A stretch of DNA of 64,000 nucleotides from Benincasa hispida. Taxonomy: Eukaryota; Streptophyta; Magnoliopsida; Cucurbitales; Cucurbitaceae. The notes below the pieces were generated by a model. That model did no database searches and was not told where the DNA came from. It saw only the letters and a list, made by a program, of their open reading frames with translations. Of the stretch, positions 1 to 64,000 are shown in pieces; position 1 is the stretch's first letter; every line of letters begins with the position of its first letter. The stretch covers positions 53,759,123 to 53,823,122 of the forward strand of contig NC_052351.1 of NCBI RefSeq assembly GCF_009727055.1. The letters run 5' to 3'. The translations under genes were made by a program, and so were the position numbers.

Positions 1-240
1 AACGGATGTAGGAGAGCAGACATTCTACCTTATAGCGTAAGGCTAGAAGGTTGCAATGCTTGCCTTACGTTGTAAGGCAGAGGGTTCAGCATCGCAACGC
101 TTCAGCCGCAGTGTTTCAATGCTGCATGGAGTATCGCAACGAGCGGCGTAGCGCTATGTTATGGCGAATGCAAATGCCAGTGTCGCGATGCTCCGAACAT
201 GAAGCGTGCATGTAGTGGTAGTTCCAGATCGTGCCTTCAA
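1..240. repeat. GC-richer fragment resembling gypsy-type LTR sequence
   Basis: This block is much richer in GC than the AT-rich DNA after it and repeats phrases such as GCAACGCTT and GCAATGCT. The same vocabulary, including CCTTATAGCGT, recurs at about 32490-32600 and 29820-29960, where it lies in gypsy-like LTR sequence. I see no reading frame. The left end is cut by the window, so the type is inferred from the shared words only. Confidence 0.35.
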
Positions 241-3200
241 GTTTTGGGGCCGTAGTGGAAGGAAGTTTTTATATTTTATTAATATTAATTTGTAATATTT
301 AATTATATTTAGTTTTTTCATTAACTAAATTAATATAAGTGTTTATATTAATTTAATTAATGTTTGGATGCCAATTTTGGTCTAATGTTGCTTTTATATT
401 AATTATACATGTGATGTATGATTTATTTATTATATTACATAGTGTATGCCATATAGTATAAAAATTCCACTATAGGGTAAACATTATTTCATGCATCATT
501 TTAATATAGATGTTATATTATATAGTTGCATGGTTTAATTAAGCATGCTCATGCATCATATTTAATATAATTGTTATATTATGTGATTGTATGCATTTAT
601 AACATGTCCATGCATCATTTTATTTTATAAGTATCATAATATATAGTATGGATGGATGGATGAATGTTATGTTATTTTCATTACTTTATTATATGATTGT
701 TATGTACAATGTAATAAAAATGAAGTTGTATGGAACATGACACCACTTTAGTAAAATTATAATTGTTATAATTTTTGAAAGTATGTCATTAGATGCATAT
801 ATAGGTTTCAATTATTTTATTAACTTTTTATGAATGTTATAAGTTTAATGAAATTAGAAATAAAATTTATAATAAAGAGTTGCATGCAAATATAGATTAA
901 AATTAATTCTAAATGGTTTAAAATTAATTTCATTTCGACCTATGTTGATAATATTTCTAATATGATTAGAAATAGGTTTATTCTTTTTATTTCCATTTAA
1001 TGGGATTAAATTGGATTAAATAAAAGATTAAATTTATAACATAATTGTCTGGGACCTTTATCTAAAGAAGGTTCTGTCTAAGGTTGCGGTATTTAAGCTG
1101 ACAAAAGAGAAACACCCCTACCTAAGAACTAACCTAGAAGGTGAGTTAGACAATAATGTTATAAGCATGCAATAAATGATTAGGTTTATTAAAGTGTTTA
1201 ATAAACAAGAATTATATATTATTAAACTATCCAATATAAGAGTTATATTGGGTCAATTTAACAATTTGTTTAGATAAATCTATTAGCCTAATTTACCTAA
1301 GTAATGAACTCTCGTTCGTAAAATATTTAATGGGAGGAAAAATATGTATATTATAGGTCATGTTTTCATTCACGTTCTCCCTAAATGTTCACACCGTGAG
1401 ACTCATGCTCGACCTTGAGGCACTTGCGAGCGTCCTCCTCCAGATGGTGTTTGCATATGTCAATATCAAGGTGAATGGAGAAAGTATTTATAGTAAGTGG
1501 GAGAAGGATGTGTGTCAACATGTCCTATGGTCTACTTCATTAGTTTGCATCGTGAGATCTTCTTGAACAACCTCGAGGTATCATGGGAGTGTCCCCTTTC
1601 GGATGGTTAGTACATTAGGTCAATATCAACGTGAACTTCATAAATGGATATGATCGCTTTAGTTTTTGACCCAATTGGTTTTTCCCTTCGTTTGGCTCAT
1701 TGGGATTGAACTTTAGGGTCTAAAATGGAGGGTCACACTTATAAGAAATTGTTAAGCAATTTAATGATTTCTTGACCAAATAAATGGTAACTAATTGTTA
1801 TAGGAATAAGAGTTATTTTGGTATAACAGTTGATTGAGAATGTCTCAATTCAGTGAAGGAATGATTGACCATCCTTCAGTGGCTTTTATTCTGATTCACT
1901 GGAGTATCATAGCAACAGAATTTTGAATTAATATGAATGAGATTCATATTAATTGAGTTCATTCTTTTAATTTCTATGCTGAATAAGAATGGATAATAGA
2001 TTGCATACAATCAATTAACATGTTTTATATGATTCAAAGTTATGTCATTTTCTTTCAAGGTTTTAGTTTTTTTTACTTACCAATATAAGTCAAAGGTTTT
2101 GATAATTATGTTACCTTGAAAAGTCATCAACACATAATGGTAGTGTACTTTTGTCTTTTATTTGGGAAATGTTCTCAAAAGGAATTGTTGTCAATTCATG
2201 AAGTGTTCATGAATAATCTTTACAGTGATAGCTTACTTTTATTGTCTAAATAACATATGATGTGTCTGAACTATAAGATAATGTCATGATGAAACATATT
2301 GTATGTTGGAGTCATGTGAAGCTAAATGACCTTCAAAGTTAAGTATTATCTGAGTCTAAAAAAGTGAATAGAGCTAGTAAAGAAAGTATTTCCAAATTAG
2401 TTTGGAATGTCACATAATGAGGAATTTTAGAAATACCTCAAAAGGAAGAAAAATAAGAATAACTAAATTTGATTTACTAAGTTCTTGGTGGAGAATACAT
2501 ATTCACACCGTGATAGTTGAATAATGATTCACTATCAGTACTTTTCTTCATTACAATTAGATTGTAAATCTTGATGAATATTTAATTAAGTGGAACAGTT
2601 CTACTAGTAAGCAACGGGAAGCTCATCTCAGTTAAAGTAGTAGGAGACATTAAAATGTTATTTATTTATGTTGAATATGGTGCTTTTATCATCATAAGAG
2701 AAATTCAATTTCTCCAAACTTTATTATTAAATACTTCATAGAGTATGAATAATTTTAGTGATAAAATATGTTTTAAAAAGTTGTTTTGAAAATATGTTTA
2801 GCTTTAAATAAATACATTTTTTTGTGTCAAAAGTTAATACATCTGCATACTAAACTGATAGAGTATAAGGATTAATGAATCTAGAAAGAAAGAAAGGTAC
2901 TATTTTCCTAAAGGGATACATATCTTTGGCTTTTAAATGACACTTCGGTAAGTTAAAGTTAAATTATTATTACCTGTTAAAAACTTTGCTTCTCATGCAG
3001 GTGTGTCATTGAAACTTTATTAGATAAGGTTACTTGGCCAATGTTGGACTTTCTTTTACCCAGGTAGTCTTGTGATTCAAAGCATAAGTCTAACTTCATA
3101 AACAAGTCATTAATATGATTGATGAGTATTTATGAATAAACGTATGTTGTTCTAATGCAACTTAAGTCTTACTTTCTTTGAAATGTTCAAAAGAAATTAG

Positions 3201-3479
3201 ACTAAAGTTTAAGTCATTTAGGCAAGCGTATTGTGATATTATGATCAGATCATAATGATTAGTACAGGATATTTGTTGTACTAAGCCTAATTAATAGAGA
3301 TGAGATGAGATCTCAACTTCAAGCATTAAGTACAATTTGGATGAAATTGTATTGCAATAGGAGAAATATGGCGTTGTTGAACTGGGTACATTTTAGATAT
3401 TTTGTTATACATAGTTCCAATCTTTTTAAAATAGTTTTTCAAATAATTCAGTCGAATTATCTCATAGAATTCTATCGAA
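241..3479. other. AT-rich stretch without a supportable gene
   Basis: About 3.2 kb of AT-rich sequence with stops in every frame. The longest open frames (1360-1566 and 3305-3523) have no recognisable motif and no plausible splice partners. Probably decayed retroelement DNA, but no LTR boundary, primer site or polyprotein motif is visible. Confidence 0.5.
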
Positions 3480-4034
3480 TAAAAGGAGTTTTACTACACG
3501 ATAGCTTTACAGAACCTATATGATCGAGTATCAATTCTATACGATAGACTTCTTCCTCTATACGATCGAGTATCAAGTCTATACGATAGACCTTCTTCTT
3601 CTATTTGTTGGTTTGATCACATACTCGATCGTCTACTTGATCGTTTACCTCCTCCTTCCCTCTATCCAAATTCATACAGGGCTCATAACTTCTGGATTCT
3701 TACACTGAGAATGCGAAGCTAATCTTGTGGTGGTGTCTTGTTCTGTTCAAAGATCGAGATCGAGTTTTACTCATTGGTGATCGAGGAACTTCAAGTTGAT
3801 CGTTGCGTTCGTGCTATTCAACGAGTTGGTGACTGATCGAGGGAAATATGTGAAGAAAGAGTTCTTCAAAGGTATTGTCTTTTTGATCCTTTGTATTTTG
3901 TTAAGAAGCATGATGTAATTTATCTTTAATGCATAACTGTTTCTGTTTGATTGTAAATGTTTATGTTATTTCACAATGGAGTTTGGAACGATCCGCTTCC
4001 ACTCACTGTGTTCTCTAGTTTTAGAATTCCTTCA
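3480..4034 (+). mobile_element. Ty1/copia LTR fragment, 3' part
   Basis: The segment carries features shared with other LTRs here: repeated ACGATCG/ACGATAG words (about 3500-3650), a TGGTGGTGTC block, a GTTCTTCAAAGGTA-like motif near 3860, then a CGCTTCCACTC block and a terminal CCTTCA at 4034. Equivalent ends lie at 25967, 41002 and 44272. No coding region follows. The left limit is approximate. The short open frame at 3520-3708 is a by-product of the cgat repeats. Confidence 0.5.
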
Positions 4035-4084
4035 ATATATATAATTAAATTAAAATTAAAATTGTTTGAACTTTGAAATTTAAG

Positions 4085-4470
4085 AAAAAAAAGGAGGGAG
4101 TTATTTTAACTCCCTCAACCCCGTCAAATTCCTCAACCTCTCCAATACGTGAAAAACAAGAGAGAAAAAGATCATCTTGTTCTTGATCCCTCTCCATCTC
4201 TCTATGTTATTCTTTCAGAAAAATCTCTAAAGCTTTCATTCTTCCCCTATTACCATGATTGAGTGCAAGCCCAGAAAACTCTACATGATTATCTTCCTTA
4301 AGAATAACGAAGAAGACCTCGTGGTAGTGTCCTCTTCATCCTGTACGTTGTGTTGGTGGTTGCGGGTTCGCGAGATCGAGAGAAGCAGCTCGTGATCGTA
4401 TTTGTGAGAGGAAGCAAGAAAACAATATTCTTCAAGGGCATGTGATATCCTATCCCCCTTCTTTTCTTTG
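4085..4470 (+). mobile_element. Second copia LTR fragment
   Basis: Aligns by eye with 43770-44105: a small hairpin (4094-4116), CATCTCTCT, a TGGTAGTGTCCTC block and a TTCTTCAAGGGCA motif in the same order. The 115-codon minus-strand frame at 4281-4628 is the reverse complement of this LTR sequence and should not be read as a gene. Boundaries are approximate. Confidence 0.45.
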
Positions 4471-5813
4471 TACTTACTCAGTAGCAGCATGCTTAAGTTA
4501 ATAAATTTGTTTATCCATGAATTTCCATGGCTCTGAATTAATTTGAATGGTCTGTAAAATGAATTTAGAGACAATTGTATCCAATTGCTTCTACTGTGGG
4601 GAATTGCAATCTCAAGCCTAGCATGCACATAATAGTTAAAGGCTTAAACAAAATGTCACAGTCCATGGCTTTCCAACGAGAATTTAAATCTCCAAATCTT
4701 TAATTCTTAACCAAATAAAATAATCAATTTTTCTTCTCCAAATTAGTTAATTCAATTTTTGGATCCAAACTCCAAAATTAAAAAGGAATAAAAATTTAAA
4801 GAGGGATTCTCAAAAATAGGAAAATAAGAAAAACTATTTACACAAAATAGCAAAATTTAGTCTTCTTTGATATAGGCTGATAGAGACTGGTAGAAGTCTA
4901 TCAGAAATGAAACTGATAGACGTCTAATACTGATACTATGTGATAGAAGTTGATAAAAGTCTATAAGTGTCTATAAGTGTTTTTTTTTTTTTAATATTTC
5001 TATAAATAGTTTGACATTTTTTCTATCTCTTAAAATTTCTCAAATTTAAAACCACAATTTTTCCTAAATAAATCAAACCAATTTTTTCTTAAATTGAATT
5101 AAAATTCCGATATTTTACAAATATCTTTTAAATTAACTATCTTTCCTCCCAATTAAAATTTTAGTAAAATACCGCCCAAAGTATTTTAAAAAAAAAATAA
5201 TTATTATCTAAAAAATTTGGGATGTTACTAAAGAACCCATTTATTTATTTATTAAAAAAAAAAAAAAAACAAAGGGTCTTAATCAAAAAACAAGCCTAAA
5301 AACACAAATGGAAATTGCATAGACAAAATCCCATTTGGTTTGTTAGGGAACAAAGTTGAGGAAAATAGGGCTCTCTCTCTCTTAAAGGACAAGACTCCCC
5401 AATATCTCCCACCTTTTTACCAATGTCATGTGAAGGGGTGATGGGTGTGGGGATATATCCCACTTTATAAAAATCATAATTCTCATCCATGTCATCACCA
5501 AAATAAATAAATAAATAAATAAAGTAATTGGGATTTTAGTATGATTGGGATTGAGCCCTCCCTTTAGAAGACATGTATCATGACCTTTGTATCATGGATT
5601 GTCTCACCTATTTTCTTTCTCTCTCTCTAGACTCTATCTCCATTTTTCCTCTCTCTAACTTTTTACTTGGGATTTTCTTTTTCCCCCCTATGCTAACATT
5701 TATGCCCTACTATAACAACATAACAATTATTTATTTATTTTACAAAGAAAAAAACAAACATTTCTTTATTTTAGTTATTCTATCCAAAAAAAAAAAAAGA
5801 GAGAAGTATTAAG
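4471..5813. other. Intergenic AT-rich DNA with short A-tracts and an (AAAT)n microsatellite
   Basis: No supported gene. There are several A-runs and an AAAT/AATA microsatellite at about 5501-5524. Small frames at 5296-5490 (-) and 5573-5812 (+) are pyrimidine-tract or low-complexity translations without motifs. Confidence 0.5.
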
Positions 5814-6083
5814 CTCGTTTGATAATCGTTTGATTTTTGTTCATTTATTGAAAATTAAGCCCATAAACACTACTTGATACTTTCACTTCACTAATGATTT
5901 AAAAAAACCAAGCTAGAATTTGTAACTAAAAACTAGTTTTTAAAAACTTATTTGTGTTATTTGAATTTGACTACGAATTCAATAATTGTACTTAAGAAAG
6001 ATGCAAATCATGGTAAGAAATAGAGAAAAAATAGATTTAATTTTTATAAACAAGAAACAAAAACGAAAGGATTATTGAACGAG
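5814..6083. mobile_element. MITE-like element, copy 1
   Basis: About 270 bp bounded by imperfect inverted ends: it opens CTCGTTTGATAATCGTTT and closes AAAGGATTATTGAACGAG, whose reverse complement matches the opening with a few changes. The interior is AT-rich and non-coding. Two related copies follow within 800 bp. Size, terminal inverted repeats and lack of coding fit a miniature inverted-repeat element; I could not fix a target duplication or superfamily. Confidence 0.5.
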
Positions 6084-6352
6084 ATGAAAGGTGATAACTT
6101 TTAGAAAAAGAATAAAAAAAATCAAATTTCTTTAAAAGCTAATAATAATAATGATCGATGGAAGTAAAAGGGATTAAGGTTTCCATCTGAATGTGGAAGG
6201 CAATATATTTCTGGGCTAGCATCCTTCATGGGCCAAAAAGCCCAAAGCTTAGCCCAAAGATTGTTGAAACATCTAGCCGAAATAGCCTATTCCAATTAAT
6301 TTCATAAATGCTATTTATCACTAAATTAAATAAAAAAAGTTGAAAACTACAA

Positions 6353-6638
6353 CCCATTTAATAATCATTTGAATTTTTTTTTTAAAATAAAGTCTATAAA
6401 TACTAATTTTACCTCCAAATGTCGTCCATTGTGATCTACTTTTTATCAATAGTTTAAAAAATAAAGCCAAAATTTAAAAAAATATAAAAAATAACTTTTA
6501 AAAATTTGTTTTTAGAATTTGAAATTTGGCTAAAAATTCAACCATTGTACTTAACAAAGATGCAAATGATGAATTGAGGAGGAAATAAACATAATTTTCA
6601 AAAATCGAAAACAAAAAACGAAATGGTTACTAAGTGAG
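6353..6638. mobile_element. MITE-like element, copy 2
   Basis: Opens CCCATTTAATAATCATTT and closes AAATGGTTACTAAGTGAG, again an imperfect inverted pair. The inner sequence matches copy 1 in the same orientation, for example the phrase TTGTACTTAA followed by AAGATGCAAAT. Length is close to copy 1. Confidence 0.5.
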
Positions 6639-6649
6639 ACCTAAAAAAT

Positions 6650-6810
6650 AGTTTTTTAAAAATTTGTTTTTTGTTTTTTGGAATTTAGTTAATAATTTTA
6701 CTAATGTATTTAAGAAATACATAAACCATGATAAAAAATTGAGATGAAATAAGCTTAATTTTCAAAAATAAAAAATAAAAAATAAAAAATGAAATGGTTA
6801 TTAAACGGTA
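6650..6810. mobile_element. MITE-like element, copy 3, 5'-truncated
   Basis: Retains the right half of the family: the interior phrase around TATTTAAGAAATACATAAACC and the closing AAATGGTTATTAAACGG. The left inverted end is missing. It follows copy 2 almost directly, giving a local cluster. Confidence 0.45.
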
Positions 6811-9422
6811 TTTACATTATTTTATTAATAGATTTCATATGATTTTTTTTTAGATTATTTAAACTTTAATTTCATGTATCTAGTCATTTAATACATAATT
6901 ATTTGTTAAAATACATTTCATATTATCTAATTATTACTTTTCAGAATTATACATTAAATATTCATATTTAATATTTCCTTTGATTTTGTTAAGATCCCAT
7001 GATATTAGGTATAATTTAATTGATTTGATTGTTTTTTTTCCTCAGATTTCGCATTTTCCATTTTTGTTCTTTCAATACGAAGATGCACTCATCTTTGTAC
7101 ATCAATTTTTATCACTCATAAAAAAAAAATATTAAAATATTAAAAAATAAACAAGGTAAAATTTACCACATGACAAGTTATGATTAGACAATTTGATGAG
7201 AAGCACAAAGATACGTGTTGTCCTAGATATACCTAAGTATTTTTTATTATTATTTATTTTGTTTTCTCGTTTCTTATTTCATCAGCCATACGCTAAAATT
7301 ATAGTTTATAGCTTTCATTGACTTTTCAAATTGTTTATTTTACTTTTGAGATAAAAGATATATACAACAAGTATAGGATTAAATTTTCGTTGACATGTCG
7401 ATATTTCTATCGATACTTTCATGTTTTCACGGGTTTGTCATCAACATGAGAGGTGAATTGCTATTTTTATTATATCGTAGAAAAAATCTGCGAAACACAA
7501 AAAATAAGTATTAAAATACCACTGCTATAAATATAATATAAATAATTGAGATAATAATTTGTCTGAAAATTGTAAAATATATATTTACCGAATTAAATTT
7601 ATTTTTTGAATTTTTTATTTTTATTACTTTTTCTAGAAATATCTATCGAAATCGACATCTTATGAATATTTCCATCGAAATTTTTGTAAAATCAAGATGT
7701 CGATATTTTTATCGACATCGACATTTTAAATCCTGACGATAATTGGAGGCCGCTCATCCCACGTAGTAGTTCATATGTCATTGATATCGAAGGGACACAA
7801 CTATTTGAGTTTGATGAAGATGAGACACAACTCTTCTATTGTAAATGTATGAGTGTGTGATATAACTATAAAAATAAAGAAATTATTGATGGTCAATGCA
7901 TATATTATCGTTGTAAATTTGATCAAGAGTACTATTATCAATCCTTTTTCTTTCCTTGTTTATTTTTCAAAGAAATGTATTATCACCTCTAAATTGTGTT
8001 TGAGGAAGTTTTATGTTTGTTTCGAAGAATAGCCAAAATAAGAAATGACGAAAGGATGATGTGACAAATTTTTTCATGATGTGATATAGCCAAAATAAGA
8101 TATAGTCAAAATAAGCTGAATAGAAAAATCTCGAAAGGATGATGTGACAAATTTTTTCATGAAAGTAGAATTGAAAGTTTTTAGTTGAAGCAATAAAGAA
8201 ATGATAGGGGACTTTTGAATTTTAGATTGATTTTAAAAAGAAAATGAATTTTAAAAAATAAATTTTAAAAGAAAGTGAATTAAAAAAATATACACATTTT
8301 ATAACTTTTTACTTTTAATCTCAACCATTCAGTTACATTTTCACAAGATATAATGTTTCAAATTAAATATGGTCTTCACCATATTTTCCCTCATTTTAAA
8401 CTCTTCCTCTTCTCCAAAATCTTAATAATAATTTTTTTTTTTTTTAATTTTCAATCATCTCTAAAAATACCAAACCTCCATTATTCTCTCTTCAAGCTTC
8501 GATTTTCTTCCTTTCATCTTCTTCTTGAGAGAGATATTGTATTGTGAGAATTGACTTATTGAGTGCTACAATTTATAAATCTACTTTTTGAGAGAGTGTT
8601 TTTTAATCTTGTTCTTCATTTTCGTACTTTTATAAGGGTTGCTCTTGATCCAAAAAAAAAAAAAAAGTTGTAACGGTTTGATCATCAACTATGAAAATGA
8701 TTGGATTTATTTTTGAACTCGAAAAAGGAACATATCTCTTGTAGGGTTAAGTTTGAGTGACATATCTAGAGGAGCTTGGGAAGTAGATGTAGGCCAGTTG
8801 CAATCACTATAAAATCTCTCATTATTTAATTTTGCAATTAATTTGTTAACATATTTCATCAAACTAATTACTAAAATTTGTTCTTAAACTTTTTTAGGTA
8901 AATTTATTGATCTTTTTGAGGTGAATGTATTTGTATGAAATTCTTATGTAAATTACTTATTAGCTAAAAGTATATTAATTTGCTTAATTGAAGCCACATT
9001 TTAAAAAAGTTTTCATTAATTTGATTAAACCTTGTTCACCTCTTTTAAGGTTGCCATATTGATCCTACACACCTTACTCAAACCCATCAATCTTTAATAC
9101 CACTAGAGTGTTTATGATTTGTTAATCTGTTCAAAATTCTTTGTAAGACATATTACTCTAATATTTAGCAACCTTTAATAAAATTATAGTCTCTTATTCT
9201 TCTCTTTCTTATCCGCCAAACAACTTTAATCTTGTACCTATCTACGTGTCTTATGAAAAAGTTTATTGTACTACCACCAATCTCATTATCCATTACCAAA
9301 ACATAACACAATTTCTTAAAGAATTCTTAACTGAGCTACTTTATTATCTGGCTTAGGCAAATACATCATTTAATATATTCATTATCATCTCATATCGCTA
9401 CATAATTTTATCAGGTTCTAAG
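6811..9422. other. AT-rich intergenic DNA, no supportable gene
   Basis: No gene seen. Noted inside: repeated ATCGACAT words around 7390-7730; a 31-bp direct repeat at 8049-8079 and 8132-8162 (83-bp spacing); and LTR-like text around 8640-8800 without recognisable ends. The frame at 8353-8547 is a pyrimidine-rich translation without motifs. Confidence 0.45.
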
Positions 9423-9902
9423 TGTTATATATATTTAAATAATAATATGTTTAATTAAAGTATGAACTATATATGTAGATTAATAATTTATCAGTTATTT
9501 TATTAGATTGGGTCATATTATGTGATCTAATTAATTAAAACCATAGATTCCTAATTGAGTATGGACTTAATGGATAGAAGCACATTCCTAGTTAATTAGG
9601 GTTTAATGAGAACTCTAATTGAACTAGTATATAAAGAGACTTTAGACTACGTTCCCCAATACACCAAAACAATAAGCAATCAATCTTTCTTGAATCTCAT
9701 CTAGAGAAAAATCCTACTTAGGGCATTCAGAGTTTTGGTTGAGGAAGACAATAGCCATTTAGAGTCATTATCAATTCGGAGTCAATTTGTAGTCATTATC
9801 AGTTCGTTAATGGAATCTGGTACGTATATATTCTTGACTATTTGACATGAATGATCCTAGAGTTTATCCATTCAATATAGATATAAAGTAATTATGCTAA
9901 CA
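9423..9902 (+). mobile_element. 5' LTR of copia element A
   Basis: From 9604 to its end this matches 16169-16467, the 3' LTR, in the same orientation. It begins TGTTATATATAT and ends GCTAACA, so it has TG...CA ends and is 480 bp. The 5 bp before it, CTAAG (9418-9422), differ by one base from TTAAG after the 3' LTR (16468-16472), as expected for an aged target duplication. Many mismatches between the LTRs indicate an old insertion. Confidence 0.75.
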
Positions 9903-9904
9903 AG

Positions 9905-9916
9905 TAGTGTCAGAGC
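9905..9916 (+). other. Primer binding site of copia element A (decayed)
   Basis: TAGTGTCAGAGC lies two bases after the 5' LTR end. It matches TGGTATCAGAGC, the complement of the plant initiator tRNA-Met 3' end used by most copia elements, with two differences. Its position fixes the LTR boundary and orientation. Confidence 0.65.
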
Positions 9917-10429
9917 ATGAATTTCATGTTGGATTGTTAGTTTTATGCATTTTCCATTGGTAATGTTGATTAAGTTTTGGTTTCGGTAAAGAATTTAAAG
10001 GTTTTTTTTATTAAAAAAAAAACAGTCAGCTGACTATAGCAACGTTGTAAATCTCACCGACGGTAGGTTGGAAATCTCTACCGTCATTGTTTTCTTTGGC
10101 AATATGTATTCTTGCAACCCGTGTTTTTGTCGGTGGTATTTGGCATACCCATCACCGATTATGAATGATGTGCTAGTGATGTATTAAAGTGATTTTTTTG
10201 TTGATTATTTTGATTGAACGTGGTTTCCTAAAGTTTTTTTTTTTAGTTCTATTATTGTCAAAATTGAGGATGTTCAGTTCAACATTCTTGACAAAAGTCC
10301 ACCAATATGATGAAATCCATTGGGAAAAGTTAAAGACCAATTGAAGGAGTTGGGTCTCTTGCCACTGCAAGTTTTGCCTATCAAGACTTTCAGTCAATGA
10401 TCGTTGGTATTATTTAGGGACGCGTTTCT
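9917..10429 (+). other. Leader of copia element A, before the nested insertion
   Basis: Non-coding sequence between primer site and gag, with A- and T-runs and an accGACGGtag-like motif near 10060. The minus-strand frame 10173-10397 has no recognisable motif. The leader resumes after the nested repeat at about 12239. Confidence 0.45.
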
Positions 10430-11547
10430 GTTTTATTTTATTTATTAAGGATGGATGGGTTTGAACATGAAATCATGCATTAGACATAACTGATGCATTT
10501 GCTCCCATGCGTCTGAGGTCATGCGTCAGAATAATGATGCGTTAATCTTAACATACATTGATCACACGTTTCTATCACAAGTTTTCTTACGCTTGCGACA
10601 AGTACAACACAAACGCAAGTTTCTCGGGTAATCCAAGGTCAAACATGAGGACTTGTCACTCAATAATATTTGTGAAGTAATGCGTTTGAGGCGAAGAATA
10701 AAAATAAAGCGAAGAAAGTTTAAATGACTTATACACTACTCCTACTCCTAACTAAACAGATTGAGCAATAGGCAGTTTACAATGAGGATAGGTAGAAACA
10801 CAACAACCAATAACGCATAGTGATGTTTACTATCTTAAATCATCCGAGTAATCCCAGCTCGTTGTACTAACGCATCACACCTTTCGGGGGTCAACCGCAT
10901 GACTACATCTCTATAGTGCATGGTTGCATCGAGCATAAGATTGTGACTATCTCTAGGAACAACACGATCCTTGCTTAGTGCGTTCCATCTCTTACCTTCT
11001 CAGGTAGTTAGACGTGGCTATTTAACTTATAGACAAGCAATACAACATCCCATAGACAGGCGTTACCACAGCCTTTCACCAACCAAAGAGGATTAACTCA
11101 CTATACTCGCATAACACACACCTCTAGGTGGGTTGCTACATGCGTCCTATCTCTAGGCTACGCAATTAAGCATGCGACTGACTTTGATAAATAAACGCTG
11201 AAGATAAACTATGATAGAGATGAAGATGATGAAGAAGACGGTAATGAAGGAGTAAGACTTGCATTGATAATAAAATATCTTAATATCTCAAGCTAAAATG
11301 TAATACAATACAAAGATAAGAAGGGAGATGAAGGACTCCGCATCAAGGCTGCCAGTGGTGCCATGGTTGAATGGTGGAGATGTCTCTCTCAAGCTCTATC
11401 TCCGGCGAATGCTTCGATCGTCACTTGGTCTGGGTTGTGGAGAGGAAGAATACTCACGGGAAATCTCTTTCAAGCTCTCATCTATGATCACAAACTTCTG
11501 CCTTGAGGCAGAAGCTCGGATGTCTCAAAATGAAGGTCTCACGGGCT

Positions 11548-11666
11548 ATTTATAGAACTTGGACATTGATAGCTGTAATGATGGAGGTATGGCTCACTGC
11601 TGCTTTTGTCGCGATATGGGCGTTCTCACATCGCCTTATCTTGTTGATACTCCCAAGGTATGCGTT
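11548..11666. repeat. Left copy of a 119-bp duplication flanking adapter sequence
   Basis: Matches 11697-11815 over its whole length at a constant offset of 149 bases, with only two mismatches near 11621-11625. The copies are separated only by adapter sequence. The likely cause is assembly of two reads of the same locus on either side of a mate-pair junction. Confidence 0.85.
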
Positions 11667-11696
11667 TATACACATCTAGATGTGTATAAGAGACAG
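11666..11696. other. Tn5/Nextera mosaic-end junction (library adapter, not genomic)
   Basis: Positions 11678-11696 are exactly AGATGTGTATAAGAGACAG, the 19-bp Tn5 mosaic end used in Nextera libraries. The preceding TTATACACATCT (11666-11677) is the end of its reverse complement, CTGTCTCTTATACACATCT. Two mosaic ends head to head form the circularisation junction of Nextera mate-pair libraries. The + frame across it reads THLDVYKRQ, the usual translation of this adapter. I infer untrimmed adapter in the assembly. Confidence 0.95.
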
Positions 11697-11815
11697 ATTT
11701 ATAGAACTTGGACATTGATAGCTGTAATGATGGAGGTATGGCTCACTGCTGCTTTTGTCGCGATATGGGCATTGTCACATCGCCTTATCTTGTTGATACT
11801 CCCAAGGTATGCGTT
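11697..11815. repeat. Right copy of the 119-bp duplication
   Basis: Partner of 11548-11666. After 11815 the sequence continues into the rest of repeat X, so this is probably the genuine copy and the left one plus adapter the inserted excess, or the reverse. Confidence 0.85.
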
Positions 11816-12238
11816 CGAGTTGAATTTAGCTGAAGTTATCAACGCATTCCACCCATCTTGCAATCTTCTATTATGGTTGTCACTCCGTGGCCACAATCTC
11901 TATTTGTTCACCGCATTCTCCATGCGTTGGATGCATGCGTTTATCGCAACTTCCATGCGTTGGACGCATGGGGTTGCCGTCTGCATTCATCTTTTGCAGT
12001 CGCTGGCTTCAGCGCATGCGTTTGTCTGTGATTACTTATTACAAACGCATGCGTTTGATTCCTGCGATAGCTACAAAAATAGATACTTTGGCACGAAATA
12101 GCGCATAATATTGGGTCAGTGAGGCTTTAGATGCTTATCGACGCAAAACTCAATTTTTCACAAATTCTAAGTATTATCACCTCATTTTCTACTTATTAGC
12201 CCTCATGATTATAAATAAAAAGCTTATAATAACTGACA

Positions 12239-13241
12239 TTTTTTGCCAGTTATCAATGACCGACTAGAGTTGCCTTCGGATGAAGGTATTGGTCAATTAT
12301 CGATTAAGTCTTATCGACGGTTCTTGGTTTTAATTATCAGTTTGTTTTTCTTTAATTCTTAACTGATGACTTTACGAATTCGGTTTTAAATTTGATTAGT
12401 AACGGAAAAGTTAATGTTGTCGCTGTTCTTTCTTTTTTTTTTTTCTTAACTGAAAACTTATGTTAATACTTAATTATGAATATGAGTTTCTAAAACTCAA
12501 TTGTGATTGATAAAAAAAACTGATTGAATTCAGTGGATTTATTTTTTAATAGTTTGATAATATTGAATTTGTCAATTATTTGGATTAATTGCTGATTGAT
12601 TTTCTTGCCCGCGTTTCTAAGTTTTCTTGATTAATAATTTGATGAAATTCTTGAAAAGAGTTCTTAGTTCTTGATTGATAAGTTTGTGAATTAAAATCTA
12701 CAATTTGATTGTTTTGGTGATATTCACATGTTTATGTTGCTTTAATTGTATTGTGTATGCAATTATTAAGTGAATTTTGGTGAAGACTATTTGGTATTCT
12801 TCCTCCTTTATTTTTGTACAATAATATTATTATTTTATTATGTCTTATATTTTAGATTGAATTGGTTAAAAATAATATGTTACCGAAGTAGTCTCTATTA
12901 TCTAAATCGGTTTAATTATGAAATATAAGATGTGCATATTCATGAATTTATGTGGATAATTATCGGCTCAAAGGAAGATAATTATTTGGCCAAATTGTGG
13001 GTATGCATGTGGTAATGAGTATGTGTCAATTATAAGGATTGCTCATGTGAAAAATAGTCGATCCAAAGAAAGGCTATTTTTTTTACAGAATTTATTGTAA
13101 GTACTTTGATTACTACGCTGAGAGTACCATTTACAATTAATGTTTTTGCCCAAAGGCTGGACATCAATGTTGTGAAATTATTTTTTTATATTTTAATTGT
13201 GAGCATATATTTTGTTTATTGTTTCAGTTGGTTTTACTCAA
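12239..13241 (+). other. Leader of copia element A, after the nested insertion
   Basis: AT-rich non-coding DNA before gag, with T-runs, TTGATTGAT-like repeats and mirrored phrases around 12950-13150. No frame of interest. Confidence 0.45.
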
Positions 13242-16168
13242 ATGTCTGAAAATCTGAGTTCAATCCCTTAGTTGAATGGATTGAACTTCAAAATTCGGAA
13301 GGAAAGCCTAGAGATACTTCTCGAGTGTATGGATTTGGACCTTGCATTAAAAATCGAAAACCAACATCTACTGAGGAACGACCGAATATGGCTCATATAG
13401 AAAAGTAGGAATAGTCAAATCACATGTGTCTGATGATTATTAGGCACTCCATTCTAGAGACTTTTCAGGTTCTATCACGAAAAGTAAAAATGCCAATAAG
13501 TTCCTAGCTCAAATTGAGAAATATTTTGTTAAAAATGAAAAGATGGGAAGCAAGTAGTGTTTTTACTTCTTTAACTTCCATGAGATATAAAGGCAATGGG
13601 AACATAAGGGAGTACATTATGGAAATGTCCAATCCCGTAGGTAAATTAAAGGCATTTGATATCGAGATAAATTTCGGTGCCAACAGATGTTCAGACGTCT
13701 TAGAACTAATACATACAAACATTTGTGGTCCACTCTCTACGGCATCTTGGAATGGACAACAATATTTTATTACGTTCATAGATGACTATTCAAAATATGG
13801 GCAACGTTTGGACGTTTTCAAATCTTTCAAAGCTGAAATTGAACTTCAACTTGGAAAGAAAATTAAGGTTGTCAAATGTGATTGTGGTGGTGAATACTAC
13901 GATAAATATGATGGATCAGGTGAACAACGTCTAAGACCGTTTGCCAATTACCTAGAGAAATGTGGAATCATCCCACAATACACTATGCGAGGCAAACCCA
14001 GTGTGAATGGTGTGACAAAAAAACGAAATAGAATACTTAAGAATATGGTAAGAAGTATGATTAGCCATTCTTCTTTATCAGAATCTCTCTAGGGTGAGGC
14101 ACTAAAGACTGCAACATATATACTCAATAGGGTACCTTGTAAAGCAATGGTTAAAACCCCTTACGAACCATGGACATGAAAGAAGCCTAGTATTAGACAT
14201 CTTCACATATGAGGTTGTCCAACTGAGGCTAGGCCTTACAGATTTAATGACAAAACATTTGATTCAAGAATTATTAGCTACTATTTTGTTGGGTATTCTG
14301 AGTGCTCTCGGGGTTTCAAGTTTTATGATCGCACTTCTAGATCATTGTTTGAGATAGAAAATGCTAGATTCCTTGAGGATGTTGAGTTTGGAGGGAAGGT
14401 AATATAAGGAAAGTTGTCTTTGAAGAGGAATTAATTTCTTTTCCTAATGTACTTATAGATGATGTTTAGGCTCCAATTCCTGATATCGTTATTGAACCAA
14501 TTAGAGATCAAGACAACATTGAAGTCCCCATTGTTGAACTTGAGATTCAAACTCAACAACCTCAAGAAGTGCCATTAACTATTAGAGAGAGAAGAAGTGC
14601 AATTCTATATGATTATATTGTGTTTCTTCAAGAACATCAGGATGATGTGGGCATAATGAATGATGATCCAATCAACTTCAAACAAGCTCTACAAAGTTCT
14701 AACTCTCAAAAGTGGATAAATGCTATGGAAGAGGAAATAAAATCCATGAAAGACAATGACATTTGGGAACTTATCGAAGTGCTATCAAGAGTTCAACTCG
14801 TAGGTTGTAAATACATATTTAAAACCAAAAGAGATTCACATGGAAATATCAAAAGATATAAGACTCGTCTTGTTACAAAGAGTTTTAGTCAAAAGGAAGA
14901 CATTGATTACAAAGAGACCTTCTCTCCGGTTTCATCGAAAGACTCTTTCAGGGTAATCATGGCATTGGTAGCTCATTTTGATTTAGAGCTACACTAGATG
15001 GACGTAAAAACTGCATTTCTCAACGGGAACATTGATGAGACGATTTATATGGTGCAACTAGAAAACTTTTGTCTGACAATTCAAAGTCTATGGTGTGCAA
15101 ATTGAAGAAATCTATCTATGGTCTCAAGCAAGCCTCTCTCATCAATGGTATAAAAAATTCCATAAAGTCATAACCTCCTTTGGTTTTGAGGTGAATATAG
15201 TGGAAGGTTATGTATATCACAAGTTCAGTGGGAGTAAATCAATCTTTTTGGCGTTATATGTTTATGACATACTAATAGCAAGTAATGGTGTAGGTTTATT
15301 GCATGACACTAAGAGATTTCTCAAAAGAAATTTTGAGATGAAGGATATTGGTGATACTTCTTTTGTATCAGGAATTGAAATACTATGAGATTGTTTTCAA
15401 GGTATTTTGAGATTGTCACAAAAGAACTACAATGAAAAGGTTTTGAGTAGATTTAGCATGAAAGATTGTGCACCAGGAAATTTCTCGAACATTAAAGATG
15501 ATAAATTTCATTTAGATCAATGCCCCAAGACCACACTCGAGACTAAGGAGATGCAGAAGGTTCCCTATGCATCGGTTTTTGGAAGTCTAATGTACGCTCA
15601 AGTGTGTACGCATCAAGATATTGTGTTCATAGTTGGAGTGTTAGGCAAATATTTGAGCAACCCGGGGATGGATCATTGGAAAGCAACGAAACAAGTTTTG
15701 AGGTATTTACAAAGAACAAAAGATTATATGTTCACTTATCGAAGATTAGAAGTCTTGGAGATCATTGGATATTCTGATTTCGATTATGCAGGATGCCAAG
15801 ACACTTTGTGATTCACTTCAGGCTATATCTTCGTGTTGGCTGGAGTAGCTTTATCCTGGAAAAGTATTAACAAACACTTGTGTCTTCTTCCACCATGGAT
15901 GTGAAGTTTATAGTATATTATGAGGCATCCAATCATAGAATATGATTGCGAAAATTTTTCACTGGGCAGCAAATAGTGGTTGGCATAGAAAGACCACTAA
16001 AACTATTTTATGACAATAACTTGGTAGTAATATATTCCGACAACAATAGAAGCAATACATAGTCAAAGTATGTTGACGTGAAGTTTTTGGTTGTGAAAGA
16101 AAGAATCCAAAATGGTCAAATTTTGATAGAACTATAGGAAGAAACTCTATGGTGGTAGATCCATTGAC
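13242..16168 (+). pseudogene. Decayed gag-pol of copia element A
   Basis: A TNT1-94-like copia polyprotein broken by stops and deletions. Gag begins at ATG 13242 (MSENLSSIP, then a stop). The frame 13514-14092 joins a gag remnant directly to integrase (IHTNICGPL, then FITFIDDYSKYG), so the rest of gag, the protease and the start of integrase are deleted. Reverse transcriptase starts near 14665 (WINAMEEEIKSM; FSPVSSKDSFRVI; DVKTAFLNGNIDETIY at about 14999). The catalytic YVDD reads YVYD at 15257-15268, one aspartate lost. RNase H text follows in 15407-15811 and beyond, ending near VVDPLTNG at 16149-16168, where a deletion joins the coding end to the middle of the 3' LTR. Not functional. Confidence 0.85.
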
Positions 16169-16467
16169 TAATGGGAACCCTAATTGAACTAGTATATAAA
16201 AAGACCTTAGGCTATGGTCCCTAATAAACCAAAATAATAAGCAATCAATCTTTCTTGAGTCCTATCTAGAGAAAGATCCCACTGAGGGCATTCAGAGTTT
16301 TGTTTAAGGAAAACAATAGCCATTTAGAGCCATTATCAATTCGGAGTCAATTTGGAGTCATTATCAATTCGTCAATGGAATATGGTACGTATATATTCTT
16401 GACAATTTGACATAAATGATCATAGGATTTATCTATTCAATATAGATATAAAGTAATTATGCTATCA
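16169..16467 (+). mobile_element. 3' LTR of copia element A, first ~180 bp missing
   Basis: Collinear with 9604-9902 and ending GCTATCA. The first 181 bp present in the 5' LTR, and any polypurine tract, are absent because a deletion joins it to the polyprotein tail. TTAAG follows at 16468-16472. Confidence 0.75.
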
Positions 16468-16765
16468 TTAAGATCTTTGAGCTGAAATATTTATTCTTTT
16501 ATATCAATTATTTCATAAGATAAAATTGTATCAAGCAACCCTTTAATACCCATTGATTTCTTGTTAAGTCATAACTACATAACCAACCCATACTAATTTG
16601 GCATTAAACAAGTATTAGAAAATAACTGGTACTATTAAACTGAACAAATATTACTATATAAAATTCTGCATAATACTTTTACTGATCAGATGTGCATCCA
16701 ATGATGAAGAATTCGTTAATGAGTCATAGGGACACTCTTAATTTACATTATAAGTCAGAAATTTT

Positions 16766-16779
16766 GATTCTGATACCAA
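16766..16779 (-). other. Primer binding site of a minus-strand retroelement
   Basis: On the minus strand this reads TTGGTATCAGAATC, matching the initiator tRNA-Met primer consensus TGGTATCAGAGC except near its end. It is preceded on that strand by a typical LTR end (AGATCATTATAG), so an LTR lies at higher coordinates. Confidence 0.55.
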
Positions 16780-16781
16780 CT

Positions 16782-17454
16782 ATAATGATCTAACTCTTTA
16801 AGATTGCTAATATACTGCTACTACATGCATATTGATTTTAAAACACATCTTTTACTCGATCCAAAATGAAAAAATAATTTATTAAAAATGAATAAACTGA
16901 ACAAATTTATTTGTTTTAAAGAACATGAAATACCTTCTCGAGGTCCCCTAAAAATACAAGTTTAAAATAAGAAAAATAACTTAAAACTTTGAACATTTGA
17001 TTGCTAACAACTATAACCTGAAAAACACAGAAGAAATAGATATCGACGGCGACTAGATCTTAATACACAGAAGAGAGAGAAAATTTAGAGAGATAGAGAG
17101 AGACTGAGAAAATCAAAAGCCGTGAGAGGGAGAGAGAGAGAACTATTACAACCACCGAAGATACGAACAACGACGCAACGGACGTCGAGTGAGCAGCGAT
17201 GGCAAGGGAGATCAAGATGGGTGTAAAAGGTAGTTTTCTCTCTCTACTGTGTGTACGTGAGAACAAGGAGAAAAATATGGAGAAGTATAGGGTTGCATGC
17301 CCTGACCTCTCCCTTTTAATTAATGTTTATTTCCTTTGTTGTATCCTTAAACCACGTCTCTGAGAGTGTAGAAAAAAGTTTTTTTTGACACTTTTTGTTG
17401 GTTTAAAAACTAGGGATCTACAAAAAAAAAATCTCACGCACTTTGATATATATA
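16782..17454 (-). mobile_element. Minus-strand LTR remnant, probably gypsy
   Basis: Inferred LTR belonging to the primer site at 16766-16779. It holds a GA-rich tract (about 17068-17150), an AGAACAAGGAG section and a T-rich end. The minus-strand frame 17060-17266 is a translation of the GA/CT-rich tract and not a gene. No internal coding sequence is attached on the left. The right boundary is set only by the neighbouring copia LTR and is uncertain. Confidence 0.4.
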
Positions 17455-17742
17455 TGAAGAAACAGAAAAAACAAAATATTCTAGAAAAATATTATTGCCG
17501 AGAGAAAGAAAAGTAATGGAACTTGTTGTGTTTTATTCAATTTGATGGACTTATATTTATAGTCTAACAAAATAACAAACTAACCGCAAACCACTAACTT
17601 AGTGCTAACTGCACACTGAAATTTTGGAAGGGTAGAAAATTAAAAAAAATATTAAATAGCCAAAAATAGCAACGTGTGTACTTCTTCTTCCACACGATTC
17701 GGAAGATTCGGTCTTGAATCATGACCGGATTATTAGCTCACA
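17455..17742 (-). mobile_element. 3' LTR of minus-strand copia element B
   Basis: On the minus strand a purine tract (AGGATTAGGGGGAGTAG, about 17743-17759) precedes TGTGAGCTAATAATCC, a normal polypurine-tract/LTR junction. The other end gives TG on the plus strand at 17455, so the LTR is about 288 bp. It lies just downstream of the RNase H end of element B. A partial second copy lies at 18062-18165. Confidence 0.6.
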
Positions 17743-17853
17743 CTACTCCCCCTAATCCTCACATGATTCTAAATCACGTACACCAAGTAGCTGACGCATA
17801 GTAGCTAACTTCACTCCTGTCAATGCTTTGTCAGTGCGTCGGCTCATTGTTCT
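17588..17853. repeat. Left copy of LTR/polyprotein-tail duplication around an N
   Basis: Covers part of the element B LTR, its purine tract and the last codons of the polyprotein. The same series recurs at 18062-18273 with scattered differences and a gap of about 55 bp. The final 33 bases match at 17821-17853 and 18241-18273. Confidence 0.75.
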
Positions 17854-18060
17854 CCGGTGTTGACAAATTCAATGACAATTTTCCTCTTCTTAACACACTC
17901 TCGAATGAAATGAAAGCGTGTATCTATGTGCTTACTGCGGCCATGAAATACAAGATTCTTCATGAGAGCTATCGCAGATTTATTGTCCACAAACAATGTT
18001 ACCGGTCTTGGCTCCATTCCGGTTAACTCGCTAACAAGGTTCTTAACCACAACGCTTTGT

Positions 18061-18061
18061 N
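18061..18061. other. Ambiguous base N at a likely misjoin
   Basis: The only N in the window. Left of it, minus-strand RNase H is being read. Right of it the sequence is abruptly LTR. A single N between two partial copies of the same tail suggests a closed assembly gap rather than a true allele. Confidence 0.7.
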
Positions 18062-18273
18062 AAACCACTAACTTAATGCTTACTAAAAATAGCAACGTGT
18101 GGACTTCTTCTTCCACACAATCCGGAAGATTCGGTCTTGAATCATGACCGGATTATTAGCTCACACTACTCCTAATCCTAACATGATTCTAAATCACGCA
18201 CACCAAGTAGCTGACGCATAGCAACTAACTTCACTCCTATCAATGCTTTGTCAGTGCGTCGGCTCATTGTTCT
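18062..18273. repeat. Right copy of the LTR/polyprotein-tail duplication
   Basis: A truncated element B LTR (18062-18165), a shorter purine tract, and the polyprotein tail. It interrupts the RNase H of element B: the coding text right of it (GYSDS, about 18355) belongs with the text left of the N (17850-18060). Confidence 0.75.
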
Positions 18274-21200
18274 TTTGCTTTTACGAATTCCATGAAACCA
18301 AGCTTTCATTTAAGTAAAACGCCATTCCACTTGTGCTTTTCCTCCAATTGAGATCACCGACTGTCAGAGTAGCCGAATATATCGGCTTCTCGGGGACCTT
18401 TCACATAAGTGAGCCCAAAGTGAACTGTCCCTCTCAAATACCTAAGTATTTGCTTGACCGCCTTATGATGCATGGCCGTAGGCCTTTCCATATACCTGCT
18501 CGCCATCCCAACAGCATATGGGAGATCTGGTCTTGTGTTCAGCAAGTATCTAAGACAACCAACGATGCTTATGTACTCCGTAGCATCAATTGGTGCTCCT
18601 TCCATGTCTTTGTGAAGTTGTGCCTTGGGTACGGGTACTTCGTGGCATTGCAGTCAGCCATTCCAAACTGGGACAAGATTCTTTTGGCATAAGTTGGTTG
18701 TTTGAGTAGGATTCAACCCTTCTGTTGTTCCACTTCAATCCCTAAGTAGTAAGAGAGAAGACCCAAATCGCTCATTTCAAATTCTGCCATCATTTGTTGC
18801 TTAAACTTGTTGACTTTTTCAGTGCTACTTCCCGTTACAATGAGATCGTCAACATACACTCCAACAAGAACACTTTCTTCTCCTTCTCTTTTTGTGTAGA
18901 CTGCTTACTCTTGAGTGCATTTTCCAAAGCCAAGCTCTTTGAGACTCCTATTAAGTCGAATGTTCCAAGCTCGTGGAGCTTGTCTTAATCCGTAGAGAGC
19001 CTTCGACAACCTATACACCTTGTGTTTCTGGTTTGGAACCTCAAATCCCTACGGTTGAGTAACATATACTTCCTCTTCCAATTCCCCGTTGAGAAACGCC
19101 GACTTCACATCTAGGTGGTGTACCTCCTAACTTCGGTTTGCAGCAAATGCAAGAATGACTCAAACGGTGTAAAGTCTTGCAACCGGTGTAAAAACTTCTT
19201 CAAAGTCGATGCTTTGTCTTTGTACATAGCCTTTAGCAACCAATCTTGCTTTGTGCTTGACAACTTCTCCATTAGAGTTTTTCTTCAATTTGAACACCCA
19301 TTTTAGACCAATGGGTTTGTGTCCCGATGGAAGCTCGGTTAAACTCCATGTGTTGTTCTTCTCAATGGATTTCAGCTCGTTCTCCATTGTTTCGTACCAG
19401 CGGGCCTCGGTCACAGCTTCTTAGTAGCAAGTCGATTTATCAGACACCACCATCATCACCTCATTTTCCTATTCTTTACTGCCTACAACTTCCTCTGTGT
19501 TGGCGTAGATGTCAGCGAGAGATCTTAGACGGTCTGGTATGTTTGTCGTTGGAGTAGATAGACTGCTCTCTCCAATTTCGGGTATCTCGGCTACTTATGG
19601 TGTGGCATTTTCGACCCCGATTTCTGCATCCTCCATATTATCGGCCTCATCGGAATAAAATTGGTCCATTATCTGAAACTTCGGAATCTCCTTGTCATCA
19701 TTAACGCCTTCGTTCTAAGCCCATTCAAGATTTTCTTAAAAAATGACATCTCTACTAATTTGTAGTTTTTTACGGCTCGAGTCATGTAAGCGATGAGCTT
19801 TGCATCCTTTTTCGATACCAAAATATACCATCGGCGAGCTTCGGTCGTCGAGTTTCTTGAGGTGAGGGGTTGTGTTTTTTACATATGCCACACAACCAAA
19901 CACCCTAAAGTGTGCAAGGTGTGGCTTTCTCCCCATCCAAGCTTCAAATGGTGTGCGTTCTCCAAGGGCCTTCGTTGGAAGACGGTTTAACACATAAACC
20001 GCGTGTCTCACCGCCTCTCCCCAAAACCTTGCTAGCACGTGCATGCTTTTGAGGTGTGATCTCATCATCGCCATTACAATGCGGTTACGACGCTCTACGA
20101 CGCCATTCTGTTGCGGTGAATATGGAGCAGTGAGGTGTCGCTTGATTTCTTTATTTTCGCAAAATTGAGTGAACTCCGCAGATAAGAACTCGCCACCTTG
20201 ATCCATCCGGAGCATTCTGATCTTGTACTCCGTCTTGTTCTCCATCAAGAGTTTGAATTTCTTGAATGCTTCGAATGCATCACTTTTTACCTCCAACATG
20301 TACAGCCACATCCATCTTATGGAATCTTCAACGATCAGCAGAAAATACTTGTTGCTAGCGAGAGTACACGGTGAAATCGGTCTGCAAATATCGACATGGA
20401 GGAGTTCTAGCGGCTTCTCCGCTCTATAGGTTGATTGGCGCAGGAACGATAACCTCGCTTGTTTGGTAATCATGCATGCTTCGCATAACTTGTTCAGTTG
20501 AGTCACTGGTGGTACTTCAACTGCCAATTTCTTCTCGCCCATGAGCAAAGTCATGAAAATTGACATGGCCAAGTCTCGCGTGCCACAACCATGCTGGATC
20601 TTCTAGGCTCATCAGAAGGCAGACTTTGCTTGAACGTCTTCAAGGTTATCTTGTACAAGCGATTTTGTGTTCACTTTACCGACATCAAAAGCTTCCTGCT
20701 CCTATCAGACACTTTCATGGCAGCTCCCGCTATTTGCACCTTGTTCCCATCTTCTGTCATTTTCCTGAGGCTTATGATTTTGTTACGTAGCTTTGGAATG
20801 TAGTACACCTCTTGGAGAGTCTGCTGATCACCGTTTTTGCATCGAACACGAACGTTCCTTTTCCCATGATCTGAATGGTTGATCCATCGTCGAACTTCAC
20901 CCTCCCGGTGACGCTTTCATCCAATTCTTGGAACTTCTCGCGATGGCCAGTCGTGGTTGATAGCACGGTTGTCAAGATACCAAACGTCATTATTTTTTCC
21001 ATTCTTGTCGTTGCGATACATCTCCGGCAACAACCGCTCTTTGCTGAGTAGTACGGCAACCTCCTGATCACGTCTAGTGTGTGTCCCCTCCTGGGACATG
21101 GCCATCATCAAAGCCGGTTCTTCATCGGCGGCACAAGTTAGATGAGCTTCGTCATCACAACCTTTTCCGCGGCACTCCGACGCGTAATGTCTCATCTTGT

Positions 21201-21856
21201 TGCAAATGAAGCACTTTATGTGACTTTTGTCACGAGTGCCATTTCCGGTGTTGCTAGTGCCTCCCGCACTATTTTGACGCTCCGTGCCACGACTACGACC
21301 ACGACCTCGTCTTCGTCCTTGCCATCTTCCGCGATTGCTACCACCGGATCTGCGCCCTTTCTTCACCGAAGAGTTTTCACCGCTATTCCCTTTCTGTCTT
21401 GCTTTCCACTCGGCATGGGTAAGTAGGAGTTGTCCATCGGTGTTGTTGTTGTTTCCGCCGGAAGCCGTCGCCGTCAGTTTCCTCGTACGCTTATTGTCCG
21501 ATCACTCTTTCAAACGGCATGGGTTTCGAGAATCTAGGAATTGCTCGATTCCGGCGATGAAGGGGAAATATTTGTCGGGGACGGAGTCGAGGAGCTTCTT
21601 GACTGATGAATCCTCAAGTGCAACACCGAGGGTGGAGAACTTGTTTGCTAATCCGCTGATTTTTCCTGCGAACTCATCGATCGTCTCGGTCTCCTTCATC
21701 CGAAGAACATCAAACTCGCTCTTCAAGGTTTGAACTCGCGCCATCTTCACCCGCTCGCTGCCAAAGGAGTAACTTTTTTTTTTTAGTTTCCACACATATT
21801 TGACAAAAAGGTGAGTTTTTTTTTCTTCTTTTGTTACTATTATATATATATATTGG

Positions 21857-22010
21857 ACTTTTGCAGGAGTAGTCACATGTGTTACTTTGTGATCAACGAC
21901 GTGGCTGCTGCTAGACACATTCCTTAGTAGTTGTGTAACTTCTGGGGGGTGATCGCACGCTTCAGTTTCGTGATCAACGACCTGAATCCTACTAGACACA
22001 TCCCTTTGAG
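21857..22010. repeat. 80-bp tandem repeat, cluster 1 (about two units)
   Basis: Units start GATCAACGAC at 21891 and 21972 and run through CTAGACACATCCCTTAGT, TTGTGTAACTT and a GGAGTGGTCGCATGCT-like segment. The same unit recurs in clusters at 23847-24077 and 25968-26055. No coding frame. Confidence 0.7.
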
Positions 22011-22023
22011 GCTGTTTGGGGCG

Positions 22024-22047
22024 CTGAGATGATATAGAATGTGGGGA
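22024..22047. repeat. 24-bp direct repeat, left copy
   Basis: Begins CTGAGATGATATAG and ends ATGTGGGGA. It recurs at 23781-23804 with one mismatch in the same orientation and marks the left edge of a 1.76-kb segment lying between two 80-bp repeat clusters. Confidence 0.6.
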
Positions 22048-22079
22048 GTTCTGATGTCTGGAGAATTCTGATGTCTGTG

Positions 22080-22345
22080 TTTAGGTGTGCAGAGTTGTTA
22101 CGTCTGAGTTGATATATCTGTATTTGGGTGTACAGAGTTGTTATGTTTGTGTTTGGGTGTGTAGAGTTGTTATGTCTGTGTTTGGGTGTGCAGAGTTGTT
22201 ATGTCTGTGTTTGGGTATGCAGAGTTGTTGTGTCTGTGTTTGGGTGTGCAAAGTTGTTATGTTTGAGTTCATATGTTTGTATTTGAGTGTGCAGAGTTGT
22301 TATGTCTGAGTTCATATATCTGTGTTTAAGTGTGCAGAGTTGTTA
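22080..22345. repeat. Minisatellite, ~29-bp unit
   Basis: At least seven imperfect head-to-tail copies of a unit like GTGTTTGGGTGTGCAGAGTT followed by GTTATGTCT; some copies carry a longer GAGTT(G/C)ATAT form. The 74-codon frame at 22085-22309 is simply this repeat translated (recurring CVWVC, CLG) and is not a gene. Confidence 0.8.
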
Positions 22346-23430
22346 TGTCAGTGCTATCGGGTTTAGTTTTTACACTCTATACTTATTTGCCTGTATGAAC
22401 ACTATTTTTTCTTTTTAAATCTTATAATCCAATTATTGTATCCATCCTATTTGAAATAAGACATTAATTGCATTTTTTTTATTCTTTCCAATCTCAAGAT
22501 ATAGTACACAATTCAATTTTATATTAAAATAAATAAAAATGATTACATTGATAATTTATATTAAAATAATTAAAAATGATTATATTAATTACTAAAATTT
22601 ATTAAGTCTAAGTAATATATTTATATTTATTAATTAATTAAGCTATATTCTTTTTGTTCAATCTTCCAAAAATAAAAAAAGAAACACATTTTTGCAAGGT
22701 AACTCAGGTAACTTCAATATTAAGAAGCATATAAACATTAAAAATAAATGAAGACAACGCAAATACTCATAAAATAATTAATAACACCAAAAAATATCAA
22801 ACAATACGTGTAATATATCCATAGAAATACTTATAATGTAGGAAGAGAACTAGTCCAAATAGAAAAGTACTTATGTTACTTCAATGAAGTACGATATGGA
22901 TGGAGTTCACGGGTTGCCGGATCAAAATACAGTGAGACACCCTACTATCTATCAAACAACCAAAAGTTAGAAACTTAATAATATGAAAATAAAAGAACCA
23001 AACATTAGAAAGTAAAGAAGGAGAAACCGAAGTTAAACAACTCACTGGATTGACAAAATAAATCTTGGACAGTGGAGGCTCTCAGCAAATGGAGAAAGAC
23101 TAATGTTGTTATATAGGAAAAGTGGAGGGAGAAGGTGGTTGTTAAACATTAATAACAGCCCCAACAAATATTAAAAAAAAGTGTGACCAGCCTCAGAATA
23201 TTATGTTTACATCATGAATGAACTCAAATTCAATTAATAGATTGGTTGAGTCATTAATGAAATGGTTGAATGGGTAGTGAAAATACACAAGTGGAATAAA
23301 ATTAGCAAACAATCAGAACAGTCATTAATAAAATCAGAAAATTATTATAATAGTCATTACTAAAGTTTGTGGATTGTTTAATAAATGAGGTGACTAATAA
23401 TGCATAATATTGAAAACGTTCAAAATGCGC
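22346..23430. other. AT-rich segment without gene
   Basis: Nothing recognised between the 29-bp and 10-bp arrays. It contains AT-rich runs (about 22490-22640) and a purine-rich part (22960-23130). No frames with motifs. Confidence 0.5.
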
Positions 23431-23665
23431 GAGTATGATTGAGTATGATCGAGTATGTTCAAGCATGACGGAGTATGATCGAGTATGATAAACCATGATC
23501 AAGTATGAATGATCGAGCATGATCGAGTATGAACGAGTATGATTGAGTATGTTCAAGCATAATTGAGTATGTTCAAGAATGATCGAGTATGTTCAAGCAT
23601 GATTGAGTATGAACAATCGAATATGATCAAGTATGAACGATCAAGTATGATCGAGTATGTTCAAG
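23431..23665. repeat. 10-bp tandem array, GAGTATGATC type
   Basis: About 23 near-continuous copies of a decamer varying as GAGTATGATC, GAGTATGTTC and AAGCATGATC, with occasional 4-base insertions. The minus-strand frame 23302-23556 (repeating LDHTRSYS) is the array read as protein. The related ATCGAGTA word recurs at 29505-29775. Confidence 0.8.
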
Positions 23666-23780
23666 TAATGAGATGATATACGATATGCGGAAGGAAAATG
23701 ACGGTAAGATATGAAACAGTTCTGAAAATGGGCCCACTAACAATTAAAATCGGTGAGATAGAATAATGGGCCTCCAAACA

Positions 23781-23804
23781 CTGAGATGATATAGGATGTG
23801 GGGA
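23781..23804. repeat. 24-bp direct repeat, right copy
   Basis: Partner of 22024-22047 (one mismatch). Forty bases later the 80-bp repeat resumes, so the pair encloses nearly all of the sequence between clusters 1 and 2. Confidence 0.6.
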
Positions 23805-23846
23805 TATACTATCTCATGTTGAGCCCCTAAATAGCCCCTTTGTGAT

Positions 23847-24077
23847 GTAACCAGTGAAGTGATCACACTCTTGAGCCTTGTGATCAACGATCTGACTCCT
23901 ACTAGACACATCTCTTTGTGGTTGTGTAACTTGTGAGAGTGTTCACATGCTTCAGTTTCATGATCAACGACCTAACTCCTACAAGACACATCCCTTAGTG
24001 GTAGTGTAACTTGCAGGAGTGGTCGCATGCTCTAGCCTCATGATCAACGACCTGACTCTTACTACACACATCCTTTA
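23847..24077. repeat. 80-bp tandem repeat, cluster 2
   Basis: Unit starts (GATCAACGA) fall at 23882, 23962 and 24042, a period of exactly 80. The last unit is cut at CACATCCTTTA by the LTR starting at 24078. Confidence 0.85.
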
Positions 24078-25967
24078 TGTCGGGATTTACGTCTTAGAAC
24101 CTCGTAGTTATTTATTTGACATAATAGTTGATTATTTCAGTGTAATAATGAATTGTCTTTAATGGTAAAAATCCAAAGTTATTTCATGAGACTTGAATAG
24201 CATGTAGTAGACATACAGGTGAACAATGGGATCATGTTCAAGTAATAACCTAAAGGGTCTACAATATATGGATAAGGCTGGGTGCCTTATCCTGGTAACA
24301 CTATGGATACGACCCACTTTGTAAATGTTTAATGTGATCTAAATTGTTCGTTTAGAGACATGCGAGTAGGGGTGTCTTGAGATTGTATAAGACCGTATCG
24401 CAAATATTTAATCTCTCTTTGTAACACAGTTGACTGAAGAGATTAATATTTCATAGAATGACAATATATAACTCGTTCTCAATCTTGAGTGAGTTTGGAC
24501 TCTTGTCTATGAGAGCTGTCGTTTGATTTGGATGGGTGAGAATGGCTCGAGTGACCGACTCAATAAGCATACCCTTTTTGGGACTTGTCCAAGTAGAGAG
24601 CTAGGAACATAACTATACAAGATGCTTTCTGACTTTAGGGTAAGTAGATGAGTAGTTTTTTTAAGTACTAATTTTGAATCTTGACCAAATGGTACTTGCC
24701 CTCTCATTGGCCTGAGAAGAACTTGGTTTATAGTAGAACCATAAATAGATTGTTCATTAAAAGGATTAGTGACACTTAAGAAGTAAAAGATAATTACAAG
24801 AGTAAAATGGTAATTGACCCAATTGTAATTACAAACAACTCATGAAGCATCGACTTACTAGCAATGGTGAAACTCATGGACACAAAATATTCTATAGTAT
24901 AATGAATGCAACTATGGGTTTTTAGTGGAGTGACTCATAGTTAATGAATGTTGATTAACATAATGAAAAAGTTTAATTAGTTGATCTCAGATCATTGGAG
25001 CTTTTAATATGTAGATCCATTAGGTCCTCTTGCTAGCTTACAATGAGTAAAAAAGGACCAATAGTTTTAAAATAATTTGAAGTGTTCAAATTAATTAAGG
25101 GAACCATATTAATTGCAAATACAATTAATATAATGTATATAGATACATTATAATTTTATTTTTGAATAAGATTCAAATTTAAACATTATAATAAAAGAAG
25201 ATTTATTTGAATCTGATCCAAATCATAATTACTATGATTTAGATTCATATCAAAATAATATAAATGAAATTCAGATTAAAATCATAGACTAAAATTTAAT
25301 GTGAATAAGATTCGTATTAAAACTATAGGTTTTGAGAGAGATAAATATTTGAATAAGATTCAAATATTTAATTAATTAAATCTTATATATTTAATTTTGT
25401 AAATTAATTGTTTAATTAATTTATTTAATTTAGTTATTAATTATTGTAATTAATAATTAATTAAATTAAATTAAATGAGGGCGGTTTCTTTTTCCCCTTC
25501 ATGTAAAAAAAAAAAAAAAAAAAAAAACTGTGCGGAGAGAACTTTTTTTTACATGAGTTCAATTCTTTGATAGAGAGGATGTGGAACTATGCTTTTTCTT
25601 CCCCATTGATCTCTCTAAAAAACTTTCACAGAGAATAGGTTTCTTGGTGAAATTCTTCTGCTATTCCCTTTTTCTTCATCTTTCAAAAGGAGGTTCCCAC
25701 AAACCGGTCCTTGCCAAGAGAATAAAATGGAAAACTTTTTAGTGGCATCTTCATAACCTTTGTGGGAGATCAATTGCTGAAAACTTGGAGAAGGTTTGAA
25801 GAACTGTTCTTCAAAGGTGAGTTCTTCTTCCTTGAAATATTTACATGCTTATCCTTAATTTACAACATTGTGAATGTTCTATTTTCTTCTCTTCCGTGTT
25901 GTAAATTGTAAAATAAAATCAAAGTAATAGGTGATTAATCGCTTCCAATGGGATTCAATATCCTTCG
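24078..25967 (+). mobile_element. Solo copia LTR inserted in the 80-bp array
   Basis: 1,890 bp, beginning TGTCGGGATTTACG and ending CCTTCG (CA changed to CG). The 80-bp repeat resumes at 25968. Removing this LTR plus a 5-bp duplication puts the next unit start (26017) exactly 80 bp after 24042, which supports both boundaries. Flanking pentamers CTTTA and TCTAA are diverged. It shares body features with the other long LTRs: the AACTATTGGATACGACCCA-like segment, CTCAATCTTGAGTGAGTTTGG, and a TTCTTCAAAGGTGAG motif near 25810. The minus-strand frame 24507-24707 lies in it and is not a gene. Confidence 0.8.
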
Positions 25968-26055
25968 TCTAAGTGGTTGTGTAACTAGCGGGAGTGGTCG
26001 CACACTCCAACCTCGTGATCAACGATTTGTCTCCTATTAGGCACATCTCTTAGTG
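25968..26055. repeat. 80-bp tandem repeat, cluster 3
   Basis: Continuation of the unit broken at 24077 plus most of one more unit (start at 26017). It is cut at 26055 by another LTR fragment. Confidence 0.8.
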
Positions 26056-26870
26056 GTAACTCGACCTCAATTCTGAGTGAGTTATAAACTATTGTTCATG
26101 AAGGTCGTCCTTTGAAGTATGGGTGAGTGGCTCGAGTCGTCGACTCAATAAGCCTACTATTTGGGAGAGTTATTCAAGTAGGAAGCTGGGAACATAGCTA
26201 CACAAGATAGAATTTTCTCATTTTCGTCTTTAGGGTAAGAAGATGAATTGCTCTTTACTCCAGGTCTTGAACAATGGGACCCCTCCCTCTTATTGGCCCG
26301 AAAGTTATTTATTTATACTAGGGCCATAAACAGGTTGTTCATTAGAGGATCAATGAGACTTAAGGAGTAAGAGGTCATTATGTGGATAAAACGGTATTTT
26401 GACCCAGCTATAAGTACGAGCAATCCGTGAAGGGCTGATTTACAGCTAATGGTTATATCCATGGATACAAAAGTATTCTACAACGCAAAGAGTACAACTG
26501 TGGGTCTTTAGTAGAATGACCCACAAGAATTTTGATTAATTTAATTAAAGAGTTTAATTAATTAATATTGGATTATTGGAATATCTAATCTGTAGGTTCA
26601 TTAGGTCCAGGCTAACTCACTAAGGATAAAACAAGGATTACTTAGTTTTAGAAGAATTTGAATTGTTCAAATTATAAGGGAATATATGTTAGTTATATGT
26701 GATGCAATTAATAAAATGTATATGGATACATTATATTATGAAGTTAATTTTGAATGAGATTCAAAACTAAACTATATAATATGAGAAAATAATTTATTTG
26801 TATAAGATTCAAATATTAAATAATATGAATGAGATTCATATTAAAACTAGAGAAATTGCATTAAGTGAAA
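26056..26870 (+). mobile_element. Copia LTR fragment, internal part only
   Basis: Starts in mid-LTR at AACTCGACCTCAATTCTGAG, equivalent to about 24475 in the preceding LTR. It follows the same order (GGTGAGTGGCTCGAG, AGCTGGGAACATAGCTACAC, GGCCCGAAAG, TTCATTAGAGG). Both LTR ends are missing. Confidence 0.6.
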
Positions 26871-27042
26871 ATTTAGAATATTATATTGCAGGCATATCAC
26901 CTACTTTTTGTATTTTGCACATATGGAAATTTTTTTAGATCCTATTTTTTGTTTTTTTTTTATTAAATTGTCCATAATGGAATCCTATCTTCTTCCCTTC
27001 TTTTCCCCTCCGGTTGCTACCCTTATCTTTTTCTTTTTGTGT
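26871..27042. other. T-rich spacer
   Basis: Pyrimidine-rich DNA between two LTRs; nothing recognised. Confidence 0.4.
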
Positions 27043-27047
27043 TTCTT

Positions 27048-28938
27048 TGAAGGAGTAATCTAATATGCAGCGGAATAAATTAGAATCAATAAGCACTCTA
27101 ACTACTCTTAATTTGAGTTTTAAACATGCTTTTCAAAAAAAGTTCAAAGAAGGTTTGAAGCAAAACTTACCTTTGAAGAATTAATCCACGAATTCAGCAG
27201 AATCACTTCAAGATTGAGCTTGAAACTTCAACAAGACCACCACCAAGATCTTCCTTACAAGGGTGAAGAAGGAATATATGGTGGAAACACTCAAATCTTG
27301 CTGAATTAGAGAGGGATTTTAATGGGTTTGAGAAGGTTTTCAATTTTCCAACAATTTAGTTAGAGTTCTAGAAATTCTCTCCAAATTTCTCTGCATGTAG
27401 CATGAATATATACACTAAATCATGTAGGAATATCAAGTTGCATGGAAGGTATCTCCTCCTTGAAGAATTTGATGGAAAATGGTGAATTCCCACTTTGAAG
27501 AGATAGTGGATTTTTCCCAAAAATTGGAAAAATCCACTTTCTCTTTGATTTTGATTTTAACATCAATTTTCCTAAACTTGATGTTAGTTTTAAATAAAAC
27601 TATTTTATTTAAATTTTATTTTTATAAATTTAATTTATATAAAACTAATTTTATTTTAATTAAACCTTTTAATTAATAGAAAATTAATTTAATATCTTAA
27701 TATTAAATTAATAAAACACCAATTCCACCAATATGATTCAATTGCATATTTAAATCATAATTTAAATATAAATTGATTCTTCAATTTCGTTTAATTTCAA
27801 CTAAAATTAAACGTTTTTAATTGTATCAAATACAACCAATCGAAAACCCTAATAATTAAATTTGAGCATTTCAAATTCATAACCCTATTTCAAATTTCAT
27901 CCAATTCAATACTCAATTTGCTATTCCAATTTATGAGCTGGTAGAGGGACCTAATGGATCTATAGATCATGAGCTCCAACGATCTGTAATTAATTCAACT
28001 CTTTAATCGAATTAATTACTATTCGTTAACTATCAAGACACACCAATATAGCTCGATAGTTGCACTCTTCTCACTCTAGATATATTTGTATCCATGTAAA
28101 CCATAATAAGTAAGTCGATCCTTCACAAGTCATTCGTAATTACAGTTGGGTCAAAATTATCGTTTTACTCCTATAAATACATCTTGTTCCTTAAGTTCCC
28201 ACTAACCGTCTAATGAACAATTTGATTTATAATACTACTAATAAATCATGTCCCTCTCTATCATGAGAAGGTGGGACCCTGATTGTTCAAGACCTGAAAT
28301 CAGTACTTAAGAGAACAATCCATCTGCTAATCCTAAAATGGGTAGGAGTAAATTCTATCTTGCAGGGCTATGTCCCTAGTTATCCATCCAGTCTTATCCT
28401 CAAAATAGAAGGCTTATTGAGCAGTGCTGTTGGACTACCTTCACCCATGAAGATCAAAGGATAATCCCGAATAAACAGGAGTTCATAGCTAGCTTAGAAT
28501 TAAGATCGAGTTGTCTTAGGTTACTTTAATATGAAATAGTCAGTTTTAATAGTAAACGGTCGTTACAAAGGAAAATGACTATTTCGTGGTCCAGTCTATA
28601 TACAAACTCATTGCATAGGATGCCTCCACTCACATATCTCTACGTGAATGATCTGTGGGTTACATCATTTGTATTACCTATACAAAATAGGTCGCATCCA
28701 ATAGTGTTACCAGGATGAGATACCTAATTTCATCCATATACTATAGACCATTTAGGCTATATACTATTAACTTGATCCTGTTTATGTCACCACATAAAGT
28801 TAAAGTATTCATACTATAGCCATGGATAGCATGCAAAATCAACAATTTTATTGAATAAGGTACTTAATAATATTTTATTGATAAATAGAATGTTTAACAC
28901 AAAATTTATGAAATACGAGTTCTAGGAAATTTCCAACA
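27048..28938 (-). mobile_element. Solo copia LTR with perfect target duplication
   Basis: 1,891 bp. On the minus strand it runs TGTTGGAAATTTCC...TACTCCTTCA, and TTCTT flanks it on both sides (27043-27047, 28939-28943). No internal coding region or partner LTR is attached, so recombination between two LTRs probably left this one. It is the same family as the LTR starting at 41040 (matching TCCTAGAACTCG, TTGATCCTGTTTATG and an AGTGGATTTTTCC hairpin). The frame 27479-27676 is LTR-internal and not a gene. Confidence 0.85.
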
Positions 28939-28943
28939 TTCTT

Positions 28944-29317
28944 CTCATGTAAACCTCCTCCAACGATGATGGCAAGACATGAACACCTAACGTGTGGTGG
29001 AGAAATGGCTGGCGACAAGTGATAGAAAGAGAAAAACGAAGAAGGCAATTGCTAGATAGAGAAAAACAAAGAAAGAGAGAGACTCACGACTGAACGTGCG
29101 TCGAAAGCCCTAAAACCGAAGGAGAGCATAGAACTACTATACACACTTGAACGTATTGACCATTTGGATGTGAAGAAGAAAATGTTCCAACTTGAATAGG
29201 TCAATTTTGAATAAAAGAATGAAACTTTAAATAAACAATAAACAATCCATTTTTGCTTGAATGTGTGCATATTTCTAGTTTAGACTTGTTTGGGGCGACC
29301 AAGAGCTAAGTTGGGGG
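28944..29317. other. Spacer with GA-rich tract; possible end of a gypsy internal region
   Basis: No gene. The minus frame 29052-29270 has no motif. Near the right end a purine tract (AAGTTGGGGG, 29308-29317) looks like the polypurine tract before a gypsy 3' LTR. Confidence 0.35.
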
Positions 29318-31060
29318 TATTTTATAATGTTTTTAAAAGATGTATATTTTCTATGTTAATTTCCCCAAAATAGTGTTGATTATTTGCTTTAAATGCTAAT
29401 TTTGTAGGTTAAACGGTCTCTGAGGCATTTAAGAGTCATTACAAGAAAATCGAGCAAAAAAGATAAAAAAAAATGACTAAGAAAATCAACAAATTGAAAA
29501 GAATCGAGTAATTATCGAAATGCCATCGAGTATCATCAAGTAAAAGGCTATTGAGCATCGAGTATTTTATATTTTTTACCATCAAGTAATGCATAGAGTA
29601 AATGTCAGTGAGTATCATCGAGTTATCAACCATCAAGTTAGGGTTGCCAAGTAATCAAGCATCGAGTCATCGAGTACTATCGAATTTCTTCTTATTCATT
29701 TTTCATCGAGTAAAAGCCATCAAGTAAATTCCATCGTGTATCGAGCATCAAGTAAGGATCATGGAGCATAGAGGATTGAGTTGAAGATGGAATGCTCGCT
29801 TTTTGCTGCAAAAACTCGATGCATTGCAACGTTCCTCACAACGTTGCAATGCTCCGGATTTTGACGCGATTCATCCCCCGCACCTTGCGCAACCAAGGGT
29901 TGACACAATGTTGCAACGTTAGCCCAACACTTCTTGACTTTTCTAATGTTGCAACGTTAGCCCAACACTTCTTGACTTTTCTATGATTTAGCATTTCAAC
30001 AATCGCCTTGCCATCATGACTCTATGCTGCTGGTATAAATTTTGATTCAGTTTTCCAGCAAAAGAAAGAAGAGAAGAAAAACCCAATTTTTTTAGAGAGA
30101 GACTTCGAATTTACAAAGCTATACTTAAAATTTTTGAGAGATTCAATCAATTTGTATTCAATCCTTGTATCAAATATGCAACTATCAATGGGTTGCTTGA
30201 AGAATTTCATCATCCATGCGTAGGTAATCCTTTTTTTTTTGGGGAATTATGTAGATTGAAATTTTCTTGATACTTTTCCTTGAATTTTTTTTTCATGTAA
30301 TTACTTTCTTTTGAATGTTCTTGCTGATATTTAGAATGTAATTGATTATGTTTGATTTGCCGACTCAAGATTAATAATTTTTTATGCAAAAATTACATGG
30401 TTCTATAACAAAATTGTAATTATGGTTGTAAGAATTAGTAGTCTTGATAGAAAATGTGGACTTCTTTTCATCTTTTCTTTAAAGAATCTATTAATTTAGA
30501 ACATTCATGCAATCAATCTTGAATTTTCAGCCTTTTGATTCAAGATTGGAATACTTGAAAAAAACTCATTAGTTTAATGCAATTTAAGATTAATTGTGAA
30601 ATGTCTTTAGAAAGCAATTAAGACCTAGATTAGGGTTAATTGCCAAATGAGATAATTAGGGCATTAGGAATTTATTCTTTATGAACTATTGAACAATCTA
30701 ATTGCATGATTCTTTGTTAAGTCAATGATAGAATTGCCTAGTTTACATAAAATGCCCAAGATTCATTTCATTTCAATTAAATCTTATCTCATAATCTCTC
30801 TTATTTCTCTCATCAATAAATTTTCTAGATCAATTCTTGTCTTTTTCAATTAGTTTCTAGTTCTTAAAACAAACAACCCCCCGTTCAATCTGTTGCATTT
30901 TGGAATTCAAGTAGTCTATTTTAGACTAATTAATAGAGGTTCTCTTGGGATCGACCTCTTACTCCACTATTACTATGTGTTAGTTCTAGTTGTAGTTAGA
31001 GTATTATAAATTTCATTTGTTTTGGGTAAGATAGAATAACGACATCTATTTCACACCAAA
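29318..31060 (+). mobile_element. Gypsy-type LTR, probably Tat/Athila-like
   Basis: Follows a purine tract and contains ATCGAGTA-type repeats (29505-29775), a GCAACGTTGCAATGC section with a 38-bp tandem duplication (29907-29982), and near its right end GGGATCGACCTCTTACTCC, a phrase typical of gypsy LTRs of this group. No polyprotein is attached. Ends are approximate; the lineage is inferred from these phrases only. Confidence 0.45.
29907..29982. repeat. Two tandem 38-bp units
   Basis: AATGTTGCAACGTTAGCCCA and the 18 bases after it occur twice, at 29907 and 29945, without mismatch. The plus frame 29792-29986 owes its repeated HFLTF to this. Confidence 0.8.
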
Positions 31061-31483
31061 CAACCATAGATAACATGACCTGAATCCTAAGTGAATTGTG
31101 AACACCTGCTTATGAAGGCGGTCCTTTGATTTATATGGGTGAGAGTGGCCAGATCCCCGACTCAACAAGCCTGCCATTTTGGGGATTCGTCTAGCTGGTG
31201 AGCTGGGAACACAGCTATACAAGAAGGAATTCACTTCTTCCTCAATGTCGGCGTAAGTAGATAAATTGCTCCCTTAAGAACTGATTCTGGGGCTTGAACA
31301 ATGTGGTGTCATACCTCTCCTGGCCGGAGAGGGGTTTGTTCATAGTTAGACTATGATTTATTGTTCATTAGAGAGATTAGTGGTACTTAAGAAGTTAGAT
31401 GAAATTACAGGGCAAAACGATAATTGGCCCAGCTGTACTTAGGAGTGATTTGTGAAGGATCAGCACACTGTTGATGGGTTGTA
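31061..31483 (+). mobile_element. Copia LTR fragment
   Basis: Mid-LTR sequence of the same family as 36568 and 57999: ATGACCTGAATCCTAAGTGA, GAGAGTGGCCAGA, GGGAACACAGCTATACAAGA, TTCTGGGGCTTGAACAATGTGG, GGCAAAACGATAATTGGCCC. Both ends are missing. The minus frames here are reverse translations of LTR. Confidence 0.6.
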
Positions 31484-32601
31484 TCCAATTGTTTGATTTG
31501 ATTTGATGTCGTTGATTTAACTCTAAAATGAAACAAAAGAAAGTTTGTAAATATCGAACTACTTCTATCACTAGAAAGACGTTGCAATAGTGGTAAGTCT
31601 GAATCAATCCGCAGGGAAGCTATTTGTTTTGTTAAGTTAATTTTCTCACTAGAACGGTAAATGAGGGATTTTGTGTGGAAGAGATATATGCGTGAAATTA
31701 AAATAAAAAGGTAAATGTAATCTAGAATAGGAGTCTATCTAATTTCTAGAGTAAGAAAGAGTTTCTTTTGCAATTTCTTTCATAGGCATTAATTAATTAC
31801 ACTGAATCTGTCAACCCCTCAGCCTATTAGAAAATCTAATAGTTCAATTAGCCACATTCGATATTAAACCAAATTAGCCCTAATTCAATTTACAACTCTT
31901 CCTTCTTAGCGACACACAAGTTAAAATTGAATTGCATTACGAAAGGGTTCAATTGTTGAGACATACTACAAGCCGGAAAAGCCATATCTTATAGCATGAT
32001 TTATTTGGAAAATTTTATATTATGGCATACATGCATTTGGTCAGAAAAAGTCTAGACTTTACACATGCGATCCTATATGCGCAACTAAATCAATCAATAT
32101 ATGCATAAGCTATGACGATTTTGCAAACAAGAATTTCAATAAACAAATTTGTCAGATCAAATTATAAAAATTCCATTAAAATTAAATCAAATGATCCCAA
32201 AGAGTTTGCAATAATTCAGTGAAATTAATTAGAAATACTTCAAGAAATTAAACATAGGGCTCTTCCTCAAAGAAATTAAATAGGAATTACCTCTTAATTC
32301 ATCGACAAATCAGAGATACACATCCAATCTGTTGATTAAAACCCAAAACAAAAAGAAAAACTAACCTAAAGATACTAAAATTTGAAGGGAAAAGAAGAAA
32401 TTGAAGCTTAACCTCGACCTCCATCAATTTAGCCCCCAAAAGTTAGCATCTTTAGACCTAAAGATGAAGGGAGGTATTTATAGAAATCATTGCAGTGTTG
32501 CAACACTAGGAAGAGCGTCGCAACACTGATGTTGTGCAAACTTCGAAGCATTGCAACATTGTAGGTAGGCGTTGCAATGCTGCACAATCTGCCTTATAGC
32601 G
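31484..32601 (-). mobile_element. Minus-strand gypsy-like LTR fragment
   Basis: On the minus strand a CCCTGCGGATTGATTC passage near 31600 resembles the end of a Tat/Athila-type LTR, and the right end carries the GCAACACTG/GCAATGCTG vocabulary seen in 29820-29960 and 1-240. No coding frame. It is cut on both sides by copia sequence. Confidence 0.4.
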
Positions 32602-34803
32602 TCCGATGAATGTAAAAGCACGAGGAGGTTATTAATATTTTGTCAGTTTTATTGATGATTACTCTTGATATGGCAACATTTACTTAATAAGTCACAAGTC
32701 TGAAACTCTTGAAAAGTTCAAAGAATTTAAGACTGAGATAGAAAATTTTTTAAGTAAAAGAATTAAAACACTTCGATCTGTTCGAGGTGGTGAGTATATG
32801 GATTTATAAATCTATAACTATCTAGTAGATCATGGAATTCAATCCCAGCTCAGAACACCTGGAACACCACAACAAAACGATGTTGCAAAAAGGAGAAATT
32901 AAACCTTATTAGACATGGTCCAATCAATGATGAGTTATGCTCAGTTACCTCAGTCTTTTTGAGGGTATGCAGTATAGACTTTTGTATATATTCTAAACAT
33001 TGTTCCTTCAAAAAGTGTTTCAGAAACACCGCATGAATTATGAAAAGGACACAAAACTAGTTTACATCATTTCTATATCTGGGGTTGTCCAGCGCACATG
33101 TTGGTACAAAATTCTAAGAAACTGGAAACATGTTCGAAGTTTTGCCTCTTTGTAGGATATCCTAAAGAAACAAGAGAAGGACTATCCTATGATCCTTAAG
33201 AAGACAAAGTGTTTATATCGACAAATTCTACATTCTTGGAGGAACATCATGTTAAAAATCATCAACCTCGCAGTAAACTAATATTTCAAGAAATGATCAG
33301 AGATGCAGCAAAAAAATCAACAAGAGTTATTGATCAAGCTGGTCCATCAACAACTGTTGTTTCCTCACCACGTCCTTCTCAAGATTTGAGTATGCTTCGA
33401 CGTAGTGGGAGGGTTATTTAGCCACCTGAACGCTATATGGGTTTAACAAAAACACAAAACATCATATATGATGATGGTTTAAAGGATCCATTAACCTTTA
33501 AAAAGGCAATGAAAGACGTTGATAGGAAATAGTGGATAAAATCCATGGATGCTGAAATGGAGTCAATATACTTCAATTTTATCTGGGAACTTGTAGATCA
33601 ACTACGTGGGGTCAAACCTATAGGTTGCAAATGGATTTACAAAAGAAAATGAGATCAAATTGGCAAGGTGCAAACCTACAAAGCCAGACTCATGACAAAA
33701 GGTAACCCAAAGAGAAGGGGTTGATTATGATGAAACCTTTTCTCCTACTGCCATGATAAAATCTATAAGAATGCTTCTATCCATTGCCATATATTATGAC
33801 TATGAAATATGAAAAATGGATGTCAAGACAAATTTTCTGAACAACCATCTTGATGAAAGTATTTTTATGTCTCAACCAGAAGGGTTCATCGAACAAGGAC
33901 AGGAACAGAAAGTCTGTAAGCTTAAACGATCCATTTATGGGTTAAAACAAGCTTCAAGATCCTGGAATATAAGATTGATACTACAATAAAATCTTATGAC
34001 TTTGAACATAATGTTGACGAACTTTGTGTATACAAGAAAATAGTTAACAAGACTGTAAAATTCTTAGTACTTTATGTTGATGATATCTTGCTCATTGGGA
34101 ATAAGACAAGCTTCCTTGCTGATGTAAAGAGATGGTTTGTAACAGTTCCAAATCAAAGATTTGGTTGATGCTCAATTTTTTCTAGGGATACAAATTTTTC
34201 GAAATCGAAAGAATAGAACTCTAGCACTATCTCAAGCATCTTATATTGACAAGATGTATTCAAGATATAATATGCAAAATTCCAAAAAAAGATATGTTGC
34301 CTTTTAGACATTGAATTCATTTGTCAAAGGAACAGTGTCTTAAGACACCTCAAAATGTTGAGGAAATGAAAAGAATTCCATATGCATCTGCAGTTGGGAA
34401 TTTTATGTACGCAATGTTATGTACACGTCCTGATATATACTTTGCAGTTGGAATCGTCAGCAGATTCCAATCCAATCCAGGACACAGTCATTGGACTGCT
34501 ATAAAAAACATCCTCAAGTATTTAAAGAGAACGAGGGAATGTATGATTGTGTATGGACTGAAGAATTTGATCCTTATTGGATACATTGATTTTGATTTTC
34601 AGAATGACGTAGATTCTAGGAAATCTACTTCAGGATCAATTTTCACTCTTAATGGAGGAGCTATAGTTTGGATAAGCATTAAATAGAGTTGTTTCACTGA
34701 CTACACGATGGAAGCAGAATATGTTGCTGCATATGAAGCTGTTAAAGAAGCAGTATGGCTATGCAAATTCATTGCTGACTTCAAAGTAGTTCCAGATATG
34801 CAC
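32602..34803 (+). pseudogene. Copia pol fragment, integrase to RNase H
   Basis: Starts inside integrase (MNVKARGGY, then FIDDYS at about 32650), continues with GGEYMDL, TPGTPQQND, a linker with LRRSGRVI (33390-33420), reverse transcriptase (CKWIYKRK near 33630; LYVDDILLIG near 34070, catalytic YVDD kept) and RNase H in 34321-34686 (IPYASAVGNFMYAMLCTRPD). Several in-frame stops and frameshifts are visible, for example after GGEYMDL and in CKWIYKRK. No gag or 5' LTR. It ends abruptly at about 34803, inside RNase H, where another pol fragment begins. Confidence 0.85.
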
Positions 34804-36567
34804 CTACCGACGCAGTGAGAGGCTTACAAACCCACCCGTTCGCTATCTGGGTTTCACGAAAATCCTTGCTATGGTAGCAGATGGCGACGTTGAGGATCCG
34901 TTGTCTTATCAGAAGACAATGGAGGATGTAGACTGGGATGAATGGGTCAAGGTCATATATCTCGAGAGGAAGTCGATGTACTTCAACTCAATATGAGATC
35001 TTGTGGATTAGCCTGATGGGGTAAGACTTATAGGTTGTAAATGGATTTACAAGCGCAAATGGGGTGCTGATGGGAAGGTGCAAACCTTCAAGGCTCGACT
35101 TGTGGCAAAGGTTTATACCCAGGTAGAGGGAGTTGACTATGAGGAGAATTTCTCGCTTGTTGCCATGTTAAAGTCGATCCTCATCCTCCTGTCCATTGTA
35201 GCTTAATATAATTATGAGAACTGGCAAATGGACGTCAAGACGGTCTTTCTGAATGGCAATATTGAGGAGACCATTTACATGGTGCAACCTGAGGGATTCA
35301 TTGCTCAAGGTCAAGAGCAAAAAGTTTGCAAATTGAATCGGTCCATTTATGGGCTGAAACAGGCATCTCGATCTTGGAACATTCGGTTTAATACTGCGAT
35401 CAAATCGTATGGTTTTTACCAAAACGTTGATGTACCTTGTGTTTACAAGAAGATCGTCAACACTTCAGTAGTTTTTTTAGTGTTGTATATAAATGATATA
35501 GTACTAATTGGGAATGATGTAGGTCTACTGACTGCAGTTAAGAACTAGCTAGTGACTCAATTCCAAATGAAAGATTTGGGAGAGGCTCAGTTTGTTCTAG
35601 GTATACAGATATTTCGGATTGTAAGAACAAAGTCCTAGCATTGTCTCGACATCGTACATTGATAAGATGTTTCTTAAGTATTCGATGCGGGACTCCAAAA
35701 GGGGCCTACTGTTGTTCAGGCGTGGATTCACTTTGTCTAAGGATATGTCTTCTAAGATGGCTCAAGAAGTTGAGGAAACGAGATTGGTCCCACATGCATC
35801 TGCCGATGGCAGTTTGATGTATACGATGCTCTACACTAGGCTAGACATCTGATACGCTGTGGGTATAGTCAGTAGGTATAAGTCCAACCCAAGCTAGAGT
35901 CATTGGACTGCAGTGAAGAATATCCTTAAGTATCTTCGGAGAACGAGGGACTATATGTTCGTGTATAGATCTAGGGATTTGATCCTTACTGGATACACAG
36001 ATTCTGACTTTTAAACTGATAAGGACTCTCGCAAGTCCACTTCAAGGTCAGTTTTTACTCTTAACGAAGGAGCTGTAGTGTGGAAAGCACTAAGCATAGG
36101 TGCATCACCAACTCCATTATGAAGGCGGAGTACGTAACGGCTTGCGAAGCTACTAAGGAGGCCGTCTGGCTCAGGAAGTTCCTGACAGAGCTGGAAGTTG
36201 TTCCAGATATGTTTAGGCTAGTCACCCTCTATTGTGACAATAGTGGTGCTGTGGCTTACTTCAAATAGCTAGGATTAATAGGCGCGACAAACACATAGAG
36301 CGGAAGTATCACCTGATCCGCGAGATAGTGCATCAAGGGGACGTGATCGTCACGAAGATCGCTTCGGAATACAACATTGCTGACTTATTTACGAAGGCTC
36401 TCATGGCTACAGTGTTTGAGGGTCACCTTCAGAGCATGGGTCTACAGGACCGCCCGTGGCTGGAATAGGGCAAGTGGGAGATTTTATTGTACTGGGCCTT
36501 AGTGCACTAGTTTATTGTTTTGTAATAGTTTTTGTACACTCCACTCACTTTAGGACAGGTGGGAGAT
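34804..36567 (+). pseudogene. Second copia pol fragment joined in tandem, reverse transcriptase to C-terminus
   Basis: Begins in the linker before reverse transcriptase (ERLTNPPVRYLGFTK) directly after RNase H of the previous fragment. It holds KWIYKRKWGADGKVQTFKAR, DVKTVFLNGNIEETIYMVQ and SIYGLKQASRSWNIRF. YVDD is changed to YIND (35486-35497), so catalysis is lost. RNase H includes IMKAEYVTACEATKEAVWLR. Many stops and frameshifts follow. A purine tract (GGTGGGAGAT, just before 36568) precedes its 3' LTR. It is closely related to the fragment before it and to the minus-strand element at 61404-64000. Confidence 0.85.
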
Positions 36568-38589
36568 TGTTGGATTGATGCCCTAAAGTCTCGTATCCTT
36601 TACTTTGTAAACAGTTTGTACAAACGCTTTTGATGTTCAATATATGATATTTACTTCACTTTTTGACTCTGGACATTTAGATATTTTATTTGCTTTACCA
36701 CAAACTAATAATCTAAAATCCCTGGTTGTCTTTATGTAACTTAAGCATGTATGTGGTGACATACAAGTGGATCATGTCTTAAGAGATATCCAAAATGGTT
36801 TGTAGTATATAGATATAGGAGGGAAACCTTATCCTGGTAACGCTACGGATGCGGCCCACTTTGTGGAATAGTTATAAGTTTTATGAATTGTCACAGATGA
36901 TCTGATCCTGATAATTCGTGTAGGGAACATGCGAGCGGGGGCGTCCTATAGAAAGAGTTTGTATAAGACTTGACCATGAAGTGTTAACATCTCGTTATAT
37001 AACACCGTTCATGAAAAAGACTTCACTTCACTAGGATGACCATAGGTACCTCAATCCTGAGTGAGTTGGGAACTCTTACCTTTGAAGGTGGTTCTTTGAT
37101 TTGCACGGGTGTGAGTGGCCAGATTGCCGAATCAAACCTACCACTTTGGGGATTCGTCTAATTTGGTAGCTGGGAACTCAGCTACACAATATGAAATTCA
37201 TTCCTTCTCTGAAGTAGGGGTAAGTAGATATATTGCTCCTTTAAGGGCTGATTCTGGGGCTTGAACGATGTGGCGCCACACACCTTCTCATGGCCCGAGA
37301 GGTGTCCACATATAGTAGGACTATGTTGTATTGTTCATTAGAGGGATCAATGGTACTTAAGGAGTTAGATGTAACTACAAGGGCAAAACGATAAATTGGC
37401 CCAGTTGTGAAGGGTTATTGTACTATTGATTGGGACACAGAAATGTATTTGTGGTGAGAAGAGTTTAGTTATCGGTCTTTAGTGGAATGCCTGGCAGTTA
37501 ATAGATGGTGGATCTCGTGGCTAAAGAGTTTAGTAAGCTATTCACGTACCGTTGGAGCTTCGAGCTATAGGTCCATAAGGTCCCCTTGGTAGTGGATACA
37601 AGTTGAGAATCAATTTTTGGGCCAGTTTGAAATGTTCAAAATTGACAAGAGGGAGTTCGATTATATATGATATAATTGAACTGGTTAATTATATATGATA
37701 TGTTTGACTAAATATATGAGATACATTATTTTTGAGGAAATTGGATATGAATATGATTTATATCAAGTAGAGGAGAAAACACTATAGTTGATATATGATA
37801 TCAAACTATAAGTTATGAATATAATATTATTATATTTATTTTATTAATTGGATGGTTATGAGATAATTGGCCAGCATTTTCTCTGAATTCGTGCGTTAGT
37901 GGGAAGTTCAATTCAGTTCTAGTAACTGAAGAATAAAATGAAAAATGGTTTTCATTTTTGCAAGAGACACAGATAATTGCTCACAGTGTGATAAACATTT
38001 GATTGCATAGTGTTTGAGAGCCTATACGATAGCCTACCGTTCACTAAATGATCGCACACCTGTGCCCGCGTTTTCCTAAACGATCGCTTACCGTTTACTA
38101 AATGATCGCTTAGCGCCTAAGCTGATCTAAATGATCGTATGACGATCACCCAACTTTTACTACACAATCGTGTACTGCAAATTAAACGATCAAGCACTCG
38201 ACTATATGATAGTCTTTCCATTCTCCCACTTTCTTGATCTTAGTACACGATAGTATTTCCTCCTCACCTATAACAATTCCATCAAAGGCCACCATTTGGA
38301 TTCTCACTTCAAGAATACTGAGGGCTCTGAGTGGTGGTGTCGTCTCCATTTCCTGTTGTTTGAGTGAAGCTGTTCGTGTAGACGACCGATGTGTTATTGG
38401 ACGATTACTTACTGGTTTAGTCAGTGTGATAGGTCGTTCGTAGAGAGAGTGAGATTACAAGTGACGAAAATTCTTCAACTGATATGTTCTCTCAGTCTTT
38501 TGTTTATTTATCCTTTAAGTATGCCAGTAATTTAGCATTGTGAATGCATATATGTATGTATATGTGTATATGTGGAAATTCTGTCACAA
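36568..38589 (+). mobile_element. 3' LTR of the tandem copia fragment, first part
   Basis: Starts TGTTGGATTGATGCCC immediately after a polypurine tract. It carries the family's landmarks and an ACGATCG-rich stretch (about 37990-38240). It is interrupted at 38589; the closing part resumes at 40644, after repeating 38281-38589. The plus frame 38234-38443 lies inside it and has no motif. Confidence 0.75.
38281..38589. repeat. Left copy of a ~305-bp direct repeat flanking repeat X
   Basis: Runs from ATCAAAGGCCACC to CTGTCACAA and recurs at 40644-40946 with scattered substitutions. Far too long for a target duplication. Confidence 0.8.
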
Positions 38590-40643
38590 AAACTTGATAG
38601 CGGGAAATCGGAGGCCAATTTTACTTAACAACCAACTTCCCGTGGATGCGGTGTACGATGCATGTTCCTAAGATATGCGTTGATAGTCATGCGTCGATGG
38701 TCATGCGTTGGAGTAAATATGCACTAATAAATGTATGCAATAACCATGCGTCCTGTCACAAGTTTTCTTGCATTCATGTCAAGTATAACATGGACGCAAG
38801 TTTCTCGGGTAATCCGAGGTCGAACACAGGGACTTGTAGCTATATGTTTGTGGTGATGTGCATGCGGCGGTTAAAATAAAAGAATGGAGGGGATGTTGCT
38901 AAGTTATTCCTACTCTTACTCCTATCTATCAGACAATGCAATGAGAACATGCATTAGAGGTAGAGATGCGACAAACCTTGACATGAAATAACTGGATGGG
39001 AAAATAGATAAATGTGGGGATGATTTCATTGCAATACTTAAGAGTGACAACAAGGGCAACCTTAGTCAATGCAAGCCAATGTGTTTATGCAACACTCATG
39101 TATATCACTCATTTTCCAATGACGATGTAGTGCTCCTAAACCTAGGACACATGTATTGAGTACAAAGTGTCCATAGAACTTATTCCTAAGTCTCTACTCT
39201 TGTCCTATGCTTCGATGCAAATGCATGAAAGCAAGGTGACCACACTCACTCGTATCCTATTTCTAGGATGCATGTGATGAGATGTTGACAAACAGAGCTT
39301 AACCCTAAGTCCCTATCTCTTGCTTATGTCGATCTAATCTCGCTCTCTCGAGTCTAGAATCTAACCTAGCTCCCTTGAGTCATTAGGTTATTTCTTTAGA
39401 TTCTCTCTCGAGTAGCTCTAAAGGAGTGTTGGGCACAACATAGACAAGATAAACGCATGAACTTGGTTGATGCAAGGCTGTTACTATCCCTAGTGAACAA
39501 CACTTACTTTGCTTAATGTGACCAACCACTTACCCTCTCAGACAGTTGATTATTGCTGACTTCACTCATGGACAAGAGATGCATTAGCCCATAGACAGGC
39601 GTTGCAGCAGCTTCTCACTAAGCAAATAAAGTTTTCTCACATACTTACGCAATGCACACCTCTCGGTGGATTGCTCCATGCTTCATATCTCTAATCCACA
39701 TGACCAAGTATGCAATACCCAAGTAATCCCACCAACTGTTGCAATGAAAGTAAAGATGCCAAGCAAGAAGATGGAGGTGGAGTTGAAGGAAACAGAGAAA
39801 TGCATTGAAAACAAGTTGTATTAATTCCTTAATTCCAAAATGTTATACAATACAATATTCAAAATAAAGGGAAAAGGAATGACCAGCTGGAAGCAAAGAC
39901 TTTGCTTCCAGCGGATGTGTGTCAAGGCTACCGATGGTGCCATGGATGGGCGAGAAGCTAACTCTCTCAAGATCTAACTCCAGTCGAAGGCTCCGGTCAT
40001 CACTTGGAATGGATGAAGGAGGTGAAGAACTCTCAGCCATCTTCTTAGGCATTGTCAGAATCACAAGGATCCGCCATAGACGAACCTCAGGTGAAAACCT
40101 TGGATGATTTGAAGTTCAACACATCGGCTTCTATTTATAGAGCTTGGATCACCGACAACATTAATTGGACTGCTCTGAATCTGACATTCGGCACGTCAGT
40201 CCTTTTCTGAACCTCTGCTACTAACGGCGCGGTAGGTGAAATGTCAACATCAACTTTGGATTTTCTCGAGGTAGATGCGTTGATGCGTTCATTCTACCTG
40301 CCTTGCGTCGATCCCGTTAGAATGCGTTGTTATGTAGCCACAGTCATTCAATGGTCGCATTCGCTTAATACCGCAACTCTACATGATGACCGCAATCGCT
40401 TGCCGAGCGCAATCCCTATGCAATGGTCCGGTTTTCGCGTTTGCATTAATTTCCTGCATTGGCTACAAAGATAGAACATTGAAAGCACAATTAACGCAAA
40501 ATATTGGGTTAGTTGAGATTCGTCATGCTGATTAGTGCAAACAGCTTTTCTCGTGAATTTCTAGCATGATCGACGCAATTTCTACCTCATGACCTTCATA
40601 ATTCTAAGTAAAAGTCCTAAGATGACATGCATTTCTACATGTC
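38590..40643 (-). mobile_element. Gypsy-type non-coding repeat X, copy 2
   Basis: Related to 10430-12238. On the minus strand it starts close to TGATGACATGTAGAAATG (about 40647) and carries a CCCTGTGTTCGACCTCGG passage at about 38830, matching the LTR of gypsy Tat/Athila-type elements; ATGCGT words are frequent. A perfect 9-bp hairpin (GATGACATG...CATGTCATC) sits at the 40.6-kb end. No polyprotein, so a solo LTR or non-autonomous element. Small frames within it are not genes. Confidence 0.5.
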
Positions 40644-41002
40644 ATCAAAGGCCACCCTTTGGATTTTCACTCCGAGAATACTGAGGGCTCCGAGTGGTGG
40701 TGTTGTCTCTGTTTCCTGTTGTCTGAGTGAAGCTGTTCATGTAGATGACCGATGTGTTGTTGGACGATTACTTACTAGTTTAGTGAGTGTGAGAGGTCGT
40801 TCGTAGAGAGAGTGAGATTACAAGTGACGAAAATTCTTCAACTGATATGTTCTCTCAATCTTTTGTTTATTTATCCTTTAAGCATGCCAGTAATTTAGCG
40901 TTGTGAATGCATATCTGTATGTGTATATGTAGAAATTCTGTCACAACGAATTGGAAAAATCCGCTTCCACTCATAGGTACTCTTGTACAAGGGTTCCTTT
41001 AA
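40644..41002 (+). mobile_element. 3' LTR of the tandem copia fragment, closing part
   Basis: Repeats 38281-38589 and then continues into the missing end: a CCGCTTCCACTC block and terminal CCTTTA at about 41002. The following 37 bp (AGTTTTAGTCCAAGTGAGAG) read like the purine-rich end of another copia internal region. Confidence 0.7.
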
Positions 41003-41039
41003 TATTTATTCTCATGGAGTTTTAGTCCAAGTGAGAGAT

Positions 41040-42827
41040 TGTTGGGAATGTCCTAGAACTCGCATATCGTAAATTTTGTTAAACATTCTATTTATCAATA
41101 AAATATTATTGAGTATTTTATTCAATAAAGTTGTTGAGTTTGCATTTTATTATGAAAATCCAATAAACATATCCATGGCTATAGTATGAATACTTTAACT
41201 TTATATAGTGACATAAACAGGATCAAGTTAATAGTATATAGCCTAAATAGTCTATACGTATATGGATGAAATTGGGTATCTCATCCTGGTAACACTATTG
41301 GATGCGACTCATTTTGTATAGGTAATACAAATGATGTGATCCATAGATCATTCATGTAAAGACATATGAGTGGGGGCATCCTATGCAATGAGTTTGCATA
41401 AAGACTAGACCACGAAAGAGTCACTTTTCTTTATAATGACCGTTTACGGTTAAAACTGACTATTTCTTACTAAAGTAACCTAGGATAACTCGATCTTAAT
41501 CCTGAGCTAGCTATGGACTCCTATTTATTCGGGATTGTCCTTTGATCTGCATGGATGAGAGTAGTTCAACAACACTGCTCAATAAGCCTTCCATTTTGGG
41601 GATAAGACCGGATAGATAGCTAGGGACATAGCCCTGCGAGATGGAATTCACTCCTACCCGTTTTAAGGTTACTAGATAGGTTATTCTCTGAAGTGTTGAT
41701 TCCAAGTCTTTAACAATCGGGGCCCCGCCTTCTCATGATACAGAGGACATGATTCATAAGTAGTACTATGAATCAATTGTTCATTAGAAGGTCCGTGGGA
41801 ACTTAAGGAACAAGATGGATTTATAGGGGTAAAACAATAATTTTGACCCAGCTGTACGAATAACCTGTGAATGATCGACTAATTGATTATGGTTTAAATG
41901 GACAAAAATAGATCTACAGTGAGGGGAGTGCAACTATCAAGCTATAGTGGTGTACCTTGATAGTTAACGAGTAATAATTAATTCGGTTTAAAGAGATTAA
42001 CGAATTAATTACAAATCATTGGAGCTCATGATCTGTAGGTCCATTAGGTTTCTCTACTAGCTCATAAATTGGAATTACAAAGTGTCCAAATTCAATTTTA
42101 GGGCTTTCAATTGATTGTATATGATACAATTAAAAACGTTTAATTTAGTTTAAATTAAATGGAATTGAAGAATCAATTAATATTTAAATTATGATTTAAA
42201 TAAGAAACTGAATCATATGGGTGGAATTGTTGTTTTATTAATTTAATATTAAGATATTAAATTAATTTTATATTAATTAAAAGGTTTAATTAAAATAAAA
42301 TTAGTTTTATATAGATTAATTTTATAAAAATAAAATTTAAATAAAATAGTTTTATTTAAAATAAAAATCAATTTTAGAAAAATTGATTATAAAACTAAAT
42401 TAAAGAGAAAGTGGATTTTTCCAATTCTGGAAAAATCCACTATCTCTTTAAGTGATAAATCATCAAATTCCATCAAATATTTCATTAATACTCCAAGTAG
42501 GAGCTGCCTTCCATGCAACCTTACTATCCTGCATGATTTCAGTGTATATATACAAGTTTCATACAGAAAGATTGGATGGAATTCTGAGTTTACTTACTGA
42601 AGTGCTAGAGAATTGAAAACCCTAAAAAACCAACCTAAATTCATCCTCAATTCAACTTGATTTAAGTATTTCCACCACAAATTCCTTCTTGAGCATAGTG
42701 AAGAAGATCTTGGTGGTGGTCTTCTTGAAGAATGAAGCTCAATCTTGGTGAAATTTTGCAGAATTCGTGGAATAGATCTTCTGAATTCTTCTGTTGCATG
42801 TTATATTACTCCTTTCAAATATTAGTC
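41040..42827 (+). mobile_element. Copia LTR, same family as the 27-kb solo LTR
   Basis: Starts TGTTGGGAATGTCC after a purine-rich AAGTGAGAGAT and ends ATTACTCCTTTCA; 1,788 bp. It shares TCCTAGAACTCG, TGGCTATAGTATGAATAC and a hairpin (42410-42441, 14-bp stem) with 27048-28938 in the opposite orientation. The preceding purine tract suggests a former 3' LTR whose internal part is gone. The minus frame 41511-41705 is LTR sequence. The frame 42732-42989 runs out of it and has no motif. Confidence 0.75.
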
Positions 42828-43009
42828 ATGCTTGGGATGATTTTAGGTGTGGCGTATAACCTTTGGCTATATAATCGTGTGGTTTCTGGAAATTTAAAAC
42901 CCGATTTCCTCCATAAATTCTCCGATCCAAATGGCAGAGAAGTTTCCATATTTATACCTTTTCTTGTTGGAGGGGCGTCTGCCCATTGAATTACCAAAGA
43001 AAAAGAACT
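42828..43009. other. Short spacer, LTR-like on the minus strand
   Basis: Open on the plus strand (end of frame 42732-42989) but without homology I recognise. It joins a plus-strand LTR to a minus-strand LTR fragment. Confidence 0.3.
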
Positions 43010-43200
43010 GACTAAACTCTTTAATCACATTATCCACAATCTGTTAACTGCCAGGCACTCCACTAAAGACCGACAGCTGCATTCTTTGCACTACAGATAT
43101 ATTTCTGTGTCCATTGGATACAACCAATCAACAGTACGATGACCCTTTACAAATTGCTCATAAGTACAGCTGGGCCAAATTAACCTTTTTTCCCTTGTAG
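43010..43200 (-). mobile_element. Inverted copia LTR fragment
   Basis: Reads as the family LTR only on the minus strand: reverse complements of GGTCTTTAGTGGAGTGCC and TATATCTGTAGTGCAA. It abuts, tail to tail, the same region in plus orientation at 43201, producing an inverted repeat. Confidence 0.65.
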
Positions 43201-44272
43201 TGCGAAGAGTGCAACTTTTGGTCTTTAGTAGAGTGCCCGACAGTTAACGGATGGTGAATAATTTAATTAAAGAAGTTTAATTAATTATTCACTTACCGTT
43301 GGAGCTTCAGGCTACAGGTTCATGAGGTCCCCACTGTAGCTCAATGGGAACTAACTAGAATCTTGGGTTAATTTGAATTTTTTAAATTAATTGAGGGAAT
43401 TAATTATATGTGATATAATTAATTTAATCTAATTATATATGATATAATTACTATAATGTATTTTGATACATTATACATTTGAGAAGAAATAAATATTTGA
43501 ATATGATTCATATATTAATTATATGAATTTGATTCACATAATTAAATCAATATAAATGAGCTTTATATTAAATGTCTTTGGTGAGAGAATAGAAACTATA
43601 GGTTATATTGTATTTGATACAATATAGAAACTATAGGTTATGTGTTATATTTGATATAACATATAGTTTAATATATATGATATGATAAGGTAGTTTTCAT
43701 ATAAATATATATTAAATTGATTTATGAAAATAATTTATTTTATTTTATTTTAGTTTAAAAATCATATTGGGAGAGAGTTGTAACTCTCTCACTCTATTTT
43801 CTCTACGTAGTAGTGGGGAAGTAAAAAGAAGTAGTTCTTCTTGTTCCTTGTATTTTTTTTTCCCACAAAAGATAGATAGACATAAAAGTTTTGTGAGAAA
43901 ATCTGAATATCATCTCTTCCTCTCATCTCTCTAAAAAATCCTCTTTTCCAAAATAGCTAGAGCCCACAAAACTCTTGGATTCTCATCCAAAGAATACAGT
44001 GGTAATATTCGTGGTGGTGTCCTCATTGACGGTTAGAGGGTTCGAGATTGTTTATGACAAGATTCGGAGAAAAAATCTCATAAAGAAGAGTTCTTCAAGG
44101 GTAAGGTTTCTTAAACCCTTTTTCTTTTATGTAATCTCTGTTTTAAAGCATGCTGCAATTTTTTTTTAAATGCATAATCTGTATGTTTTTGTTGTAAAAT
44201 TTATGTTCTGTGAATTTTGGGTATTTGATCTGATCCTATGCTTCTGCTCAATGTCCTTCACCGGTTCCTTCA
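43201..44272 (+). mobile_element. Copia LTR fragment, 3' part
   Basis: Starts in mid-LTR (GCGAAGAGTGCAAC, GGTCTTTAGTAGAGTGCC) and ends GGTTCCTTCA at 44272. It contains a perfect 9-bp hairpin (43771-43790) and a TTCTTCAAGGGTAAGG motif (about 44090). The frame 43975-44169 is LTR. Confidence 0.65.
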
Positions 44273-44880
44273 TACCCTAGATTAGGTGAACCATATCTCG
44301 TAGACCCATGATCTCCAGGTGGCCCTAAAAAACTTTAGCCATGAGAGCCTTTATAAATGCATCAGCAACGTTCTGTTCCGAGGTAGTTTGTGTGACAGTC
44401 ACATCTCCCTATTACACAATCTCTCTGATGAAATGATACTTGCACTCAATATGCTTTCCTTGTTTGTGACTATGTGGCTCCCTGAGAATGAATTTAACCA
44501 CTGTTTAATGATTTAATTTGGGGTTGGATTGATATCTACTGACCACTTCCATTGCATGGCAAATATCAGGCCTAGTACATAGCATGACATACATAAAGCT
44601 ACCTACTGCAGATGCATAAGGAATTAGTCTTATCTCCTCAACCTCTTAAGCTATCGTAGGACAATGTTCCTTAGACGGTATAATTCCATGCCTAAAAGGT
44701 AATAAACCTTCTTGAAATTCTACATCGATTATTTGACAAGCATTTTGTTAATATACGATGTTTGAGACAAGGTTAGCATTTTGTTATTATGATCTCTTAT
44801 GATTTGGATCCTTAGAACATACTGTGTTTCATCCAAATCTTTCATTTGGAATTGAGCAATTAATCATTCCTTGATTTTCT
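44273..44880 (-). pseudogene. Copia RNase H / reverse transcriptase scraps
   Basis: On the minus strand: the polyprotein tail (GHLEIMGL at about 44320), RNase H (KHIECKYHFI, near 44440), then a jump to the reverse-transcriptase/RNase H connection (IPYASAVGSFMYVMLCTRPD at about 44560-44620) and scattered matches to about 44880. Deletions and stops prevent any product. No LTR of its own is visible. Confidence 0.65.
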
Positions 44881-45270
44881 TACGTTAGGGCTTAACTCTA
44901 GGTAGTTTTGGTTTTTGAATCTTACCCCAAATGCTTTAAATGACATGACATATATTAGTGAAGATAGTGACGTTATACACCTACTAAGATATCAAGACTT
45001 CTAACTCGTGTATGGTTTAGTTTGTATTCTCTATAATATTTTCAAATAAAGATATTATTAAGATATTCGATTTTCAGTTGATATATAAATCAAAGGGCCA
45101 GACATTAATATCGAAATTTAATAGATATCTTCGATATCTAGTACGTTTGCATATATACTCATCAAATAAAAAAATATATAATAATTTTGTTATCAATAAT
45201 ATAAATATGAGCACTTAACAATATGATTTAGATTAACAAACACTTTGTGTCTAAACTTTCATTAAAGTAA

Positions 45271-45555
45271 TAATTTAGTTCATGTACTTTTAAATTCATA
45301 ACAATTTAGTCCCTAAACTTTAGTAAGTAACGATTTGATCTTTATACATTAAAATTTTTAAAGATTTAGTTCTTACAGTAAAAAAAATCACAAAAAGTAA
45401 GTGACAGTTACATATAACTCAATCTTTATATAGTTCATAAATAATTTTGATTCCCTATTAGTGTATCAATCTACACGTGTAAAGAATTTCATTAAATCAT
45501 ACTAATATTGTTCACATTAGGAACTAAATCTTATAAAAGTTCAGGGACCTAAAAT
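45271..45555. mobile_element. MITE-like inverted-repeat element
   Basis: The left part carries AATTTAGTCCCTAAACTTT. The right part carries AAAGTTCAGGGACCTAAA and TAGGAACTAAAT, which are inverted versions of it. About 285 bp, AT-rich and non-coding. Superfamily and target duplication could not be fixed by eye. Confidence 0.4.
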
Positions 45556-46460
45556 GTTTTTTTAACATAAGATTTATAATTTATCTAGAGTGCTAAAGAG
45601 ATTAATTATTAATTTAAATAGTTTTTATAAATTATTTGACTTACATAAATATCTGTCGATGTTGATATTTTATCTATTCGTAGAATTAAAACTTCACATT
45701 GGATATTTTAATTAACTATGTCATGATACCCCCTACCAACAATAATTTATATATTATTACTTTTTACTAAATCAAGAGTTTGCTCCTATATTATTATAGG
45801 TCAACTGCTCTTTTTCTCAACCACACAACTAATGGACACCAACTATTCTTAATTGCAACCTCTGACCATGGAAACAATTTTTTTTTAAGGTACCAAATAT
45901 ATATTTTAATCATAAGAAATAAAATATTAAAAGAAAATAAATATAAGGATATATATTTATAAGTAACAAGTCTCTTATGACAATCAATTAAAGCTCATGT
46001 GGGCTACCAAGATATTCAAAACTCTAGAGAGAGATGAAGATGGATCTCTAACATGGGAGGGAAATGGATTTTCCAAGAAATTTTATTATTAAAGTGGATT
46101 AGATCTATGTGATAATTTTACGTTATTTACGTTATTAGATATATGAGAGATTAATTACAAAATATATATTAAACTTATTAAAATAATTATGATTAAATTA
46201 CAAAAGTTTAGTCCATTTTTAGATTAGATTTTGTCTTGAATAAGTTTTTCAACCGTAAAAGTATCTAATAAGCGTTTCAATTTCAATTTTATATTTATTA
46301 ATTTCTTTATTTGTTTTAGCTTTTTTCTAATTAAGTCTATTAAAAATAGAAGAAAATTATATTAAACATTTTTAAAAGTTTAGCCACTTGTTTGAACTAG
46401 ATTAAAAGTTATAGTGAAACTAATAATTATTTAAAAGCATATATATTTCAAAACAATATT

Positions 46461-46493
46461 ATAATATATTATATATATATATATATATATATG
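46461..46493. repeat. (AT)n microsatellite
   Basis: Almost pure AT dinucleotide run. A second one lies at about 46884-46941. Confidence 0.85.
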
Positions 46494-46883
46494 CAAAACA
46501 AATTATATTAAGGACTATCATATTATGCTTTCATACCTTTCCCCCACTAAATTCCACCGGTCTTTAACTATTAATACACTAACTTTGTCTCAATAATCTA
46601 TCAATTGAGATGAAGAGGAGGGAAGATATCTAGTATTACTGTAACATAGAAAATTTTCCATACTACCTCATTCGTTGCTTTCTATAAAAGAAAGTATATA
46701 GTATTATATGTAGTTAGCAGTGTTCAAATAATTCGACAATCCGGATAATCCAACTCAAAATATAAGAAATGGGTTGGTTTAATTCTGTTTTTGGGTTTAG
46801 TTGGGTTAAGCTTTTTCTATTTTTATCTAATTGAGTTGGGTTGGAGATTGGTTAAAAAAATTGAGTTGACCCAATTCCACCGC

Positions 46884-46885
46884 AT

Positions 46886-46919
<34 letters not shown>

Positions 46920-46941
46920 ATATATTATATATATATTATAT
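46884..46941. repeat. (TA)n microsatellite with interruptions
   Basis: Three TA runs separated by extra T residues. It lies in the middle of the GGGTTGGGTT-rich repeat block. Confidence 0.8.
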
Positions 46942-47555
46942 TTCTCTTTATTTAAAATTTGATTACTTTATATTGATTAATTTGTGAACTTTATATTACA
47001 CTTTTAGGATTGTTATGATGTTTATCTTTGTTTAAAGTTTGTAATAAATTAAATAGATATTTGGTATTTAATATCTAAATTTTATGAAATTTTAATTATT
47101 AGTCATGTGTTGTAAATATTTATATATTTTTAATTAAAAAAAAAATTATAATTTGGCAATCCAATTCAACCCAAATTTTAAGGGTTGGGATGGAGATTCT
47201 ATTGAGATTGTTTGAGTTGTCATTTCAGCCAATCCAAATTTTCGAATTGATCCAAAAAATACAATCAACTCAACTATGTACCCATTCTTTTTATCATAAT
47301 AATATCTCTATTTATTGTTGGTCATAAAAAGAAGTATTTAAGAATTGTTTGGGAGATGAAATAAAAATAATGTATACAAATAAAATTTTTAAAATATAGT
47401 GGAAAATGTACATACTATCGTGGTACTACAAGTTTCGGCAAAGGGTACGGCAGATTAAGCGGCAAGAAGTTTAGAAAATGGTGCATTGGAATTTGCCATA
47501 TTAAATTAGCAACTATTTATTTATATGTAAAATTGTGTATATATAATGGAGACTA

Positions 47556-49464
47556 ATGGGAAGTTTGGGTAATTTGGTTCTAATTTCTTCATTCATTTTC
47601 ACATTCTTTAGTGTCTCTGTTTCTTCAGCACCTCCTCCTACTTATCACTATCTTGATGGTAAGCCTAAAATCACTCTCTTTGTTATTTTCTACTGTTGAT
47701 TAAACAGAAAATTTTGTATATGTTTTATTTTTATTTTTGTTCTTTTAAAACAATTCTTGAATAGTTATGACAGTCTTATTCTAACACAATCTTCTTTTAT
47801 GTTTGTTTTTTTCATTAGGTCTTCTCCCAAATGGTGACTTTGAAGCTCCACCACACAAATCAAACTTAAACAAAACTGTGATTTTAGGCAAATACTCCCT
47901 CCCAAAATGGGAAATCAATGGACACGTTGAATATGTGTCAGGTGGGCCCCAACCAGGTGGATTCTACTTTCCAATTCCTCGTAGGGCCCATGCCGTGAGG
48001 TTAGGAAATGAGGCTTCAATCTCACAGAAGGTGAGATTAAGATGGCGTTCCATTTATACACTGTCATTTGGGGCCACAAGGACCTGCGCACAAGATGAAG
48101 TGTTGAGAATTGAAGTTGGAGGTCAATCAGCTAACCTTTCTATTCAGACTCTGTATAGTAATGGAGGCGATACTTATGCCTTCACTTTTAGGGCTAATAG
48201 GAATGTTGTGAAGGTAACTTTTCATAACCCTGGTATTCAAGAAAATCCCGCTTGTGGTCCCCTCTTGGATCTCATTTTCATCAAGGAGATGTTACCTCTA
48301 CGTCGTCTTCCTGGTAAGATAGCTTTAACTCCTCATTAGTAAAGTAAAGGTTTGTACTCACTTATCAACCTCAGTATAACTCAACTAACTATATGAAAAC
48401 CGAAAAACCTGCATTAAATCGACCAACAGTACTCGTCCTTTCGAGTTGAAACTGATCGGTTTGACAGTTTTGATTGAAATCATACAGTACTGAATTTTTT
48501 TTGTCGGGTTTGGGTTACACGAAAATAAATAAATAAATAAAATGACAAACCAAATCAACCAATATTATATAAAATAATCATCGATGATATTTTTGAATAG
48601 GGTTTCCACCTGGTTGGTTACTAGGGGGTGCCTATATACTCGAGATGGTGAGTTCGACATTGGGAGAGTGTTGGATTTTATTATGTGAATACCTTCATTA
48701 GGTAAAGAATAGAACCGGGCAAACCACCAGAGAAAGTGGTGTTTGAACGATGCGGTTTCTCTTTGTTTTTATAAACTATGTTTTGTTAAGCTAATGATCT
48801 GAGTACAATTATATTTTGGTCCATTTGATTTCTAAAGATTGGTCAAATTTTGAAAATGGTCTCTACCAGATGCATTTTCTAATCAAATGGTACCTAAATA
48901 TTTTGTTTGTCCAAGTTACTTAATCTAGGGATATTTGTGTTTGCAGGTAACCTTTTGTTGAATGGAAACTTTGAAGTTGGACCTCATGTGATAAAGAGCT
49001 TCAACAATGGAATACTCCTTCCTCCATTGCAAACTGATCACATTTCCCCACTTCCAGGATGGATCATTGAGTCCCTTAAGCCTATAAAATACATTGACAG
49101 AGGCCATTTCTTTGTTCCTTCAGGGAATGCAGCCATTGAATTGGTTGCAGGAAGAGAAAGTGCCATTGCCCAAATAATCCGAACAGTTCCCAAAAAGTTT
49201 TATAATCTAACCTTCACCATTGGAGATGCCAGAAATGGATGCCATGGCTCCATGGATGTCCAAGCTTTTGCTGCTCAACAAGCCATCAAAGTTCCTTTCA
49301 TATCTAGAGGGTTTGGAAGGTCCAAAACTGCAAGTTTGAAGTTCCAAGCAGTTTCGGTTAGAACAAGGATTACATTTTACAGTGCTTATTATCACACCAA
49401 ACTTCATGACTTTGGCCATTTGTGTGGCCCTGTTTTGGACAATGTTATAGTTGTTCCAGCCTAG
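47556..49464 (+). CDS. DUF642 family secreted cell-wall protein, 3 exons, 371 aa
   Basis: Exons: 47556-47658, 47819-48313 and 48947-49464, with GT-AG introns of 160 and 633 bp, both phase 1. The start ATG 47556 opens a signal peptide (MGSLGNLVLISSFIFTFF, cleavage likely after residue 24), so the product enters the secretory pathway. Two related modules follow: residues 35-199 (GLLPNGDFE; Cys124 and Cys180, the latter in NPACGPLLD) and 200-371 (GNLLLNGNFE; Cys298 and Cys359, the latter in HLCGPVLDNV). This paired galactose-binding-like architecture and length are typical of plant DUF642 proteins. Family knowledge: they are wall-associated, and some bind or affect pectin methylesterases; this copy's substrate is unknown. 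Exon 2 encodes the first module almost exactly. An ATG at 47546 opens an eight-codon frame overlapping the start. No disruption seen. Confidence 0.9.
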
Positions 49465-50165
49465 ATCTTAGGCTCCCAAATAATACTCATATATATCAAA
49501 CAGTTGCTTTAGAAGTTGGATTGTTTAACAAAAATGTTGTCCATTGTTCTAAACCACAATTAGTGGAAAGCATGTTTTGGCTACGTTTTCTTTAGAAGTT
49601 GTTTCTTCTTTGTATGATGGAAGACTTGTTTCTACACAGAACTGAGAATTCTTGTTCTTCTTTCACATTACAAACTCAAGCTAACTAAGATTAAATTGTG
49701 AACATATTATAAAATCTTCAAACTGATGTATAAGAAAATAACCCATAATCACAAGGGGGTCAATGACATGTTACCATGTTTATGGTACAAGATTATAGCT
49801 ATATCACGGGACTGAATTAATCAATGATATGGGAGATTCTAAAATGAAGCTAAGATCTATACTTCAAAGCTATATGTTTCGTATGAAGCTTTAATCAATT
49901 CTAGTATCCTATGTTACTCTACGATACTTAATTTTGCTTACAAAGCATGCCTAATCAAAACTTCCCAATCAATTGGGATTTGCCTGAGAATCTATACGGC
50001 TCAGACAATAAATGAACGGATCATTAACTCAAAGTTTGTCAAGCAATCTGCAAAAAAGGGAAATGGAAAGCAAAGAAACATATTCAATTTTCCCAAAAAA
50101 TTCTGGGCAGTGTATCTGTGAAAACTAATAATGGGTTTTATTTGGACTTTCTTGCTTTGAAGCCA
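49465..50165. other. Intergenic space between two convergent genes
   Basis: Presumably holds the 3' untranslated ends of both genes. An AATAAT at about 49480 could act as a poly(A) signal for the DUF642 gene. No other frame or repeat seen. Confidence 0.5.
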
Positions 50166-51902
50166 TCAATTAGAGAGGAAACTGCAGGGCGTTGAGAGTG
50201 GTTGTACCTTGTACATATAGGGATCTTGACGCCCACCTGTTCCGGATCTTTTGATCTCTTCAAGTTTCAAAAGCCTGCCAAAAGAAGGTGAAACAAAACC
50301 CAAATCAATTTTATTAAACATAAAACTGATACTAATAACCTTCAAAATATGGATCTATTCATTGCCTAATATTTGAACGCACATATGAAAGTATTGATTA
50401 AATTCATTCCCAATTTCTATCTTTAAACCTTATGCATTATAAATTGTGATGAGAGGTGAGATTAATCCGAGGGCATAGATGATCCTACCGTGTACAGTAA
50501 ATGTGAGAGAATTGGAAGGCACTGGATAAAAGCATGACTTTAGAGCCAACGTGGTGAGGAGTTGGGAGAGAGAATAATGAATTACTAATTACATTCTGAG
50601 AGCCTTGCTTGTGTCAGGGCTGTCTCCAATCACTTGCCGTATCTTCACCTCAGACGAACAGCCACCGGAGAGGTAACTCAGAATGGCTTCCGCACGCCGT
50701 CGCATATGAGCCGATGCCACCTGCTTTTTCCTCCACGCGTGACGGATCATTTCTAACTTCTTCTCTGCTCGTGCAACCAGGCGATGGATCGGCGCTCTTG
50801 TGACCACGCTTGAGCTGCTTGACAAACAAGAAGTTGTCTCCGAGGACGCCGAGTCTGAAGATAAGGTAACATCGTCTGTAGAACTGAGATTCCACTTCTC
50901 GGAAATCCGTATTATCTTAGAACGACTCTTTCTCACGACCTGTGAGGAATTGGTTAGACTTTGAAGAGTTATATACACTCAAAATCAACAATGAATTCAC
51001 TAATCAGAAACTAAACGCTTCTTCATTGATCGAAGTATTGAGACTCGGAATCCATGTAATTGAAATTCAGTGACAGATAGGTAAGTAATCAGGAGGAGGA
51101 AGTAGAGTTTTCAAGATTCTGATCAGATTGAAGTTCATACCGAAGAAGAAACAACAAGGATCCGATAGCCAAACATTGGTAATAAAAGGAAATAATAAGC
51201 CAAGCATAATCGAACACAAACTAAAGTCGGCTACGAGTCTCAGTAACAGAATACGATTAACTTCAACTCATCCAGCAGAAACTAATTCAAATGAAAAAAA
51301 AAATCCTAAACACCGAACCAAATCAATAGTTCCTTTACTCAAACCAAGGCATAAGGATCGCACACAGCAGAGAATGCGAAAACAAAAACAGAGCGTAAAA
51401 TACATAACAAACAAACAACGTAAAAGAAAGAGAGAGTAAATAAAAGAGGTAAGAGCGAGAACCATTACAGTAAGCTTTAGCTCATCGAGACAAGGCGGAG
51501 TAGAAAACAACAACGGTTCCTTCGCTCGAGTCTCGGACGATTCATTTGATACAGTGAGTATGGAAGAGGAAGAGTTGGAATAATCACAAAACGGCGAAAT
51601 CTCCGTGGAGCATTTTCCTCCAATAACGTTGTTCTCAAACAGCCATTTATCTTGAGAATTCGGCCTACACAGCCAAGAAAACACAGAAACAGAGGTTGAA
51701 AGCAAAACATAAAAAAGACGATCAGATAGAATCATACAACAGAAGATTAGGAAATGAGAGAGAAAGAAGAATCGGAAGACGATTGAATATCTTACGTAGG
51801 TGGAGGAGAGGGCGGAGGAGGCGGCGGAAGAGGCGGCGGAGTGGAGAGGAGGAGCAGAGCAGAAGCAACGGTGCGTTCAAGAGGGGAAGGGAATTGCGCC
51901 AT
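50166..51902 (-). CDS. Plant gene of unrecognised family, 4 exons, 252 aa
   Basis: Exons in transcript order: 51796-51902, 51469-51664, 50593-50939 and 50166-50274. All introns are GT-AG, with phases 2, 0 and 2 that restore one frame. Starts MAQFPSPLERTVASALLLLS at 51902; stop TGA at 50166-50168. Residues 22-35 are almost pure proline; 36-101 hold a Ser/Thr-rich linker and DELKLT; 102-116 are basic (VVRKSRSKIIRI); 118-148 are serine-rich; 150-190 form a basic, helix-prone stretch (ARAEKKLEMIRHAWRKKQ); 197-240 contain IRQVIGDSPDTSKALR and, across the last intron, LLKLEEIKRSGTGGRQDPYM, which look like the conserved core. No signal peptide or obvious membrane segment. I do not recognise the family; the basic helix might contact nucleic acid or a partner, but that is a guess. 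The last exon fits phase exactly, so the stop at 50589 is intronic. Confidence 0.8.
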
Positions 51903-51990
51903 TGATAATGAATAACGACTTAGTGGCGGGAGTCTCACTTTTTTTGAAATTTTTTCACTCTCTCCTCTCTCTTTCTTTCTTTCATTTCTA

Positions 51991-52001
51991 CATTTTATAT
52001 G
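51991..52001 (-). promoter_or_regulatory. Candidate TATA box of the four-exon gene
   Basis: Minus-strand ATATAAAATG about 90 bp upstream of the start codon, followed by a GA-rich leader (AAAGAAAGAGAGAGGAGAG, about 51960-51985). Spacing suits a plant core promoter; there is no expression evidence. Confidence 0.35.
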
Positions 52002-52630
52002 CTTTTTTTTTTTTCTCGGCGAATTGGAAATTTGTTTGAATAATAATAATATAGAATAAAATAATCATATAAATATAATTCCTATTTCATGCAACAAAAT
52101 TTTATCGTTTAATCTTTGTATTTTTAAATTGATGTAATATATTCTTAAATTTATAGATGTCTCTTATTGATTATTTACATCTTCGTTTGCAATTATATCA
52201 CACAAATAGAATGTAAACATGATGTTATTTTAGTTCATTTACTATTAGTTGATTTTTTAGGTGTTCAATTTGTTTAGATTTATTGTGGATGTACATTATC
52301 AATAATATGGAAGTACTATATGCATTATATTGAAGTTTTATTTTTTCTGTCTTTAATTATTTGCACATTCATTTGTTTATTAAACTTATCAATGACCATG
52401 TATCAATAGAATTAAACAATATTTGAAATTGTGATCAATAAGAGAAGTGAACGAAATCAACCATCTTCTGTGGAAGCAAGCGATCACTTGTCTTTTAAAA
52501 TTATTTTACAAAACTTAATAAAACTGAACAATAACAGAAACAATGATAAACATCCATCCTTATGCATGCTTCTAATGGAATTAGAGAGAGGAAAAGGAAT
52601 AAGAACACTAACCCTTGAAAATCTAATCTT
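52002..52630. other. Intergenic AT-rich DNA
   Basis: Upstream region of the four-exon gene. The plus frame 52431-52652 has no motif and runs into the SINE. Nothing else seen. Confidence 0.45.
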
Positions 52631-52754
52631 TGCCAACATGAGCGTAGCTTAACTGGTATATAGTGCTCGTGTTATCGATTTTGAAGTCAGAAGTTCGATT
52701 CCCTTACCCCACACTTTAATTATAATACCTTTGAAAAAAAAAAAAAAAAAAAAA
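52631..52754 (+). mobile_element. tRNA-derived SINE
   Basis: A short tRNA-like head with polymerase III A box TAGCTTAACTGG (52645-52656) and B box AGTTCGATTCC (52692-52702) at tRNA-like spacing, a brief body, then about 21 A (52734-52754). CTAATCTT flanks both sides (52623-52630 and 52755-52762), as expected for a target duplication. The size (about 124 bp) is small for a plant SINE. The body does not fold as a usable tRNA and lacks a matching acceptor stem, so it is not a tRNA gene. Confidence 0.75.
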
Positions 52755-52762
52755 CTAATCTT

Positions 52763-52909
52763 CTCATTTTCTTTCCGGTGATCACAAACGTGTTTCTTCT
52801 CTCGAACTAGAACAAGAACGACGAACACAACAACAAACTCTTTGCTCCTTAGATACCACTACAAAGGGATTTTCTTTGTTATCTTCCAGGAGAGAATCGC
52901 ATGTGAGGA
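52763..52909. other. Spacer between SINE and LTR
   Basis: Nothing recognised; possibly the decayed end of the neighbouring minus-strand LTR. Confidence 0.3.
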
Positions 52910-54493
52910 ATAGGCTTCCTTCTAATTAATTTTGGTAAAGGGAATTTTGTGTTCTTGATTGAGAGAGCAACGTAAAGAGGAGAAGAGGAAGATCAAGATC
53001 AAGGAGAGAAAATGCATGTGAACAACTTCACGTGAAAACCAAAAATTGGTTTTTCTGTACCACCAAACTCCTCTACCAAAAATATGAGATATATGAGAGA
53101 GGGAGAATGCAAAGGAGTTATTAATTTTTGAATTCAAAATTCAAAAATCAATTTTTAATTTAATTATATTAACTAATTAATATAGTTAAAATATATATTA
53201 TATCTCATACAATATATATCCTATAATTTATTATATTACATATAATATAACCTATAATTTATTACATCACATATAATATAACCTATAGTTTATTATTCTC
53301 TCATATAACCATAGTATTAATATAAATCATATCCGTAATAATTTTAACCTATAGTTTTTATATGAATCATATTCATATAATTAGTATTTGAATCATATTC
53401 AAATATTTATCTCTCTCATTAAACTACATAATGTATCAATATACATTATACTTTATGATGTGTCAACATACATTATATTAATTGTATCTCACACAATTAG
53501 TTCCCTTTAATTAAATCCAAATTAATTTGATTCTCATTAGTCCTTATTGAGCAAACAAGGGGACCTTATGGACCTGTAGATTGAAACTCCAATGATACGA
53601 GATTAATTGATTAAACCCTTTAATCAAATTAATCAACATTCATAGGTCATTTATGTCCATTGGATACAACCAAATAGTGCTTGACCTTTTATAAATTACT
53701 TAAGTACAGCTGAGTCAAAATTATCGTTTTATCATTGTAGTTATGTCTAGCTCCCTAAGTACCACTAATCCCTAAAATGAACAATTAATCATAGTCCAAC
53801 TATAACTAGACCCCTCTCTGGCTCGTGAGAGGGTGAGGGCTTTTATTGTTCAAGACGCGGAATCAACCATTAAAGGAACAATTCATCTACTTACCCTAAC
53901 AAAGGGAATGAGTGAATTTCATATTGTGTAGTATAGTTCCTAACTCCCCACTCAGACGAATCCCAAAAATGGTAGGTATATTGAGTTGGCGAATCTAGTC
54001 ACTCTCACCCATGCAAATCAAAGAACTGCCTTCATAGGCAGGAGTTCACAACTCATTTAAGATTAGATCAAGTCACGTATAGTCATCTTAGTGAAATGTA
54101 AGTCTTTTCTAGTAACAGTGTTAGAAAGAGAGACTAATCATTTCGTGGTCTAGTCTCATACAAACTCTTGGTATAGAATACTCCTACTCACATGTCTCCA
54201 CATGAATTATCAGGATCAAATCATTTGTAAAACTTTACAACAATCCGTAGCGTTACCAGGATAAGGTACCCAACATTTTCAATCTACTATAGACCGTTCA
54301 AGTTATTACTTAAACATGATTCACCTGTATGTCTCCACATACATGGTTAAGTTACATAAGTTAACCGAGGATCTTAGTTTATTAGATTGAGTTAATGCAT
54401 ATATAAAATAAAAATTATTTTATTAACAACAGTTTGTTTGCACAAATTTACAAACTATGAGAATATAAGAGACTTAGGACACCAATATCAACA
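52910..54493 (-). mobile_element. Minus-strand copia LTR
   Basis: On the minus strand starts TGTTGATATTGGTGTCC at 54493, right after a purine tract (AGGACAAGTGGGAGAT, 54494-54509). It carries the family landmarks reversed (GGTCCATAAGGTCCCC, GGGTGAGAGTGACTAG, TAACGCTACGGATTG). A hairpin at 53125-53147 (10-bp stem) lies where other copies have theirs. The 3' end of the LTR is not clear, so the left boundary is approximate. Small frames here are not genes. Confidence 0.65.
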
Positions 54494-54645
54494 ATCTCCC
54501 ACTTGTCCTAAAGTTAAGGGAGGAGTGTACAATACACAATATAACAAACTAGGGCATACATGATACCTCATGACATCTCCAACTTTTCCTAGACAATATG
54601 CCACATATCTCGTAGACCCAAACTTTCTAGATGACCCTCGAACAC
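54494..54645 (-). pseudogene. Polypurine tract and last codons of a copia polyprotein
   Basis: Upstream (minus strand) of the LTR at 54493: the purine tract, an untranslated stretch, and a tail like GHLESLGLRDMWHIV. Broken at about 54645 by gypsy-like sequence. Confidence 0.55.
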
Positions 54646-54752
54646 ACCAAGTTGTCACATTCTATCCTAGAGGGGCCTAGGAAAGGACATGACTGCAGTA
54701 GTTATCAACCCTTTTATTGACACATACTGCCTAATAACTCTAGTGGAAATAA

Positions 54753-54764
54753 CTCTGATACCAA
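54753..54764 (-). other. Primer binding site of a minus-strand gypsy-like element
   Basis: Minus strand TTGGTATCAGAG, a full match to the initiator tRNA-Met primer core, next to an LTR end at about 54766. Confidence 0.6.
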
Positions 54765-57024
54765 CATGCAACTCATACACAGTAGATGCCTCTTAGGTCA
54801 AATAAATTAAGTTTAAACACACAACATATTTAGAGAGATTAAATTACTAGTTTCACAAATCCCGATACCCATAGTCCCTATATGAACAACTGAAACATGC
54901 GTATAATATTTACAGTAACCACCTAACAGACGGGTTACAATATCTTTGTCCTTTAGTTGCAGAGCTACCTCTTGAGGATTTGACTGCTACCTGGGAGAAA
55001 GGAAAACATTTGAAAACGGGGTAAGCTTGCTAGCCCAGTGAGTGACTTAAGAAAGAAAATTGATTCTCATGCAAAAGTCTCAACAACTATTAAACTTAAA
55101 TATAAATTTCTATAGTAACCTTGTACTGCAGTATAAACATTTTCCAAGAATAAAGCATATAAAGCTGTTTTTTTTATCATAAAACATTAAAACTGTTCCT
55201 TAGTTGAGAATAATCCTATTGTGGTTAAATCCCAACGTCAACTGCTAGTCAAGAGAGAACCCTTTTACTCAATCTTTGACTTTAACTACCTACATGCACG
55301 TGGCCATACTAAGTACCGTCATACCTTAGGTACTTTTGCTTAGATACCTTCTTAAAACTTGTCCTTCAGTATCAAGCTGCTCGGATACCTTCTCAAATGT
55401 CCTTCGGTATCGGGTTTCAAGTAAAACTAGTCATAAAATGACTTTCTCTTTAAAGCATGTAAAGCATAACGCATAGAAAACATGTCTTTAAAGATATTTA
55501 TACATGCTTGGTGTATTTCAATACACATAAATATTTTTTCAATAAACTTTCATACATGGCATGCGTTGAAAACATAACTCATAGTTTACTTGGAAATTAC
55601 TTTGTAAAACTAGCTAGCACGAGAATAATCTTTCTTTAAAATATGGTTTCTTTAAAACATTGTAAATATTTAGTCACTCACAACTTTTAGAATTATTCCT
55701 CAAGGGATATGCTTCTATTACTGGTGTCAATCCTATGGACACAAAAGCATATATTAGCTACTAGCATAAGTCTCCCTTTTGAGACTAATCCTTAAATAAA
55801 CTTTGTGTTCAACCGTCCTCTTGAAGACTTTCACAAAAACGCACCTTGCTGTAGGTTTAGACACTTAGAAATTTCTTTGAGATTTGGCTCATGCAAAGCT
55901 TACAACCGCTATTCACAAACACAACACCACTTATGCAAACAACACTTTTCTCTCTAAGTGTTCTTACAGTTGCATATGGTCGTCCTCAAGGCTGTTTATG
56001 TGTCCAAGACTCCACTGCAAGCTCTCCTCGGCCTACACAGCAGGTCCAACACATGGAAAAACTCAGCCCTTGGTCTGTCCAAGTGTTTCCTTCGAGCTGT
56101 CAGCTTACTCAACTCAAGCAGCTGCCTGCTTGTTCATAAAATTCCATATTCATCTTACAAAATTAATAACTCGAATTCTAGAGCTCATCTCAAGAAATTT
56201 TCTTCTAAAAACTTGTTAAGAATCATCTCAAAAATCTTACCTCAAAATTTCAGCATCATACTTCCCATGGTCTGTCCTAAAGACTCAACTCTTTAACGAT
56301 GGCCCGAATTCACCTGAGAACAAAACCTTTTGTCCTTTTTCTCCTTCGCTGGCCTTAATCCGATAAGGACTTCTTCTGGTAGTGTCACTCTGAAAATAGA
56401 CTCTCAGAGCTTTCCAAAAACACCAAGAACTCTAAATTTACACAGAGGAATTGATCACACTGATCATTTGAAATTCGACCTCCCCTTTTTATACTACTTT
56501 CCACTGCCTCTTATTAAATGCTAGCCCCGATACCTTCAACTTTCATAGAGTCAAATCCGGTGCTAAGGACATCTGATAATTTTAATCGGTGATTAATGCC
56601 AATCAAACCAGTCCAATCGTTTAGCTCACCGCCCCATCATTTAGCTCATTGTTTAGTGACTTCATGCTGATGCTTGTCACCCGACGATCTCACCCAACGC
56701 ATAGTACACTGATGCCCATCGTGTAGCGTATCACAGTTATCGTCTATAGCAGCATGGCTATCATCTAGCGCCCATACCCATTGCGTAGCGCCATCGCCCA
56801 GTGTCTCGTTTAGTGCTGATTTCAATCGTGTAGTTTCAACGCCCCATTGCTTAACACTATCGTCTAACGCATAGCCTATCGTTTAACGCAATCCTTCACA
56901 TCGTCTAGCGTTGCACTTTACCACGTGATCACCTACCGCATTGCTTAGTTCCGCACATTTTCTACATGATCGCCTACCACATCACTTAGCTCCGCACATT
57001 TACTAAACGATCGTCCAGCACCCG

Positions 57025-57095
57025 CCTACACAATTGCCTACCTCATCGTGTAGCGCCACTCACTTACTAGACGATCGCATACCCAATGTGTAGTG
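57025..57095. repeat. Left copy of a ~71-bp duplication flanking adapter sequence
   Basis: Same as 57134-57205 except one substitution and a 1-2 base difference near the end (CCCAATGTG versus CCCAAACGTG). Separated from its partner only by adapter. Confidence 0.85.
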
Positions 57096-57096
57096 T

Positions 57097-57133
57097 CTGT
57101 CTCTTATACACATCTAGATGTGTATAAGAGACA
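57097..57133. other. Second Tn5/Nextera mosaic-end junction (library adapter, not genomic)
   Basis: 57097-57115 is exactly CTGTCTCTTATACACATCT and 57116-57133 is the first 18 bases of AGATGTGTATAAGAGACAG: two Tn5 mosaic ends head to head, lacking only the last G. This is the mate-pair circularisation junction and cannot be plant sequence. Confidence 0.97.
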
Positions 57134-57205
57134 CCTACACAATTGCCTACCTCATCGTGTAGCACCACTCACTTACTAGACGATCGCATACCCAAACGTG
57201 TAGTG
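57134..57205. repeat. Right copy of the ~71-bp duplication
   Basis: Partner of 57025-57095; the natural sequence continues after it. Confidence 0.85.
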
Positions 57206-57649
57206 CAACTCATTTGCTATACGATCGTCTACCTCATCGTGTAGTTCTGCTCACTGCTACACGATCGCCCAGCGCATGCAACTCCAATGCCTAGTGCCCA
57301 TGCCCGCTCACACTTGAGGCTGCCGCATGCTTTGCTAACCTCTCAAGACATTGGCTGCCGCATGCTTTCCCACACATAGCTTTTCTCTTGGCCATACTTT
57401 GGCTTCCTTCAACGCCCAAATAACCTCTAAAATGAGCATGGCTAACTCATGGCACAACACTTAGCCAATTTTCTAGCCTACAACGCATGGGTTATACTTA
57501 GCCAATTTTTCCAAGCTTTACCCAAGAGTCAAGCTTTCAAATTCAAACTTTTCTTCTAATTTTTCATCCTTTTCTCTACAATTACACATTAATTCTCACA
57601 TTCACCTACTCATCAAACTGGTCTCAGTAGGGAACATACTCAAGTAGAG

Positions 57650-57998
57650 AAATTAGGGCTTAGGGTTCACATTAACCGTGAGAACCTTCGTAAATGGATC
57701 AACAACGTTGTGCTCCGATGCTATCTTCATGACTATCACGTCACCTCGTTTCTCAATCTCTTTGATAAAGTGATATTTCCTCTTAATGTGTTTGCCTCTT
57801 TTATGACTTCTAGGTTCATTTGAGTTTACCACAACTCCACTATTATCAAATTAAAGTGTGATTAATAAAGACATATTTGGAACAACTTCAAATCAGTAAA
57901 GAACTTCTTTAGCCAAACAACTTCCTTAGCAGCTTCACAAGCGGCTATGTATTCAGCTTCCATGGTGAAGTCTGCGATGCATCCTTGATCGATGCTTC
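57650..57998 (-). pseudogene. Copia RNase H C-terminal fragment
   Basis: Minus strand reads STMEAEYIAACEAAKE, VVWLKKFF, KRGKHIKRKYHFIKEIEKRG and DPFTKVLT in order, with a stop after the TL that should precede the next Asp. It is cut at 57998 by the start of a plus-strand LTR; its upstream half is not found beyond that LTR. Confidence 0.8.
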
Positions 57999-59243
57999 TG
58001 TTGGGATTGGTGTTCTAAACCTCTTATATTCTCATAGTTTGTAAACATTATATAAACAAATTGTTATTAATAAAATAATGTTATTTTATGAGCATTTATC
58101 AATCCAATAAACTAAGATCCTAGATTATTTTATATAACTTAAACATGTATGCAGAGACATACATGTGGATCATATTTAAATGATAACCTAAACGGTTTGT
58201 AGTAGATGGATAAGGCTCGGTACCTTATCCTAGTGACACTATGGATACAGCCCGTTTTGTAGATGTTACAAGTGTTGTAAAATATTATGATCTAATCCTA
58301 ATCATTCTTGTGGAGACGTGTGAGTGAGGGTATCATATACAAAAAGTTTGTATAAGAACGGACCATGAAAAGACTCTCATTATATAACATCATTAATAGT
58401 AGAGAGTTACATTTCACTAGGATAACCGTAGGTGACATGACCTAAATCTGAGTGAGTTGTGAATTCTTGCCTATGAAGGCAGTCATTTGATTTGCATGGG
58501 TGAGAGTGGCCAGATTGCTAACTCAATATGCCTACAATTTTGGGAATTCTTCCAATTAGGGAGCTAGAAACAAAGCTACACAAGACAAAATTCACTTCTT
58601 CCCTGATGTCGAGGTAAGTAGATAAGTTTCTCCCTTAAGGGCTGATTTCAGGGCTTAAACAATGTGGCCACACCCTCTCTTGGCCTGAAAGGGATTTGGT
58701 CATAGTTGGACTAAGATTTATTGTTCATTAGATAGATCATGATACTCAAGGAGTTAGATGTAACTATAGGGGCAAAACGATAATTTTAACCTAAGTGTAC
58801 TTACGAGCAATTTGTGAAGGTTCATCGCATTGTTGACTGGTTATATCCAAGGGATACAAAAATATATCTGTAGTGCAAATAGTGCAACTGTTGGTCTTTA
58901 GTTGAGTGCTCGACAGTTAATGGATGTTGAATAATTTAATTAAAGGAATTTAATTAATTATTCAAGTACCATTGGAGCTTCAAGCTACAGGTCCATGAGG
59001 TTCCCTCTGTAGCTCAATAGGAATTTAATGAGAATCAATTTTGGATTAATTTGAATTGTTCAAATTAATTGAGAAAATTAATTATATGATATAATTAATT
59101 TAATTTAATTATATGATATAATTAATTTAATTTAATTATATGATATGATATAATTAATTTAATTTAATTATATATGATATAATTACTATAATGTATTTGA
59201 TACATTATAATATAAAGTTTAGTTGAGAGGAAATAAATATTTG
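57999..59243 (+). mobile_element. Copia LTR, 5' part
   Basis: Starts TGTTGGGATTGGTGTTC and follows the family order (AGATGGATAAGGCTCGGTACC, GAGAGTGGCCAGATTGC, GGGCTTAAACAATGTGG, GGTCCATGAGGTTCCC, then TTTAATTATATGATATAATT repeats at 59090-59180). It stops near 59243, where a minus-strand LTR begins. No internal region is attached. Confidence 0.7.
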
Positions 59244-61312
59244 AATGGAAGGAAATCATGCATGAGGATTTCCATGAGCAGCGGAAGGATCATTTCAAAT
59301 TTCAATCATATATGAACATTACAATTACAATCATAAATGGAAACAACAGGTATGTGCAAAATAGAAATTACAACATGCTTCTCTACAGATCAAGGGATAG
59401 AACACACATACCTTTGAAGACTTATCTTCAAGATCCCTCGATCACGAATGCTCGAACAATCAACAACACTGTAACACTCGAACACTCGTACACCACGACC
59501 ACAACACTGCACAATCACAACGAACTCGAAAAAAGTGATCACCCGGATCATGAACACAGTGAACGACCTCCACAAAACCTCGACTGTGTCGAGTTGAGTA
59601 TGACACCACCAAAAAGGTTACCTTGGTATTCTCGGTGTGAAAATCCAGAGTGTGGGCTCTATGTGGACTTGGTTAAAGGATGAGAATGAAGGAGAACAAT
59701 CGTGTAAATGATTCAACAAGTGGGAGATGATAAAGCCATCATATAGGTTGATGCCAAATCATTTATCAAATGCTATGCGATTGTTTAGCTAATCGTCCAG
59801 CTGAGTGTCTATCGTATAGGAACACTCCACGATCGTGTAGTCTCTCCAAGCTGTCATTTAATAAATCTGATTTACTTGACAACCTTTTCATGAGAACTTT
59901 CTGGGATTGGAAATCTCAAATCAACATCCACTAAAATTAGGAAAACATTTTCTCTTTATCTCACGGTTACCATGAAACTACCAATAACCTCCCACTCAAT
60001 TGGTTATTAGCGAAAAAGAGAATTATCCAATAATTAATATTATTATAAATATAAATGATAACCAACTTATCATACTATATTTATAACCTATAGTTTTAAT
60101 ATTTCATCTCATGAAATATATAAACTATAGCTCTTTTTCTATTCCATGGCAGTTAATGTAAATCTCATTTACATTAACCCTTACACTAGATGTATCTCAT
60201 ACATCACACTGATCATATCATATATAATCGAGTTACCTCTTGTCAATTTGAACATTTCAAATCAACACCAAGAGCTGGTCCTCAACTTGAATCCATTGAG
60301 CTACCAAGGGGACCTTATGGACCTGTAGCTCGAAGCTCCAACGGTACGTGAATAACTAACTAAACTCTTTAGTCATGGGATCCACCATTCGTTAACTACT
60401 ATGCACTCCACTAAAGACTGACAGTTGAACTCTCCTTACTACAGATATATTATGTGTCAATCTTAACCAATGAACAATGCGATAACCCTTCACAGATCGC
60501 TTGCAAGTACAACTCGGCCAATAACCGTTATTCCCCTGTAGTTACTTTAACTCTTTAAGTACCACTAATCCCTCTAATGAACATAAGTCATAGTCCTACT
60601 ATGACTGAGTCCTCTCTTCTAAAGAGAAGCTGTGGCCAGTATGTTCAAGACCCAGAATCAACCCTTAAGGGAGCAATCTATCTACTTACCCTTGCTTTGG
60701 GGAAGAAGTGAATTCCATCTTGTGTAATTGAGTTCCTAGCTCCCAAATCAGACAGGTCCCCAAAAAGGTAGGCATGTTAAGTTGGCAATATTGCCATTCT
60801 CACCCATACTAATCAAATGACCGTCCTCAAAGGCAAGAGTTCCTAAAACAGTCAGGATTGAGGTCATGTCACCTATGGTCGTTTAGGTGAGATGTAAGTG
60901 TCCAATATGAACGACGTTATATATAGAAACTAATCATCTCGTGCTCCGGTCTTATACAAACTAGGTATAGGACACCTTTGCTCGCATGTCTCCACATGAA
61001 TGGTCAGGATCTACAATTTTTAGTAGTTTACAACACTTGCAAACTCCTACAAAGCGGGTCGTATCCGTAGTGTCACCAGGATCAGGTATCCCACCTTAAT
61101 CTTTATACTATAGACCTATTTAGGTTATCACTTAAGGCATGATCCACTTGTATATCTCATATACATGCTTAAGTTTACATACAATAACCATGGAGCTTTG
61201 TTTATTGGATATGAGTAAATGCCAGAATGAAATAACTGTTATTTTATTCATAAACAATGTGTATATATACAAACAACGAGACTCCGGGAGAATTAAGACA
61301 CAAATCCCAAGA
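59244..61312 (-). mobile_element. 3' LTR of minus-strand copia element O
   Basis: On the minus strand it begins (TC)TTGGGATTTGTGTC at about 61312, the first G of TG having changed to C, directly after the purine tract AAGTGGGAGAT. It ends near GATTTCCTTCCA at about 59244. It carries family landmarks and an ACGATCGTG-type stretch (59770-59850). The plus frame 59258-59683 is antisense to the LTR end and is not a gene. It cuts the plus-strand LTR on its left. Confidence 0.75.
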
Positions 61313-61403
61313 ATCTCCCACTTATCCTAATGCCTCGGGAGACTAATGTACAATACAATATACAATAAACTAGGGCATACCCCAGTATTATCTCCCACTT
61401 GCC

Positions 61404-64000
61404 CTAGACAAGATGCTGCATGTCCCACAGACCCAGACATTCCAGGTGACCCTTAAACACTTTAGCCGTGAGAGCCTTTGTAAAAGGATCAGTAACCTTG
61501 TGCTCCGACATGATCTTCGTGACTATCACATCACTACAATGTACAATCTCCCTGATTAAGTGGTATTTCCATTCTATATGCTTGCCTCGACGATGAATCT
61601 GAGGTTCCTTCGAATTTGCCATAGCCCTACTGTTATCACAATAGAGAATGATAGGTAAATCCATATTTGGAACAACTTCCAAATCTGAAAGGAATTTCCT
61701 TAGCCAAACAGCATCCTTAGCTGCTTCACAAACGGCTACGTATTTGGCTTCCATAGTGGAGTTCGCGATGCATCCTTACTCAATGTTTCACCACACTACA
61801 ACCCTTCCATTCAGAGTGAACACTGACCCCAATGTCGATTTACGAGAATTTCTATTGGTCTGAAAGTCAGAGTCTGTGTATCATGTAAGGATCAGATCCT
61901 TATCTCCATACACGAGCATGTAGTTCCTCGTTCTCCAAAGATACTTGAGGATCGTCTTGACCGCCCTCCAGTGATAAAATCTTGGATTGGACTGATACTG
62001 ACTGACAATCCCTATTGCATAGCAAATGTCAGGTTTGGTACACAACATTGCATACATTAAGCTTCCTACAGCTAAAGCATAGAGAATCTATCTCATCTTC
62101 TCAACCTCTTGAAGTGTCTTAGGACATTAATCCTTAGACCAAACAATTCTATGCCTTAAGGGTAACAAACTCTTCTTGGAATCCTGCATCATGTACTTGA
62201 TCAACATTTGATCGATGTGTGATGCTTGAGACAGGGCTAACCTCTCGTTCTTATGATCTGGATCCCTAGAACGTATTGTACCTCACCCAAATATTTCATT
62301 TCAAACTGGCCAGCTAGCCATTTCTTAATGTTAGTCAAATATCCTACATCATTTCAATGAGTAGGATATCATCCACATACAGGACCAGGAAAGCTACTGA
62401 GCTATTGATGATCTTCTTGTAAACACAAAGCTTATAAATGTTCTGATCAAAGCCAAATGACTTGATCGCAGTATCAAATCTAATGTTCCACGATCGAGAC
62501 ACTTGTTTCAGCCCATAAATGGACCTATTAAGCTTGTAAACTTTTTGCTCTTGATCTGGAACTACGAACCCCTCTGGTTGAGTCATATAGATGGTCTCCT
62601 CAAGATTACCATTAAGAAAGGCAGTCTTGACGTTCATTTGCCATATCTCATAATCATAAAATGTGGCTATGGACAGGAGTATCCTAATAGACTTGAGCAT
62701 GACAACAGGTGAGAATGTTTCCTCATAGTCAACTCCCTCGACCTGGGTATAACCCTTTACCATGAGTCGAGCCTTAAAGGTTTGTACCTTTCCATCTACA
62801 CCTCTCTTTCTTTTATAGATCCACTTACACCAAATATATCTTACCTCATCAAACGGATCAACAAGCTCCCAGACATTATTGAAGTATAGAGACTCCATTT
62901 CCTGGCTCATGGCTTTAATCCATTCATCTTTGTCAACATCCTCCATTGCTTTCTTAAAAGACAATGGATCCTCGACCCCATCATTAGAAATGATGTTATG
63001 GGCTTCAGTCAAACCCATGTAGCGATCCGATGGCTTCATAACTCTCCCACTACGTCGAGGCAGTATCAACTCTTGAGCTGGTTGACTAGATGTACCGACC
63101 TCAATAACTATTTTTGATCTATCGGCCTGTTCAACAACTCTTGTTGAACCCTCAGTAGTCTCAATCTCACTAGAAATCTCACGTAAAACGAGTTTACTTC
63201 ATGGCTTATGATCCCAAACGTGGTCTTCTTTCAAGAAGATAGCATTTGTAGAAACAAACACTTTGTTCTCACTTGGATCATAGAAGAATCCACCCCTCGT
63301 TTCTTTGGGGTAGTCTATAAAATGGCAAACCCTCGAATACGGTTCCAACTTCTTCGGGTTAGTCACTAGCACATGTGCCCCAAATCCTGAAGTGGCGCTA
63401 CCTTTACGACCTCTTTACAACTCAAAAGGTGTTTTAAAAACACTTTTTGAGGGAAAATTGTTCAGGATATAGCATGCAGTCTCCACTGCAAAAACCCAAA
63501 ATGAGTCTGGAAGATGAGCATAACTCATCATAGATCGAACCATGTCCAACAAGGTTCTGTTTCTTCTTTCTGATACACCATTCTGCTGAGGTGTACCTGG
63601 GGCCGGGAGTTGGGACGTAATCCCATGTTTTATTATATAGTTCTGGAATTGGAGGTCCATATACTCTCCACCACGATCAGATAGTAGTGTTTTTATCTTC
63701 TTACCTAACAAGTTTTCAACTTCAGCCTTATACTCCTTGAACTTGTTAAGGACTTCAGACTTACGTTGCATGAGGTAGAGATACCCGTACCTTGAATAAT
63801 CATTTATGAAAGAGATGAAATATTCATGCCCACCTCGAGCCCTAACACTCATCGGACCACAGAGGTCAGAATGAACAAGCTCCAAGGCTTCCTTGGCTTT
63901 GTAACCTTTTCCAATAAAAGGTCGTTTGGTCATCTTGCCTTTGAGGCATGATTCAAACATTGGCAAGGAGTTTTCTTCTAAACTCTTTAGAAGTCCACTT
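61404..64000 (-). pseudogene. Gag-pol of minus-strand copia element O, cut by the window edge
   Basis: Best preserved copia here. From the right edge: the end of the pre-integrase zinc region, then integrase (63415-63966) with D, D and E motifs visible (LELVHSDLCGPM, LLSDRGGEYMD, NGVSERRNRT); a linker with LPRRSGRVMKP (about 63060); reverse transcriptase 62344-63069 (WCKWIYKRKRGVDGK; DVKTAFLNGNLEETIYM; YVDD kept at 62368-62379); a frameshift or short loss after LLIEMM; a decayed connection region (61760-62340); and RNase H 61404-61754 ending GLWDMQHLV. Stops between the blocks show it is inactive. Gag and 5' LTR, if present, lie beyond 64000. TNT1-94-like. Confidence 0.85.

Follow-up and report, generated by a model that had tools for sequence, protein, structure and literature searches.

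Positions 57025-57205 of the window, the whole 64,000-nucleotide stretch of DNA that was analysed, contained a short palindromic segment enclosed between two copies of a native repeat. This place is called site 2 below. The central segment, at 57097-57133, corresponded to 37 of the 38 bases of a junction made of two Tn5 mosaic ends placed head to head, in agreement with the initial annotation. We take these 38 letters to be the Nextera Mate Pair junction. The mosaic end that forms the first half of the mate-pair junction adapter was located on the minus strand at 57097-57115 and was exact (19/19), whereas the one on the plus strand at 57116-57134 matched at 18 of 19 positions, with C instead of G as its last base. 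This C, at position 57134, can also be read as the start of the right repeat copy. The left copy of the native segment extended over 57025-57096 on the plus strand and consisted of 71 bases (57025-57095) followed by one base, at 57096, which immediately preceded the adapter and had no counterpart in the right copy. The right copy, as obtained by aligning the two flanks, covered the 72 bases from 57134 to 57205 on the plus strand. The near-identical 71-72-bp copies announced at the outset were thus present, with 95.8% identity over 72 alignment columns. Judged from adapter-free relatives of the repeat, one of the two is almost certainly a false duplication.

A mosaic-end 19-mer with up to three mismatches is expected by chance 0.03 times per window, and the three matches found at this threshold were reached in none of 100 shuffles of the window. 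An abutting repeat comparable to that of site 2 was observed at 2 of 800 random control positions, which were taken from the window and from twenty 10-kb loci and lay clear of N and of mosaic ends. The surroundings of site 2 were formed by a degenerate native repeat with a period of approximately 41 bases. Over 62 bases the two copies were 98% alike, compared to 65-73% for the other listed units of about 41 bases. The left flank had at least 43 matches in the assembly, its own site and the right copy included, and is therefore a dispersed repeat. None of the four listed stop-to-stop frames of at least 80 amino acids between positions 54000 and 60000 ran across the site.

The other such place in the window, to which the word "again" in the initial annotation alluded, was found as described. 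This site 1 contained a truncated junction adapter at 11666-11696, with arms of 12 and 19 bases (the left arm being the one cut to 12), located between two 118-base copies on the plus strand at 11548-11665 and 11697-11814 that were 98.3% identical. A search of the window with a 15-base piece of the mosaic end, allowing up to three mismatches, revealed no third place.

The assembly comprised 912,946,352 bases in 1,791 contigs. The suspicion that the problem is widespread was confirmed by the total counts: the perfect 38-base junction occurred at 9,991 places in 912.9 Mb, and exact 19-base mosaic ends were found 10,764 and 10,766 times, or 21,530 in all, with no occurrence of the backwards control in either case. 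Arithmetic from these counts places 19,982 of the 21,530 exact mosaic ends in complete pairs. By hand arithmetic, the junctions with at least one exact arm number at most 11,539, which corresponds to about 0.8 per 64 kb, so that two junctions in the present window are unremarkable. The evidence for the whole assembly consists of total counts, and individual sites were sampled from the window and from the first 5 Mb of C1. One 20-mer of the TruSeq adapter had no exact match in the assembly, nor did a merged pattern for the Nextera sequencing tails in front of the mosaic end (the final 10 bases of each tail joined to the mosaic end). With these zero counts, ordinary Nextera or TruSeq read-through was rejected. 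The designation "Nextera junction" therefore holds in the sense of an internal mate-pair junction and fails in that of ordinary read-through. The TruSeq and Nextera-tail adapters were removed or never present, and the internal junction was left in. Among the sequences surrounding junctions, N runs marking remaining gaps were seen in 2 of 20 stretches of 10 kb and in none of 30 loci of 3 kb.

The bases next to the mosaic ends carried the signature of the transposase. The insertion preference of Tn5 is given as GNTYWRANC (PMC3046479). The nine bases following the 72 ends of 36 perfect junctions agreed with this target at 3.81 of the 7 informative positions on average, against 2.59 for random positions (sd 0.146, z 8.3; 10,000 draws from the same flanks). 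The test was based on perfect junctions with 300 bases on either side, the sites of the window being left out. At site 2 itself the agreement was 4/7 on the left and 2-3/7 on the right, which for a single site is not decisive alone. Because the nine flank bases match the Tn5 target preference, the flank ends were most likely made by tagmentation.

The probable native state was deduced from related sequences elsewhere in the assembly, used for site 2 as a stand-in for the same locus in independent data. Four relatives of site 2, from C2, C8, C11 and C5, were chosen from the upper part of the match list before their sequence was seen. All four carried the segment once and lacked a mosaic end. 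The best flank pieces of site 2 were 82-87% alike to them, with a displacement of -71 to -73; this value was taken from the pair of pieces with the best score, other offsets being obtained with weaker pairs inside the 41-base periodicity, which is native to the repeat. As the four relatives hold one copy and no adapter, the surplus at site 2 would amount to about 109 bases (approximately 37 + 72). For site 1, both relatives (in L049 and L043) showed a single copy in an adapter-free aligned span, with an overlap of 118. Site 1 is the same artefact as site 2.

The sample comprised 43 distinct sites, two in the window and 41 in the first 5 Mb of C1, where the fetched mosaic-end places run up to C1:4946430. 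Both arms were complete in 36 of them. Counting required the 20-base core of the junction with no more than one substitution, and each 120-base context contributed a single site; this criterion overlooked the single-arm places in L025 and L039 and reduced the four junctions of L032 to two. An abutting direct repeat, recognised by a best local flank alignment scoring at least 35 and no more than 30 bases away from the adapter on either side, was found at 18 of the 43 sites. Outside these 18 fell the repeat of L032 and the right flanks of L049 (1,080 bases upstream) and L050 (671 bases upstream). In L032 (C1:2856500-2866499) four junctions followed one another every 167 bases, and an exact 129-base repeat lay next to the second of them.

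At 26 of the 43 sites, both flanks could be aligned to a relative free of the adapter. The flanks overlapped at 17, native sequence was missing at eight, and one site showed a displacement of +1 base. A position between direct repeats, which the initial annotation suggested checking genome-wide, thus applies to part of the sample and is one of several outcomes. Displacements ranged from -671 to +727, or from -215 to +312 without L037 and L050, whose extreme values correspond to close junction pairs around a copied fragment. L049 was a third close pair, judged inside its own locus. The relatives kept had no mosaic ends in a span of at most 1,500 bases, and the median was taken per site; the set thus provides no count of absence. 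As the displacements come from repeat relatives, natural indels may contribute to them, and relatives in overlapping loci were counted twice. Of the eight positive displacements, three were recorded at the second junction of a close pair, and three are based on no more than two relatives. At three sites (the second junction of L005, L042, L045) the missing native sequence amounted to +292 to +312. The similarity of these losses of about 290-312 bases may be due to chance, to a common repeat family or to a gap size preferred by the pipeline. No inverted join was detected at the 43 sites when the right flank was searched for the reverse-complemented 20 bases at the end of the left flank.

We propose that site 2 is almost certainly an assembly artefact, consisting of an untrimmed Nextera-type mate-pair junction adapter and a falsely duplicated segment of about 72 bases. 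As the sequence and the target signature indicate, and in line with the published protocol, the Tn5 transposase cut the DNA and added a mosaic end to each fragment end, and circularisation then joined two mosaic ends head to head. Reads crossing the junction probably entered the assembly untrimmed. During contig or gap joining, a read extending from the left flank into the adapter would be merged, via the 38-base palindrome common to both, with a read that passes from the adapter to the right flank. Fragment ends overlapping in the genome would produce a direct repeat (the case of sites 1 and 2), fragment ends without genomic overlap would lead to the loss of native bases, and looping through one fragment would create tandem arrays. 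Such merging of reads through the adapter palindrome is the likely mechanism, and we prefer it because joins between two reads of the same neighbourhood yield overlap, loss and loops alike. The missing inverted joins count against it, as a palindromic bridge would permit them. The palindrome has probably acted as a systematic bridge for the assembler, with thousands of gaps in a published crop reference closed by adapter, and with false tandem duplications and small deletions arising in their thousands. A biological element is unnecessary to explain site 2.

A different route to the same kind of artefact would be the self-closure of a very short tagmented fragment, acting as sole cause, in which the length of the repeat is that of the fragment. 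The read would pass from the end of the fragment across the adapter to the beginning of that same fragment, and the assembler would have retained it entire. At many sites the adapter directly separates the end of the left copy from the start of the right one, as such a circle predicts, and the four junctions in 167-base steps resemble successive rounds of one circle. A self-closed fragment, however, yields overlap only and never loss, and the positive displacements at 8 of 26 sites disfavour it as the sole cause. Overlaps of 10, 18 and 19 bases (in L021, L015 and L013, respectively) are moreover too short for a circle, as DNA stiffness bars circles of 10-19 bases. The copies at site 2, L008 and L043 differ by 4-9%, which is unexpected for a single molecule unless one copy came from another repeat. 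We consider self-closure alone rather unlikely. It is also conceivable that sheared ends were ligated to an adapter ring with these same letters and that Tn5 tagmentation played no part, which would again be an artefact; a circularised 4-kb library with an identical 38-base ring adapter has been described (PMC7357533). The 9-base Tn5 target preference at the flank ends (z 8.3) is unexpected for sheared ends, and this explanation appears very improbable.

The 37 bases could finally be native, as the remnant of a mobile element whose flanking repeat is a target duplication. Some transposon footprints are palindromic with direct-repeat flanks, and the segment of site 2 is indeed palindromic and lies between direct repeats. 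The target duplication of Tn5, however, measures 9 bases, and the flank overlap varied here from more than 200 bases to missing sequence, with no fixed length. In addition, 9,991 copies were letter-perfect, the element was absent from all six relatives aligned to sites 1 and 2, and its letters are identical to those of the reagent (PMC7357533). A native element was rejected on the basis of the perfect copies, the adapter-free relatives and the variable flank displacement, and we assign it practically no probability.

The assembly analysed appears to be that of the wax gourd (Benincasa hispida) B227, for which a size of 912.95 Mb was reported (PMC9905507). The B227 genome was produced with five mate-pair libraries, ALLPATHS-LG and gap filling by PBJelly, and comprised 2,197 scaffolds, 397 of which were anchored to 12 chromosomes (PMC6856369). 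The 1,791 contigs counted here, against approximately 1,812 worked out from the scaffold figures of that paper, speak against the match. In the B227 paper, the main text contains neither "Nextera" nor "adapter" (the spelling "adaptor" lay outside the search), so that a Nextera kit is presumed for the B227 libraries. Among the matches listed for open-licence papers, as titles and abstract beginnings, there was no published report of a junction problem in B227.

The trimming of the mate-pair junction adapter was described as essential in the Skewer paper (PMC4074385), and NxTrim trimming was applied to the HuRef data (PMC6298255). The situation is similar to the problem of untrimmed Nextera mate-pair junctions addressed by NextClip, NxTrim and Skewer in that head-to-head mosaic ends lie between genomic ends. 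The difference is that the adapter was here not confined to reads but had been incorporated into finished pseudochromosomes, at roughly ten thousand places and accompanied by false duplications or losses. The importance of the junctions is practical rather than biological. With every perfect site, 38 foreign bases enter the assembly, often together with a false duplication, or native bases are dropped. If the assembly is that of B227, the sites should be masked before repeat counts, gene models, indel or duplication calls and k-mer work. According to the B227 paper, reads of 146 accessions were mapped to the B227 reference for variant calling.

The window contained no RNA family at the gathering threshold and no tRNA (ARAGORN, bacterial code). 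A lone N was present at position 18061 within otherwise continuous sequence. On the minus strand, stop-to-stop frames at 62344-63198 and 19736-20602 contained retrotransposon pieces, presumably Copia-like from their motifs. A perfect 38-base tandem duplication, in two copies, was observed at 29907-29983, where none of the window's three mosaic-end matches lies; it could be native or another assembly duplication.
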